Translations under genes and position numbers: made by a program
DNA from: a virus
Length of the DNA: 41,446 nt
Direction: 5' to 3' (one strand)
Virus record (IMG/VR): IMGVR_UViG_3300034279_001140
Coordinates: 1 to 41,446 of that record
The notes under the pieces: generated by a model
What the model was told of the DNA's origin: nothing
What the model saw: the letters and a program-made list of their open reading frames with translations, nothing else
The model's database searches: none
Shown: in pieces, positions 1 to 41,446 of the stretch
Layout: the number at the start of each line of letters is the position of its first letter
Numbering within the stretch: position 1 is the stretch's first letter

Positions 1-3000
1 ACTGCATTTCCTGCAGGAACCGAAGGTGCTCCAGGGGTGTACAGTGTAGCAGCCAACAACTCAGGACTGTATTGGGGCAATGCAACTTCAATGACAGTGA
101 GCATTGCTGGTGTAGACAAAGTCACATTCAATGCCAATGCTGCCAGTACCAGCAACGTAACTGGCGCACTAACTGTGGTAGGCGGCATTGGAGCAACTGG
201 CAACATCAATACCAGTGGCATTGTTCGAGTAACTAATGCCACACAAAGTGGCAACATTAGTACAGGTGCAGTGGTTGTATCTGGTGGCCTGGGAGTTGCA
301 GCCAACTTGAACATTGGTGGTAACATCACCTGCGTGGGCGACTTCACAGTTAACGGAGTATTCACAACCACTGGCACAGACAGTCTGGATGTTACAGATC
401 CTTTTATCTTTTTGGCCAACAACAACCCAGGAGACACATATGATACTGGCATTGTAGCACAATACTATGATGGGGCAAACACTCGATACACAGGATATTT
501 CCGTGATGTAACAGACGGCCAATTCAAGTTTTTTGGTAACTTGCTGACAGAACCAACTACTACAGTGGCCACTGGTGATGCCAGTTTTGCATACGCCAAT
601 GTGGTCGGCGGAAATCTTCAGGCCATTGGCAACGTTACAGGAAACTTCTTTATTGGTAATGGTAGTCAGCTGACAGGTATTGCTGTAGACGCTACACAAA
701 TTTTCAATAGTAATTCCCGAGTTATTATTGCTAGCCCAAATGGCAGCATTGTATCCAACGTCAACAATATTACAGTTGCAACTACCAGTTCAACCGGAGT
801 GGCAGTGACTGGTGTTGTAACAGCATCAGCCAACATCAGTGCCACAGGGAATGTATTGGGCGCAAACGTACAAACCGGTGGCTTGATCACTGCTACTGGA
901 AATATTACCAGTGCAGCCAATATCTCTGGTGGCAATATCAGTTCAGGCGCACAAGTGAGTGCTGTTGGTAATATCACTGGTGGTAACTTGATTACAGGTG
1001 GACTGATCACTGCCACAGGCAACATTGAGGGCGCTAATTTGCGCACTAGCGGATCGGTTATTGCATCTGGTGCTATACAGTCAGGTGGTGCCTTAAGTGG
1101 TGATACTATCTTGACCGGCGGCACAATCAGTGCCACAGGCAACATCACTGGTGGCAATGTACTCACAGCCGCAGTAGTAGCCAACTCAACCATATCTGCC
1201 GCAGGAACCATCACCGGTGGCAATATTGCCACAGGCGGCACAGTCAGTGCTGTGGGCAACATCACTGGCAACTACATTTTTGGTAACGGTGCATTGTTGA
1301 CTGGTCTCAGCACCAGCAGCCTTATCAACGGTACATCCAACGTTAGAGTAATTGCCAACGCCAACGTTACCATTCAGGTCAACAGCGCAGCCAACGTTTT
1401 GGTTGCTGCGACAGACGGAGTGTATGTAACTGGTGTTGTTAGTGCTTCGGGTAACATCACTGGTGGCAACATTGACACAGCAGGCTTGATCACTGCCACA
1501 GGCAACATTTCAGGCGGTAATGTCAATACTGGTGGAAGAATAACAGCAACTGGCAACATAGTGTCAGCTGCCAACGTCACAGGTGGTAACATCTCAACTG
1601 CAGGATTAATCACAGCTACCGGCAACATCCAAGGTGGCAACATTGTCACAGGCGGATTGATTACCGCAGTTGGTGCTGTTAACGCAGCTAGCCTTGCATT
1701 AACTGGTGCAATCACAGGTGCTACAACTGTCAGCGCCAGCGGCACAGTTACAGGTGGTAATTTGGAAACCACTGGTTCAATCACTGGTGGTAGTACAATC
1801 AGCACCACTGGCAACGTCACTGGTGGTAACTTTATCACAGGCGGTTTGATCACAGCAACTGGAAATATTAGTGCAACTGCCAACGTCAGCGGCGGAAACG
1901 TTTTGTCTGCTGCTGCAATCAATGGTGCAAGTGTAAGTGCAAGCGGCAACGTTACTGCAAACAATGCAGCATTTACCAACATTGTTACCGCAGCAACAGC
2001 AGACGCAGATACCAACACAACACAAGTGGCTACAACTGCATACGTGATTGGTCAGGCTAGTTCAGTAACTCCTACAGCAATCGGATCAGGTGCAGTTGGC
2101 ACAAGTTTGCGTTATGCTCGCGCAGATCACACCCATACTGGGGTAGCTAGCTTGACCACATCAGGTACAGGTATCAGCGTCAATTCTACTACAGGTGCCA
2201 TCACACTGACCAGCAATGCAAACACTGCTAACTCAGCTAGCACATTGGTAGCACGAGATTCAGCAGGTAACTTTGCTGCCAACACAATCACAGCCACACT
2301 GAGTGGTGCAGCCACCAGTGCTGGTACTGCTACTAGTGCTACTACAGCAGGTACTGTGACCAATGCAGCGCAGGCCAACATTACCAGTGTAGGTACTCTG
2401 ACTAGTCTAGCAGTAACTGGCAACATCACATCAGGAAACCTGAGTGGTACCAGCATTGTGGGTACACTGACTACAGCAAATCAGACCAATATCACAGCAG
2501 TGGGTACATTGGGTAGTTTAGCAGTAACTGGTAACATCACATCAGGCAACGTGAGCGGTACACGAGTTAGTGGTACCAACGGTGACTTTACTAACGTAAG
2601 CGGCAACGGTTCTGCATTGACAGCATTAAATGCTACCAACATCGCATCAGGTACATTGGCTCAAGCTAGATTGGCCAACGCCAGCTTGACTGTTAACGGC
2701 ACAGCAATTGCTCTAGGTGGATCAGCTACCGTGACTGCAACTGCCACAGGCACATTGACAATTGGCACAGGTCTTGGCGGTACCAGTTACAACGGCAGCA
2801 CAGGCGTTACTATCACCAACACAGGCGTGACCAGCATTGTAGCAGGCACCAATATTGCTGTCAGCGGTGCAACCGGTGCAGTTACTGTTAGCGTTACAGG
2901 CACTGTACCAACAGCAACGTCTGCAACCACAGCAGGCACAGTCACAACTGCTGCACAAGGCAATATTACTTCAGTAGGTACATTGACTGGTCTAACAGTA

Positions 3001-3507
3001 AGTGGCACAATCACAGTAAACAGTGCCAACGGTGTAACTGCCATTATCAACGGCGGAACCAACGGCGTGGGCAACATTGGCAGCGCAGCCACCACGTTCA
3101 ACACAGTGTTTGCCAAAGCAACCACAGCACAATATGCTGACTTGGCAGAAAACTACGCCGCAGATGATGAGTACGAGCCAGGCACAGTGGTTGAGTTCGG
3201 TGGCACAGCTGAAGTAACTATGAGCAGTGAATTTGGCAGCACCAGAATTGCTGGCGTAGTGTCAACACAACCGGCCTACTTGATGAACAGTCACATGGAA
3301 GCTGAATATGTCACAGCAGTGGCCTTGATGGGACGAGTTCCAGTCAAAGTCACAGGACCAGTTCGCAAGGGCGACATGATGATATCAGATGGACACGGGC
3401 GTGCAAAGTCTGCTGTTCGTCCTGAAATGGGCTCTGTGATCGGCAAGGCTCTGGAAAACTTTGATGGTGCCTATGGCGTGATCGAAGTTGTAATAGGTAA
3501 AATGTAA
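1..3507 (+). CDS. Tail fibre-like repeat protein (5' end cut by window edge)
   Basis: The reading frame is open to the left edge, so only the last 1168 residues are visible; the GTG at 37 is unlikely to be the true start. From about residue 270 to 640 the protein is built of imperfect repeats of roughly 17 residues with the pattern GGNIxTGGLITATGNIx, rich in Gly, Ala, Thr and Asn, suggesting a trimeric beta-structured shaft. Near 2128-2136 an HTH motif lies in ARADHTHTG; HxH motifs of this sort bind iron in the T4 gp37 fibre. The last ~125 residues (from ADLAENYAADDEYEPGTVV) form a separate domain resembling the C-terminal module of many phage fibre or spike proteins, reminiscent of Peptidase_G2/chaperone-type modules; self-cleavage is not shown. 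Inferred role: receptor-binding or distal fibre component. It is followed after 9 nt by the next gene with an AAGGA ribosome site. The virion role is likely, but the exact T4 counterpart is unknown. Confidence 0.8.
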   Translation, partial: TAFPAGTEGAPGVYSVAANNSGLYWGNATSMTVSIAGVDKVTFNANAASTSNVTGALTVVGGIGATGNINTSGIVRVTNATQSGNISTGAVVVSGGLGVAANLNIGGNITCVGDFTVNGVFTTTGTDSLDVTDPFIFLANNNPGDTYDTGIVAQYYDGANTRYTGYFRDVTDGQFKFFGNLLTEPTTTVATGDASFAYANVVGGNLQAIGNVTGNFFIGNGSQLTGIAVDATQIFNSNSRVIIASPNGSIVSNVNNITVATTSSTGVAVTGVVTASANISATGNVLGANVQTGGLITATGNITSAANISGGNISSGAQVSAVGNITGGNLITGGLITATGNIEGANLRTSGSVIASGAIQSGGALSGDTILTGGTISATGNITGGNVLTAAVVANSTISAAGTITGGNIATGGTVSAVGNITGNYIFGNGALLTGLSTSSLINGTSNVRVIANANVTIQVNSAANVLVAATDGVYVTGVVSASGNITGGNIDTAGLITATGNISGGNVNTGGRITATGNIVSAANVTGGNISTAGLITATGNIQGGNIVTGGLITAVGAVNAASLALTGAITGATTVSASGTVTGGNLETTGSITGGSTISTTGNVTGGNFITGGLITATGNISATANVSGGNVLSAAAINGASVSASGNVTANNAAFTNIVTAATADADTNTTQVATTAYVIGQASSVTPTAIGSGAVGTSLRYARADHTHTGVASLTTSGTGISVNSTTGAITLTSNANTANSASTLVARDSAGNFAANTITATLSGAATSAGTATSATTAGTVTNAAQANITSVGTLTSLAVTGNITSGNLSGTSIVGTLTTANQTNITAVGTLGSLAVTGNITSGNVSGTRVSGTNGDFTNVSGNGSALTALNATNIASGTLAQARLANASLTVNGTAIALGGSATVTATATGTLTIGTGLGGTSYNGSTGVTITNTGVTSIVAGTNIAVSGATGAVTVSVTGTVPTATSATTAGTVTTAAQGNITSVGTLTGLTVSGTITVNSANGVTAIINGGTNGVGNIGSAATTFNTVFAKATTAQYADLAENYAADDEYEPGTVVEFGGTAEVTMSSEFGSTRIAGVVSTQPAYLMNSHMEAEYVTAVALMGRVPVKVTGPVRKGDMMISDGHGRAKSAVRPEMGSVIGKALENFDGAYGVIEVVIGKM

Positions 3508-3516
3508 GGATACAAA

Positions 3517-3909
3517 ATGGCCTACTTAGGTAATTCGCCGCAGATTGGGCAATACAGAAAAATGGACTCCCTGACGTTTGACGGGAGCACCACAACTTTT
3601 GCAATAACCGTTAGTGGCGTAGCATTTACACCGCCGTCTGTGTTTGCCATGATGGTGAGTCTCAACAACGTTGTACTGAACCCCGGAGTGGATTTCAGTA
3701 TCAGCGGACCCAACATCAGTTTTGTAACGCCACCAGCAGCATTTACACCGTTTTTTGGTTTGTTGTTTGGTGACACACTATATACAGGCACACCCAGCGA
3801 CAACACAGTGACTAACAGCAAAATTGTCAACGGTACAATCAGTTACAGCAAGTTTTCAACGAACACTCAAGCAACGTTGACAGCTAATCAAATTATTTTT
3901 GGAGTTTAA
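3517..3909 (+). CDS. Small virion/fibre-associated protein
   Basis: A 130-residue protein starting MAYLGNSPQIGQYRKMD, a leader type often seen at the start of fibre-associated proteins in marine T4-like phages. The middle (TFDGSTTTFAITVSGVAFTP, then an NNVVLNPGVDFSISG stretch) looks like a short beta-rich module found at the head of cyanophage fibre proteins. No signal peptide or membrane segment is visible. It lies between two giant structural genes, 9 nt after the first and 3 nt before the second, so all three are probably co-transcribed. It might connect a fibre to the baseplate or form part of a fibre; this is inferred from context and resemblance only. Confidence 0.7.
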   Translation: MAYLGNSPQIGQYRKMDSLTFDGSTTTFAITVSGVAFTPPSVFAMMVSLNNVVLNPGVDFSISGPNISFVTPPAAFTPFFGLLFGDTLYTGTPSDNTVTNSKIVNGTISYSKFSTNTQATLTANQIIFGV

Positions 3910-3912
3910 GAA

Positions 3913-6900
3913 ATGGCAAGACAAAGAATTAGTGAATATGTGTTCACCCCAGGAGTTTCTGGTAGTGGTACAATCAAAGTTCCTGGCAGAGTAAATCTTG
4001 AGAACTTTTTAGCCATTTACAACACCACAGATCAGATTTCAATCTACAATTTTGGTGACACCGCACAAGGCGGTTCGGTAGTCTGGGCTGCTGGTGTTAC
4101 AGTAGATTTTCCCACAGCATATGCTGGAGTAACTACCTTGACCTTGGACTGGGATACCAGTGCAATGAATGCCAATGACAAGTTGGCTATCTATGCAGAA
4201 GCTGAGGCAATGACAGTTCAACCCTGGGCGTTTGGTATGGACGCAATTGGTCGTGAGCGAGTATCAAATCCACAGGCCTTGATCGACGCTGACTTTGAAT
4301 ATGGTTTGCAAAATACCAAATGGCAGAACGTCAGCACAGTCAACAACATCCCAGCATTCTACGAAGACATTGGTGCAGATATCACAATCAACACCAATGG
4401 TTATGTTACCTTGATTGCAGGTGACGACCAAATTACCAGTGACTCAGATACCGCAGTTAGACTGGAAAATCAAGGAACTCCGCAGTGGCACGCAGCTGAT
4501 TTTGCCCTGATGATAAGCCAAACTCAAGGCAACGTTACACCTTTCACCAGCAATTATATCACTGCCAACGTCAACAGCTCAGCTGAACGAACATTTACAA
4601 TGGCCAGTACCACAGGATTCACAGCAGACGACAACGTGATCATCATTGGCAATCCTGGCACAGGTGGTACCACAGTAGCAGTGGCCAACATTACCAGCGT
4701 GGCTACTACCACAGTCAACGTGGCCAACGTGGCAGCTGCAGGCATCAGTGACGGCAGTTACATCATAGTACAAACAAACACAGCCAACGTGTTTGAAGTT
4801 ATGTCAGTGACCAACGTAACGGGCAACGCAATCACAGTGGTACGTCAAAGCAATCAATCTAACGGAACGTCCGCTAACATTTCAATTGGCAACAATGTGT
4901 TTGCAGTCAGCAACATTGAAATTGCCAAGGTGTTTGAAGTTACCAACAGTACTACACTGCAACTCACTCGCGGCTGGTACAACATTCCTGCTGCCAACAG
5001 TTTTGTAACTGGATCAGTGATTCAAAAGCTCAGTGGCAATATTGAATTGGTCAACATGAGTGCTATCAACACAGCAGTCAACGGAACACAAACAATTGTT
5101 CGTGGACAGTTTGGTACCACAGCATTGACAGCAGCTGGAGTTGGTTCTCCAGTGATTCGAATGACTGGTATATTCAATGCTACCGGAAACCCTGATATTC
5201 CACAAGTGGCAGTGAATGCCAGCAGCCACGGATTGGCATCAGGCGATTATGTCAGCGCACAAAATCAAGCCAGTACCAACGCAAGTGGTGTGAGTTATGT
5301 GTACTATGCCAATGACGATAACTTTGCATTCTATCCACCAAGAACAACAGGCACAGCAGTGGGTTATCCACTCAACCAGATTGATTCAGTGGTCCGTGAA
5401 GCATTCCAATACACTGGTGCTGACCTTGATGTGGTTAGTATTGTAAGTAATGGCGCAACTCCCAGCACTATCACAGTCACAACTCAGTATGCACACGGTC
5501 TTGTGCCCGGAACACCAATCATTGTAGCATTGACAGCAGGTACCAACCAAGCATATGCCACAGGCAGCTTCTTTGTTACTGAAGTACCTAGCACAACAAC
5601 ATTCACATACACTGCCAAAGCAGGCGCAGCGGTAAGTGGTAGTCTAGCAGGCACAGTCAATGTTCGCAGCAATGCTGTGTTCTTGCCCCGACCATTTGAC
5701 GGTGGTGTTATTTTGGGACCAGGCACACCCACACGTGGTGCTAGTGCTGTGCGTCAAACCAAAAAATACTTCCGTTATCAGTCTGGTAAAGGTATCTTGT
5801 TTACATCTGGTACCATGCTGAAGCCAACGTTTGACATTTTTAGCATTGTGGCAGCAGGTACATCAATAGGCAGCAACATCACAGTGACCACTGACATTGA
5901 ACACGGCCTCAATGCTGGTGCTGTGGTTGATTTGTCAGGCATTACCACATCAGGATACAACGACACTGACTACACAGTGACCAGTATTGGCAGTGACACG
6001 GCATTTGTGGTTGTGGCCCAAAATTCTTTGGGATCTGTATCACCTGAACTAGGCCAACAGCCTCGTGTGAACGTTACTGGATGGCATGGTTCCAGCATTC
6101 GTGCTGGTATGATGGACGATCAAAACGGAATGTATTGGGAACACAACGGCCAAACACTCAACGTGGTACAGCGTTCTAGCACACTGCAATTGGCAGGATT
6201 TGTGTCAGTTGGTGTGGGTTCTAACTTGGTCACAGGTGACGGTACATGTAGATTCCAAGAACAGCTCAACAACGGTGACACAGTGGTTATTCAAGGCATG
6301 ACCCACACAGTGGCCAGTGTGTTGGACAACAACCGTATCACAGTGGTACCTACATTCCGCGGAGTACAAAATCAAACTCGTGTCAAAATGGCTGTGCGAG
6401 ACGAAATTCGAGTAGTCCAAGACAATTTCAACGTGGATCGCTTAGACGGTACAGGCTACAGTGGTTACACTATCAACCCCAGCAAAATGCAGATGTTGGG
6501 AGTAGAATACTCATGGTACGGTGCTGGATATGTGCAATGGATGGTTCGTGGACAAGACGGCAAATTCATAATGGCACATCGCTTGCCCAATAACAACCGC
6601 AACAACGAAGCCTTTATGCGCTCAGGTAACTTACCTGCTCGTTACGAAGCTATCAACGAAACACCAACCACAGGTCTTGACGGTGCAATTGATTCAAGTC
6701 AGACCACCATCCCCTTACGTGATGCAAGTCAGTATCCTGCAGCCAGTGTGACTTATCCTGTGTTTGTGATGATTGACAGTGAAGTAATCAAGTACTCAGG
6801 CAAAAGCGGCAACGACCTAACAGGAGTCACTCGAGCAGCCACATTCACACAGTGGGTAGAAGGAGCTAGTCGTAGCTTTACATCAAGTTCAGCAGTGAGT

Positions 6901-7881
6901 CATGCAGACAATACAGGTGTAATTTTGATCTCCAACACTTGTACTCCATTAGTCAATCACTGGGGTAGTTCAGTTATCATGGACGGCAATTTTGACAACG
7001 ACGAAGGCTATCAGTTCACATTCAACCGTACCAACTATGGTTTGCCAGGTGTGGTTGGAGAAAAGCAAACGGTATTTGCTATGCGATTAAGTCCGTCAGT
7101 AAGCAATGGTATTATTGGCGAACTAGGCGAGCGAGAACTGATCAACCGCGCACAGTTGACTCTGGCCAACATGACTATTCAGGTCAGCGCAGGTCGTTAC
7201 CTGATTGAGGGTATTTTGAACCCATCCAACATTGATGCTGCTACCTCTGACTTCAGTGGACTCAACAACATTGGTGGTGGCTTCCAGCCCAGCTTTTCGC
7301 AGTTTGCAACGGCTCCACGATACACAGGTGAGACCACAGGTGGTGTGACATCTAGCTTGTTTGGATCAACAGGTGGTTTCACCAAGTCAGGTACCAAGGT
7401 CACATTCTCAGGCACTCGTAATAGAACCTTTGCTGGCTTGGGGTTGACCAACGTGGTAAGTGCTTCAGGAGCCAACGCCAACGTCACTGTGCAGTTGACT
7501 CCAACAGGTACTACATACACCAACAACACTGTACAAATCACAATTCAAAATACTGGTACAGGGTATCAGGTTGGTGATACTGTGAAGATTCTGGGTAATG
7601 CACTAGGCGGTTCAACACCTAGTAACGACTTGAACATGACAATACAAGCGGTTACAACTGAGATTGTGGGCGGCGAGCGACTGTTTGCAATTCCAATCTC
7701 TACAACCAATGCCGGTGTATTGGACCTGAGCTCGGTCAAACAGATTGGTACCAGTGCAGTACCCGGTACAGGTGTGTATCCCAACGGTCCAGAGTTGCTG
7801 GCTATTCAGGTCACGGCACTGACAGCTCAAACAAGTCCAGTGGGTGAGATTCAGTTGCAGTTCCAGGAATCACAGGCCTAA
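3913..7881 (+). CDS. Very large virion structural protein, fibre/baseplate-associated
   Basis: A 1322-residue protein beginning MARQRISEYVFTPGVSGSGT. It has no transmembrane segment and is a series of Thr/Val/Asn-rich beta modules. Around residues 210-300 there is a run of short NV-rich repeats. About residues 920-980 hold a module reading SSQTTIPLRDASQYPA, then IDSEVIKYSG, then LTGVTRAA; this pattern recurs in large structural proteins of T4-like cyanophages and pelagiphages. The C-terminal third contains a GLNNIGGGFQPSFSQ region and a beta-rich end. It is the last gene of the rightward fibre cluster; a GGAG ribosome site sits 8 nt before the ATG, and an intrinsic terminator follows 16 nt after the stop. 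I infer a virion surface or tail fibre role. I cannot assign a T4 gene number. Confidence 0.75.
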   Translation: MARQRISEYVFTPGVSGSGTIKVPGRVNLENFLAIYNTTDQISIYNFGDTAQGGSVVWAAGVTVDFPTAYAGVTTLTLDWDTSAMNANDKLAIYAEAEAMTVQPWAFGMDAIGRERVSNPQALIDADFEYGLQNTKWQNVSTVNNIPAFYEDIGADITINTNGYVTLIAGDDQITSDSDTAVRLENQGTPQWHAADFALMISQTQGNVTPFTSNYITANVNSSAERTFTMASTTGFTADDNVIIIGNPGTGGTTVAVANITSVATTTVNVANVAAAGISDGSYIIVQTNTANVFEVMSVTNVTGNAITVVRQSNQSNGTSANISIGNNVFAVSNIEIAKVFEVTNSTTLQLTRGWYNIPAANSFVTGSVIQKLSGNIELVNMSAINTAVNGTQTIVRGQFGTTALTAAGVGSPVIRMTGIFNATGNPDIPQVAVNASSHGLASGDYVSAQNQASTNASGVSYVYYANDDNFAFYPPRTTGTAVGYPLNQIDSVVREAFQYTGADLDVVSIVSNGATPSTITVTTQYAHGLVPGTPIIVALTAGTNQAYATGSFFVTEVPSTTTFTYTAKAGAAVSGSLAGTVNVRSNAVFLPRPFDGGVILGPGTPTRGASAVRQTKKYFRYQSGKGILFTSGTMLKPTFDIFSIVAAGTSIGSNITVTTDIEHGLNAGAVVDLSGITTSGYNDTDYTVTSIGSDTAFVVVAQNSLGSVSPELGQQPRVNVTGWHGSSIRAGMMDDQNGMYWEHNGQTLNVVQRSSTLQLAGFVSVGVGSNLVTGDGTCRFQEQLNNGDTVVIQGMTHTVASVLDNNRITVVPTFRGVQNQTRVKMAVRDEIRVVQDNFNVDRLDGTGYSGYTINPSKMQMLGVEYSWYGAGYVQWMVRGQDGKFIMAHRLPNNNRNNEAFMRSGNLPARYEAINETPTTGLDGAIDSSQTTIPLRDASQYPAASVTYPVFVMIDSEVIKYSGKSGNDLTGVTRAATFTQWVEGASRSFTSSSAVSHADNTGVILISNTCTPLVNHWGSSVIMDGNFDNDEGYQFTFNRTNYGLPGVVGEKQTVFAMRLSPSVSNGIIGELGERELINRAQLTLANMTIQVSAGRYLIEGILNPSNIDAATSDFSGLNNIGGGFQPSFSQFATAPRYTGETTGGVTSSLFGSTGGFTKSGTKVTFSGTRNRTFAGLGLTNVVSASGANANVTVQLTPTGTTYTNNTVQITIQNTGTGYQVGDTVKILGNALGGSTPSNDLNMTIQAVTTEIVGGERLFAIPISTTNAGVLDLSSVKQIGTSAVPGTGVYPNGPELLAIQVTALTAQTSPVGEIQLQFQESQA

Positions 7882-7887
7882 TCAACT

Positions 7888-8319
7888 TCAAACAAGATCC
7901 TGCTGTACACGCAGGATTTTGTTTTGTACAGCTTCAATGTTTATGGTACTCCACAGGCCTGGATGCATGGGTCTGGGCCAAGTACCTTCGTTGATCCAGG
8001 CATAGCCCAGATGCTCGTTGTTGAGTACAGGAGTAAATTCAGATTCTACTACACAAACAAATGTGTGATACACAAATGCTGAATCCGCTGATGTAAATTT
8101 TTCAATGGGAATCAAGCGTTGGTAAACAGGAAAGCTGCCTAGTTCTTCCTGACATTCTCTCTCCATGCCGCCCAACAAGGTTTCGCCTGTTTCTATTTTG
8201 CCGCCAGGCAGTCCCCATGCTCCAGGATGTTTGGGATCGTTGCGCAACAAGTAAAGATAGCGGCCAGTCTGATTGCTTCGAAACCAAACTCCTACCGCGT
8301 TCACAATACCAGATTCCAT
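7888..8319 (-). CDS. Nudix hydrolase
   Basis: A 143-residue Nudix-family pyrophosphohydrolase if it starts at the ATG whose last base is 8319 (reads MESGIVNAVG). An earlier in-frame ATG at 8373 would extend deeper into gp15. The Nudix box runs from Gly40 to Gly61: G-x5-E46-x7-R54-E55-C-x-E58-E59-x-G61, complete for the metal-binding glutamates. Upstream GAWGLPGG is the usual lead-in. The family cleaves nucleoside diphosphates linked to another moiety (for example oxidised dNTPs, sugar nucleotides or capped RNA); the substrate cannot be read from sequence. The gene overlaps the 3' end of gp15 by 19 bp, which suggests translation coupled to the tail genes. It is an unusual companion for gp14 and gp15. 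Confidence 0.9.
   Translation of the reverse strand: MESGIVNAVGVWFRSNQTGRYLYLLRNDPKHPGAWGLPGGKIETGETLLGGMERECQEELGSFPVYQRLIPIEKFTSADSAFVYHTFVCVVESEFTPVLNNEHLGYAWINEGTWPRPMHPGLWSTINIEAVQNKILRVQQDLV
7897..7926 (+). terminator. Intrinsic terminator for the fibre cluster, inside the 3' end of the convergent Nudix gene
   Basis: A perfect 7-bp stem ATCCTGC/GCAGGAT with a 7-nt loop is followed by TTTTGTTTTG on the plus strand. It sits just after the stop of the 1322-residue protein and lies within the last codons of the minus-strand Nudix gene. An alternative pairing CTGTAC/GTACAG (7903-7908 with 7926-7931) overlaps it. Confidence 0.7.
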
Positions 8320-9695
8320 TGCCCGCCGGGGTAAATTCCTTGATAGCTTTTGATCCATTGTTGACCTGTCCATTGATACTGTAGTGCTGTGGTTAAGTTT
8401 GTGACGTACTGATCACCGGGCTGTGTGCTGGCCATAAATGCCACGTCCCATCTTGATCCGTTGAACTCGATGATGTCGTTGTATTCTGCCACCAAAGGAC
8501 GACCACTGGGTCCTACCCAGGCCGCAGCAGGCCCAACGTTGCCATCAGCGCCAGTTGATTCTGTCAACAAGTATCGTTGTCCGGCTACGGGATTTGGTAA
8601 ACCTTGTCCTGGTCCACTGACCAAGGGATTGATCACAGCATCCACAGGCAACAGAGTGTTTTGAGGCACAGTGTCTTCATCGACGCTAAACAACAAAAAG
8701 CGCTCATCGTTGGGATCAACCACAATGGTGCCAATCACTTGAGTACCATCATCTTGATCCAGCCTCAGCTGACTAATACCTGGTCTCAACACACCATACA
8801 TACCTATTATAGAAGGCCACATCACGTTGCTGCTAGACACAATGGTAGGAGGCACAAGACTTTGATTGGTTTGATCCACAATGGTGCGTTCTTGCAGTAC
8901 CTGAACTTGATTGCCAATCAACACAATCTTGTAGTTGTAAGGAGTAATAATTTGACGAGTGCCCAACAACAGATCGCTGTTGGTAATAGCATTCACAGCA
9001 TCGCCTTGCGCATCGTAGATAGATGCAATCACACGTTCGATCACACCCAGCTTCTTGACTTTAGCCGGACTAGATATCCAGATGGGCAAGTTGAATCTCA
9101 AGGTAGCAATGTCAATGGGATTTTCTGTGCCCATGGGAATGGTACGACTGCTCCACTGCACACTTTCTAGTTCTACCACACTCAAGCTGGTCCAGTCAAT
9201 GTAGTTGTCGGTGCTTTGTATTTCCAAACTGGGATTGAACAAGGTCAGAATCTGTTCCAGCAACTGAAACTTTTGATTGGTGTTTGAAGTCCATATATCC
9301 AGATTCAGTGTGAGCTTGTAGGGCACAGGCATCAAGCGTTCAATACTGAATGCATTGCCTTGTGTTCGTTCATATGTTTCTGTAGACTCATCATAGGTGC
9401 GTTGACGCACAGCAATCTTGCTGACATGATAGGGTTCTTGCATTCTGGGACGATCGTAGTCCAGGGCAGCAACATAAAATGTCATCAAGGGTGTAGCTGG
9501 CAAGCTGTTGGCTGAGTTTTCCTGAATAATGGTCTGTGCATTACGACTGGCATCGCCATATCGTACAGGTACTCGCAACAAGGCAGCAGCATCGCTGCCG
9601 TCTTCGCGACCGTACTCAATTTGAAAATTGCTGAATATACGAGTAAATTGCAGTAGGAATCTGCGTATCTGCTCGTCATAAAAAAATTGCTGCAT
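8301..9695 (-). CDS. gp15: Tail sheath stabiliser/completion protein gp15
   Basis: A 464-residue homologue of T4 gp15, the hexameric ring that caps the sheath and tube and joins the neck. The N-terminus MQQFFYDEQIRRFLLQF, then FSNFQIEYGRE, then LLRVPVRYGD, follows the T4 gp15 pattern (FYNSSFRRY...LFSNIQI...IRVPITY). The conserved central section LEQILTLFNPSLEI corresponds to the VEQILPYFQP segment of T4. T4 gp15 is 272 residues, so the last ~220 residues are an extension; they contain Trp-ending beta modules (GSRWDV, then TGQQWIKSYQG). A ribosome site AGGA lies 8 nt before the ATG, inside the end of gp14, and only 2 bp separate the two genes. The leftward orientation is unusual relative to gp13 and gp18. 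Confidence 0.9.
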   Translation of the reverse strand: MQQFFYDEQIRRFLLQFTRIFSNFQIEYGREDGSDAAALLRVPVRYGDASRNAQTIIQENSANSLPATPLMTFYVAALDYDRPRMQEPYHVSKIAVRQRTYDESTETYERTQGNAFSIERLMPVPYKLTLNLDIWTSNTNQKFQLLEQILTLFNPSLEIQSTDNYIDWTSLSVVELESVQWSSRTIPMGTENPIDIATLRFNLPIWISSPAKVKKLGVIERVIASIYDAQGDAVNAITNSDLLLGTRQIITPYNYKIVLIGNQVQVLQERTIVDQTNQSLVPPTIVSSSNVMWPSIIGMYGVLRPGISQLRLDQDDGTQVIGTIVVDPNDERFLLFSVDEDTVPQNTLLPVDAVINPLVSGPGQGLPNPVAGQRYLLTESTGADGNVGPAAAWVGPSGRPLVAEYNDIIEFNGSRWDVAFMASTQPGDQYVTNLTTALQYQWTGQQWIKSYQGIYPGGQWNLVL

Positions 9696-9697
9696 TG

Positions 9698-11053
9698 TTA
9701 GTATCCTGGTGGGCGCGGGTTAGGCGGTTTGTTGCCACCATCATCACCGTTGTCTGCTCGGGGTCGCAGTATTTCTGACAGGCTTTGGCGGCTGGGAATA
9801 TTGCCCATGTCCGTGGTAGGCACTGTGTATGTATTGTTCACAAAGCCTGAGCGCAATGTTTTGTTCAACGGGCCATTGTTGAGATCAGTGCGTACTCGAT
9901 CTTCAATCTTGATCCAACGACGACCGTCATATCTAAACAGTCGATTGGGTTGATAGTCCAGTCTCAAGGCAAAATCACCGCTGACAGGATTGACTGGAAA
10001 ACTTACTCCAGGAGTCACAGGGAAAGCGTTGGGTGCTAATCCATCTCCGGTTAGGTAACCCATGGTGTAGCCATCGCTTCTTGGAGTTACATTCATGCCA
10101 CCTTCAGTTCCGTCGGCAGTAGTACCTGTGTCGGCGGTGAGACCATAAGGATTGGCTGGTTGTCCGTCCAGCAGTGTGGGTGTGATGTAGAACTTGGTGA
10201 CATCATAACCACTGAGTGGAACCTCTACGTCAGCCTGTGTCAGTATGGCATCGTTGATTTGATTGTCTTTGGTGCGTGTGCTGAATACATCACTTTGTGT
10301 AGGCGGAGTGTACACAACCCATTTAGAAGTATCTGTAATGGGTGTTCCTGCAGGCACGTTGGCAATGGCCTGATAGTACACATCGCTTTGGTTTACTATG
10401 TCTCCAGCAGGATAAAAGTTTCCTGGATCCCAGATCTGTTCCATCACTACTGGTTTTTTCAAGATATCCTTGTACTCTTGTGCGTTGGTTAGTGGTGTTG
10501 CTTTCACACGCCACAGGTGTGGCAACCAAGTTTGGCTAAATCCTTCACTCGCAAAACTTGCATCTTGTATCACATAGTATTTGGGCAACGGTAATGGTAT
10601 GGCACTGTTCAAGGGATTGTAGTCTCTGAGGTTGGGCACTTCCAACACATCGCCAGTCATGAGTTTTCTACCAAAGGTGTCAATCATGAGGTTGTAGTGA
10701 AAAGTAATGAACAAGGTATCGTTGTTCAAAAACAATCCAAATTGACTGAGGTCAAAATCAATGTCTTGTGAATTGTACACACCGCGCATGACATAGATGT
10801 CTTGGTCATACACTCGATCACGGTTTTCCAACAACAATAGATCTTGAATGTTTAGTGGACTCAGTTCGTCGTACACAGGTTGGGTAGCGTCAGCATTGCC
10901 ACTAAATGCTGAATCTTCGCCCCCAGTTTCAGGTCCCATAAATTTGTGTACATAGATGTCTACGCCGCCCACAGTGTACATTTCAGCAATGGTGCGATCC
11001 AAAAATTGGTAATCACGGGTTCGATTGGGGCGGTATAGGCTAAGTCTTGGCAT
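9698..11053 (-). CDS. gp14: Neck/head-completion protein gp14
   Basis: A 451-residue protein read from the ATG at 11053 (MPRLSLYRPNRTRDYQFLD). An upstream in-frame start at 11110 is less likely because it would pass through the late-promoter motif. The DRTIAEMYTVGGVDIYVHK segment and the DVLEVPN, then YYVIQDASFASEGFSQ section match the gp14 pattern of T4-like phages, where gp14 with gp13 seals the head and binds the tail. T4 gp14 is 256 residues, so this is much longer. Around residues 207-248 (IWDPGNFYPAGDIVNQSD, YYQAIANVPAG, TSKWVVY) there is a carbohydrate-binding-module 5/12-like pattern. A second Trp module (LFRYDGRRWIKIED) lies near residue 375. The tail is Pro/Gly-rich. It heads the leftward gp14-gp15-Nudix unit; the late-promoter motif ends 8 nt before the ATG and no Shine-Dalgarno is visible. 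Confidence 0.82.
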   Translation of the reverse strand: MPRLSLYRPNRTRDYQFLDRTIAEMYTVGGVDIYVHKFMGPETGGEDSAFSGNADATQPVYDELSPLNIQDLLLLENRDRVYDQDIYVMRGVYNSQDIDFDLSQFGLFLNNDTLFITFHYNLMIDTFGRKLMTGDVLEVPNLRDYNPLNSAIPLPLPKYYVIQDASFASEGFSQTWLPHLWRVKATPLTNAQEYKDILKKPVVMEQIWDPGNFYPAGDIVNQSDVYYQAIANVPAGTPITDTSKWVVYTPPTQSDVFSTRTKDNQINDAILTQADVEVPLSGYDVTKFYITPTLLDGQPANPYGLTADTGTTADGTEGGMNVTPRSDGYTMGYLTGDGLAPNAFPVTPGVSFPVNPVSGDFALRLDYQPNRLFRYDGRRWIKIEDRVRTDLNNGPLNKTLRSGFVNNTYTVPTTDMGNIPSRQSLSEILRPRADNGDDGGNKPPNPRPPGY

Positions 11054-11061
11054 GGTAATAC

Positions 11062-11069
11062 TATTTATG
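11062..11069 (-). promoter_or_regulatory. T4-type late promoter motif for gp14
   Basis: On the minus strand the sequence reads CATAAATAGTATT, close to the T4 extended late consensus TATAAATACTATT. The 8-mer ends 8 nt before the gp14 ATG, so the transcript would have almost no leader. Confidence 0.6.
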
Positions 11070-11075
11070 TACAGG

Positions 11076-11104
11076 TTGACCATAATTCCGAAACCTGCTA
11101 TAAT
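11076..11104 (+). promoter_or_regulatory. Strong sigma70-type promoter (extended -10)
   Basis: TTGACC (11076-11081), a 17-bp spacer, then TATAAT (11099-11104), preceded by TGC to give an extended -10. This is near consensus for a bacterial housekeeping sigma factor, as expected for phage early promoters. It reads into the gene at 11133. The divergent late motif for gp14 lies 7 bp upstream of the -35. Confidence 0.8.
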
Positions 11105-11132
11105 ACACACTTATCCACTTCGGGAGTATGTT

Positions 11133-11420
11133 ATGAAAGCCGCTAACTTTTTAACAAAATACACAGGCCCAAAAGGCAAGGGGTTTATACAACCCTACGA
11201 CAAAGTAAAAGCCACAGAAAAATGGGTAGAGTATGCACTTGACATTGTGGACATGAGCCGTATAATAATGACAGTGGACTTCAACACTAAATGGAAACTA
11301 GCAGACGCACTGGAAGTGGCAGAACGCAAAAAAGCCTGGATGTATAAACACAAAAATTTTGACGTTAAACGTGCTGCCAAACTTTTTGACACCGTAAAAC
11401 ACTTGCCCAGAACTAAGTAA
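11133..11420 (+). CDS. Small basic protein of unknown function, probably early
   Basis: A 95-residue Lys-rich protein starting MKAANFLTKYTGPKGKGF at the ATG at 11133. The longer in-frame reading from 11025 is rejected because it would start upstream of the promoter. There is no recognisable domain, signal peptide or membrane segment. It is rich in Lys, Ala and aromatic residues and is predicted mostly helical (ADALEVAERKKAWMYKHK). It is the first gene after a near-consensus host promoter and is followed 9 nt later by a 378-residue gene with an AAGGA site, so the two form an early operon. By analogy with T4 early genes it may act on the host, but that is inference from position. Confidence 0.75.
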   Translation: MKAANFLTKYTGPKGKGFIQPYDKVKATEKWVEYALDIVDMSRIIMTVDFNTKWKLADALEVAERKKAWMYKHKNFDVKRAAKLFDTVKHLPRTK

Positions 11421-11429
11421 GGAACAATT

Positions 11430-12566
11430 ATGATTGCAACCAAATCTGTCAAGCCCTTGAATCCTCGTAGTGCCGATACCAATGCTATGGGGATGGAACC
11501 CACATGGCGAGTGCAACCCGCCGACAATCGTATCAGTGCCTTTAGTCATGCGTTTTCTTGGTACAATTATTTTTATGGCAAAAAAGATGCTCGTGAGATG
11601 ATTGTAAACTATTTGGAATTGCATGGTCGCAAAGGCGACGTTCGTACACTCAAACGCATTCCTGACAGCTCAATCCGACTCACAACCGGTTGGCTATGCC
11701 GCATGAGCATGGTGGGACTGGAGCTCACAGAGCCGGAACAGATCAAATTAGACAACTTGCTAAAAGAGATTTTAGAATCCAAACAAGATGAAGAAGCAGA
11801 GGAAATAGTAGCTGAGGAAACAGTACCAAAGATTACCATTCAGGACAGGCTCCGAGAAAAGGTATCTGAATGTGCAGGTGAAATGGATGGCCTGTTTGAT
11901 GACTTCATTGCGTCTGGAGCCAAGCTCAACGCAGACTACAAACCCGTGGCGCTCATGCGTAGCCTAAACATTGCACCACAAATGGTCAATGATATCAAGC
12001 AAATCTGGACACGCAAACTTGTGGAGTTTGATGAGGCAGTGGCAGGCAAAGATGCGGACTTGGCACAGGGCTACGGCTACCTGTCTAAAATACAGTTACG
12101 GAACTGCGTAAAGTTCTGTGAGCTTGTGATTTCGGACTGTGGTGCCTATGTACAGATTAAAAAGGTTGAACGTAAACCACGAGCAGTCAAGGCAGTGCCA
12201 CCAGAGAAACGTGCCGCAAAGTTCAAGTGTATTGTAGAATTTGCAGAGCTCAAGCTCAAAGGTTTACCGGCCGCAAGTTTAGTGGACAAAGCTGAAGCCT
12301 GGTTGTACGACACTAAAAAACGCAAGCTAATCCACCTTATGGCAGATGAATACACCAAAGTTTTCACAGTGAAATCCAATGCTGTTATTGGATTTAGCAC
12401 AGTGGAAAGCCAACAAAAAACTGTGCGCAAGCCAGCAGACGTGCTCAAAGCCATGAGTGCCGCAGGCAAGCCAGCCGCTAGAAAGATCTACAAGGACTTG
12501 ACCACTACAGAAACACCGTTTAACGGACGTGGTACAGAGAACTTGATCATTCTAAAAAGCTGGTAA
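11430..12566 (+). CDS. Conserved phage protein of unknown function, probably early
   Basis: A 378-residue soluble protein I do not recognise. The N-terminal ~100 residues include a FSWYNYFYGKKDAREMIVNY segment. An acidic helical stretch around residues 110-135 (LDNLLKEILESKQDEEAEE) separates it from a second half rich in Lys and Arg (VERKPRAVKAVPPEKRAAK). A block near residues 285-315 (AWLYDTKKRKLIHLMADEY) and the ending FNGRGTENLIILKSW may mark a conserved C-terminal domain. It has an AAGGA ribosome site and follows the 95-residue gene in the operon started at 11076. Proteins of this look occur in T4-like cyanophage genomes as conserved hypotheticals. No function is proposed. Confidence 0.75.
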   Translation: MIATKSVKPLNPRSADTNAMGMEPTWRVQPADNRISAFSHAFSWYNYFYGKKDAREMIVNYLELHGRKGDVRTLKRIPDSSIRLTTGWLCRMSMVGLELTEPEQIKLDNLLKEILESKQDEEAEEIVAEETVPKITIQDRLREKVSECAGEMDGLFDDFIASGAKLNADYKPVALMRSLNIAPQMVNDIKQIWTRKLVEFDEAVAGKDADLAQGYGYLSKIQLRNCVKFCELVISDCGAYVQIKKVERKPRAVKAVPPEKRAAKFKCIVEFAELKLKGLPAASLVDKAEAWLYDTKKRKLIHLMADEYTKVFTVKSNAVIGFSTVESQQKTVRKPADVLKAMSAAGKPAARKIYKDLTTTETPFNGRGTENLIILKSW

Positions 12567-12569
12567 ATA
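12563..12569 (+). promoter_or_regulatory. Late promoter-like motif upstream of gp13
   Basis: GTAAATA overlaps the stop codon of the upstream gene and ends 19 nt before the gp13 ATG. It lacks the T at the second position of the T4 octamer. Confidence 0.45.
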
Positions 12570-12571
12570 AA

Positions 12572-12586
12572 GGGGACGGAGTCCCC
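12572..12586 (+). promoter_or_regulatory. GC-rich hairpin containing the gp13 ribosome site
   Basis: A 6-bp perfect stem GGGGAC/GTCCCC with a 3-nt loop GGA ends 2 nt before the gp13 ATG. The most likely Shine-Dalgarno, GGAG (12578-12581), falls on the loop and the first stem base, so the hairpin could control translation or stabilise the 5' end of a late transcript starting just upstream. Confidence 0.6.
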
Positions 12587-12588
12587 CA

Positions 12589-13359
12589 ATGGCAGAACAG
12601 CAACAGAACTCGCTTGAGACGCTCAAGCAAAATTTGATAGAGTACGTGAAACTCCAGCTTGGTGATCAAATCATTGACATCGAGCTGGATCCTTCTCACT
12701 ACGAAGCAGCGTACCAAAAGACCATTGGCACATACAGACAACGTGCCAGCAATGCCTATGAAGAAAGCTACAGCTTCATGGAACTGGTCAAGGACGTAAA
12801 CATCTACACTCTGCCACAAGAAATTGTCAGTGTGCGTCAGATCTTTAGACGCACATTTGGCGACAGCACAGGTCCATTTGCCTCAAACTTTGACCCGTTT
12901 GCTCAAGCAAGTCTCAACGTGTACCTTATGAACTTCAACGTGGCAGGCGGCCTAGCCACATACGACTTCTACAGTCAGTATGTTGAGTTGGCAGCACGTA
13001 TGTTTGGCGGCTACATGAATTACACATGGAACCCTGTGACCAAAAAGCTGCAACTGATTCGTGATCCAAAAGGCACCGGTGAAAACGTGTTGCTGTGGAG
13101 TTACAATCTCAAACCTGAATTCAATTTGTTGAGCGACTACCAGATTCAGCAATGGATCAAAGACTACATGGTGGCCAACTGTAAAATGATTGTGGGCGAA
13201 GCACGTGAAAAGTTTGGCACCATTGCAGGTCCGCAAGGTGGCGGCACCCTAAACGGCGCTGCCATGAAAGCAGAAGCACAGGCTCAAATGGATGCCAAAA
13301 TCGAAGAACTCAAGAATTACGTAGATGCAAGTCAGCCATTGACCTGGGTAATCGGTTAA
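12589..13359 (+). CDS. gp13: Neck/head-completion protein gp13
   Basis: A 256-residue homologue of T4 gp13 (309 residues), which with gp14 forms the neck ring closing the packaged head. The sequence has the family layout: an N-terminal helical section LKQNLIEYVKLQLGDQIIDIELDPSHYEAAYQKTI, then the beta segment DVNIYTLPQEIVSVRQIFRR, and a C-terminal section with QQWIKDYMVANCKMIVGEAREKFGTIAGPQGG. It is separated from gp14 by the divergent promoters and two early-type genes, whereas 13 and 14 are adjacent in T4. The ribosome site is inside the small hairpin just upstream. Confidence 0.9.
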   Translation: MAEQQQNSLETLKQNLIEYVKLQLGDQIIDIELDPSHYEAAYQKTIGTYRQRASNAYEESYSFMELVKDVNIYTLPQEIVSVRQIFRRTFGDSTGPFASNFDPFAQASLNVYLMNFNVAGGLATYDFYSQYVELAARMFGGYMNYTWNPVTKKLQLIRDPKGTGENVLLWSYNLKPEFNLLSDYQIQQWIKDYMVANCKMIVGEAREKFGTIAGPQGGGTLNGAAMKAEAQAQMDAKIEELKNYVDASQPLTWVIG

Positions 13360-13366
13360 GCAACAA

Positions 13367-13395
13367 TAGACTTTGTTTGATGTTTCTGTTATACT
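13367..13395 (+). promoter_or_regulatory. Sigma70-type promoter (extended -10) for the nucleotide cassette
   Basis: TAGACT (13367-13372), a 17-bp spacer, then TATACT (13390-13395) with TGT directly upstream, giving an extended -10. It lies immediately before the ATG at 13402, so the mRNA leader would be very short or absent. Confidence 0.6.
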
Positions 13396-13401
13396 TGCAG
13401 T

Positions 13402-13926
13402 ATGGCAGACTTAATGATTGATCTTGAAGGACTAGCAACTGGTCCAAACACCTGCATTCTAACCATTGCTGCACAGAGCTTTGACCCTTTTGGCACGGGC
13501 CATTATGAGCAGAGTTACTATGCTCGAATCACACTGGAAAGTCAGGAAACCCGTGACATTGACGATGGCACAATTGCCTGGTGGGCCACACAGCCCGATC
13601 ATGCTCGTGAAGAAGCATTTGGTGAGCATGATCGTGTGCCCTTGGATCAAGCTCTAGACGAGCTAGGACGTCTGATTTGGCACTCCAACAGAATATGGGC
13701 TCAAGGTCCCACATACGACATGAACATTCTAGAGCATGCTTACAAGAGCTATCACAAACCCTTGCCGTGGAAATACTACATGGTCAGGGACAGTCGCACA
13801 GTGTTTAGCCTTTGGCCTGATCAGCCCATCCCTCCTACTAGCCATCATGCGCTGGAAGACTGCCGTAGACAAATAGGAATGCTACAGCGTACCCTAGATC
13901 ACCTTAACGTAACTTCACTCAAATGA
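13402..13926 (+). CDS. dexA: 3'-5' exonuclease, DexA/RNase T-like DEDD family
   Basis: A 174-residue DnaQ-fold exonuclease. Motif I is MIDLEGL (Asp7, Glu9), followed by IAAQSFDP. The IAWWATQ segment matches the IEWWKNQ segment of T4 DexA. Motif II is GPTYDMNIL (Asp106) and motif III is SHHALEDCRRQ (His149, Asp153), the HxxxD form. T4 DexA (227 residues) degrades single-stranded DNA 3' to 5'; this version is shorter. It is the first of three genes linked by 4-nt ATGA overlaps and is driven by its own host-type promoter, pointing to early expression in host DNA turnover and nucleotide recycling. The DexA-type assignment is likely; another DEDD nuclease role is possible. Confidence 0.85.
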   Translation: MADLMIDLEGLATGPNTCILTIAAQSFDPFGTGHYEQSYYARITLESQETRDIDDGTIAWWATQPDHAREEAFGEHDRVPLDQALDELGRLIWHSNRIWAQGPTYDMNILEHAYKSYHKPLPWKYYMVRDSRTVFSLWPDQPIPPTSHHALEDCRRQIGMLQRTLDHLNVTSLK

Positions 13927-14417
13927 ACATATATCTCGACATGGATGATGTGGTAGCCGACTGGCTAGCACATGCTCAAGACTTTTTGAAACTGCGGTGG
14001 GATCACAACAGCGGCGAGCGTGTTTCCCAAGAAGAATGGGATCAACTCAAAGCAGACACGCATTTTTATCGCAGTTTGCCCTTGAAATCAGGTGCTGTTG
14101 AACTGGTCAACTACTGCCGTGATCTCACACAAAAAACTGGCGGCCACTTGAGATTCTTGACAGCATTGCCACATGATTATAGTATGCCTTTTGCAGCCAG
14201 CGACAAAGTGTTTTGGGCGCAAGAACATTTTCGTGACATTCCTGTAACACTGGGCCCATTCAGTCATGACAAGTGGCGTCACTGCAAGCACCCAACTGAC
14301 ATCCTGATCGACGATCGGCACAGCAACTGCAATGAGTGGATTGCAGCAGGTGGACAAGCACATGTGTACCGTGATTGGCCCACATGTAAAACTTGGTTTG
14401 AGGACTCAATTTTATGA
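13923..14417 (+). CDS. 5'(3')-deoxyribonucleotidase-like HAD phosphatase
   Basis: A 164-residue protein of the NT5C type within the HAD superfamily. Motif I is NIYLDMDDVVADW (the nucleophile and acid pair of DxDxV). A late motif PTDILIDDRHSNCNEWIAAGG supplies the metal-binding aspartates. The family removes the phosphate from (deoxy)nucleoside monophosphates. It starts within the stop of the exonuclease and ends within the start of the kinase (ATGA at both junctions), so the three products should be made together. The trio nuclease - nucleotidase - dNMP kinase fits salvage of nucleotides from degraded DNA. A role in removing a specific dNMP from the pool is an inference. Confidence 0.85.
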   Translation: MNIYLDMDDVVADWLAHAQDFLKLRWDHNSGERVSQEEWDQLKADTHFYRSLPLKSGAVELVNYCRDLTQKTGGHLRFLTALPHDYSMPFAASDKVFWAQEHFRDIPVTLGPFSHDKWRHCKHPTDILIDDRHSNCNEWIAAGGQAHVYRDWPTCKTWFEDSIL

Positions 14418-14986
14418 ACAAATTACCTAAACTCATGATTATTGGCAATGCACGCCACGGCAAAGACACTGTGTGTGATATACTGCGTGAAGAATTTGGC
14501 TACAACTTTAGGTCCAGTTCAGACTTTTGTGCTGAAAAGTTTATCTATGCTGAACTAGCACCCAAGTACGGGTACACCACTTACGAGCAGTGTTTTGAAG
14601 ATCGTCACAATCACAGAGCAGAGTGGTACGACATGATTCATGCTTACTGCCGGGACGACTATGCAAGACTGGGCAGGGAAATTTTTACTGAAAACGAAAT
14701 CTACTGCGGCCTACGCAACAAAGCAGAATTTCATGCCATGAAGAATACCAATGTGTTTGATTATGCTATCTGGGTGGATCGTAGTGATCACTTGCCTGCA
14801 GAGGACAAATCCAGCATGAGCCTGGAAATTTGGATGGCCGATTATGTGATTGACAACAACGGTACACTATCAGATCTCAAGCGCAACACTCGTGAGCTGG
14901 TTAGCCGTCTGGTTGCAAATCACCAGGTCGCCATATCGAATCAGATTTTGATAAATCGACTTCGCAGTTACGACACACCGTTTTGA
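14414..14986 (+). CDS. Deoxynucleoside monophosphate kinase-like P-loop protein
   Basis: A 190-residue P-loop NTPase with Walker A motif IIGNARHGKDTV near residues 9-20, of the GxxxxGKDT form found in phage dNMP kinases such as T4 gp1. A basic lid-like section with Arg residues lies at RHNHRAEWYDMIHAYCR. Expected activity: phosphorylation of dNMPs to dNDPs using ATP. It is coupled to the nucleotidase by an ATGA overlap. Its last 86 bp overlap the end of the convergent minus-strand nuclease-like gene. The exact substrate is unknown; T4 gp1 is 241 residues, so this is somewhat shorter. Confidence 0.8.
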   Translation: MNKLPKLMIIGNARHGKDTVCDILREEFGYNFRSSSDFCAEKFIYAELAPKYGYTTYEQCFEDRHNHRAEWYDMIHAYCRDDYARLGREIFTENEIYCGLRNKAEFHAMKNTNVFDYAIWVDRSDHLPAEDKSSMSLEIWMADYVIDNNGTLSDLKRNTRELVSRLVANHQVAISNQILINRLRSYDTPF

Positions 14987-15290
14987 GATTTTTTATATCG
15001 CAGTTGGCAAGATTCCCATCCACATGATACACTAGAGTTTGGGCCGAATATCGTGCCTTGAAACCACAACGATCACACTGCATTTTTTTCTTGTACCCAG
15101 CTGACTCCCAGCTGGGTTTTCTTATTTTTAAGCCACGGCCTTTGCGATTGCAAGAGTCGCAGCGGGCACGATAGTGCGGCACACCATCTCGGTGATAGTT
15201 TATGGCACAAGGACGTTGATTACAAGCAGGACAGATTGGTCTTTTCACTGAATATTTATGGCGGGCCTTTGCCAAAGGGCACCGTAACAA
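14901..15290 (-). CDS. HNH/zinc-finger nuclease-like protein
   Basis: A 129-residue protein with three Cys pairs: CPACNQRPC, then ARCDSCNRKGRG, then MQCDRCGFKARY, and an HNH-like end TLVYHVDGNLANCDIKNLKTVCRNC (His, Asn, then Cys-x2-Cys). This combines a zinc ribbon with a weak HNH endonuclease motif and resembles small HNH-like genes common in T4-like cyanophages. The frame contains no ATG; the start taken here is TTG at 15290. An out-of-frame ATG occurs nearby, so the N-terminus is uncertain. It is a lone leftward gene between two rightward units and overlaps the dNMP kinase 3' end by 86 bp. It may be a free-standing homing nuclease or a packaging/recombination factor; not resolved. Confidence 0.65.
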   Translation of the reverse strand: MLRCPLAKARHKYSVKRPICPACNQRPCAINYHRDGVPHYRARCDSCNRKGRGLKIRKPSWESAGYKKKMQCDRCGFKARYSAQTLVYHVDGNLANCDIKNLKTVCRNCEVDLSKSDSIWRPGDLQPDG

Positions 15291-15309
15291 GCCTTTTTCT
15301 GTGGTGCTC

Positions 15310-15317
15310 CATAAATA
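15310..15317 (+). promoter_or_regulatory. T4-type late promoter motif for gp18
   Basis: CATAAATA, one mismatch from the T4 late octamer TATAAATA. It ends 24 nt before the gp18 ATG, leaving room for the AAAAGGA ribosome site at 15327-15333. Confidence 0.7.
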
Positions 15318-15341
15318 TTAGAACTTGAAAAGGAATCGACC

Positions 15342-18300
15342 ATGGCTTTAATTTCACCAGGCGTAGAAGTAACAGTAATTGACGAAAGTCAGTATATCCC
15401 ATCTGCAGTCAACACAGTACCGTACTTCTTGATTGCTACTGCACAAAACAAAGTTAGTGCAGACGGCGCAACAGTGGCAGCAGGAACACTTGCAGCCAAT
15501 GCAAACAAAACTTATCTCATTACAAGTCAACGAGATTTGGCAGCTACTTTTGGTGTGCCGTTCTTTTATCAGACTACCAATGGTACACCAATCAATGGGT
15601 ACGAGCTCAACGAATATGGTTTGTTGGCAGCGTATTCTACACTGGGTGTGACCAATCGTGCGTTTATACAACGTGTGAACATTGATCTTGCTGAGCTCAC
15701 TGCCAGTTTGGTTCGTCCCACTGGCAATCCTGCAGACGGCACATACTGGCTTGATACCAGCACTTCGTTGTGGGGTATTCAAGAATGGAATCAAACCACA
15801 GCTACATTCACAGTAAAAACACCAATTGTGATCACTGACTCGGCTGATGTAGTAGATTTTACAAACAACATTTTTACCCCAGAAAACACAGTTGGCAGCA
15901 TTGGCGACTATGCAGTTGTTGCAGTAATTCCTAATCCTAGCTCTAGTAATCCTCCTATTGCTGTTCCTAAGAATCCTGGTTATTACAAAAACTCCGATAA
16001 TCAGTGGGTACTAATTGGTGGCGATGCATGGAAAACTTCATGGCCCACCATTACTGGCACAGGAACTCCTACCAGCTTGACCATTGGTGCAAACTTCCAA
16101 ATCAATGATTCTTTGATCACTGTTGGTGCTACCAACACCGTGGCAGGTCTTGCAGCAGTAATCAACGCCGCTGCTATCACTGGTGTGAGTGCTGACGCAG
16201 TCAGTGGCAAATTGGCAATTTATGCCAACTCCACAGCCACCAACGATGGCTCCACTGCTGATGGTGGTATTGTTTCAATTAGCCTTGGTACCGATCCCGC
16301 AACCAGCCAAGCCTTGTTGACAGCACTGGGTATCTCAACTATCGAGTATTATGCTCCCAGCTATTTCCCTGGCTACAGCTATCAAGTGCCACGTTGGAGA
16401 ATCACAGACACTAGCCCTCGTCCCACAGGGTCAATATGGAACAACACCAGTCCAGCCAACAACGGTCTTTCTTTGAGAATAAAAAAATACAATGCTGCTT
16501 TGGACTCTTTTGTGAGTCAAGCATGTCCTGCATATGCAACTGATCGTGAGGCAATTTTTGCGTTAGACCCCACAGGCGGCGGAAAAAATATTCCAGTTGG
16601 AACTACATATGTACAGTGGAATGCTAATGCTAATGGCAGTACTAATGAAACATTTTCTTTTGAAATTCTTGAACGAATTGCTCTTGGTGCAACAGTAATA
16701 CCTGCATCTGCTCCACCTTCAGCTCCGTTTATCAATCTAGATAGTTTTAGAATTATTGCAACTATTCCAGGCAGCTCTTCTTTAAACAATAGCCTAACAG
16801 TTTTGGATACAACCACATATGGTACCGGGGCTGCTGCATTTGTGGCAGCGGTCAGTGCAGCAAATATTCCTTTTGTTAGTGCCAGCGTAAACTCGGCTGG
16901 TGAAATTGTGTTTACTCACAGTGCTGGTGGAAATATTGCACTAAATAACGTTACTGGCACCCCAGTAACCAATGCTGGATTTACTGTGCAGACTGATGGT
17001 GTAAGGGCCAATAACACAGCATCAAACAGTATAGTTCTAAGTAACTGGCGCACAGCTCCAGATTTTACTTACACGCCTAGCGATGTTGAACCAGATCAAG
17101 ATCCTGCAACCGGACGCTTGTGGTACTACAGCACCGTGAGCGATGCTGACATTATGATCCAGAACAGTGGTGCCTGGGTTGGATATCAAAACGTTGCCAA
17201 TGACGTTCGTGGATTTGATTTGGGCGATACCAACGCTGCTGGTCCAATTATTGCTGCTACAGCACCAACAACACAAACAGACGTAGCAGAAAGTCCGTTA
17301 GAATATGGTGATCTGTGGATTGATTCCAGCGACCTGGAGAACTATCCTGCACTATATCGCTGGGAACCAGTGAGCGGAGTTGACCAGTGGGTGCCAATTG
17401 ACACAACTGACCAAGTAACTGAAAATGGTATTTTGTTTGCTGATGCACGTTGGGCACCAAACGGTACAACTGATCCAATCGCTGATCCAATTCCTACAAT
17501 TGCTAGCTTGTTGACCAGTAATTATTTGGACCTTGACGCACCTAATCCTGACCTATATCCACAAGGTATGTTGTTGTTCAACACACGCCGTTCAGGATAC
17601 AACATCAAGAGCTTCCAGAACAACTACTTCAACGCTGAATCATATCCTGATGACACATTGCCAACAGTCAAGAGCACTTGGTTAACAGCATCTGGCAACA
17701 GAGATGACGGAGCCATGTGGTCAGGACGTCAGGCTCAGCGACAAATGGTTGTGGAAGCCATGCGAGCCGGTTTGGATACCAGCGCTTCTGCTCGTGAAGA
17801 ACAAGCACAGTACAGTTTGATTGCTACTCCAGCATATCCAGAACTGATTCCAAACATGATTGCTCTCAGCAATGAGCGCAACAACACCTTGTTTGTGATT
17901 GGTGATACCCCGATGAGATTGGCTGCCAACGGAACTGACGTTACCACTTGGGCAACCAACAACAGCGGACTGGGTCTAGAAACTGGAGACGGATTGGTTG
18001 CAGCCAGCCAGTACATGGGCACATTCTATCCCAGCTGCCAGACCACAGACCTAGGCGGCCAATTGGTAGTGCAGCCGCCAAGTCACATGATGATGCGTAC
18101 TATTATCCGTAGTGATGCAGTGAGCTATCCATGGTTGGCTCCTGCTGGTACACGTCGTGGTGTTGTGGACAACGCTACTGCAATTGGTTATATTGATAGT
18201 GCCACAGGTGAATTTGAACAGATCAACGTGGGTCAAGGCCTGCGCGATGTGCTGTATGAAAACGACATCAACCCAATCACATTCATCCCTGGTGTGGGCA

Positions 18301-18668
18301 TTACCAACTTTGGTAACAAGACCACAACCAGTATCACCAGCGCACTGGATCGTATCAACGTTAGCCGACTGGTTGCGTTCTTGCGTGGTCGCCTGGAAGA
18401 GATTGGCAAGTTGTACTTGTTTGAACCCAACGACGAGATTACTCGTAACGAAATCACCAACACTGTCAACAGCTTGATGATTGATCTGATTGCCAAACGA
18501 GCAATCTACGACTACTTGGTTGTGTGCGATTTGAGCAACAACACCCCGGGTCGTATTGATCGTAACGAACTATGGGTAGACGTTGCTATTGAACCAGTCA
18601 AAGCAATTGAGTTTATCTACATTCCGTTGCGAATCAAGAACACTGGTGAAATATCTGGTGGAGCGTGA
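15342..18668 (+). CDS. gp18: Tail sheath protein gp18
   Basis: A 1108-residue contractile tail sheath protein. The N-terminus MALISPGVEVTVIDESQY is the classic sheath start. The C-terminal ~330 residues hold the conserved core: LPTVKSTWLTASGNRDDGAMW, RGVVDNATAIGYI, then QINVGQGLRDVLYENDINPI and the final domain IYDYLVVCDLSNNTPGRIDRNELWVDVAIEP. T4 gp18 has 659 residues, so about 450 residues are extra, placed in the middle and containing Trp-ended beta modules (GTYWLDTSTSLWGIQEWN; GDLWIDSSDLENYP). Roughly 16440-17040 is more AT-rich than the rest, suggesting a later-acquired surface domain. It is driven by the late motif at 15310 and closed by the hairpin at 18676. Confidence 0.97.
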   Translation: MALISPGVEVTVIDESQYIPSAVNTVPYFLIATAQNKVSADGATVAAGTLAANANKTYLITSQRDLAATFGVPFFYQTTNGTPINGYELNEYGLLAAYSTLGVTNRAFIQRVNIDLAELTASLVRPTGNPADGTYWLDTSTSLWGIQEWNQTTATFTVKTPIVITDSADVVDFTNNIFTPENTVGSIGDYAVVAVIPNPSSSNPPIAVPKNPGYYKNSDNQWVLIGGDAWKTSWPTITGTGTPTSLTIGANFQINDSLITVGATNTVAGLAAVINAAAITGVSADAVSGKLAIYANSTATNDGSTADGGIVSISLGTDPATSQALLTALGISTIEYYAPSYFPGYSYQVPRWRITDTSPRPTGSIWNNTSPANNGLSLRIKKYNAALDSFVSQACPAYATDREAIFALDPTGGGKNIPVGTTYVQWNANANGSTNETFSFEILERIALGATVIPASAPPSAPFINLDSFRIIATIPGSSSLNNSLTVLDTTTYGTGAAAFVAAVSAANIPFVSASVNSAGEIVFTHSAGGNIALNNVTGTPVTNAGFTVQTDGVRANNTASNSIVLSNWRTAPDFTYTPSDVEPDQDPATGRLWYYSTVSDADIMIQNSGAWVGYQNVANDVRGFDLGDTNAAGPIIAATAPTTQTDVAESPLEYGDLWIDSSDLENYPALYRWEPVSGVDQWVPIDTTDQVTENGILFADARWAPNGTTDPIADPIPTIASLLTSNYLDLDAPNPDLYPQGMLLFNTRRSGYNIKSFQNNYFNAESYPDDTLPTVKSTWLTASGNRDDGAMWSGRQAQRQMVVEAMRAGLDTSASAREEQAQYSLIATPAYPELIPNMIALSNERNNTLFVIGDTPMRLAANGTDVTTWATNNSGLGLETGDGLVAASQYMGTFYPSCQTTDLGGQLVVQPPSHMMMRTIIRSDAVSYPWLAPAGTRRGVVDNATAIGYIDSATGEFEQINVGQGLRDVLYENDINPITFIPGVGITNFGNKTTTSITSALDRINVSRLVAFLRGRLEEIGKLYLFEPNDEITRNEITNTVNSLMIDLIAKRAIYDYLVVCDLSNNTPGRIDRNELWVDVAIEPVKAIEFIYIPLRIKNTGEISGGA

Positions 18669-18675
18669 TGAAACT

Positions 18676-18701
18676 AAAAACAGGGCTTTGGCCCTGTTTT
18701 T
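18676..18701 (+). terminator. Intrinsic terminator after gp18
   Basis: An 11-bp perfect stem AAAAACAGGGC/GCCCTGTTTTT with a TTTG loop begins 8 nt after the gp18 stop. It separates the sheath transcript from the tube gene, which has its own late motif. Confidence 0.9.
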
Positions 18702-18715
18702 GGCTAGAGATTACA

Positions 18716-18723
18716 GCTAAATA
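18716..18723 (+). promoter_or_regulatory. Late promoter motif for gp19
   Basis: GCTAAATA, just downstream of the gp18 terminator and ending 22 nt before the gp19 ATG, with AGGAGAT ribosome site in between. Terminator followed by promoter allows the tube and sheath to be expressed at separate levels. Confidence 0.65.
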
Positions 18724-18745
18724 AAACATATAGGAGATATCAAAA

Positions 18746-19372
18746 ATGGCAGTTTCATCATTACAGAGAATGACAGTACCGTTGGCCAGCGATCAGAGTG
18801 CAAGCACTCAAGGTCTGCTGATGCCCAAACTCAAATATCGCTTTAGAGTGATGTTTGAAAACTTCGGTATTACAACTCCACGAACTGAATTAACCAAGCA
18901 AGTGATGACTTTTGCAAGACCCAATCTGAGTTTTGAAGAAATCACATTGCCAATTTACAACAGCACACTCAAGTTGGCCGGCAAACACACCTGGGCAGAT
19001 ACCACATGCGAAATCCGTGATGATGCAAGTGGTGCAGTTGGTCGTCTAGTTGGCGAGCAGTTACAAAAGCAAATGGACTTCTTGGAAATGGCATCAGCAG
19101 CGTCTGGTATCGATTACAAGTTTACCACCCGCTTTGAAATCCTGGACGGCGGCAACGGTGCTGAACAACCACAAGTTCTTGAAACTTGGGAACTGTATGG
19201 CTGCTACCTAAAGAGTGCAGACTACGGCGGCATGAGCTATGCTGAAAGCGCACCAGTCACAATTAACTTGACCATTGCGTTTGATAATGCAAACCAGATT
19301 CCTTATGGTGTTGGCGTAGCAACTGGTGTTGGACGAACACTAGGCGAAATAGTGACAGGCGCTGGCGCCTAA
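18746..19372 (+). CDS. gp19: Tail tube protein gp19
   Basis: A 208-residue homologue of T4 gp19 (163 residues), which forms the inner tail tube through which DNA leaves. The LKYRFRVMFENFGI start of the fold, VMTFARPNLSFEEITLPIYNS, the KLAGKHTWADTTCEIRDD section and ETWELYGCYLKSADYGGMSY are the typical tube signatures. It lies directly after the sheath gene as in T4 and has a strong AGGAGAT ribosome site. A short Gly-rich C-terminus extends beyond the core. Confidence 0.95.
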   Translation: MAVSSLQRMTVPLASDQSASTQGLLMPKLKYRFRVMFENFGITTPRTELTKQVMTFARPNLSFEEITLPIYNSTLKLAGKHTWADTTCEIRDDASGAVGRLVGEQLQKQMDFLEMASAASGIDYKFTTRFEILDGGNGAEQPQVLETWELYGCYLKSADYGGMSYAESAPVTINLTIAFDNANQIPYGVGVATGVGRTLGEIVTGAGA

Positions 19373-19378
19373 TAGCAA

Positions 19379-20545
19379 ATGGCAGATACCACCTGGGGAC
19401 AAAGTCTCCTAAAAGGTTTCTTTGGCGGTGACACCTTGCGTGATTACACTCACGCAAGCAAGGTTTTTCGCAGCAACGGATATGAGCTCAAGCCACGTCT
19501 TAAGTTTTTATTCCATGTGAGTTTCAGTATCAACGTCAAAGAAATTCCTTATCTCGCCGGGGCTATGGGGCTGACTGATGTCAGCAATCTCAGCCTGGTG
19601 GTAAAAACTGTTGATCTGCCCAAGTACACTATTGCTACAGAAACACTCAACCAGTACAATCGAAAACGTGTTATACAGACCAAGATCAACTATGATCCTG
19701 TGAACATTACTTTTCATGACGACGGTGGCGACCTTGTGCGCAACATGTGGTACAACTACTACAGCTATTACTACAAAGATCCCACACAAAAATACGGCAA
19801 CGACAGCAATACCAACGGCAGCATTGGCCCACAAGCCAACCGTACTGCAGGCTTTGGCTACAACACTCGTGACATCTACAACAATGACCGCTTGGTCAAC
19901 GATTGGGGTTTCATTGGCGAAAGTACCAGTGATGGTGCCAAAGGCAAGCCACCGTTTTTTACAGACATTCGCATTTACGGATTTGACTACCAACACAAGT
20001 ATGCTGAGTATGTGCTGATCAATCCCTTGATCACAAACTGGAGCCATGATCAATATGATTATGCACAGGGTTCGGGCACCATGCAACACAGCATGAGCAT
20101 TGCATACGAAACAGTCAAGTACTACCAAGGCGCTCCTAACACCACAGCTGGTGGCTTTGGCAACGAAGCACACTACGATCGCAAGCCAAGTCCTATTGCA
20201 CGAGCAGGCAGCACACAGACCATCCTGGGTCAAGGTGGCTTGTTGGATGTGGTTGGCGGTATCAGCCGAGATTTACAATCAAGTAGTGTGTTGGGTCTGA
20301 TTGGTGCTGCACAAAAAGCAGGAACAGCTTACAACACTCTCAAAGGTGCCAACCTCAAGAGCATTGCTCTCAGTGAAGCCACTGCATTGGGTGTAGGCGC
20401 ATTGCAAGGTGCGTTGCCTGGTGCTGTACGAGCAGTAACTAACGCAGCTGACGGCATAATTTTTCCCACAGCAACTGCGGCACGAAATCAAGCAGTAGTT
20501 GACACTATCAACAGAAACGCTGGCAACGGCGCAGGCGGTATCTAA
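19379..20545 (+). CDS. Second tail-tube-like protein, possibly tube initiator (gp54-like)
   Basis: A 388-residue protein with a tube-like beta core in the first ~250 residues: YELKPRLKFLFHVSFSINV, SLVVKTVDLPKYTIATETLN, KINYDPVNITFHDDGGDLV and FTDIRIYGFDYQHKYAEYV. The order and spacing resemble gp19 but with insertions, as in T4 gp54, the baseplate tube initiator. The last ~100 residues are Ala/Gly-rich and helical. It begins 6 nt after gp19 and its stop overlaps the start of the next gene (TAATG). Alternatives are another baseplate hub component such as a gp48-type cap. The tube-fold relation is fairly clear; the exact role is inferred. Confidence 0.65.
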   Translation: MADTTWGQSLLKGFFGGDTLRDYTHASKVFRSNGYELKPRLKFLFHVSFSINVKEIPYLAGAMGLTDVSNLSLVVKTVDLPKYTIATETLNQYNRKRVIQTKINYDPVNITFHDDGGDLVRNMWYNYYSYYYKDPTQKYGNDSNTNGSIGPQANRTAGFGYNTRDIYNNDRLVNDWGFIGESTSDGAKGKPPFFTDIRIYGFDYQHKYAEYVLINPLITNWSHDQYDYAQGSGTMQHSMSIAYETVKYYQGAPNTTAGGFGNEAHYDRKPSPIARAGSTQTILGQGGLLDVVGGISRDLQSSSVLGLIGAAQKAGTAYNTLKGANLKSIALSEATALGVGALQGALPGAVRAVTNAADGIIFPTATAARNQAVVDTINRNAGNGAGGI

Positions 20546-20904
20546 TGGCCACAGTAAACGAAACCAACTTTAGAGAAGACTTAACAGTACGAGTGTTTGA
20601 TCGCTTTTACAGTTTTGATGTCAATGTACCGGTTAACGAGTATGATGCAGTGTATTCATACTTTCGCAGTGTGATGACCACAGACCGTGCCGCTGGCAAC
20701 TTTGCTACCAGCCTGTTTAGAATTGCACAAAACACCAACATTCCTGCCATGACTCTACTAGCAGGATTTCAGGGACAGACCGGCGTCAACCTCACAGTGA
20801 ACCTTGCATACTATCTCAACTTGATTCGCAGCAAGGCCACACTGCTGGGGGTGAATGTCAGTGCAACTCCCAACTTCTACGCAGCTCGAGCAGTACTACA
20901 ATGA
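20545..20904 (+). CDS. Small conserved T4-like phage protein, probably structural
   Basis: A 119-residue soluble protein: NFREDLTVRVFDRFYSFDV, VNEYDAVYSYFRSVM, FATSLFRIAQNTNIPAMTLL and a C-terminal LAYYLNLIRSKATLLGV then TPNFYAARAV. I recognise this pattern as a small protein conserved in T4-like cyanophages, but I do not know its function. It is joined to the preceding tube-like gene by TAATG and to gp4 by ATGA, so it is made within the tail/head-completion unit. A minor virion or assembly role is inferred from context. Confidence 0.75.
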   Translation: MATVNETNFREDLTVRVFDRFYSFDVNVPVNEYDAVYSYFRSVMTTDRAAGNFATSLFRIAQNTNIPAMTLLAGFQGQTGVNLTVNLAYYLNLIRSKATLLGVNVSATPNFYAARAVLQ

Positions 20905-21332
20905 GTCGTTGGGCCAACGGACTCTACGAAGTCATCAACGGCGAAAAGTATGTGGGTCGTGGTGTGCCACGATACAGATCAGGATGGGAACACAGCTTTA
21001 TGCGTTTTTGTGACACCAATGACAACATCCTGCAATGGGCCAGTGAAAGCATTGCTATACCCTATATGAATCCTGTGACTGGTCGCAAAAGCAATTATGT
21101 GCCAGACTTCTTGATTATGTATCGCAACAAAGACAACACCGTCAAGGCAGAACTGATTGAGATCAAGCCCAAGAAACAAAGTGTTATTGAATCAAAAATG
21201 AGCAGCAGAGACCGTGCTGTTGTGGCAGTGAACTATGCCAAATGGTCAGCTGCTCAAAAATGGTGTGTTCGTCAGGGCTTGACTTTTAGAGTCATAACCG
21301 AACAAGATATGTTTACCAACGGTCGTAATTGA
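20901..21332 (+). CDS. gp4: Head completion protein gp4
   Basis: A 143-residue homologue of T4 gp4 (150 residues), needed late in head completion before tail joining. The signatures are GRGVPRYRSGWEHSFMRFCDTN, ILQWASESIAIPYMNPVTGR, then NYVPDFLIMYRNKDN and AELIEIKPKKQ. The E(W/H)-PDF-EIKP arrangement (Glu in the early helix, Asp in PDF, Glu-x-Lys in EIKP) is that of a PD-(D/E)XK nuclease-like fold as in TnsA. Translation is coupled to the previous gene by an ATGA overlap. The next gene, gp16, has its own late motif. Confidence 0.88.
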   Translation: MSRWANGLYEVINGEKYVGRGVPRYRSGWEHSFMRFCDTNDNILQWASESIAIPYMNPVTGRKSNYVPDFLIMYRNKDNTVKAELIEIKPKKQSVIESKMSSRDRAVVAVNYAKWSAAQKWCVRQGLTFRVITEQDMFTNGRN

Positions 21333-21334
21333 TC

Positions 21335-21342
21335 CATAAATA
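21335..21342 (+). promoter_or_regulatory. T4-type late promoter motif for gp16
   Basis: CATAAATA ends only 5 nt before the gp16 ATG (spacer TCCGC). No Shine-Dalgarno lies between motif and start, so a transcript from this promoter would be leaderless. Confidence 0.6.
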
Positions 21343-21347
21343 TCCGC

Positions 21348-21839
21348 ATGACGCGGAAACTTGAATCTCTTTTTGACTTGCCATCCTCAGTTGAAACACC
21401 AACTGAATCAGACACTCCCACCATCGAGGAAACTCGTACACAGTTGGCAGCAATTGATTCCACCATAGACAAAATAGATGCTGCATTGCCAGCAGTGCGT
21501 GGCCTTGATGCCAGCGACACTGAAATGGATGATCTAGCACAACTAGCACAGGACAGCTACAAAGATCTCATGGACCTGGGCATGCAAGTAGATTCAAGAT
21601 TTGCCAGCGAAATATTCTCAGTGGCAAGCAACATGCTGGGGCATGCCATCACCGCCAAAACAGCCAAACTCAACAAAAAACTCCGGATGATTGATCTACA
21701 AATGAAGAAGATCAAACTGGATCGAGACGTGCCTGATGAACAAAAATCCATGCAAACCGCTGAGGGCATGGTGTTAAACCGCAATGATTTGCTGGAACGA
21801 CTGCTAAAAGGCAAAGACCAAAATGCTACAAAAGAATAA
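21348..21839 (+). CDS. gp16: Terminase small subunit gp16
   Basis: A 163-residue, mostly helical protein the size of T4 gp16 (164 residues). The acidic, low-complexity N-terminus (ETPTESDTPTIEETRT) is followed by a helical core with AQDSYKDLMDLGMQVDSRF and SEIFSVASNMLGHAITAKTA, then a long basic coiled-coil stretch KLNKKLRMIDLQMKKIKLDR. This layout matches small terminase subunits of T4-like phages, which oligomerise and regulate the gp17 motor. Unlike T4, gene 17 does not follow directly: 7.4 kb of accessory genes intervene. Confidence 0.85.
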   Translation: MTRKLESLFDLPSSVETPTESDTPTIEETRTQLAAIDSTIDKIDAALPAVRGLDASDTEMDDLAQLAQDSYKDLMDLGMQVDSRFASEIFSVASNMLGHAITAKTAKLNKKLRMIDLQMKKIKLDRDVPDEQKSMQTAEGMVLNRNDLLERLLKGKDQNATKE

Positions 21840-21842
21840 ATA
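21835..21842 (+). promoter_or_regulatory. Late promoter-like motif
   Basis: AATAAATA overlaps the gp16 stop codon and ends 17 nt before the ATG at 21860; an AGGA ribosome site lies between. Confidence 0.5.
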
Positions 21843-21859
21843 TACAATAGGACACTGAC

Positions 21860-22468
21860 ATGAAACCATTTGCAAAATACCTGGCCGAAAGTGAACGCAC
21901 ATACAATTATCGCATCAAGATAGTTGGAGACGTGCCCACTGGCTTTATCAAAGATCTTGAATCAAAGATGACGCAGTTTGATGTGGTCACAATGGGCAAG
22001 CCCAAGACTGCCCCTGTGCGTAAACATGTTCCAGACTTTCCAGCTTTCCCCAATCAGCCATTGACCATTGTGGATGTAGAATTTCGTTATCCAGCAATTG
22101 AGCCGCAGATCAAACAGTTGGCACAGTTGTTGGGCATGGATCCCAATCGTATTGTGATGAATACTGATGCCTATGAAGACAGTCTCAATGACGAATCCCA
22201 AAAGATCGATAGTGAAAACAAAGACTTGATTGCAGACACAGATCTTCCAGCACCAGACGCCAAACAACGAGCACTCAGCAAGGACTATGCAACTGGTCCT
22301 TACGACCATGCTGTGCTAAAGAACGCTTATCGTAGTAATTTTACTGTTGCTGGAGGAAAGACTCCCGCTGCTAAAACCACCAACGAACTGCCACAAGGCA
22401 ACAAGAGCCCGATGACCAACATCAAGCGTAAACCCAAGCCAGCAACTGGCGCAAACCCAAGAGGATAA
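21860..22468 (+). CDS. Unknown virion-like protein with capsid-targeting-like N-terminus
   Basis: A 202-residue protein starting MKPFAKYLAESERTYNYRIKI. The first 10 residues resemble the capsid targeting sequence of T4 internal proteins (MKTYQEFIAE), which the prohead protease cuts after (L/I)xE; here LAE would be the cut site. The central part (FIKDLESKMTQFDVVTMGKP, then TIVDVEFRYPAIEPQIKQLAQLLG) looks like a small alpha/beta domain. The last ~45 residues are Lys/Pro/Asn-rich and disordered-looking. It lies between gp16 and a large virion-like gene. Similar proteins occur in marine T4-like phages, without known function. A packaged or procapsid-core protein is inferred. Confidence 0.7.
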   Translation: MKPFAKYLAESERTYNYRIKIVGDVPTGFIKDLESKMTQFDVVTMGKPKTAPVRKHVPDFPAFPNQPLTIVDVEFRYPAIEPQIKQLAQLLGMDPNRIVMNTDAYEDSLNDESQKIDSENKDLIADTDLPAPDAKQRALSKDYATGPYDHAVLKNAYRSNFTVAGGKTPAAKTTNELPQGNKSPMTNIKRKPKPATGANPRG

Positions 22469-22472
22469 TACA

Positions 22473-24956
22473 ATGACATTTTTTTACAATCTAAACAACA
22501 AACTAAACGCCATTCGCGATTTGCCCAGTGTCACACACGGACAACTCAACGAGCGTGACATGAGCCGTGCTGCCAAGGGCTACGAAAAGTACGGCAAAGA
22601 AGGCATGGAAGCCTTGGCCAAAGCTGGTCGTGACGGCAAAGCACTGGATCCAATTCGCAAAAAGTACGACAAGTATGACAATACAGAAGTAGACGAAGGC
22701 ATGGGCGACATGGCCCGCAAGGTAGGCGGCATGGTCAAGAAAGTAGCTGGTAAGGCCATGGACACCGTTGGTCACGGTAGTGATGCTGACATGATCCGTG
22801 ATCTACAAAAGAAAATGGGCATGCCACAGACAGGTATGAAGCCAGGCGATGAACCCAATCCCAAGCAGATCAAAGAAAAGATGAGTCCAGCCAAGGCCAA
22901 GAGCTTTGCTGCATTGGCTGAGCCCAAAGACAAGATTACTTTTGCTGACAAGATTGCTGGAGCCAAAAAAGAAGTTGACGAGATGCTGGGTGATGTTGCC
23001 GCTGAAGCAATGAAGCAAGCACTGGGCGGCGGCAAACAAGTTGTTGCCAGCGAAGAGGAAGACCTTAATCCGTTCACAAACTACAAGAAACCACGTGCCG
23101 ACAAACCAAAAGTTGGCAGTGTTGAACGCGGAGCCTTGCATGATATTGAACACACAGCAACTGGACGCAAAGTAACTCGCAGAGTTGATCCGTCTGGTAT
23201 CAGTGTTGGCACCGATGACACACCAGCCAGCGGAGAAAAGCGTGGTCGTGGACGTCCAAAAGGCCCAGAGAAGGCACCTGAGCGTGTGACCGGTGGTGCT
23301 ACCAAGCACAAAGGTGGTCGTAAAATGGCCAAAGAAGGTTCTGATCACGGTCAAGCACAACAAATTTATGACGACCTTGCTGACATTCGTGCAGCGGCAA
23401 AGCAAGCACAGCGCGGAGGCGAATTCCCACAAGGGTTTGCCAGCCGTTTAGAGTCTGTGTTGTATGCAGCAATGACCCTGATTAAAAATCAACAATCAGA
23501 TGGTGCACAAGTTAGAGAAGAAGAAATTGACGAAAAAGCAGTAAGCAAAAAACAACAAAAGTTCATGGGCATGGTTCATGCCGCACAAAAAGGTGAAAAG
23601 CCTGCTAGTAAAGAAGTTGCTAAAACAGCCAAGAGCATGGGCAAAAAAGACGCAGAAGACTTTGCTGCAACCAAGCACAAAGGCCTACCAGAAAAGAAAA
23701 AGTCCGACAGCAAGAAAGAAAAAACTGAAGAAACCGCGGACAACACACCATCCAAAGGCGGCATGAAGTTTGGCGGTGGCATTTATGATTCAATGAATCG
23801 TGATCTTGAAAACATGATCAAAGAAAGCATGGCTCGCTTAGACGAAAGCATGAGCATTAACATGAGCATAAACAACGATTCCCACGGTGGTCCAAGCAAG
23901 AGCCTCACAGTCACTGCCACAGATGAAGATGCAATGAAACTGAGCCAACTGTTGAAGAGTGCAGGACTGGGCGGCGGCAATGATGAAGGCTACGGCGGTG
24001 GTGGCTACAAGCCAGCATGCGGCGAACAAGAAATTGACGAAGTGTCAATGAACGAGCCTGACTACCCAACCAATACAGAAACAGGTAGCTCAATGCAGTA
24101 CTCGGGCGGATTAGATGGTCCTAAGTCAACTGGACAATCAACATTGACAGGTGGCGGCATACCAAATCTGGATGCAGATCGCCAGCACAGCTATGCTGAA
24201 GCTGAAGAAGATGCCTTGCACCGCATGATGGAAATGGCTGGCATGAGCCAGAACAACAGACTTGACGAAGGTATGATGGACAAGTTAAAAAGTATGCTAG
24301 TACCTAAACTAATGAAATTATTAGGTCCAGATGCAGAAAAAATTGCCAGTGCAGTTAAACAAGCAACTGGTGGTGATTTTACTCCTAGCAAAGAAAATGC
24401 CATGAAGGTAGCACAGGCTCTAGGACTTGATAAAGCAGCCGCTCAAGGTCAGTCACCGCAAATGGCCGAAGGCATTGCTGGCAACTGGCAAGGTAAATTG
24501 TATCAGGCACTGTATACTTTGGGTCTACTTGGTTCTGCGGGTGCAGCCACAGCAATGTATGGCACAGTAACCGGCGGCAACATGGCAGTCATTGGCATTC
24601 TACTGTTGATGTTTGCAAACGCATTCTTCGGTGATGCACCTGGTCAATTTGGAGCCATGGGCAAATTTGGTAACAAAGGAACTAGTATGCAAAGAGGTTT
24701 AGACGATCACGGTATGCCTATTAGAAATACTAATGTAGATGAAGACGATCTCAATCGCATGATGGAAATGGCCGGCGTCAAGAAAAAAGAAGTTGACGAA
24801 GAAAAAACTGACGAAGGCAACAAGTTTACTGGCAATCTAGCCAAGGCTCGTGCTGCTGGCAAAAAAGAAGCTGACCTAGACGGTGACGGCGATATGGAAA
24901 AAGTTCGAGAAAGTATTTTTGACTTGACCAATCAATGGAAAGCATACAAAGGATAA
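22473..24956 (+). CDS. Large low-complexity protein with AT-hook-like motif and hydrophobic insert
   Basis: An 827-residue Lys/Glu/Met/Gly-rich protein I do not recognise beyond resemblance to conserved large proteins of marine T4-like phages. An AT-hook-like motif KRGRGRPKGP lies near residues 255-264, inside a basic segment. Residues ~583-589 and ~761-767 carry the same MMEMAG motif, encoded by a near-identical 21-bp repeat. Between them the DNA is more AT-rich and encodes two hydrophobic stretches (about residues 675-697 and 704-720, the latter MAVIGILLLMFANAFFG). The last part is again charged. Several (L/A)xE sites, such as ALAE, could be cut by a prohead protease. I infer an internal virion or procapsid-core protein that may contact DNA or membrane. 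The ribosome site is AAGAGGAT. Confidence 0.7.
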   Translation: MTFFYNLNNKLNAIRDLPSVTHGQLNERDMSRAAKGYEKYGKEGMEALAKAGRDGKALDPIRKKYDKYDNTEVDEGMGDMARKVGGMVKKVAGKAMDTVGHGSDADMIRDLQKKMGMPQTGMKPGDEPNPKQIKEKMSPAKAKSFAALAEPKDKITFADKIAGAKKEVDEMLGDVAAEAMKQALGGGKQVVASEEEDLNPFTNYKKPRADKPKVGSVERGALHDIEHTATGRKVTRRVDPSGISVGTDDTPASGEKRGRGRPKGPEKAPERVTGGATKHKGGRKMAKEGSDHGQAQQIYDDLADIRAAAKQAQRGGEFPQGFASRLESVLYAAMTLIKNQQSDGAQVREEEIDEKAVSKKQQKFMGMVHAAQKGEKPASKEVAKTAKSMGKKDAEDFAATKHKGLPEKKKSDSKKEKTEETADNTPSKGGMKFGGGIYDSMNRDLENMIKESMARLDESMSINMSINNDSHGGPSKSLTVTATDEDAMKLSQLLKSAGLGGGNDEGYGGGGYKPACGEQEIDEVSMNEPDYPTNTETGSSMQYSGGLDGPKSTGQSTLTGGGIPNLDADRQHSYAEAEEDALHRMMEMAGMSQNNRLDEGMMDKLKSMLVPKLMKLLGPDAEKIASAVKQATGGDFTPSKENAMKVAQALGLDKAAAQGQSPQMAEGIAGNWQGKLYQALYTLGLLGSAGAATAMYGTVTGGNMAVIGILLLMFANAFFGDAPGQFGAMGKFGNKGTSMQRGLDDHGMPIRNTNVDEDDLNRMMEMAGVKKKEVDEEKTDEGNKFTGNLAKARAAGKKEADLDGDGDMEKVRESIFDLTNQWKAYKG
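24222..24776 (+). repeat. Pair of 21-bp direct repeats flanking a hydrophobic insert
   Basis: Copies at 24222-24242 and 24756-24776 start CGCATGATGGAAATGGC and end GGC, differing at one base (T or C at position 18). Both encode RMMEMAG in the same frame. They bound a more AT-rich segment coding for the hydrophobic part of the 827-residue protein. Confidence 0.75.
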
Positions 24957-24960
24957 TATC

Positions 24961-25128
24961 ATGAGCAAAATTCTAAAAGAATCTGTGTTTACCACTGTGC
25001 CAGTGTTAAACCCACATGCACCTGCACCACAAACAGGTCGTCAAACACCTGTGGAAATTCCAGGGGTGATGTATCAAACTCGTGAACTGTTTCAACCTGT
25101 GGTTAGTCAACCTGAGGACAAGAAATAA
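24961..25128 (+). CDS. Small unknown protein, 55 residues
   Basis: A short gene starting MSKILKESVFTTVPVLNPH and ending SQPEDKK, with an AAGGA ribosome site 9 nt upstream. Its stop codon overlaps the next start (TAATG), which supports it being real. It is Pro/Val/Thr-rich with no helix-forming core or membrane segment, so it is probably extended. ILKE near the N-terminus has the LxE form cut by T4-type prohead proteases, as in its neighbours. I do not recognise the family; a minor virion component is inferred from the gene cluster. Confidence 0.65.
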   Translation: MSKILKESVFTTVPVLNPHAPAPQTGRQTPVEIPGVMYQTRELFQPVVSQPEDKK

Positions 25129-25421
25129 TGCCAGCCAATGTATACACCACTTTGGCCAATGCCACAGTGTACACTGACAAACTGCAGATCTCCACAGCAG
25201 CCAATGCAGTGACATATCAGTCTTATGCAGTGGCTCTAGGCTCTGCTAGTCCAGCGGGCAACATTTATTCAGCTGCAATTACTATTCCTGCCAACACAGT
25301 GTTTGAAGTATATGCTGGCGCTGGTAACAAAGTCACAGTGACTGGTACACCGTTCACAGCTTTGGAATTGGGCACAGCTAGTTCTGCTACTGCTGGCGTC
25401 TACAATTCAGCAGGGCAGTAA
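25128..25421 (+). CDS. Small beta-rich protein, possibly virion decoration
   Basis: A 97-residue Ala/Thr/Val-rich protein (MPANVYTTLANATVYTDKLQ, then AAITIPANTVFEVYAGAGN and KVTVTGTPFTALELGTA). The alternating pattern suggests a small beta-sandwich, as in decoration or fibre-tip proteins. There is no signal peptide or Cys. It is coupled on both sides by TAATG overlaps (25126-25130 and 25419-25423). Function unknown; a structural role is likely from composition and position. Confidence 0.65.
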   Translation: MPANVYTTLANATVYTDKLQISTAANAVTYQSYAVALGSASPAGNIYSAAITIPANTVFEVYAGAGNKVTVTGTPFTALELGTASSATAGVYNSAGQ

Positions 25422-25792
25422 TGCGAGCACAAGAGTTTATCACTGAGCGTGACGGCAAAATAGGTAAACGTCGTCAAGCAGCCACAGTGGGCCTGACCAT
25501 ATTTGGCGATGGCGAACGTGCCAACAGTGACTACACTCTGAATCGCGTGATGATGGCCGTGGCCATGGCTGACGGATCAGGCGATGTGTTAGACATGGAT
25601 GAAAAAAGTTGGATAGGAAAAAAACGTGGCGCCTATCCATACACTAGAATTGAACACGAAATGCTGAAACAAGCATTTAAGGCAGCAGGCGCTGAATATA
25701 AAGATTTGAATTTGGGCGACCTAGATTCAGAAGAACTAGAGAGCACCAACAAACAAAGCCCTATCAAAGCATTTCGGGGCTACCCAAGATGA
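25421..25792 (+). CDS. Paralogous packaged-type protein A
   Basis: A 123-residue protein starting MRAQEFITERDGKIGKRRQ and ending SPIKAFRGYPR. The first nine residues resemble the T4 capsid targeting sequence MKTYQEFIAE, with a predicted prohead-protease site after ITE. The middle reads SDYTLNRVMMAVAMADGSG, then DMDEKSWIGKKRGAYPYTR. Its downstream neighbour shares both the start motif and the C-terminal motif, so the two are paralogues. It is coupled upstream by TAATG and downstream by ATGA. Proteins with this start occur in marine T4-like phages as hypotheticals. A head-packaged protein delivered with the DNA is an inference. Confidence 0.75.
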   Translation: MRAQEFITERDGKIGKRRQAATVGLTIFGDGERANSDYTLNRVMMAVAMADGSGDVLDMDEKSWIGKKRGAYPYTRIEHEMLKQAFKAAGAEYKDLNLGDLDSEELESTNKQSPIKAFRGYPR

Positions 25793-26175
25793 GAGCTCGC
25801 GAGTTCATTGCGGAACAAAAAGACTTGTCTCCTGAACAAGCAGCTCCTATGCGGCACACTTATGTGATTCCTGGTCTCAGTGCCGCTGACCCTTACAACA
25901 ACTATAGATTTGGTGTAGCAATGGCCAGAGCCCGTAGCGATGCAGGTACAGATGGCATTAACGCCAAGTTTCCTGCCTGGGACTCAGAAACAGCATTTGG
26001 TGAACACGGCGTTGTTGCTGGAATGAATGCAGGTATAGCTCAAATAATTGATACTGCATTGACCATGACTGCCACACCCGGTGGCAAACGACTAGTATCA
26101 ACTCCTGACAGCACTGAACCCACATTTGTGGACACACAAAGTCCTGTTAAAGCATTCCGGGGCTACCCACGCTGA
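25789..26175 (+). CDS. Paralogous packaged-type protein B
   Basis: A 128-residue protein starting MRAREFIAEQKDLSPEQ and ending SPVKAFRGYPR. The start REFIAE is even closer to T4 QEFIAE than that of its upstream paralogue. The middle (NNYRFGVAMARARSDAG, then NAKFPAWDSETAFGEHG) aligns loosely with the neighbour around NRVMMAVAMADG. The pair therefore keeps both ends and varies in the centre. The gene starts within the stop of its paralogue (ATGA). The following gene, a secreted nuclease, starts 23 nt later. Possible role: internal head protein; unproven. Confidence 0.75.
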   Translation: MRAREFIAEQKDLSPEQAAPMRHTYVIPGLSAADPYNNYRFGVAMARARSDAGTDGINAKFPAWDSETAFGEHGVVAGMNAGIAQIIDTALTMTATPGGKRLVSTPDSTEPTFVDTQSPVKAFRGYPR

Positions 26176-26198
26176 TTTAACAATTCACAGAACCCATT

Positions 26199-26642
26199 AT
26201 GAAAAAACTACTACTCTCTCTACTACTGATTCCATGCTTGGCATTTGCACAAGTCAAAGCACCCAAAGAACCTGTAGGCGTGACCTATGACGCACAAATC
26301 ATCCGCATAAGTGATGGCGATACTATTGTGATTTCTGCACCATTCTTACCAGCACCACTCAAGCCAGAACTAGCAGTGCGTATCTACGGTGTAGATACTC
26401 CGGAAAAAGGACACAGAGCACAGTGCGCCCAAGAAGATCAACAAGCCCAAGCAGCCAGTGCATGGACCACACAGTTGATCAAGAGCGCACCCAAGCATCA
26501 AGTTATCCTGTACAAGTGGGACAAGTTTGGTGGTCGAGTCATTGGTGATATCATTGTAAATGGGCAAAGTGTGCGCCGCGGATTGATCGCCAATGGTCAT
26601 GCCCGTGAGTACTATGGTGAAGCCAAAACATCTTGGTGCTAA
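26199..26642 (+). CDS. Secreted thermonuclease (staphylococcal nuclease family)
   Basis: A 147-residue protein with an N-terminal Sec signal MKKLLLSLLLIPCLAFA, likely cut after Ala17; the Cys13 context (LIPC) is a poor lipobox. The SNase domain has Asp41 (DGDT), Arg61 and Asp66 (RIYGVDTPE), Thr67, Glu69 and Arg113 (KFGGR). These sit at the same spacing as Asp21, Arg35, Asp40, Thr41, Glu43 and Arg87 of the S. aureus enzyme, so it should be active and calcium-dependent, cutting DNA and RNA. The location would be periplasm or outside the cell. The gene lies in the island between gp16 and gp17. Possible uses are degrading incoming rival DNA or scavenging nucleotides; both are inference. Confidence 0.92.
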   Translation: MKKLLLSLLLIPCLAFAQVKAPKEPVGVTYDAQIIRISDGDTIVISAPFLPAPLKPELAVRIYGVDTPEKGHRAQCAQEDQQAQAASAWTTQLIKSAPKHQVILYKWDKFGGRVIGDIIVNGQSVRRGLIANGHAREYYGEAKTSWC

Positions 26643-26685
26643 CCACAAACTGGCCTAACATCCCATTGGCATTGACAGTACAGCA

Positions 26686-27375
26686 ATGACAAGCCAACAA
26701 TTCAGCATCGCAGATCGTCCATGGCTAATACCCTGCGGCTGTGACGATCTCATAAGAATTGGCACAGACAGCGACGGCGGATATATCACTTCTAGGCAAG
26801 CAGTTGATGCTAGCCAACATCTTTTGGTTTTAGGTATCGGGGATGACTGGAGTTTTGAGAGAGACTGGCACAAGATCAATCATCACAGTGATATAGACTG
26901 TTGGGATGGCACAGTAGAGATTCCCAAAAACTCAGATTTTTATGCTCTAGGTCTACGTCATAATTGTGTAAACGTGTTGGGCTACAACTCAGCAGGCTCA
27001 GAGAATTTGCAAAATATTTTTGACAATATTGCAACCAATGATATTTTTGTCAAAATAGACATCGAAGGCCACGAAGAAGCCATGATAGATATTCTTGTAA
27101 GACAACATTCTCGTATCACTGGTTTGATTATGGAGTGGCATCGCACTTGGGCTCCAGATTTTCAAGATAAAATGCAGATTTTACAACAACACTTTTCTTT
27201 GATACATGTGCATGCCAACAATGCTGGACCTATTTGTAATGACTTTCCTGAGGTATTGGAATTGTCTTTTGTTCGCCGCGGCATTAAACAAGTCTTGCCC
27301 AGGACAGATCTATATCTTGACATAGATTATCCAAATACGTCAATGGCACCTGAATATGTTTTAGTTGTGTCCTAA
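26686..27375 (+). CDS. FkbM-like methyltransferase
   Basis: A 229-residue protein. The SAM-binding part appears as HLLVLGIGDDWSFERDW, and the FkbM signature is IFVKIDIEGHEEAMIDIL near residues 120-140, followed by GLIMEWHRTW. The family mostly O-methylates sugars or small molecules; the acceptor cannot be told. The DNA is noticeably more AT-rich than the adjoining radical SAM gene (several 60-base lines near 25-37% G+C), suggesting separate acquisition. It lies between the thermonuclease and the radical SAM gene, with gaps of 43 and 54 nt and no clear ribosome site. Together with the GDP-mannose dehydratase and glycosyltransferases in the window it could take part in glycan decoration. Confidence 0.8.
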   Translation: MTSQQFSIADRPWLIPCGCDDLIRIGTDSDGGYITSRQAVDASQHLLVLGIGDDWSFERDWHKINHHSDIDCWDGTVEIPKNSDFYALGLRHNCVNVLGYNSAGSENLQNIFDNIATNDIFVKIDIEGHEEAMIDILVRQHSRITGLIMEWHRTWAPDFQDKMQILQQHFSLIHVHANNAGPICNDFPEVLELSFVRRGIKQVLPRTDLYLDIDYPNTSMAPEYVLVVS

Positions 27376-27417
27376 CGTGTTTACATTATTGAAAACCGCA
27401 GCCTGAACCAACAACGC

Positions 27418-27425
27418 TGTAAATA
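27418..27425 (+). promoter_or_regulatory. Late promoter-like motif for the radical SAM - SGNH - gp17 unit
   Basis: TGTAAATA ends 4 nt before the ATG at 27430 (spacer CGGG). If used, the transcript would begin at or inside the start codon. Confidence 0.5.
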
Positions 27426-27429
27426 CGGG

Positions 27430-28569
27430 ATGACAAATTTCTTTTGCGCAGCCCCTTGGCGTGGGCTGCATATCAATCCCCGTGGTGATGTCAAAACCTG
27501 CTGTGCTGGTGATCCCAACATGCTGGGCAATCTCAACAGCAACACCATCACAGAGATACTGGATTCAGATCTCTTGAAACAAATACGCGGCGAAATGTCA
27601 CAGGGGCGAGCACACAAATACTGCTCTAACTGTGTGCAAGCTGAACGCTTTGGCGCAGACTCAGAACGCAAGTGGCACAACGATACCAACCCCAACTTTG
27701 ATTATGCCACAGCCGGAGACCAGTATCACTATCCTGTGATTGTGGACGTGCGTTGGAACACCACCTGTAATCTTAGCTGTAACTATTGCAGTGAATGGGC
27801 CAGTTCAAAATGGTCAGCACTCAAAGGCATTCCTTTCAAGTCAGGGTCAAGACCCTACTATGAACAAGTATGTGATTTTCTTGAACAGCACAAATCGCAC
27901 ATCCGAGACGTAGCCCTAGTGGGCGGTGAGCCTTTGTTGCTGCCTGAAAACGAACGACTACTGGATGTCATCCCAGAAGACTGTGCTGTGACCTTGATCA
28001 CCAACATGAACGTGGACTTGGGCAAGAACAAGATTTTTAAGAAACTAGCACAAAGAAAGAAAGTTGGCTGGAGCATGAGCTTTGACAACATTGGTGCACA
28101 GTTTGAATATGTGCGCTACGGTGGTGACTGGAACATGCTGACAGAAAATTTAGCCATAGTCAAAGACTTGTTCAAACAGGGACAATGGGGCGGCATTCAT
28201 GCAGTGTACAACATCTACAATGCCACACGCATCACAGAGTTCCGTGAATGGGCAGTGAGCCAAGGAGTCACAGTGTTGTGGCAGAATCTATTTCAACCTG
28301 ACTACCTGGATCCATTCTCGCACGGACCTGCAGTGGCTCAAGCAGCAGCAGATGAAATTGAACGATTCTATGCCACTGGTCTTGCAACACCAGCAGAGCG
28401 ACAGTTCTTTGACAATGCCTTGAACACATATCGTGCAATTGCACAAGCACGTTCTGGTATTGAATCCAAATTTCGTCAACACATCACTGAGATTGAAACT
28501 CAGTACCACAAGGATCAAGCTGGCAAGTTTGTGGAGTTGTGGCCTGAACTTGCACACTTAACACAATGA
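27430..28569 (+). CDS. Radical SAM protein with N-terminal SPASM/twitch-like cluster domain
   Basis: A 379-residue protein. The radical SAM cluster motif CNLSCNYC places Cys113, Cys117 and Cys120 in the CX3CX2C form, followed by VALVGGEPLL near residues 161-170 (the GGE motif for SAM). Ahead of it, Cys6, Cys24/Cys25, Cys65 and Cys68 (FCAAPWRGLHINPRGDVKTCC, then YCSNC) form a SPASM/twitch-like auxiliary cluster domain at the N-terminus rather than the usual C-terminus. The family performs radical chemistry on peptides or small molecules; the substrate is unknown. The stop overlaps the SGNH hydrolase start (ATGA), and that gene overlaps gp17 the same way, so all three are probably co-translated. 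The final ~60 residues are helical. Confidence 0.88.
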   Translation: MTNFFCAAPWRGLHINPRGDVKTCCAGDPNMLGNLNSNTITEILDSDLLKQIRGEMSQGRAHKYCSNCVQAERFGADSERKWHNDTNPNFDYATAGDQYHYPVIVDVRWNTTCNLSCNYCSEWASSKWSALKGIPFKSGSRPYYEQVCDFLEQHKSHIRDVALVGGEPLLLPENERLLDVIPEDCAVTLITNMNVDLGKNKIFKKLAQRKKVGWSMSFDNIGAQFEYVRYGGDWNMLTENLAIVKDLFKQGQWGGIHAVYNIYNATRITEFREWAVSQGVTVLWQNLFQPDYLDPFSHGPAVAQAAADEIERFYATGLATPAERQFFDNALNTYRAIAQARSGIESKFRQHITEIETQYHKDQAGKFVELWPELAHLTQ

Positions 28570-29303
28570 AGCCATTACACGCCTGGAGTAGCCATGCAGG
28601 ACAAACTGTGAATTGGATCAGTCCTGACACTAAAGAAAATTATCAACAGCACATGAGCGACCCTGCCAAAAGACTTATGCTGCAACAATTTAACTGGGTG
28701 GACCAAACCATTGATTACACATTCAACAGTGACGGATTCAGAACTGATGAATTTGACAGCAGACAAAATTTTGTAGCGATTGGATGCAGTTTTACTCAAG
28801 GCACTGGAGTAGCAGAACATGAACGCTGGACTACAGTATTGAGCAAAATGTTAAACCTATGGTGCTGGAACCTAGGCATTGCTGGTGCAGCCAGCGACAC
28901 CTGTTATCGCATAGCACGTTACTACTTGGCAAAACTACGGCCACGGTTTGTGGTGTTCCTGGAACCTCGCGCCAACAGAATTGAACTGCACACTGACCTT
29001 GAGCAACCACCACATCTGATTAACTGGGCTTATGACCAAGCCAACTGGGGCTCAGGCTCATTTGTGAAAACCATGCTGGCACACGATGAAAATCTAGAGA
29101 TTAGAGCTGAAAAGAATCGAGCAGCCGTTGCACATGTTTGTGATCAACTGGGCATTCCTGTGGTGATGTATGCACCCAATGACTACAGAGACCTTATAAC
29201 AGACAAAACACAACTGGACCTTGGTAGGGACCTCCTGCATCCTGGCAGGTTAAATAATCGTGCATTTGCGCAAGTGGTGTACAATCACGTGAAAGATTTA
29301 TGA
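28566..29303 (+). CDS. SGNH/GDSL-like hydrolase
   Basis: A 245-residue protein. Block I is AIGCSFTQGTG with nucleophile Ser75, block II is NLGIAGAASD (about residues 102-111), and the C-terminal block V is DLLHPGRLNN with the Asp222-x-x-His225 pair. There is no signal peptide, so it should act in the cytoplasm or within the virion. The superfamily includes esterases and acyltransferases that add or remove acetyl groups on glycans; the substrate is unknown. It is sandwiched between the radical SAM gene and the large terminase by ATGA overlaps on both sides. A TTAAATA at 29250 inside its end might serve as a promoter for gp17. Confidence 0.82.
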   Translation: MKPLHAWSSHAGQTVNWISPDTKENYQQHMSDPAKRLMLQQFNWVDQTIDYTFNSDGFRTDEFDSRQNFVAIGCSFTQGTGVAEHERWTTVLSKMLNLWCWNLGIAGAASDTCYRIARYYLAKLRPRFVVFLEPRANRIELHTDLEQPPHLINWAYDQANWGSGSFVKTMLAHDENLEIRAEKNRAAVAHVCDQLGIPVVMYAPNDYRDLITDKTQLDLGRDLLHPGRLNNRAFAQVVYNHVKDL

Positions 29304-30886
29304 GTATCAAACCCACATTAGATACGGTGCTAGTAAAATCACCGCACCGTCGAGAAACATATACACAGGAGCAGTTGACTGAGTTTGCTCGCTGTGCTGA
29401 TCCTGTAAGCGGGCCCATGTACTTCATGGACAACTTCTTTTACATTCAGCATCCCACACGTGGCAAGATGTTGTATCAGTCTTTTGAATATCAAAAACGT
29501 CTGATTGCAAACTATCACAACAGTAGATTTTCAATTTCTTTGATGCCGCGACAAACTGGTAAGTCAACATCAGCAGCAGGTTACCTGTTGTGGTATGCTA
29601 TGTTTGTGCCTGATGCTACTATTTTGGTTGCTGCACACAAATACCTAGGTGCACAAGAAATCATGCAGCGTATCAGATATGCATACGAACTGTGTCCCAA
29701 TCATATACGTGCAGGTGCTACCAGCTACAACAAAGGCAGTCTGGAGTTTGACAACGGATCACGTATTGTATCGCAAACCACTACAGAAAACACTGGTCGA
29801 GGTATGTCAATTACCTTGTTGTATCTGGACGAATTTGCGTTTGTGCGCCCTACTATTGCTCGAGAGTTTTGGACTTCTATTACACCCACACTCAGCACAG
29901 GTGGTAAAGCCATTATTACTTCAACCCCCAACTCCGACGAAGATCAGTTTGCGTTGATCTGGAAAGGTGCCAACAAAATTGAAGACGAGTACGGCAACCC
30001 TAGGCCCAATGGGCTGGGCATCAACGGCTTTAAAGCGTTTCGTGCATTCTGGCGTGAACACCCAGATCGAGATGACACCTGGGCCGAAGAACAACGAGCA
30101 CAGCTGGGCGAAGAACGATTCCGCAGAGAAATGGACTGCGAATTTGTTATCAACGATGAGACCTTGATATCGCCACTAAAATTGTTGGACCTAGAAGGTG
30201 TAGAACCTGCCAGCAAAATAGGACAAGTGCGTTGGTATAGACCCATACAAGCAGACAAGATATACATTGTGGCCCTAGACCCTAGCTTAGGCACAGGCAG
30301 CGATCCTGCCGCCATACAGGTGTTTGAAGCAGATACCACAGAACAAGTGGCTGAATGGCGTCATAACAAAACAGATGTGCCCACACAGATCAAGATCTTG
30401 GTGGACATTGTAAAAGAACTGCATGCTGTGGTCAAAGACGACAAAAAGATCTACTACAGTGTGGAAAACAACACTCTAGGCGAAGCAGCCTTGATCAGTA
30501 TCAACGAATACGGCGAAGAAAACATTCCTGGCTATTTCCTCAGTGATAATTCAGTGCAGGGCCAGCACGGACGACGAACTCGCAAGGGATTCACAACCAC
30601 CAACAAAAGCAAGATTGTGGCCTGCAACAAGTTCAAGATCTTGGTAGAATCAGGGCGTATGAAACTGTACAGCAAACCCTTGATCTCAGAACTCAAAAAC
30701 TTTGTGGCGCTGGGCAGCAGCTATGCAGCCAAACCTGGAGAAACAGATGACTTGGTAATGAGCACTTTGCTGGTTACCCGCATGCTGATGTTGTTGCAAA
30801 CTTATCACCAAGAACTAGATTCGCATCTGAAAGATCACGGGGACAATATCATAGAACCTATGCCTTTCATTAGCATGATGCGCTAA
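29300..30886 (+). CDS. gp17: Terminase large subunit gp17
   Basis: A 528-residue packaging motor ATPase and headful nuclease. Walker A is MPRQTGKST (residues 82-90), Walker B with catalytic Glu is LLYLDEFAF (173-181), followed by the coupling motif IITSTPNS. The RNase H-like nuclease domain starts with YIVALDPSLGTGSD (metal Asp) and later has DDLVMSTLL with the last catalytic aspartate. T4 gp17 has 610 residues; this one lacks some N-terminal length but all motifs are present. Its start lies in the stop of the SGNH hydrolase gene. It works with gp16 (21348-21839), the portal (not in this window) and gp4. Confidence 0.98.
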   Translation: MSIKPTLDTVLVKSPHRRETYTQEQLTEFARCADPVSGPMYFMDNFFYIQHPTRGKMLYQSFEYQKRLIANYHNSRFSISLMPRQTGKSTSAAGYLLWYAMFVPDATILVAAHKYLGAQEIMQRIRYAYELCPNHIRAGATSYNKGSLEFDNGSRIVSQTTTENTGRGMSITLLYLDEFAFVRPTIAREFWTSITPTLSTGGKAIITSTPNSDEDQFALIWKGANKIEDEYGNPRPNGLGINGFKAFRAFWREHPDRDDTWAEEQRAQLGEERFRREMDCEFVINDETLISPLKLLDLEGVEPASKIGQVRWYRPIQADKIYIVALDPSLGTGSDPAAIQVFEADTTEQVAEWRHNKTDVPTQIKILVDIVKELHAVVKDDKKIYYSVENNTLGEAALISINEYGEENIPGYFLSDNSVQGQHGRRTRKGFTTTNKSKIVACNKFKILVESGRMKLYSKPLISELKNFVALGSSYAAKPGETDDLVMSTLLVTRMLMLLQTYHQELDSHLKDHGDNIIEPMPFISMMR

Positions 30887-30889
30887 ATA
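30882..30889 (+). promoter_or_regulatory. Late promoter-like motif
   Basis: GCTAAATA overlaps the gp17 stop codon and ends 7 nt before the ATG at 30897, again leaving no room for a normal leader. Confidence 0.55.
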
Positions 30890-30896
30890 TACTACT

Positions 30897-33566
30897 ATGG
30901 CCCAAGAACTCAATATTGAACAAAAACTAAACGACCTATTGGTCAGCCGGGACTTTCACCCTGAATTAACAGGCAAAGACGGGCGTCCCAGCAACGCAGA
31001 CGACGCAAAAACATTCACATTTGATTATATTTCCAACTCAGGAAAAAACTACGGTACCATGGTGATTGTGCTGGCTAACGACAACGAGATGAAAGTCATG
31101 TACGGCGACAACCTGGGCAAGACCATGGAAGGCAACGACAAGCAAGAGTTCTTTGACTTTGTTCAAGCTCTGCATCAATTTGCTGTGAGAAATTTTTGGA
31201 CCTATTCTTCAGAAGATCTCAGCAAGCTCAAGTATGTGCAGGCTGGAATGGCAGCTATCAAAGAAGGCCTGTTTGAAGGTTACTATGGCAATCGCCGTGT
31301 GAGCTACACTGGCGAACCCACAGAAGCTAGAATGATGATTCGTCACAATCGTGTGCTGGGCGAAAATGACGCTCGCTTTCGCTATGTAGAAAGCATCTAT
31401 ATTGAAACTGCTGACCAAGAACGCTTTCGACTGCCATTCACTAACATGACTGGTGCCAAAGCCATGTTGGAGCATGTGCGTCAAGGTGGCCGGCCCTACG
31501 ATGTGCGCGGCAATCACATTTGTGAAATGGTTTCTGAACTCAAAGTACTAAACAGATTCAACCGAGCCAGTGCTGGCCGTGTGATGGAAGGCGTTACGCA
31601 GACCATAGTGGAGCAGGCACAGGCCTACTACAAGAGCCTGCGTGAAAGTCTCAAGCGCATCACACACAGTCGAGGCTACAACACCTACTTTGAAGCCTGG
31701 CATCCAGCAGAAATTGGCGAACACGAAAGCCTGGTAGAAGATATCAAAACCATGTTTGTACAACAAACATTGGACACCAGAATCGAAGCAGCATTGCCAT
31801 TGCTGGCTCGTATACAACAACAAGGAAATGCTATGAAAGAAGCTGAAATTTTTGAAAGCTGGATCAACAATCTAGCCGAAGGCACATGGAGCCTGCCTGA
31901 AACTCCTGAACAACTCAATCAACTCAAAGAGCTAATGAGTCAAGAACTCATTGTTGGCCCTGATGCTACCAATGCAACAGAACAACTGTACTCTCTAGTT
32001 GGTGACGACATCTTGTTTGATCGACTAGGTGATTTGGCCGAACGTGATCCACGAGCAAATGCCTGGAACGACACAGGTGTTATGGAACGTCTGCGTGAAC
32101 TAGGGATTGAAACTCCTGAGCAGGCCCCTGCAGGCGCAGAACAACCTCCAGCAGCAGAGCCAGCTGCGTCAGCTCCGGCTCCAGCTCCAGCTGCTGCACC
32201 AGTGCCTCAGCAATCTGTGGCAGAAGAACTCAATGCCATGCGCAAGGCAGCTGGATTGCCAATGGTAGAAGGTCGTATGCTTGACGAAAACGGCGAAACA
32301 TTGAGTCATATCATGGATCGTTTCAAACACGAAGTTGATCAGTTTGAAAAAGGTGGCGACCTAGACGACGACTTGTACTATGCCTTGTTTGACTATTATT
32401 CAGACCACGGCGAAATTCCCTACGGCATTGCCAAGGGTCGTGATGGTGATCCGTTTGAATGGATCACAGATCGTCTAGATCAAGAGCTAGGCACAGGCAA
32501 CCATGCCATGCGTAAGCTACCCGAAGCTGATCCTATTTCCACATTTGAAGTCATGAGTGGGTTTGACGCACCAGTTGCCGAAGGGTCATGCAACATGACT
32601 GCTGAAGGCGAATACTGCCCCGAACATGCACTAGCCGAATGTGGCAGCATGTATGAAATGAGCACAGTAGCAGGAAGCATGGCTCCTGTTATAGGTGAAG
32701 ATGACAGTAGAGACAAACACTATTATCAACGCAACAACATCTGGAGAGTCATGGACGGTGACGAACTAGTACACGAATATACGCCCGACCGTTATGAAGT
32801 TGTTGGTGCTAAAAAGTTGTTGGCTCAATTGGATGATGAAGGCTACGATGTTACACACGTTATAAGCCCCATGGGAACTGTTACATACTTGTATGGCAAA
32901 CCAGAAGATGAAATGGATGAAGGCATTGTGGGTAACATGTTTAACAAAGCCAAAAGTATGTTTACAAAACCAGCAGCAACAGCACCTGCTACAACAGCAG
33001 CAACGGCTGCTCCGGCACCTGTAGTTCCTGATGCGGCAACACAAGCAAGAATTGCGGCTGCCCCACAGGGCTATGATCCAAACACTGGCAAGCCACTGCC
33101 TGTCGCAAAGACTACCATGAAGTTACCTCCGGGTGTTGTAAAAAAAGGTGGCACAATGGATATGACTAAAAAGGTTGTAGCACCAGTAGCAAAGCCCGCG
33201 GCAGCACCTGCACCAGCGGCTGCACCTGCGCCAGGTGGAGTTCAAGGTATCAAGAGCAATGTTGATATTAACACCCTACAAAAGTTTAATGGCATAGTTG
33301 ATGTCCCGCCAAAGATAAAACCACAAATCAAAGATGCCAAGGGCAGAACTTGGACAAAGTTAACCGGTGGTTGGACGCAGGATGGTTCAGACCGAACTAT
33401 TGATCGCCAAGACAGCACATATCAATCATTTGATGATGCATGGCGTGTGGCCAACGGAGCACAGCCAGGTAATGTAGGTGTTCCAGGAGCACAACAACCA
33501 GCAGTAGCCGAAAGCAAAGACGATGCATTGTTGGCTAGAATAAAAAGTCTGGCCTTGATAAAATGA
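30897..33566 (+). CDS. Large modular protein with Pro/Ala linkers, probably virion-associated
   Basis: An 889-residue protein. The first ~400 residues look like a folded domain (starting MAQELNIEQKLNDLLVSRDF, with NSGKNYGTMVIVLANDNEMK, then RMMIRHNRVLGENDARFRYVE and a helical QAQAYYKSLRESLKRITH). Three Pro/Ala-rich linkers follow (about residues 409-439, 693-714 and 761-781), separating modules including HIMDRFKHEVDQFEKGGDLD and one with three Cys (SCNMTAEGEYCPEHALAECG). It ends SKDDALLARIKSLALIK. I recognise similar proteins in marine T4-like phages but not a function. Like the 827-residue protein it has DEG(M/I)-type stretches and many (L/A)xE sites. An internal or procapsid protein is plausible. 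Confidence 0.72.
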   Translation: MAQELNIEQKLNDLLVSRDFHPELTGKDGRPSNADDAKTFTFDYISNSGKNYGTMVIVLANDNEMKVMYGDNLGKTMEGNDKQEFFDFVQALHQFAVRNFWTYSSEDLSKLKYVQAGMAAIKEGLFEGYYGNRRVSYTGEPTEARMMIRHNRVLGENDARFRYVESIYIETADQERFRLPFTNMTGAKAMLEHVRQGGRPYDVRGNHICEMVSELKVLNRFNRASAGRVMEGVTQTIVEQAQAYYKSLRESLKRITHSRGYNTYFEAWHPAEIGEHESLVEDIKTMFVQQTLDTRIEAALPLLARIQQQGNAMKEAEIFESWINNLAEGTWSLPETPEQLNQLKELMSQELIVGPDATNATEQLYSLVGDDILFDRLGDLAERDPRANAWNDTGVMERLRELGIETPEQAPAGAEQPPAAEPAASAPAPAPAAAPVPQQSVAEELNAMRKAAGLPMVEGRMLDENGETLSHIMDRFKHEVDQFEKGGDLDDDLYYALFDYYSDHGEIPYGIAKGRDGDPFEWITDRLDQELGTGNHAMRKLPEADPISTFEVMSGFDAPVAEGSCNMTAEGEYCPEHALAECGSMYEMSTVAGSMAPVIGEDDSRDKHYYQRNNIWRVMDGDELVHEYTPDRYEVVGAKKLLAQLDDEGYDVTHVISPMGTVTYLYGKPEDEMDEGIVGNMFNKAKSMFTKPAATAPATTAATAAPAPVVPDAATQARIAAAPQGYDPNTGKPLPVAKTTMKLPPGVVKKGGTMDMTKKVVAPVAKPAAAPAPAAAPAPGGVQGIKSNVDINTLQKFNGIVDVPPKIKPQIKDAKGRTWTKLTGGWTQDGSDRTIDRQDSTYQSFDDAWRVANGAQPGNVGVPGAQQPAVAESKDDALLARIKSLALIK

Positions 33567-33574
33567 TTTAAATA
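33567..33574 (+). promoter_or_regulatory. Late promoter-like motif
   Basis: TTTAAATA just after the stop of the 889-residue protein. Its last A is the A of the ATG at 33574, and it ends 5 nt before the second ATG at 33580 (spacer TGGGC), the same spacing as at gp16. Confidence 0.45.
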
Positions 33575-34161
33575 TGGGCATGCTAAACTTTAGTAATGCC
33601 CAACAAATCCTTCCCACAGTCTGGCGTTTGCCAGACTTTTTCTTGGACTACGAATCTGTACGTTACAGTTATCGCAGTCCAGAACAATCATGGACAACCC
33701 AGTATCCCAATCGACTGTTGACACCCTGGGGTTCTAATGCCCTATTGGAGTCTGCACTAGCACAAGCACCTGCACAGATCAACCAGTTGACAAATCATTT
33801 GGTGCAACAGCAAGTGATCTACTCTAGCATTGACTTGAGTGGCAGCCAAATCATGATGCATAGACTACATCCAGATATCCGTTGCTTTATTCAAGTGTTC
33901 ATGGGCGCAGAACCCGCTCCTGAAATGTCAAGTGTGTTCTGCAACAACTTAACTGTGAATGCAAATCACCCTAAAGATTACGCAGAAATATCTGAATTCA
34001 AGCCTGAAGATTTGGTCAAAATAAAATACCGCCCCAACGAAGCCTGGTTAATGATCAATCAACCTAGATGTTTCTTTGGAACGGCATATGAAGTTGCACC
34101 TAACTCGGTGCGTGAAACTGTAAACTTACACTTTGGCGCGGAACTGCCAGCAAGCACTTAA
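33574..34161 (+). CDS. 2OG-oxygenase-like fold protein lacking the distal His
   Basis: A 195-residue protein (193 if it starts at the second ATG, 33580, which fits the promoter spacing better). The pattern IMMHRLHPDIRCFIQVFMG provides a His99-x-Asp101 pair as in Fe(II)/2-oxoglutarate dioxygenases. The later section EAWLMINQPRCFFGTAYEV followed by SVRETVNLHFG (Arg180) is placed like the distal His and 2OG-binding Arg segment, but Phe-Phe-Gly stands where the second metal His is expected. It could be an inactive relative, a variant-site enzyme, or simply a cupin-type protein. Its 3' end overlaps by 36 bp that of the convergent gene, which encodes a better-preserved oxygenase of similar layout. 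Confidence 0.55.
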   Translation: MGMLNFSNAQQILPTVWRLPDFFLDYESVRYSYRSPEQSWTTQYPNRLLTPWGSNALLESALAQAPAQINQLTNHLVQQQVIYSSIDLSGSQIMMHRLHPDIRCFIQVFMGAEPAPEMSSVFCNNLTVNANHPKDYAEISEFKPEDLVKIKYRPNEAWLMINQPRCFFGTAYEVAPNSVRETVNLHFGAELPAST

Positions 34162-34665
34162 TCGTGTGCCTGTGATGGTGTCTGCATGATGCTCTTTGAG
34201 ATCAGTGTTTAGATTAATATAGCCTGTGTTGGGCACAAAATCAAATCGTGTGCGTGGTGTGCTGTGTGTAAACTCAGTGCCATGCACATCGCCGTGTGTC
34301 CACAAATACACTTGATAAGTTACTGCTAGTAATCCTGCATCTGAGTGATATGGACAATGCCAGTTACTCAAATCCAACCACATTTTGCATTCTGCAGGCA
34401 TGAGCTTGATACCAGTGATGCGTTCTAGTTCGGGCATTATGTCAGGAGCCATGCCCTGAAGTTGTTGTAGGGTAGGGCTGTCAGGAGTCAACTGCAAGCG
34501 ATACTCTAGACAGTCAGCGTGTCGGTGCCATGAGTCTGCATGATTCAAGTGCGTAGAGGCCAACTGCTGAAACGTGTCTTCGGCAAAGCAGTTTTTTACA
34601 CTCCATAGGTTATTGGCAACAGTGGTGACTTCGGAGTCGGTATCGTAGATATGGTGAATAGTCAT
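34126..34665 (-). CDS. Fe(II)/2-oxoglutarate-dependent oxygenase-like protein
   Basis: A 179-residue protein with a double-stranded beta-helix pattern. The first metal pair is WHCPYHSDAGLLAV (His107-x-Asp109), the distal His is in LKEHHADTITGTR (His160) and Arg168 is suited to bind 2-oxoglutarate. Enzymes of this type hydroxylate proteins, nucleobases or small molecules. The substrate is unknown; T4-like aquatic phages often carry several such genes. The gene is leftward, with a late motif whose 13-bp sequence runs up to the ATG. It overlaps the 3' end of its convergent neighbour by 36 bp. Confidence 0.75.
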   Translation of the reverse strand: MTIHHIYDTDSEVTTVANNLWSVKNCFAEDTFQQLASTHLNHADSWHRHADCLEYRLQLTPDSPTLQQLQGMAPDIMPELERITGIKLMPAECKMWLDLSNWHCPYHSDAGLLAVTYQVYLWTHGDVHGTEFTHSTPRTRFDFVPNTGYINLNTDLKEHHADTITGTRLSACWQFRAKV

Positions 34666-34670
34666 AATAG

Positions 34671-34678
34671 TATTTACT
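34671..34678 (-). promoter_or_regulatory. T4-type late promoter motif for the 2OG-oxygenase-like gene
   Basis: The minus strand reads AGTAAATACTATT directly followed by ATG. That matches the T4 extended late consensus TATAAATACTATT at 11 of 13 positions; in T4 transcription begins about where this ATG is, so a leaderless mRNA is predicted. Confidence 0.6.
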
Positions 34679-34696
34679 AATAGATCTCTGAGTTTT

Positions 34697-36034
34697 TTAT
34701 ATTTTTGGTTGCTCTAGAACAAAAGGTATGTGAATAAAATCTTTAATTTCTGTTAACTGTGATTCAGCCAACGTTTTGATGTGTTGATGATTGTGCTCTA
34801 ATACGTCTTGAAAATGTTTGTACACCGATCTTGGATTGTCAGTGTGATACAAACGTTGTATTTGCTGCCAGGCCATAGCATATCGTTGGGCATCGTTGGG
34901 CTCGTTGTCATAACTTTCATCAATGATATCTCCATGAAACGTTTTGAACCCTAGTTCTTGCAATCTCTTCAAAAGTCCTGCTCCATTAAACATGATAAAA
35001 ATGCGTTTGGCAAACAAACATTTTGCTGTTTTTTCTGTAAGAAAAGTATTGCTGTTGCCAATATCAGCAGTTTCGCAAACTATGCTATACCAGCTGCTTT
35101 GATATATGCCCCAGGGCACAATCACGCTCATTGGTGTATTGTCTCCAGGCAGACCATAACCGGGTCTATAAACAAGATTAACACTGTATTGTTCACGTGG
35201 ACTCAGGTCTTGAGTGTCCTGTTTGAATTTATGCACCACTGTTTCTTCCAGTTGGTTCAATGCAGGTGATGTATATCTTTGTATGATACCATGCTGGGCA
35301 AAACCAACTGGATCAATTTGATTGATTAGATTAGGATCATCCCAGGGTCTTGGCTGTAAGTTTACCAAGCAATGGTCTAGAAATTCAGATTCTAAGAGCC
35401 TGTACATCAAATAAGTTCTGGCTGTTTTTACAGTACCCATTAGTACGTCAAACATGTGCTTGCGAAAAGGCACAGTCTTTTCAGTAATTTCTTGAAACGA
35501 ATTGGCCTGTACCACGTAAGAAAAAAAACTTAGTTGGTCATTAAAAAACCGATCTTGTGGAGGATGTGTATATCGTTGACTACCGGCAAACACACATTTT
35601 ATTCGATCGTTGTGAACAGCATTACAAACATCTCCGTATACCCTGGGCCACCAATTGTTCATAGCTTCAGTGCTGTGAGTTACAACAATGTCGGCCCAGT
35701 TCAGTGCAAGGTTTGAAATCAAAGTCGGATGATCCTCAATTGGTCCAGAGTCTGCAATTGTTCCGCCGCTGAGAGGTCTAGCAAAATGTTCAAAAAACAA
35801 CAATGCTACTTTTTTTCTCTTGTCGTTGTTGTCAAATTCTCCAGGTCCCGGCGGCCGCACACCTCGATAGATCTCGGCTCGCGGAAACCATTCTTGCCCC
35901 ACCATCAGTGCTCGGTTGTATTCCCACCATGAATGTGGATCCCATACAAACCATTCTGTTTGATCGCGCATGTCAGGATTGCTGGCCCAGACCTTGCGAT
36001 GGTTGTCCCACACATAAAAAACGTTGTTGTCCAT
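34697..36034 (-). CDS. Putative glycosyltransferase-like protein
   Basis: A 445-residue soluble protein. The C-terminal part has a block LTEKTAKCLFAKRIFIMFN, then GLLKRLQELGFKTFHGDIIDES, that recurs in marine phage proteins related to glycosyltransferases or exostosin-like enzymes. The N-terminal half contains ADIVVTHSTEAMNNWWP and PGDNTPMSVIVPWGIY, compatible with a GT-B-like fold, but no catalytic residue can be assigned. The coding DNA is AT-rich (about 30-37% G+C in sampled lines), unlike the virion genes. It is the outermost leftward gene of this cluster and shares its 146-bp upstream region with gp32. Sugar transfer to DNA, virion or host surface is possible; the call is tentative. Confidence 0.5.
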   Translation of the reverse strand: MDNNVFYVWDNHRKVWASNPDMRDQTEWFVWDPHSWWEYNRALMVGQEWFPRAEIYRGVRPPGPGEFDNNDKRKKVALLFFEHFARPLSGGTIADSGPIEDHPTLISNLALNWADIVVTHSTEAMNNWWPRVYGDVCNAVHNDRIKCVFAGSQRYTHPPQDRFFNDQLSFFSYVVQANSFQEITEKTVPFRKHMFDVLMGTVKTARTYLMYRLLESEFLDHCLVNLQPRPWDDPNLINQIDPVGFAQHGIIQRYTSPALNQLEETVVHKFKQDTQDLSPREQYSVNLVYRPGYGLPGDNTPMSVIVPWGIYQSSWYSIVCETADIGNSNTFLTEKTAKCLFAKRIFIMFNGAGLLKRLQELGFKTFHGDIIDESYDNEPNDAQRYAMAWQQIQRLYHTDNPRSVYKHFQDVLEHNHQHIKTLAESQLTEIKDFIHIPFVLEQPKI

Positions 36035-36039
36035 TGTTG

Positions 36040-36047
36040 TACTTATA
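36040..36047 (-). promoter_or_regulatory. Late promoter-like motif for the glycosyltransferase-like gene
   Basis: The minus strand reads TATAAGTA, one mismatch from TATAAATA, ending 5 nt before the ATG at 36034 (spacer CAACA). Confidence 0.45.
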
Positions 36048-36068
36048 GAACAAAAAACTTTGCCTTTT

Positions 36069-36080
36069 GTATTGCAATAC
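36069..36080. promoter_or_regulatory. Perfect 12-bp palindrome on the gp32 -35 element
   Basis: GTATTGCAATAC is a perfect dyad that contains the -35 hexamer TTGCAA (36072-36077). It could be an operator for a phage or host regulator controlling gp32, or the divergent gene. Confidence 0.5.
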
Positions 36081-36100
36081 TAAATAAAGTCGTATACAAT
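36072..36100 (+). promoter_or_regulatory. Sigma70-type promoter for gp32
   Basis: TTGCAA (36072-36077), a 17-bp spacer, TACAAT (36095-36100): 4 of 6 and 5 of 6 consensus matches. The leader to the gp32 ATG would be about 75 nt. Confidence 0.55.
36079..36086 (+). promoter_or_regulatory. Late promoter-like motif inside the gp32 promoter
   Basis: ACTAAATA lies in the spacer of the host-type promoter, so gp32 could be transcribed both early and late, from nearly the same place. Confidence 0.45.
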
Positions 36101-36111
36101 ACAACTTGTAT
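36099..36111. promoter_or_regulatory. Dyad ATACA-N3-TGTAT at the gp32 transcription start
   Basis: ATACAACTTGTAT overlaps the end of the -10 element and the expected start site. The same half-sites and spacing occur at 39927-39939 before the GDP-mannose dehydratase gene. Confidence 0.5.
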
Positions 36112-36115
36112 GCAC

Positions 36116-36161
36116 AGGCAACATACAATCTAAGAATATTAGATAGGCAAAACATAGGCAA
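36116..36161 (+). promoter_or_regulatory. gp32 leader with inverted repeat and three AGGCAA repeats
   Basis: ATCTAA/TTAGAT with a 5-nt loop (36128-36144) is followed by AU-rich sequence up to the AGGAGAT ribosome site. AGGCAA occurs at 36116, 36145 and 36156; the last two belong to an 8-bp repeat ATAGGCAA spaced 11 bp. T4 gp32 represses its own translation through a leader structure plus unstructured AU-rich RNA; this leader could do the same. Confidence 0.45.
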
Positions 36162-36180
36162 CTTTACAGGAGATATTACT

Positions 36181-37170
36181 ATGGCATCATTAGCAGAAAT
36201 TCGCGCAAGACTACAGGCAGCAGAGAACAACAAAGGTGGGCAATCCACCGGAGGCGGCGACCGATCAATTTACCCCCACTGGAACATGGAAGAAGGACAA
36301 AGTGCTTCCTTGCGTTTCCTTCCAGATGGTAACACAAAAAACACTTTCTTTTGGGCAGAACGAGCCATGATTCGACTGCCATTCAACGGAGTCAAAGGCG
36401 AGATGGATTCCAAGCAGGTCATGGTCCAAGTACCTTGCGTTGAGATGTGGGGCGAAGCTTGCCCAATCTTGGCCGAAGTGCGTACCTGGTTCAAGGACAA
36501 GAGCCTGGAAGACATGGGTCGCAAGTACTGGAAAAAGCGCAGTTACATCATGCAGGGCTTTGTGCGTGAGAACCCCATTGGTGACGACAAGACACCAGAA
36601 AACCCAATCCGCAAGTTCATCATTGGACCACAGTTGTTTACCTTGATCAAGGGTGCGCTAATGGATCCTGAACTGGAAGAATTGCCAACAGACACCATGC
36701 GTGGGTTGGACTTCCGTATTGCCAAGACTAGCAAAGGTGGCTATGCTGACTACAACACTAGCAAGTGGGCACGTAAGGAATCGGCTTTGACCGAAACCGA
36801 GCAAGCGGCAGTGGAAACACATGGTTTGTTTGACTTGAGCACATTCTTGCCCAAGAAGCCAACTGACGTTGAGCTCCGTGTTATCAAAGAAATGTTTGAA
36901 GCAAGTGTAGATGGTCAGCCGTACGACACAGAGCGTTGGGGTCAGTACTTCCGCCCAGCAGGCGTAGGTGCTCCTCAAGGTGGCAGCACAGACGAAGCAC
37001 TAGCGGCACCTGCACCTGTGGCACGTACAGCAACTCCTGCTCCTGTAGCAGAAGCAGCACCTTGGGAAGAAGACGCTGCCGAAGCAGCCGCTGCACCAAT
37101 CGTAGCACCCAAGGCAACACAAAATGCACAAGACATTTTGGCCATGATTCGCAGTCGTCAACAAAAGTAA
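36181..37170 (+). CDS. gp32: Single-stranded DNA-binding protein gp32
   Basis: A 329-residue homologue of T4 gp32 (301 residues), which coats single-stranded DNA in replication, recombination and repair. The ATG at 36181 (MASLAEIRARLQAAENNKGG) is chosen for its AGGAGAT site and gp32-like N-terminus, over an in-frame start at 36106. The N-terminal basic region mediates cooperativity. The DNA-binding core includes YPHWNMEEGQSASLRFLPDG, VPCVEMWGEACPILAEVR and KKRSYIMQGFVREN, with the characteristic Cys/His zinc-type segment. The C-terminus is Ala/Pro-rich then acidic (AAPWEEDAAEAAAA), as needed for binding partner proteins. It is followed by a terminator and lies 1 kb before UvsX, its functional partner. 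Confidence 0.95.
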   Translation: MASLAEIRARLQAAENNKGGQSTGGGDRSIYPHWNMEEGQSASLRFLPDGNTKNTFFWAERAMIRLPFNGVKGEMDSKQVMVQVPCVEMWGEACPILAEVRTWFKDKSLEDMGRKYWKKRSYIMQGFVRENPIGDDKTPENPIRKFIIGPQLFTLIKGALMDPELEELPTDTMRGLDFRIAKTSKGGYADYNTSKWARKESALTETEQAAVETHGLFDLSTFLPKKPTDVELRVIKEMFEASVDGQPYDTERWGQYFRPAGVGAPQGGSTDEALAAPAPVARTATPAPVAEAAPWEEDAAEAAAAPIVAPKATQNAQDILAMIRSRQQK

Positions 37171-37175
37171 AAAAT

Positions 37176-37198
37176 ACAAGCCCGTGACACGGGCTTGT
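37176..37198 (+). terminator. Intrinsic terminator after gp32
   Basis: A 9-bp perfect stem ACAAGCCCG/CGGGCTTGT with loop TGACA, 5 nt after the gp32 stop, followed by TATTATT. The T tract is interrupted by A, so it may be partial. Confidence 0.75.
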
Positions 37199-37205
37199 TA
37201 TTATT

Positions 37206-38114
37206 ATGAAATTTTCACTTGTATTTGATAATTCAGGAGATGTCCTACCTTTTGATGTAGTACACAATCATGAACTGTTTGCATTTTTTGTTGAAAAAGC
37301 CAATGCTGCAGAACAAAATTCTTTTTTTAATGATCGAGTTTTGTTCAAGCAGCTGGATCAAAAGTTAACTCATTTGCATTGGGCATTGTCGAAAACCAAC
37401 GAAGTGCTGTATGATTTAATTAAAAAATCTTTCAACCAGCAAGAACATTTGGTCAAATATCTTGACCAGGATTTTTTAAACATGACTCATTGCGAGTGGG
37501 TACATTCGCAAAAGTCTACAGTTGACATTGACACATTAAGATATAGTGCAGACAATAATCAAGCAAAACTTGGGAATACATTACACGATGTGTATCCAGA
37601 TGAAATTCGTGTAATAAAAATTGCAGAGGCTCTAGAAAAGTTAGGATACATATATCCTTACGAAGAAGTTAATTTGGCTGTACACAGGCTTGAATCTAGT
37701 TTTACCAAAGTAAATTTAGAATTTAAAGCAGATCAAAAATGGAATGTATTTGATAATCCTTTTGTAGATACACTGTCATCAAACAACGACGTTGTGAATT
37801 TTTCTTTTGGTTATACCTATGTTGGTCGACAATACTATGACAAGTTTATTAATTTTGATACAAATTTAAAATGCGACGATCATTACAATTACGAACAACT
37901 TGAATTTGCATTTCAATTGAATCTAGCAAAACCGCAGACGATTCCCTACAGCAAAGAATACCTGACCTGGGCCGAACAAAACAACACCAGACCGATAACT
38001 ACTCAATTACCGATTGCAAATTTAGAAAATATCGATAACAAGTTGTTTGACTATCGAAAGATACTTTACAGAAATTCTCGAGACAACAATCGAGCAAGAA
38101 TATTTTTACACTAA
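37206..38114 (+). CDS. AT-rich orphan protein of unknown function
   Basis: A 302-residue soluble protein starting MKFSLVFDNSGDVLPFDVVH. I recognise no domain. It is rich in Asn, Phe, Tyr and Lys, with motifs HLHWALSKTNEVLYDLIKK, HDVYPDEIRVIKIAEALEKL and FSFGYTYVGRQYYDKFINFD. Its G+C content is around 30% in sampled lines against about 55% in the following uvsX. The start lies 7 nt after the terminator stem with no Shine-Dalgarno, so translation must be weak, leaderless or dependent on readthrough. The uvsX start follows 8 nt after its stop. It looks like a recent insertion between gp32 and uvsX. Confidence 0.7.
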   Translation: MKFSLVFDNSGDVLPFDVVHNHELFAFFVEKANAAEQNSFFNDRVLFKQLDQKLTHLHWALSKTNEVLYDLIKKSFNQQEHLVKYLDQDFLNMTHCEWVHSQKSTVDIDTLRYSADNNQAKLGNTLHDVYPDEIRVIKIAEALEKLGYIYPYEEVNLAVHRLESSFTKVNLEFKADQKWNVFDNPFVDTLSSNNDVVNFSFGYTYVGRQYYDKFINFDTNLKCDDHYNYEQLEFAFQLNLAKPQTIPYSKEYLTWAEQNNTRPITTQLPIANLENIDNKLFDYRKILYRNSRDNNRARIFLH

Positions 38115-38122
38115 GGACAAAC

Positions 38123-39184
38123 ATGGGAAAACCATTTGATATTTCAAAGTTCCGTAAGGAAATTACCAAAAGCATTGATGGCCTTTCGATAGGCTTCAAT
38201 GATCCCACAGACTGGATCAGTACAGGCAACTATGCCTTGAACTATTTGATCTCTGGTGACTTCAATCGCGGTATTCCGCTGGGCAAAGTCACTGTGTTTG
38301 CTGGCGATTCAGGTGCAGGCAAAAGCTACATCTGTAGCGGCAACATTGTGAAGCATGCACAAGAGCAAGGCATCTTTGTTGTATTAGTTGACAGCGAAAA
38401 CGCACTAGACGAAGACTGGCTCAAGGCTCTGGGAGTTGACACTAGCGAAAGCAAATTGCTCAAACTCAGCATGGCCATGATCGACGATGTGGCCAAAACA
38501 ATCTCCACATTCATGATTGACTACAAGGCCTTGCCCGATGGCGAACGTCCCAAGGTATTGTTTGTGATTGACAGCTTGGGAATGTTGTTGACGCCCACAG
38601 ACGTGAATCAGTTTGAAGCAGGCGAAATGAAAGGTGACTTGGGTCGTAAACCCAAAGCACTCACAGCCCTGGTTCGTAACTGTGTCAACATGTTTGGTAG
38701 CTACAACGTAGGTCTAGTATGTACCAATCACACATACGCAAGTCAGGACATGTTTGATCCTGATGACAAGATCTCCGGTGGTCAGGGCTTTATCTATGCT
38801 AGCTCTATTGTAGTAGCTATGAAGAAAATGAAGCTCAAAGAAGACGAAGACGGCAACAAGGTGTCTGAAGTCAACGGTATTCGTGCAGGCTGCAAGGTCA
38901 TGAAAACACGTTACGCCAAGCCCTTTGAAGGTGTGCAGGTCAAAATTCCTTACACTACAGGCATGAGCCCTTATTCGGGACTTACAGATTTGATTGAGAA
39001 AAAAGGTATGCTCAAGAAGGAAGGCAACAGTCTTGTGTTTACCACAAGTGCTGGAGAGATCATCAAGAAGTTCCGCAAAGGTTGGGAACGCAACGACGAC
39101 GGCTGCCTGGACACTGTGATGAGCGATTTTGGCAACATTCGAGAAACTGCCACAACCGAGGCCGAAAGCGAGGATGCAGAATGA
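38123..39184 (+). CDS. uvsX: UvsX RecA-like recombinase
   Basis: A 353-residue strand-exchange ATPase (T4 UvsX has 391). Walker A is GDSGAGKSY (residues 61-69), Walker B is VLFVIDSLGMLL, and the L1/L2 region includes TNHTYASQDMFDPDDKISGGQG. Its expected job is to form filaments on single-stranded DNA and start recombination-dependent replication, after displacing gp32 with help from UvsY. The start has an AAGGA site. Its stop overlaps the next gene (ATGA), and uvsY follows one gene later, so the recombination genes form one operon. The C-terminus is acidic (TTEAESEDAE), as in T4. Confidence 0.98.
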   Translation: MGKPFDISKFRKEITKSIDGLSIGFNDPTDWISTGNYALNYLISGDFNRGIPLGKVTVFAGDSGAGKSYICSGNIVKHAQEQGIFVVLVDSENALDEDWLKALGVDTSESKLLKLSMAMIDDVAKTISTFMIDYKALPDGERPKVLFVIDSLGMLLTPTDVNQFEAGEMKGDLGRKPKALTALVRNCVNMFGSYNVGLVCTNHTYASQDMFDPDDKISGGQGFIYASSIVVAMKKMKLKEDEDGNKVSEVNGIRAGCKVMKTRYAKPFEGVQVKIPYTTGMSPYSGLTDLIEKKGMLKKEGNSLVFTTSAGEIIKKFRKGWERNDDGCLDTVMSDFGNIRETATTEAESEDAE

Positions 39185-39447
39185 GCTCTACAGTAGCAAG
39201 CGAAATCTGGAACGAACTCAAACGTTATGTCAACACAGTAGATCGTAGCGAAGCTGCCGAAACACTAGTAGCTGTGCTGATTGATCACGACGAAGATGTA
39301 GAAGACATCCGTGATGCATTCAAGCATGACAGCGATGTCAAGCGAGCACTCACAGCATATCTTGACAATGACAAAAACTACGAAGAAGATGAAGATATCG
39401 ACGAAGACATCGACGATGACGACAACGAATCTGAATGGGAAGACTAA
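39181..39447 (+). CDS. Small acidic protein between uvsX and uvsY
   Basis: An 88-residue protein from the ATG overlapping the uvsX stop (MSSTVASEIWNELKRYVNTV). A helical N-terminal domain of ~65 residues (EAAETLVAVLIDHDEDVEDI) is followed by an extremely acidic tail with over 15 Asp and Glu residues. I recognise it as a family kept next to uvsX in marine T4-like phages, without known function. The uvsY-like ATG follows the stop directly with no gap, so the three are likely co-translated. The acidic tail could mimic DNA or bind basic partner proteins such as UvsX or gp32; that is inference. Confidence 0.8.
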   Translation: MSSTVASEIWNELKRYVNTVDRSEAAETLVAVLIDHDEDVEDIRDAFKHDSDVKRALTAYLDNDKNYEEDEDIDEDIDDDDNESEWED

Positions 39448-39900
39448 ATGTGGTATGCCCGTGTAGTAGCGGACTTGTCCGCCATTCCTGACTTTGTGCA
39501 GCACTACGAGCGAGAGCTTGATGATGCCAAGCGTGATTGCAGGATTGGCGGAATTGTAGAAAAAAATATCACAGCTCTGCCAGGCATTACAGAACACAGA
39601 TTTAACCAGCTGCAAGAAATTGAAGCTGTGTTGAATTACCTCAATATTCAGCTACGCAAAATTCGACGCAAACATTTTCAAAAGTATCTAGAAGGATATG
39701 CACGAGCATTGACCAGTCGAGATGCTGAAAAGTATGTGGACGGTGAGGACGAAGTGATTGATTACGAAACCATCATCAACGAAGTTGCATACTTGCGCAA
39801 TCGTTGGTTGGGTATCATGAAGGGTCTAGATTCCAAGCAATGGATGGCTGGACATGTAGTACGACTCCGTGCAGCCGGCATGGAAGACATACAAGTCTAA
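39448..39900 (+). CDS. uvsY: UvsY-like recombination mediator
   Basis: A 150-residue, mostly helical basic protein, close in length to T4 UvsY (137). The layout is similar: a central helical LNIQLRKIRRKHFQKYLEGYA, acidic DAEKYVDGEDEVIDY, and a C-terminal LRNRWLGIMKGLDSKQWMAG then RLRAAGMEDIQV, which resembles the UvsY end (QYWGILLDFCSGALDAIKSRGFAIKHIQ). UvsY loads UvsX onto gp32-covered DNA. The assignment rests on this pattern plus its place directly after uvsX, since UvsY proteins diverge strongly. It ends 50 nt before the GDP-mannose dehydratase. Confidence 0.75.
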   Translation: MWYARVVADLSAIPDFVQHYERELDDAKRDCRIGGIVEKNITALPGITEHRFNQLQEIEAVLNYLNIQLRKIRRKHFQKYLEGYARALTSRDAEKYVDGEDEVIDYETIINEVAYLRNRWLGIMKGLDSKQWMAGHVVRLRAAGMEDIQV

Positions 39901-39926
39901 AAAATACGCAGGCACAGGTTCAACTG

Positions 39927-39939
39927 ATACATATTGTAT
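39927..39939. promoter_or_regulatory. Dyad ATACA-N3-TGTAT before the GDP-mannose dehydratase
   Basis: ATACATATTGTAT lies directly before the GGAG ribosome site. It has identical half-sites and spacing to 36099-36111. No convincing promoter was found next to it. Confidence 0.4.
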
Positions 39940-39950
39940 TGGAGAATCAT

Positions 39951-40925
39951 ATGAAACCCACAGCATTTGTTACAGGCATGACAGGGCAAGACGGCCCATA
40001 CCTAGCTAAATTATTAATTGAAAAAGGCTACCATGTGTATGGCCTTGTTAAACGTTATTCAAATCCCAATCTTGACAACATCAAATGGTTAGGCATTGAA
40101 AATGACATTGAACTTATCACAGGTGACATCACTGATGAGAACAACATGAATCACATCATGCAAAGCGTCAAACCACAAGAAGTCTATAATCTTGCGGCTC
40201 AAAGTTTTGTTGGCATTAGTTGGGAGTTGAACAAACTCACGACAGAAGTAAACTGCATGGGTCCGTTGAATTTACTCAATTCGATTCGTCAGCACAATCC
40301 CAATGCAAAATTTTATCAAGCATCCACATCAGAGATGTTTGGCAATGCCACGGAACCTGGCCTGCAAGGTGAAACCACACCATTCCGTCCACGATCACCA
40401 TATGGCGTGAGCAAGTTGTATTCACATTGGATGACTATTAACTTTCGTGAAAGTTATAGTTTGTATGCTTGCTCGGGTATCTTGTTCAATCATGAATCGC
40501 CCTTGCGTGGTCGTGAATTTGTCACTCGCAAGATCACAGATGCAGTGGCACGTATTAAATTGGGCCTAGCAAATGATGTTACCTTGGGCAATCTAGACAG
40601 TGCTCGTGATTGGGGATTTGCCGGTGACTTTGTGGAAGCCATGTGGTTGATGTTACAGCAAGAAAAAGCCAGCGACTATGTGATTGCTACCGGACAACAA
40701 CACACTATTGGTGACTTGTGTCGAGTGGCATTTGAACATGCAGGAATTCACGAATGGAAACACCTTGTAAAAAGTGATCCGCGATTTAAACGTCCAGCAG
40801 AACTTTACAGTTTGCGTGGCGATAGTGCTCGTGCTAGAGAACAGTTGGGGTGGAAACCACGTACTGACTTTGAAACCATGATACGTGACATGGTTGATGC
40901 TGATATCAAAAGACTAAGCGTCTAA
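39951..40925 (+). CDS. gmd: GDP-mannose 4,6-dehydratase
   Basis: A 324-residue short-chain dehydrogenase-type enzyme from the ATG at 39951, supported by GGAG 7 nt upstream; a longer frame from 39804 would overlap uvsY. The NAD(P)-binding motif is TGMTGQDG (residues 8-15), the active-site segment is STSEMFG (125-131) with Thr126, and the catalytic pair is YGVSK (Tyr151, Lys155). NHESPLRG and RDWGFAGDFVEAMW are diagnostic of Gmd. It converts GDP-mannose to GDP-4-keto-6-deoxymannose, the precursor of fucose, rhamnose and perosamine sugars. The next gene, convergent, is a polysaccharide glycosyltransferase, so a host-surface or virion glycan role is likely. The enzyme is somewhat shorter than bacterial Gmd (~370). 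Confidence 0.95.
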   Translation: MKPTAFVTGMTGQDGPYLAKLLIEKGYHVYGLVKRYSNPNLDNIKWLGIENDIELITGDITDENNMNHIMQSVKPQEVYNLAAQSFVGISWELNKLTTEVNCMGPLNLLNSIRQHNPNAKFYQASTSEMFGNATEPGLQGETTPFRPRSPYGVSKLYSHWMTINFRESYSLYACSGILFNHESPLRGREFVTRKITDAVARIKLGLANDVTLGNLDSARDWGFAGDFVEAMWLMLQQEKASDYVIATGQQHTIGDLCRVAFEHAGIHEWKHLVKSDPRFKRPAELYSLRGDSARAREQLGWKPRTDFETMIRDMVDADIKRLSV

Positions 40926-41446
40926 ACGGCAATCCTGATTTAATTTCCTCCACAGTCCACTCGGTGTGCGCCAGTTGTTCTAGCCATACACTGCGATCAG
41001 GGCGTGGAGGATTTTCTATTTGTGATAAGTCCCAGTTGGCAACAGTGCTGGCCAAACTGTCTGGACCCACAAACACAGGCACACCTGCCATCAATGCTTG
41101 CGGACCCGGCCCCGAGTTCCAATTTAGCACACAGTGAGCACTACTTAACACTCGATCAAAATCAAAGTCATCGTAGCTGCCAAATGTAAATTTAGGTTTG
41201 TCGATCAAACACCCTTGTGGCATTGGACAAGTTCCTCGGGGATGAGGACGAATTACAATGGGGCGATTGCTGTGTTGTTTGATTTCTTTTACAACCTTGG
41301 CTAACCATGCATTTATGCCGGGCAATCCTGCCCATTGCTGACTGTCATGTCGTTGCATGGCTATCACAATGTTTGCGCCAGAACGCCAAGGCTTAAGGCC
41401 AAGACCAAGGGTAGCCGCACGATTGGCAACGAGATTATTGAAGTTA
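40906..41446 (-). CDS. Polysaccharide glycosyltransferase-like protein (5' end cut by window edge)
   Basis: The frame is open to the right edge, so only the last 179 residues are visible; a GTG at 41367 is probably internal. The pattern ANIVIAMQRHDSQQW, then RPIVIRPHPRG, then HCVLNWNSGPGPQALMAGVPVFV is that of GT-B enzymes related to capsule polysaccharide biosynthesis proteins: nucleotide-sugar binding near HPR and the SGPGPQALMAG segment. Expected activity is sugar transfer to a surface glycan or carrier. It overlaps the 3' end of the dehydratase gene by 20 bp in a convergent arrangement. More glycan genes probably lie beyond the edge. Confidence 0.72.
   Translation of the reverse strand, partial: NFNNLVANRAATLGLGLKPWRSGANIVIAMQRHDSQQWAGLPGINAWLAKVVKEIKQHSNRPIVIRPHPRGTCPMPQGCLIDKPKFTFGSYDDFDFDRVLSSAHCVLNWNSGPGPQALMAGVPVFVGPDSLASTVANWDLSQIENPPRPDRSVWLEQLAHTEWTVEEIKSGLPFRRLVF

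Follow-up and report, generated by a model that had tools for sequence, protein, structure and literature searches.

A tagged pair of predicted internal head proteins in uncultured T4-like jumbo phages

We found that two overlapping genes, A and B, in a 41,446-nucleotide virus record (IMGVR_UViG_3300034279_001140; the whole stretch analysed is called the window) most probably encode a new core family of T4-type internal head proteins. We infer their targeting, cleavage and packaging, and the docking role of their C-terminal tail, from sequence comparisons. In the model that we favour, A and B would be translationally coupled paralogues of an uncultured T4-like jumbo myovirus. Their N-terminal MRAxEF would act as a capsid targeting sequence (CTS) and is expected to attach to the scaffold core during assembly; within the prohead, a gp21-type protease would then clip off the tag at [IVL]xE, after E9, leaving a neutral mature protein of about 114 (A) or 119 (B) residues in the head. 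The family-specific tail, SPVxxFKGYPR, would most likely dock mature A/B to another head component. The pair would be a fixed core part of the head rather than an exchangeable effector. Exchangeable cargo with acetyltransferase, ADP-ribosyltransferase-like, kinase-like, ParB-like, lysozyme and chitinase domains would receive the same tag, and some of this cargo would be synthesized as polyproteins with additional [ILV]xE cleavage sites.

The A/B pair and its locus

The pair and its surroundings comprise the following features:

20901..21332, plus strand: T4 gp4-like head closure protein, marking the head-gene neighbourhood (phrog_218, E = 1e-40)
22473..24956, plus strand: 827-aa multidomain protein, a conserved neighbour (39/39 loci)
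25128..25421, plus strand: 97-aa ORF directly upstream of A, its stop overlapped by the A start (TAATG); 36/39 full-length loci
25421..25792, plus strand: ORF A, predicted internal head protein subfamily A, 123 aa; single-copy in all 18 large related records
25421..25447, plus strand: N-terminal tag of A, MRAQEFITE, predicted CTS; cleavage expected after E9 (base 25447)
25526..25690, plus strand: central two-helix domain of A, residues 36-90 (AlphaFold2; helices 36-49 and 76-89; mean pLDDT 79, pTM 0.49)
25757..25789, plus strand: C-terminal motif of A, SPIKAFRGYPR (sequence, family conservation)
25789..26175, plus strand: ORF B, predicted internal head protein subfamily B, 128 aa; start overlaps the A stop (ATGA)
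25789..25815, plus strand: N-terminal tag of B, MRAREFIAE, predicted CTS; cleavage expected after E9 (base 25815)
25891..26070, plus strand: central two-helix domain of B, residues 35-94 (AlphaFold2; helices 35-52 and 83-94; mean pLDDT 77, pTM 0.44)
26140..26172, plus strand: C-terminal motif of B, SPVKAFRGYPR (sequence, family conservation)
29300..30886, plus strand: large terminase subunit, the other flank of the conserved block (phrog_36964, E = 5e-115)

The window covers part of a T4-like contractile-tailed phage genome and encodes tail sheath and tube, a sheath stabiliser and the gp4-like protein together with terminase, uvsX, uvsY and single-strand binding protein; gp21 and gp23 are absent from this fragment and were seen only in relatives. 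Both ORFs are intact. As the initial annotation had pointed out, the overlapping products share their first nine residues (7/9 identical, MRA(Q/R)EFI(T/A)E) and their last eleven (10/11 identical, SP(I/V)KAFRGYPR), and neither motif recurs elsewhere in the window. Comparison with PHROGs and Pfam gave nothing useful (one HTH_47 match, far below cut-off). When 50,697 phage records were searched by tblastn with A, B and two divergent family members as queries, only noise and no cultured-phage homologue came up, and genome contigs yielded a single weak, partial and uninformative match in a MAG. By contrast with these searches, IMG/VR contained 113 relatives of A and 65 of B, and an iterated profile search collected 284 distinct relatives and fused A and B into one family, all of these being raw numbers without phylogenetic correction. 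Because the uncultured contigs that carry them reach 352 kb, we assign the family to a jumbo phage group. Some of the collected loci were picked by the tag itself, and carriers per genome are therefore counted in the 18 large records. Two to four tandem A/B-type genes occur at four loci (L058, L031, L113 and L045).

Exactly one A and one B, adjacent to each other, are present in 18/18 large records, and the order gp4-like, 827-aa, 97-aa, A, B, SNase, terL is nearly constant across 39 full-length loci. The A/B locus is thus a core head-gene block, unlike the T4 internal protein (IP) genes. Directly 3' of the pair, at window positions 26199-26642, lies the gene for a Staphylococcal-nuclease-like protein with a signal-peptide-like N-terminus (MKKLLLSLLLIPCLAFA), kept in this place in 31/39 loci. 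Between it and the terminase gene (26686-29303) are FkbM-like methyltransferase, radical SAM and SGNH-hydrolase-like genes, insertions that vary among relatives.

The centres of A and B had been described as strongly different. Their sequences do differ, but profiles from which both ends had been removed still align (HHalign probability 93-95%, E = 5e-8), which indicates that the centre is one diverged domain rather than two unrelated payloads; the idea of unrelated centres was dropped on this result. AlphaFold2 models both proteins as two helices with extended tails, the helix arrangement being uncertain (pTM 0.49 and 0.44), and neither model has an enzyme-like fold. Fold searches returned nothing in the PDB and one uncultured phage protein (E = 2e-3). 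Both mature proteins are approximately neutral (19 K+R versus 18 D+E in A, 11 versus 12 in B), lacking the basic character that is typical, although not strictly defining, of T4 internal proteins.

The initial annotation took the centre to carry a varying effector function. On such a view A and B could be injected to counter host defence or take over the host, much as T4 IPI* is, and the conserved C-terminus would form part of the effector surface. Their small size and the tag that they share with cargo bearing effector-like domains speak for this reading, as does an A/B-type domain fused between ADP-ribosyltransferase-like and acetyltransferase-like domains at locus L264. We nevertheless consider it unlikely, because one pair occupies one fixed place with conserved neighbours in 18/18 large records, both paralogues are kept and no enzyme-like fold is predicted; the IP genes of T4 differ in this respect, their conservation among relatives not being high (PMC9026906). 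The varying effector function proposed for the centre is not supported for A/B, in which the centre appears to be one conserved domain at a fixed core locus. Variable centres do exist, on other genes that share only the N-terminal tag.

The N-terminal tag and the protease site at its end

The tag is present in 278/278 A/B relatives with a readable start, some of which begin with GTG; the remaining six of the 284 are mostly cut by contig ends. Among 150 members from loci collected independently of the tag, R2 and F6 never vary and A3 (98%), E5 (97%) and E9 (99%) rarely do; position 7 is I, V, L or M, and positions 4 and 8 are free. Conservation falls sharply at residue 10, directly after E9, and [IVL]xE with E9 is found in 149/150. 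The predicted mature N-termini are RDGK... in A and QKDLSPEQAAPMR in B.

Both terminal motifs were searched for in related uncultured phage records: in the 18 large records a relaxed tag pattern matched 60 times and the C-terminal pattern 35 times, with zero matches for either pattern reversed. Outside the A/B family, 96 tagged proteins form at least 35 clusters that cannot be aligned to each other. A propeptide common to proteins with unrelated mature parts is a feature of T4-type internal head proteins; here the predicted propeptide is found across 35 clusters. The large records also encode a gp21-type protease (PF03420, 14/18) and gp23 (PF07068, 15/18), with head genes in the order portal, core, protease, gp22, gp23.

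The mature parts of tagged proteins, without the tag, were searched against all ORFs, so the result is not circular. Where untagged homologues lay inside longer proteins, E directly preceded the homology in 42/47 junctions (background 6.7%) and [ILVMF]xE in 34/47 (background 1.9% in the same proteins); 15 different cargo queries contribute to the 47 junctions, which include related sequences, and homologous junctions are not independent. In one example, the sequence that follows MRAQEFITE in a gene of its own (GKLSVDVPNEAW) corresponds to one that follows TVTE inside a 482-aa protein (GKLSVDVPNEEW). Because the internal joints keep only xE and not MRAxEF, they suggest that the first half of the tag targets and the second half is cut, in agreement with T4 mutational data (PMC9026906). 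In addition, the gp23 of this clade reads YLKE followed by NASAGSTSAGNIAT, and small tagged proteins read MRASEFIAE followed by NASAGGTSSGSIAT. These small proteins copy the sequence after the LKE of gp23, so the end of the tag coincides with gp23's own predicted site. The earlier proposal of a T4-like CTS with a site after E9 thus has strong computational support from the 35 clusters, the junctions, and the protease and gp23 of the relatives.

We then compared the frequency of [ILV]xE with shuffled expectation. In mature A/B the motif occurs at 0.37 of expectation (45 versus 122.9; 142 non-redundant sequences), a depletion of about 2.7-fold, and every A/B subfamily is depleted. The ratio is 0.33 in mature gp23, as compared with 1.37 in 21 other window proteins, 1.47 in long untagged ORFs and 1.96 in the gp22-like scaffold. 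With this depletion, mature A and B resemble proteins that need to persist in the compartment of the protease. Other tagged cargo is not depleted (1.02), so site avoidance supports A/B and not every tag carrier.

These ratios also bear on the idea that A and B belong to the scaffold-core proteins of the T4 gp67/gp68 kind, which are cut into fragments and lost from the prohead instead of remaining in the mature head. The core locus, the fixed pair and the adjoining site-rich 827-aa protein would suit such a role, but core proteins destined for destruction abound in sites (gp22-like, 1.96) whereas A/B avoid them (0.37), and we regard this explanation as improbable. The 827-aa protein itself contains 19 [ILVM]xE sites (11.2 +/- 3.0 in shuffles), several of them at domain edges, and a DUF3008-like domain (below cut-off) begins 2 residues past an IDE site; it may be a core protein or a polyprotein that the prohead protease cuts.

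Conservation of both ends within the family, as in any paralogues, would also be expected if A and B were ordinary, non-packaged paralogues with MRAxEFIxE and SPxKxFKGYPR as parts of the fold or of translation initiation. This is very improbable, because a translation or folding signal explains neither the spread of the tag over 35 unrelated clusters, nor the retention of xE alone at junctions, nor the avoidance of protease sites by mature domains.

The C-terminal motif and the wider tagged cargo

All 35 matches of the C-terminal pattern lie at A/B C-termini. The motif, which the initial annotation had put forward as a new element, is real and new but specific to the A/B family; its role as a general second targeting signal was dropped, given that 35/35 sites in the 18 records are A/B ends. 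Among 266 full-length members, SP[VIL] is kept in 249 and FxGY in 237. Some subfamilies vary the tail to SPVAKPKRNKYGV or SPVANWM types, a variation that fits a short docking motif; the divergent members L113, L006 and L081 end in SPVAKPKRNKYGV instead of SPVKxFKGYPR. An SxE about 16 residues before the end is found in 264/266 full-length members, its S and E nearly invariant, and T4 Alt and gp21 do have C-terminal propeptides (PMC9026906), but a C-terminal propeptide removed after this SxE is scarcely credible in A/B, because SxE falls outside the [ILV]xE specificity of the clade, proline is often next to it, and the L264 polyprotein keeps the C-terminal motif on its B domain, the next site (ISE) coming after the motif.

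Among the tagged cargo proteins, Pfam matches over cut-off include acetyltransferases and lytic transglycosylase/LysM and GH19 chitinase domains. A polyvalent-type kinase match fell below the Pfam cut-off, ADP-ribosyltransferase-like and ParB-like proteins were recognized by eye, and many of the 20 cargo proteins scanned with Pfam gave no named domain. An enzyme bearing a CTS has a precedent in T4 Alt.

Five multidomain tagged proteins (L345:1273-2718, L332:1070, L333:5434, L337:3933 and L264:2824) contain domains that elsewhere are encoded as tagged genes of their own; [ILV]xE sites link these domains, and the proteins are candidate prohead-processed effector polyproteins. In the L264 protein, a B-type domain stands between ADP-ribosyltransferase-like and acetyltransferase-like domains, joined at FNE and ISE. 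In such polyproteins, a single N-terminal tag would bring a string of effectors into the prohead and the maturation protease would cut the [ILV]xE joints, so that capsid maturation would double as effector processing, with A/B and the C-terminal motif as the conserved docking component; we judge the arguments for and against this extension to be about evenly balanced.

Two further arrangements involve the gp23 N-arm. On the minus strand of L099, a 257-aa ORF combines an A/B-type domain, a spacer and a gp23-arm-like segment (AVEE followed by SATAGATSSGNVAS). Small tagged proteins of 60-75 aa (L333:8704-8904, L344:1552, L040, L048, L332:3095 and L339) have a mature N-terminus that copies the mature gp23 N-arm, NASAGxTxSGxIAT; some of them carry variant tags such as MRAHEIME or MKIRDILE.

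The tag provides a sequence handle on proteins that would be packaged and injected by an uncultured jumbo phage group, which are normally known only from virion proteomics, and yields a testable list of candidate effectors. Its two halves appear to divide the work, MRAxEF being required only once, for targeting, and [ILV]xE at every joint, for cleavage, and A/B add a conserved, predicted internal head protein family with a distinctive C-terminal motif. Because the tag is only nine residues long, it could also be used to direct proteins into T4-like heads.

Relation to known systems

CTS biology and polyvalent proteins are already known (PMC9026906, PMC5694885, PMC5512222). No description of the tag, of the A/B family or of prohead-protease joints in cargo polyproteins was found in the literature searched, which covered few subscription papers.

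By gp23, the closest cultured relatives are Pseudomonas phage PA5oct (Arenbergviridae), Vibrio 2.275.O and Sinorhizobium Phosso, and neither the tag nor A/B was found in these three. PA5oct resembles the group in its gp23 (identity about 65%; the site is shared and reads FLVE followed by NASAGATQAGNIAT) and in the order portal, core, protease, gp22, gp23, but differs in having no MRAxEF tags and no detected A/B homologue.

T4 itself offers the nearest parallel. The statement that T4 internal head proteins start MKTYQEFIAE is true of IPII and IPIII (T4 record), which are tandem small internal proteins with a short N-terminal EF[I]xE propeptide, as predicted for A/B; in T4, 10 residues of the CTS suffice, and different residues account for targeting and for processing (PMC9026906). 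The gp21-type protease, gp23 and gp22-like scaffold of the T4 system are also present in related genomes of this group. By contrast, the tag here is MRAxEF[IVL]xE, A/B carry a family-specific C-terminal motif, and the mature proteins are dissimilar to IPI-III (with no PHROG or cultured-phage match above noise), are not basic and are kept as core genes.

The inner head and ejection proteins of phiKZ and SPN3US (PMC5694885) are similar in that these jumbo phages process many internal proteins with a T4-like prohead protease and have paralogues with identical processed N-termini (gp53/gp54), but there the propeptides are long and the motifs of A/SxE type, whereas here the tag has nine residues and the T4 motif. 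Polyvalent proteins (Iyer et al. 2017, PMC5512222) share acetyltransferase, kinase, ParB-like and lysozyme domains, in single and multidomain form, with the wider tagged set. A/B are single-domain and not effector-like, and several disparate effector domains in one polypeptide are found only in other tagged proteins; their domains are joined at [ILV]xE sites, which suit the prohead protease, rather than at sites for an embedded peptidase domain as in polyvalent proteins.
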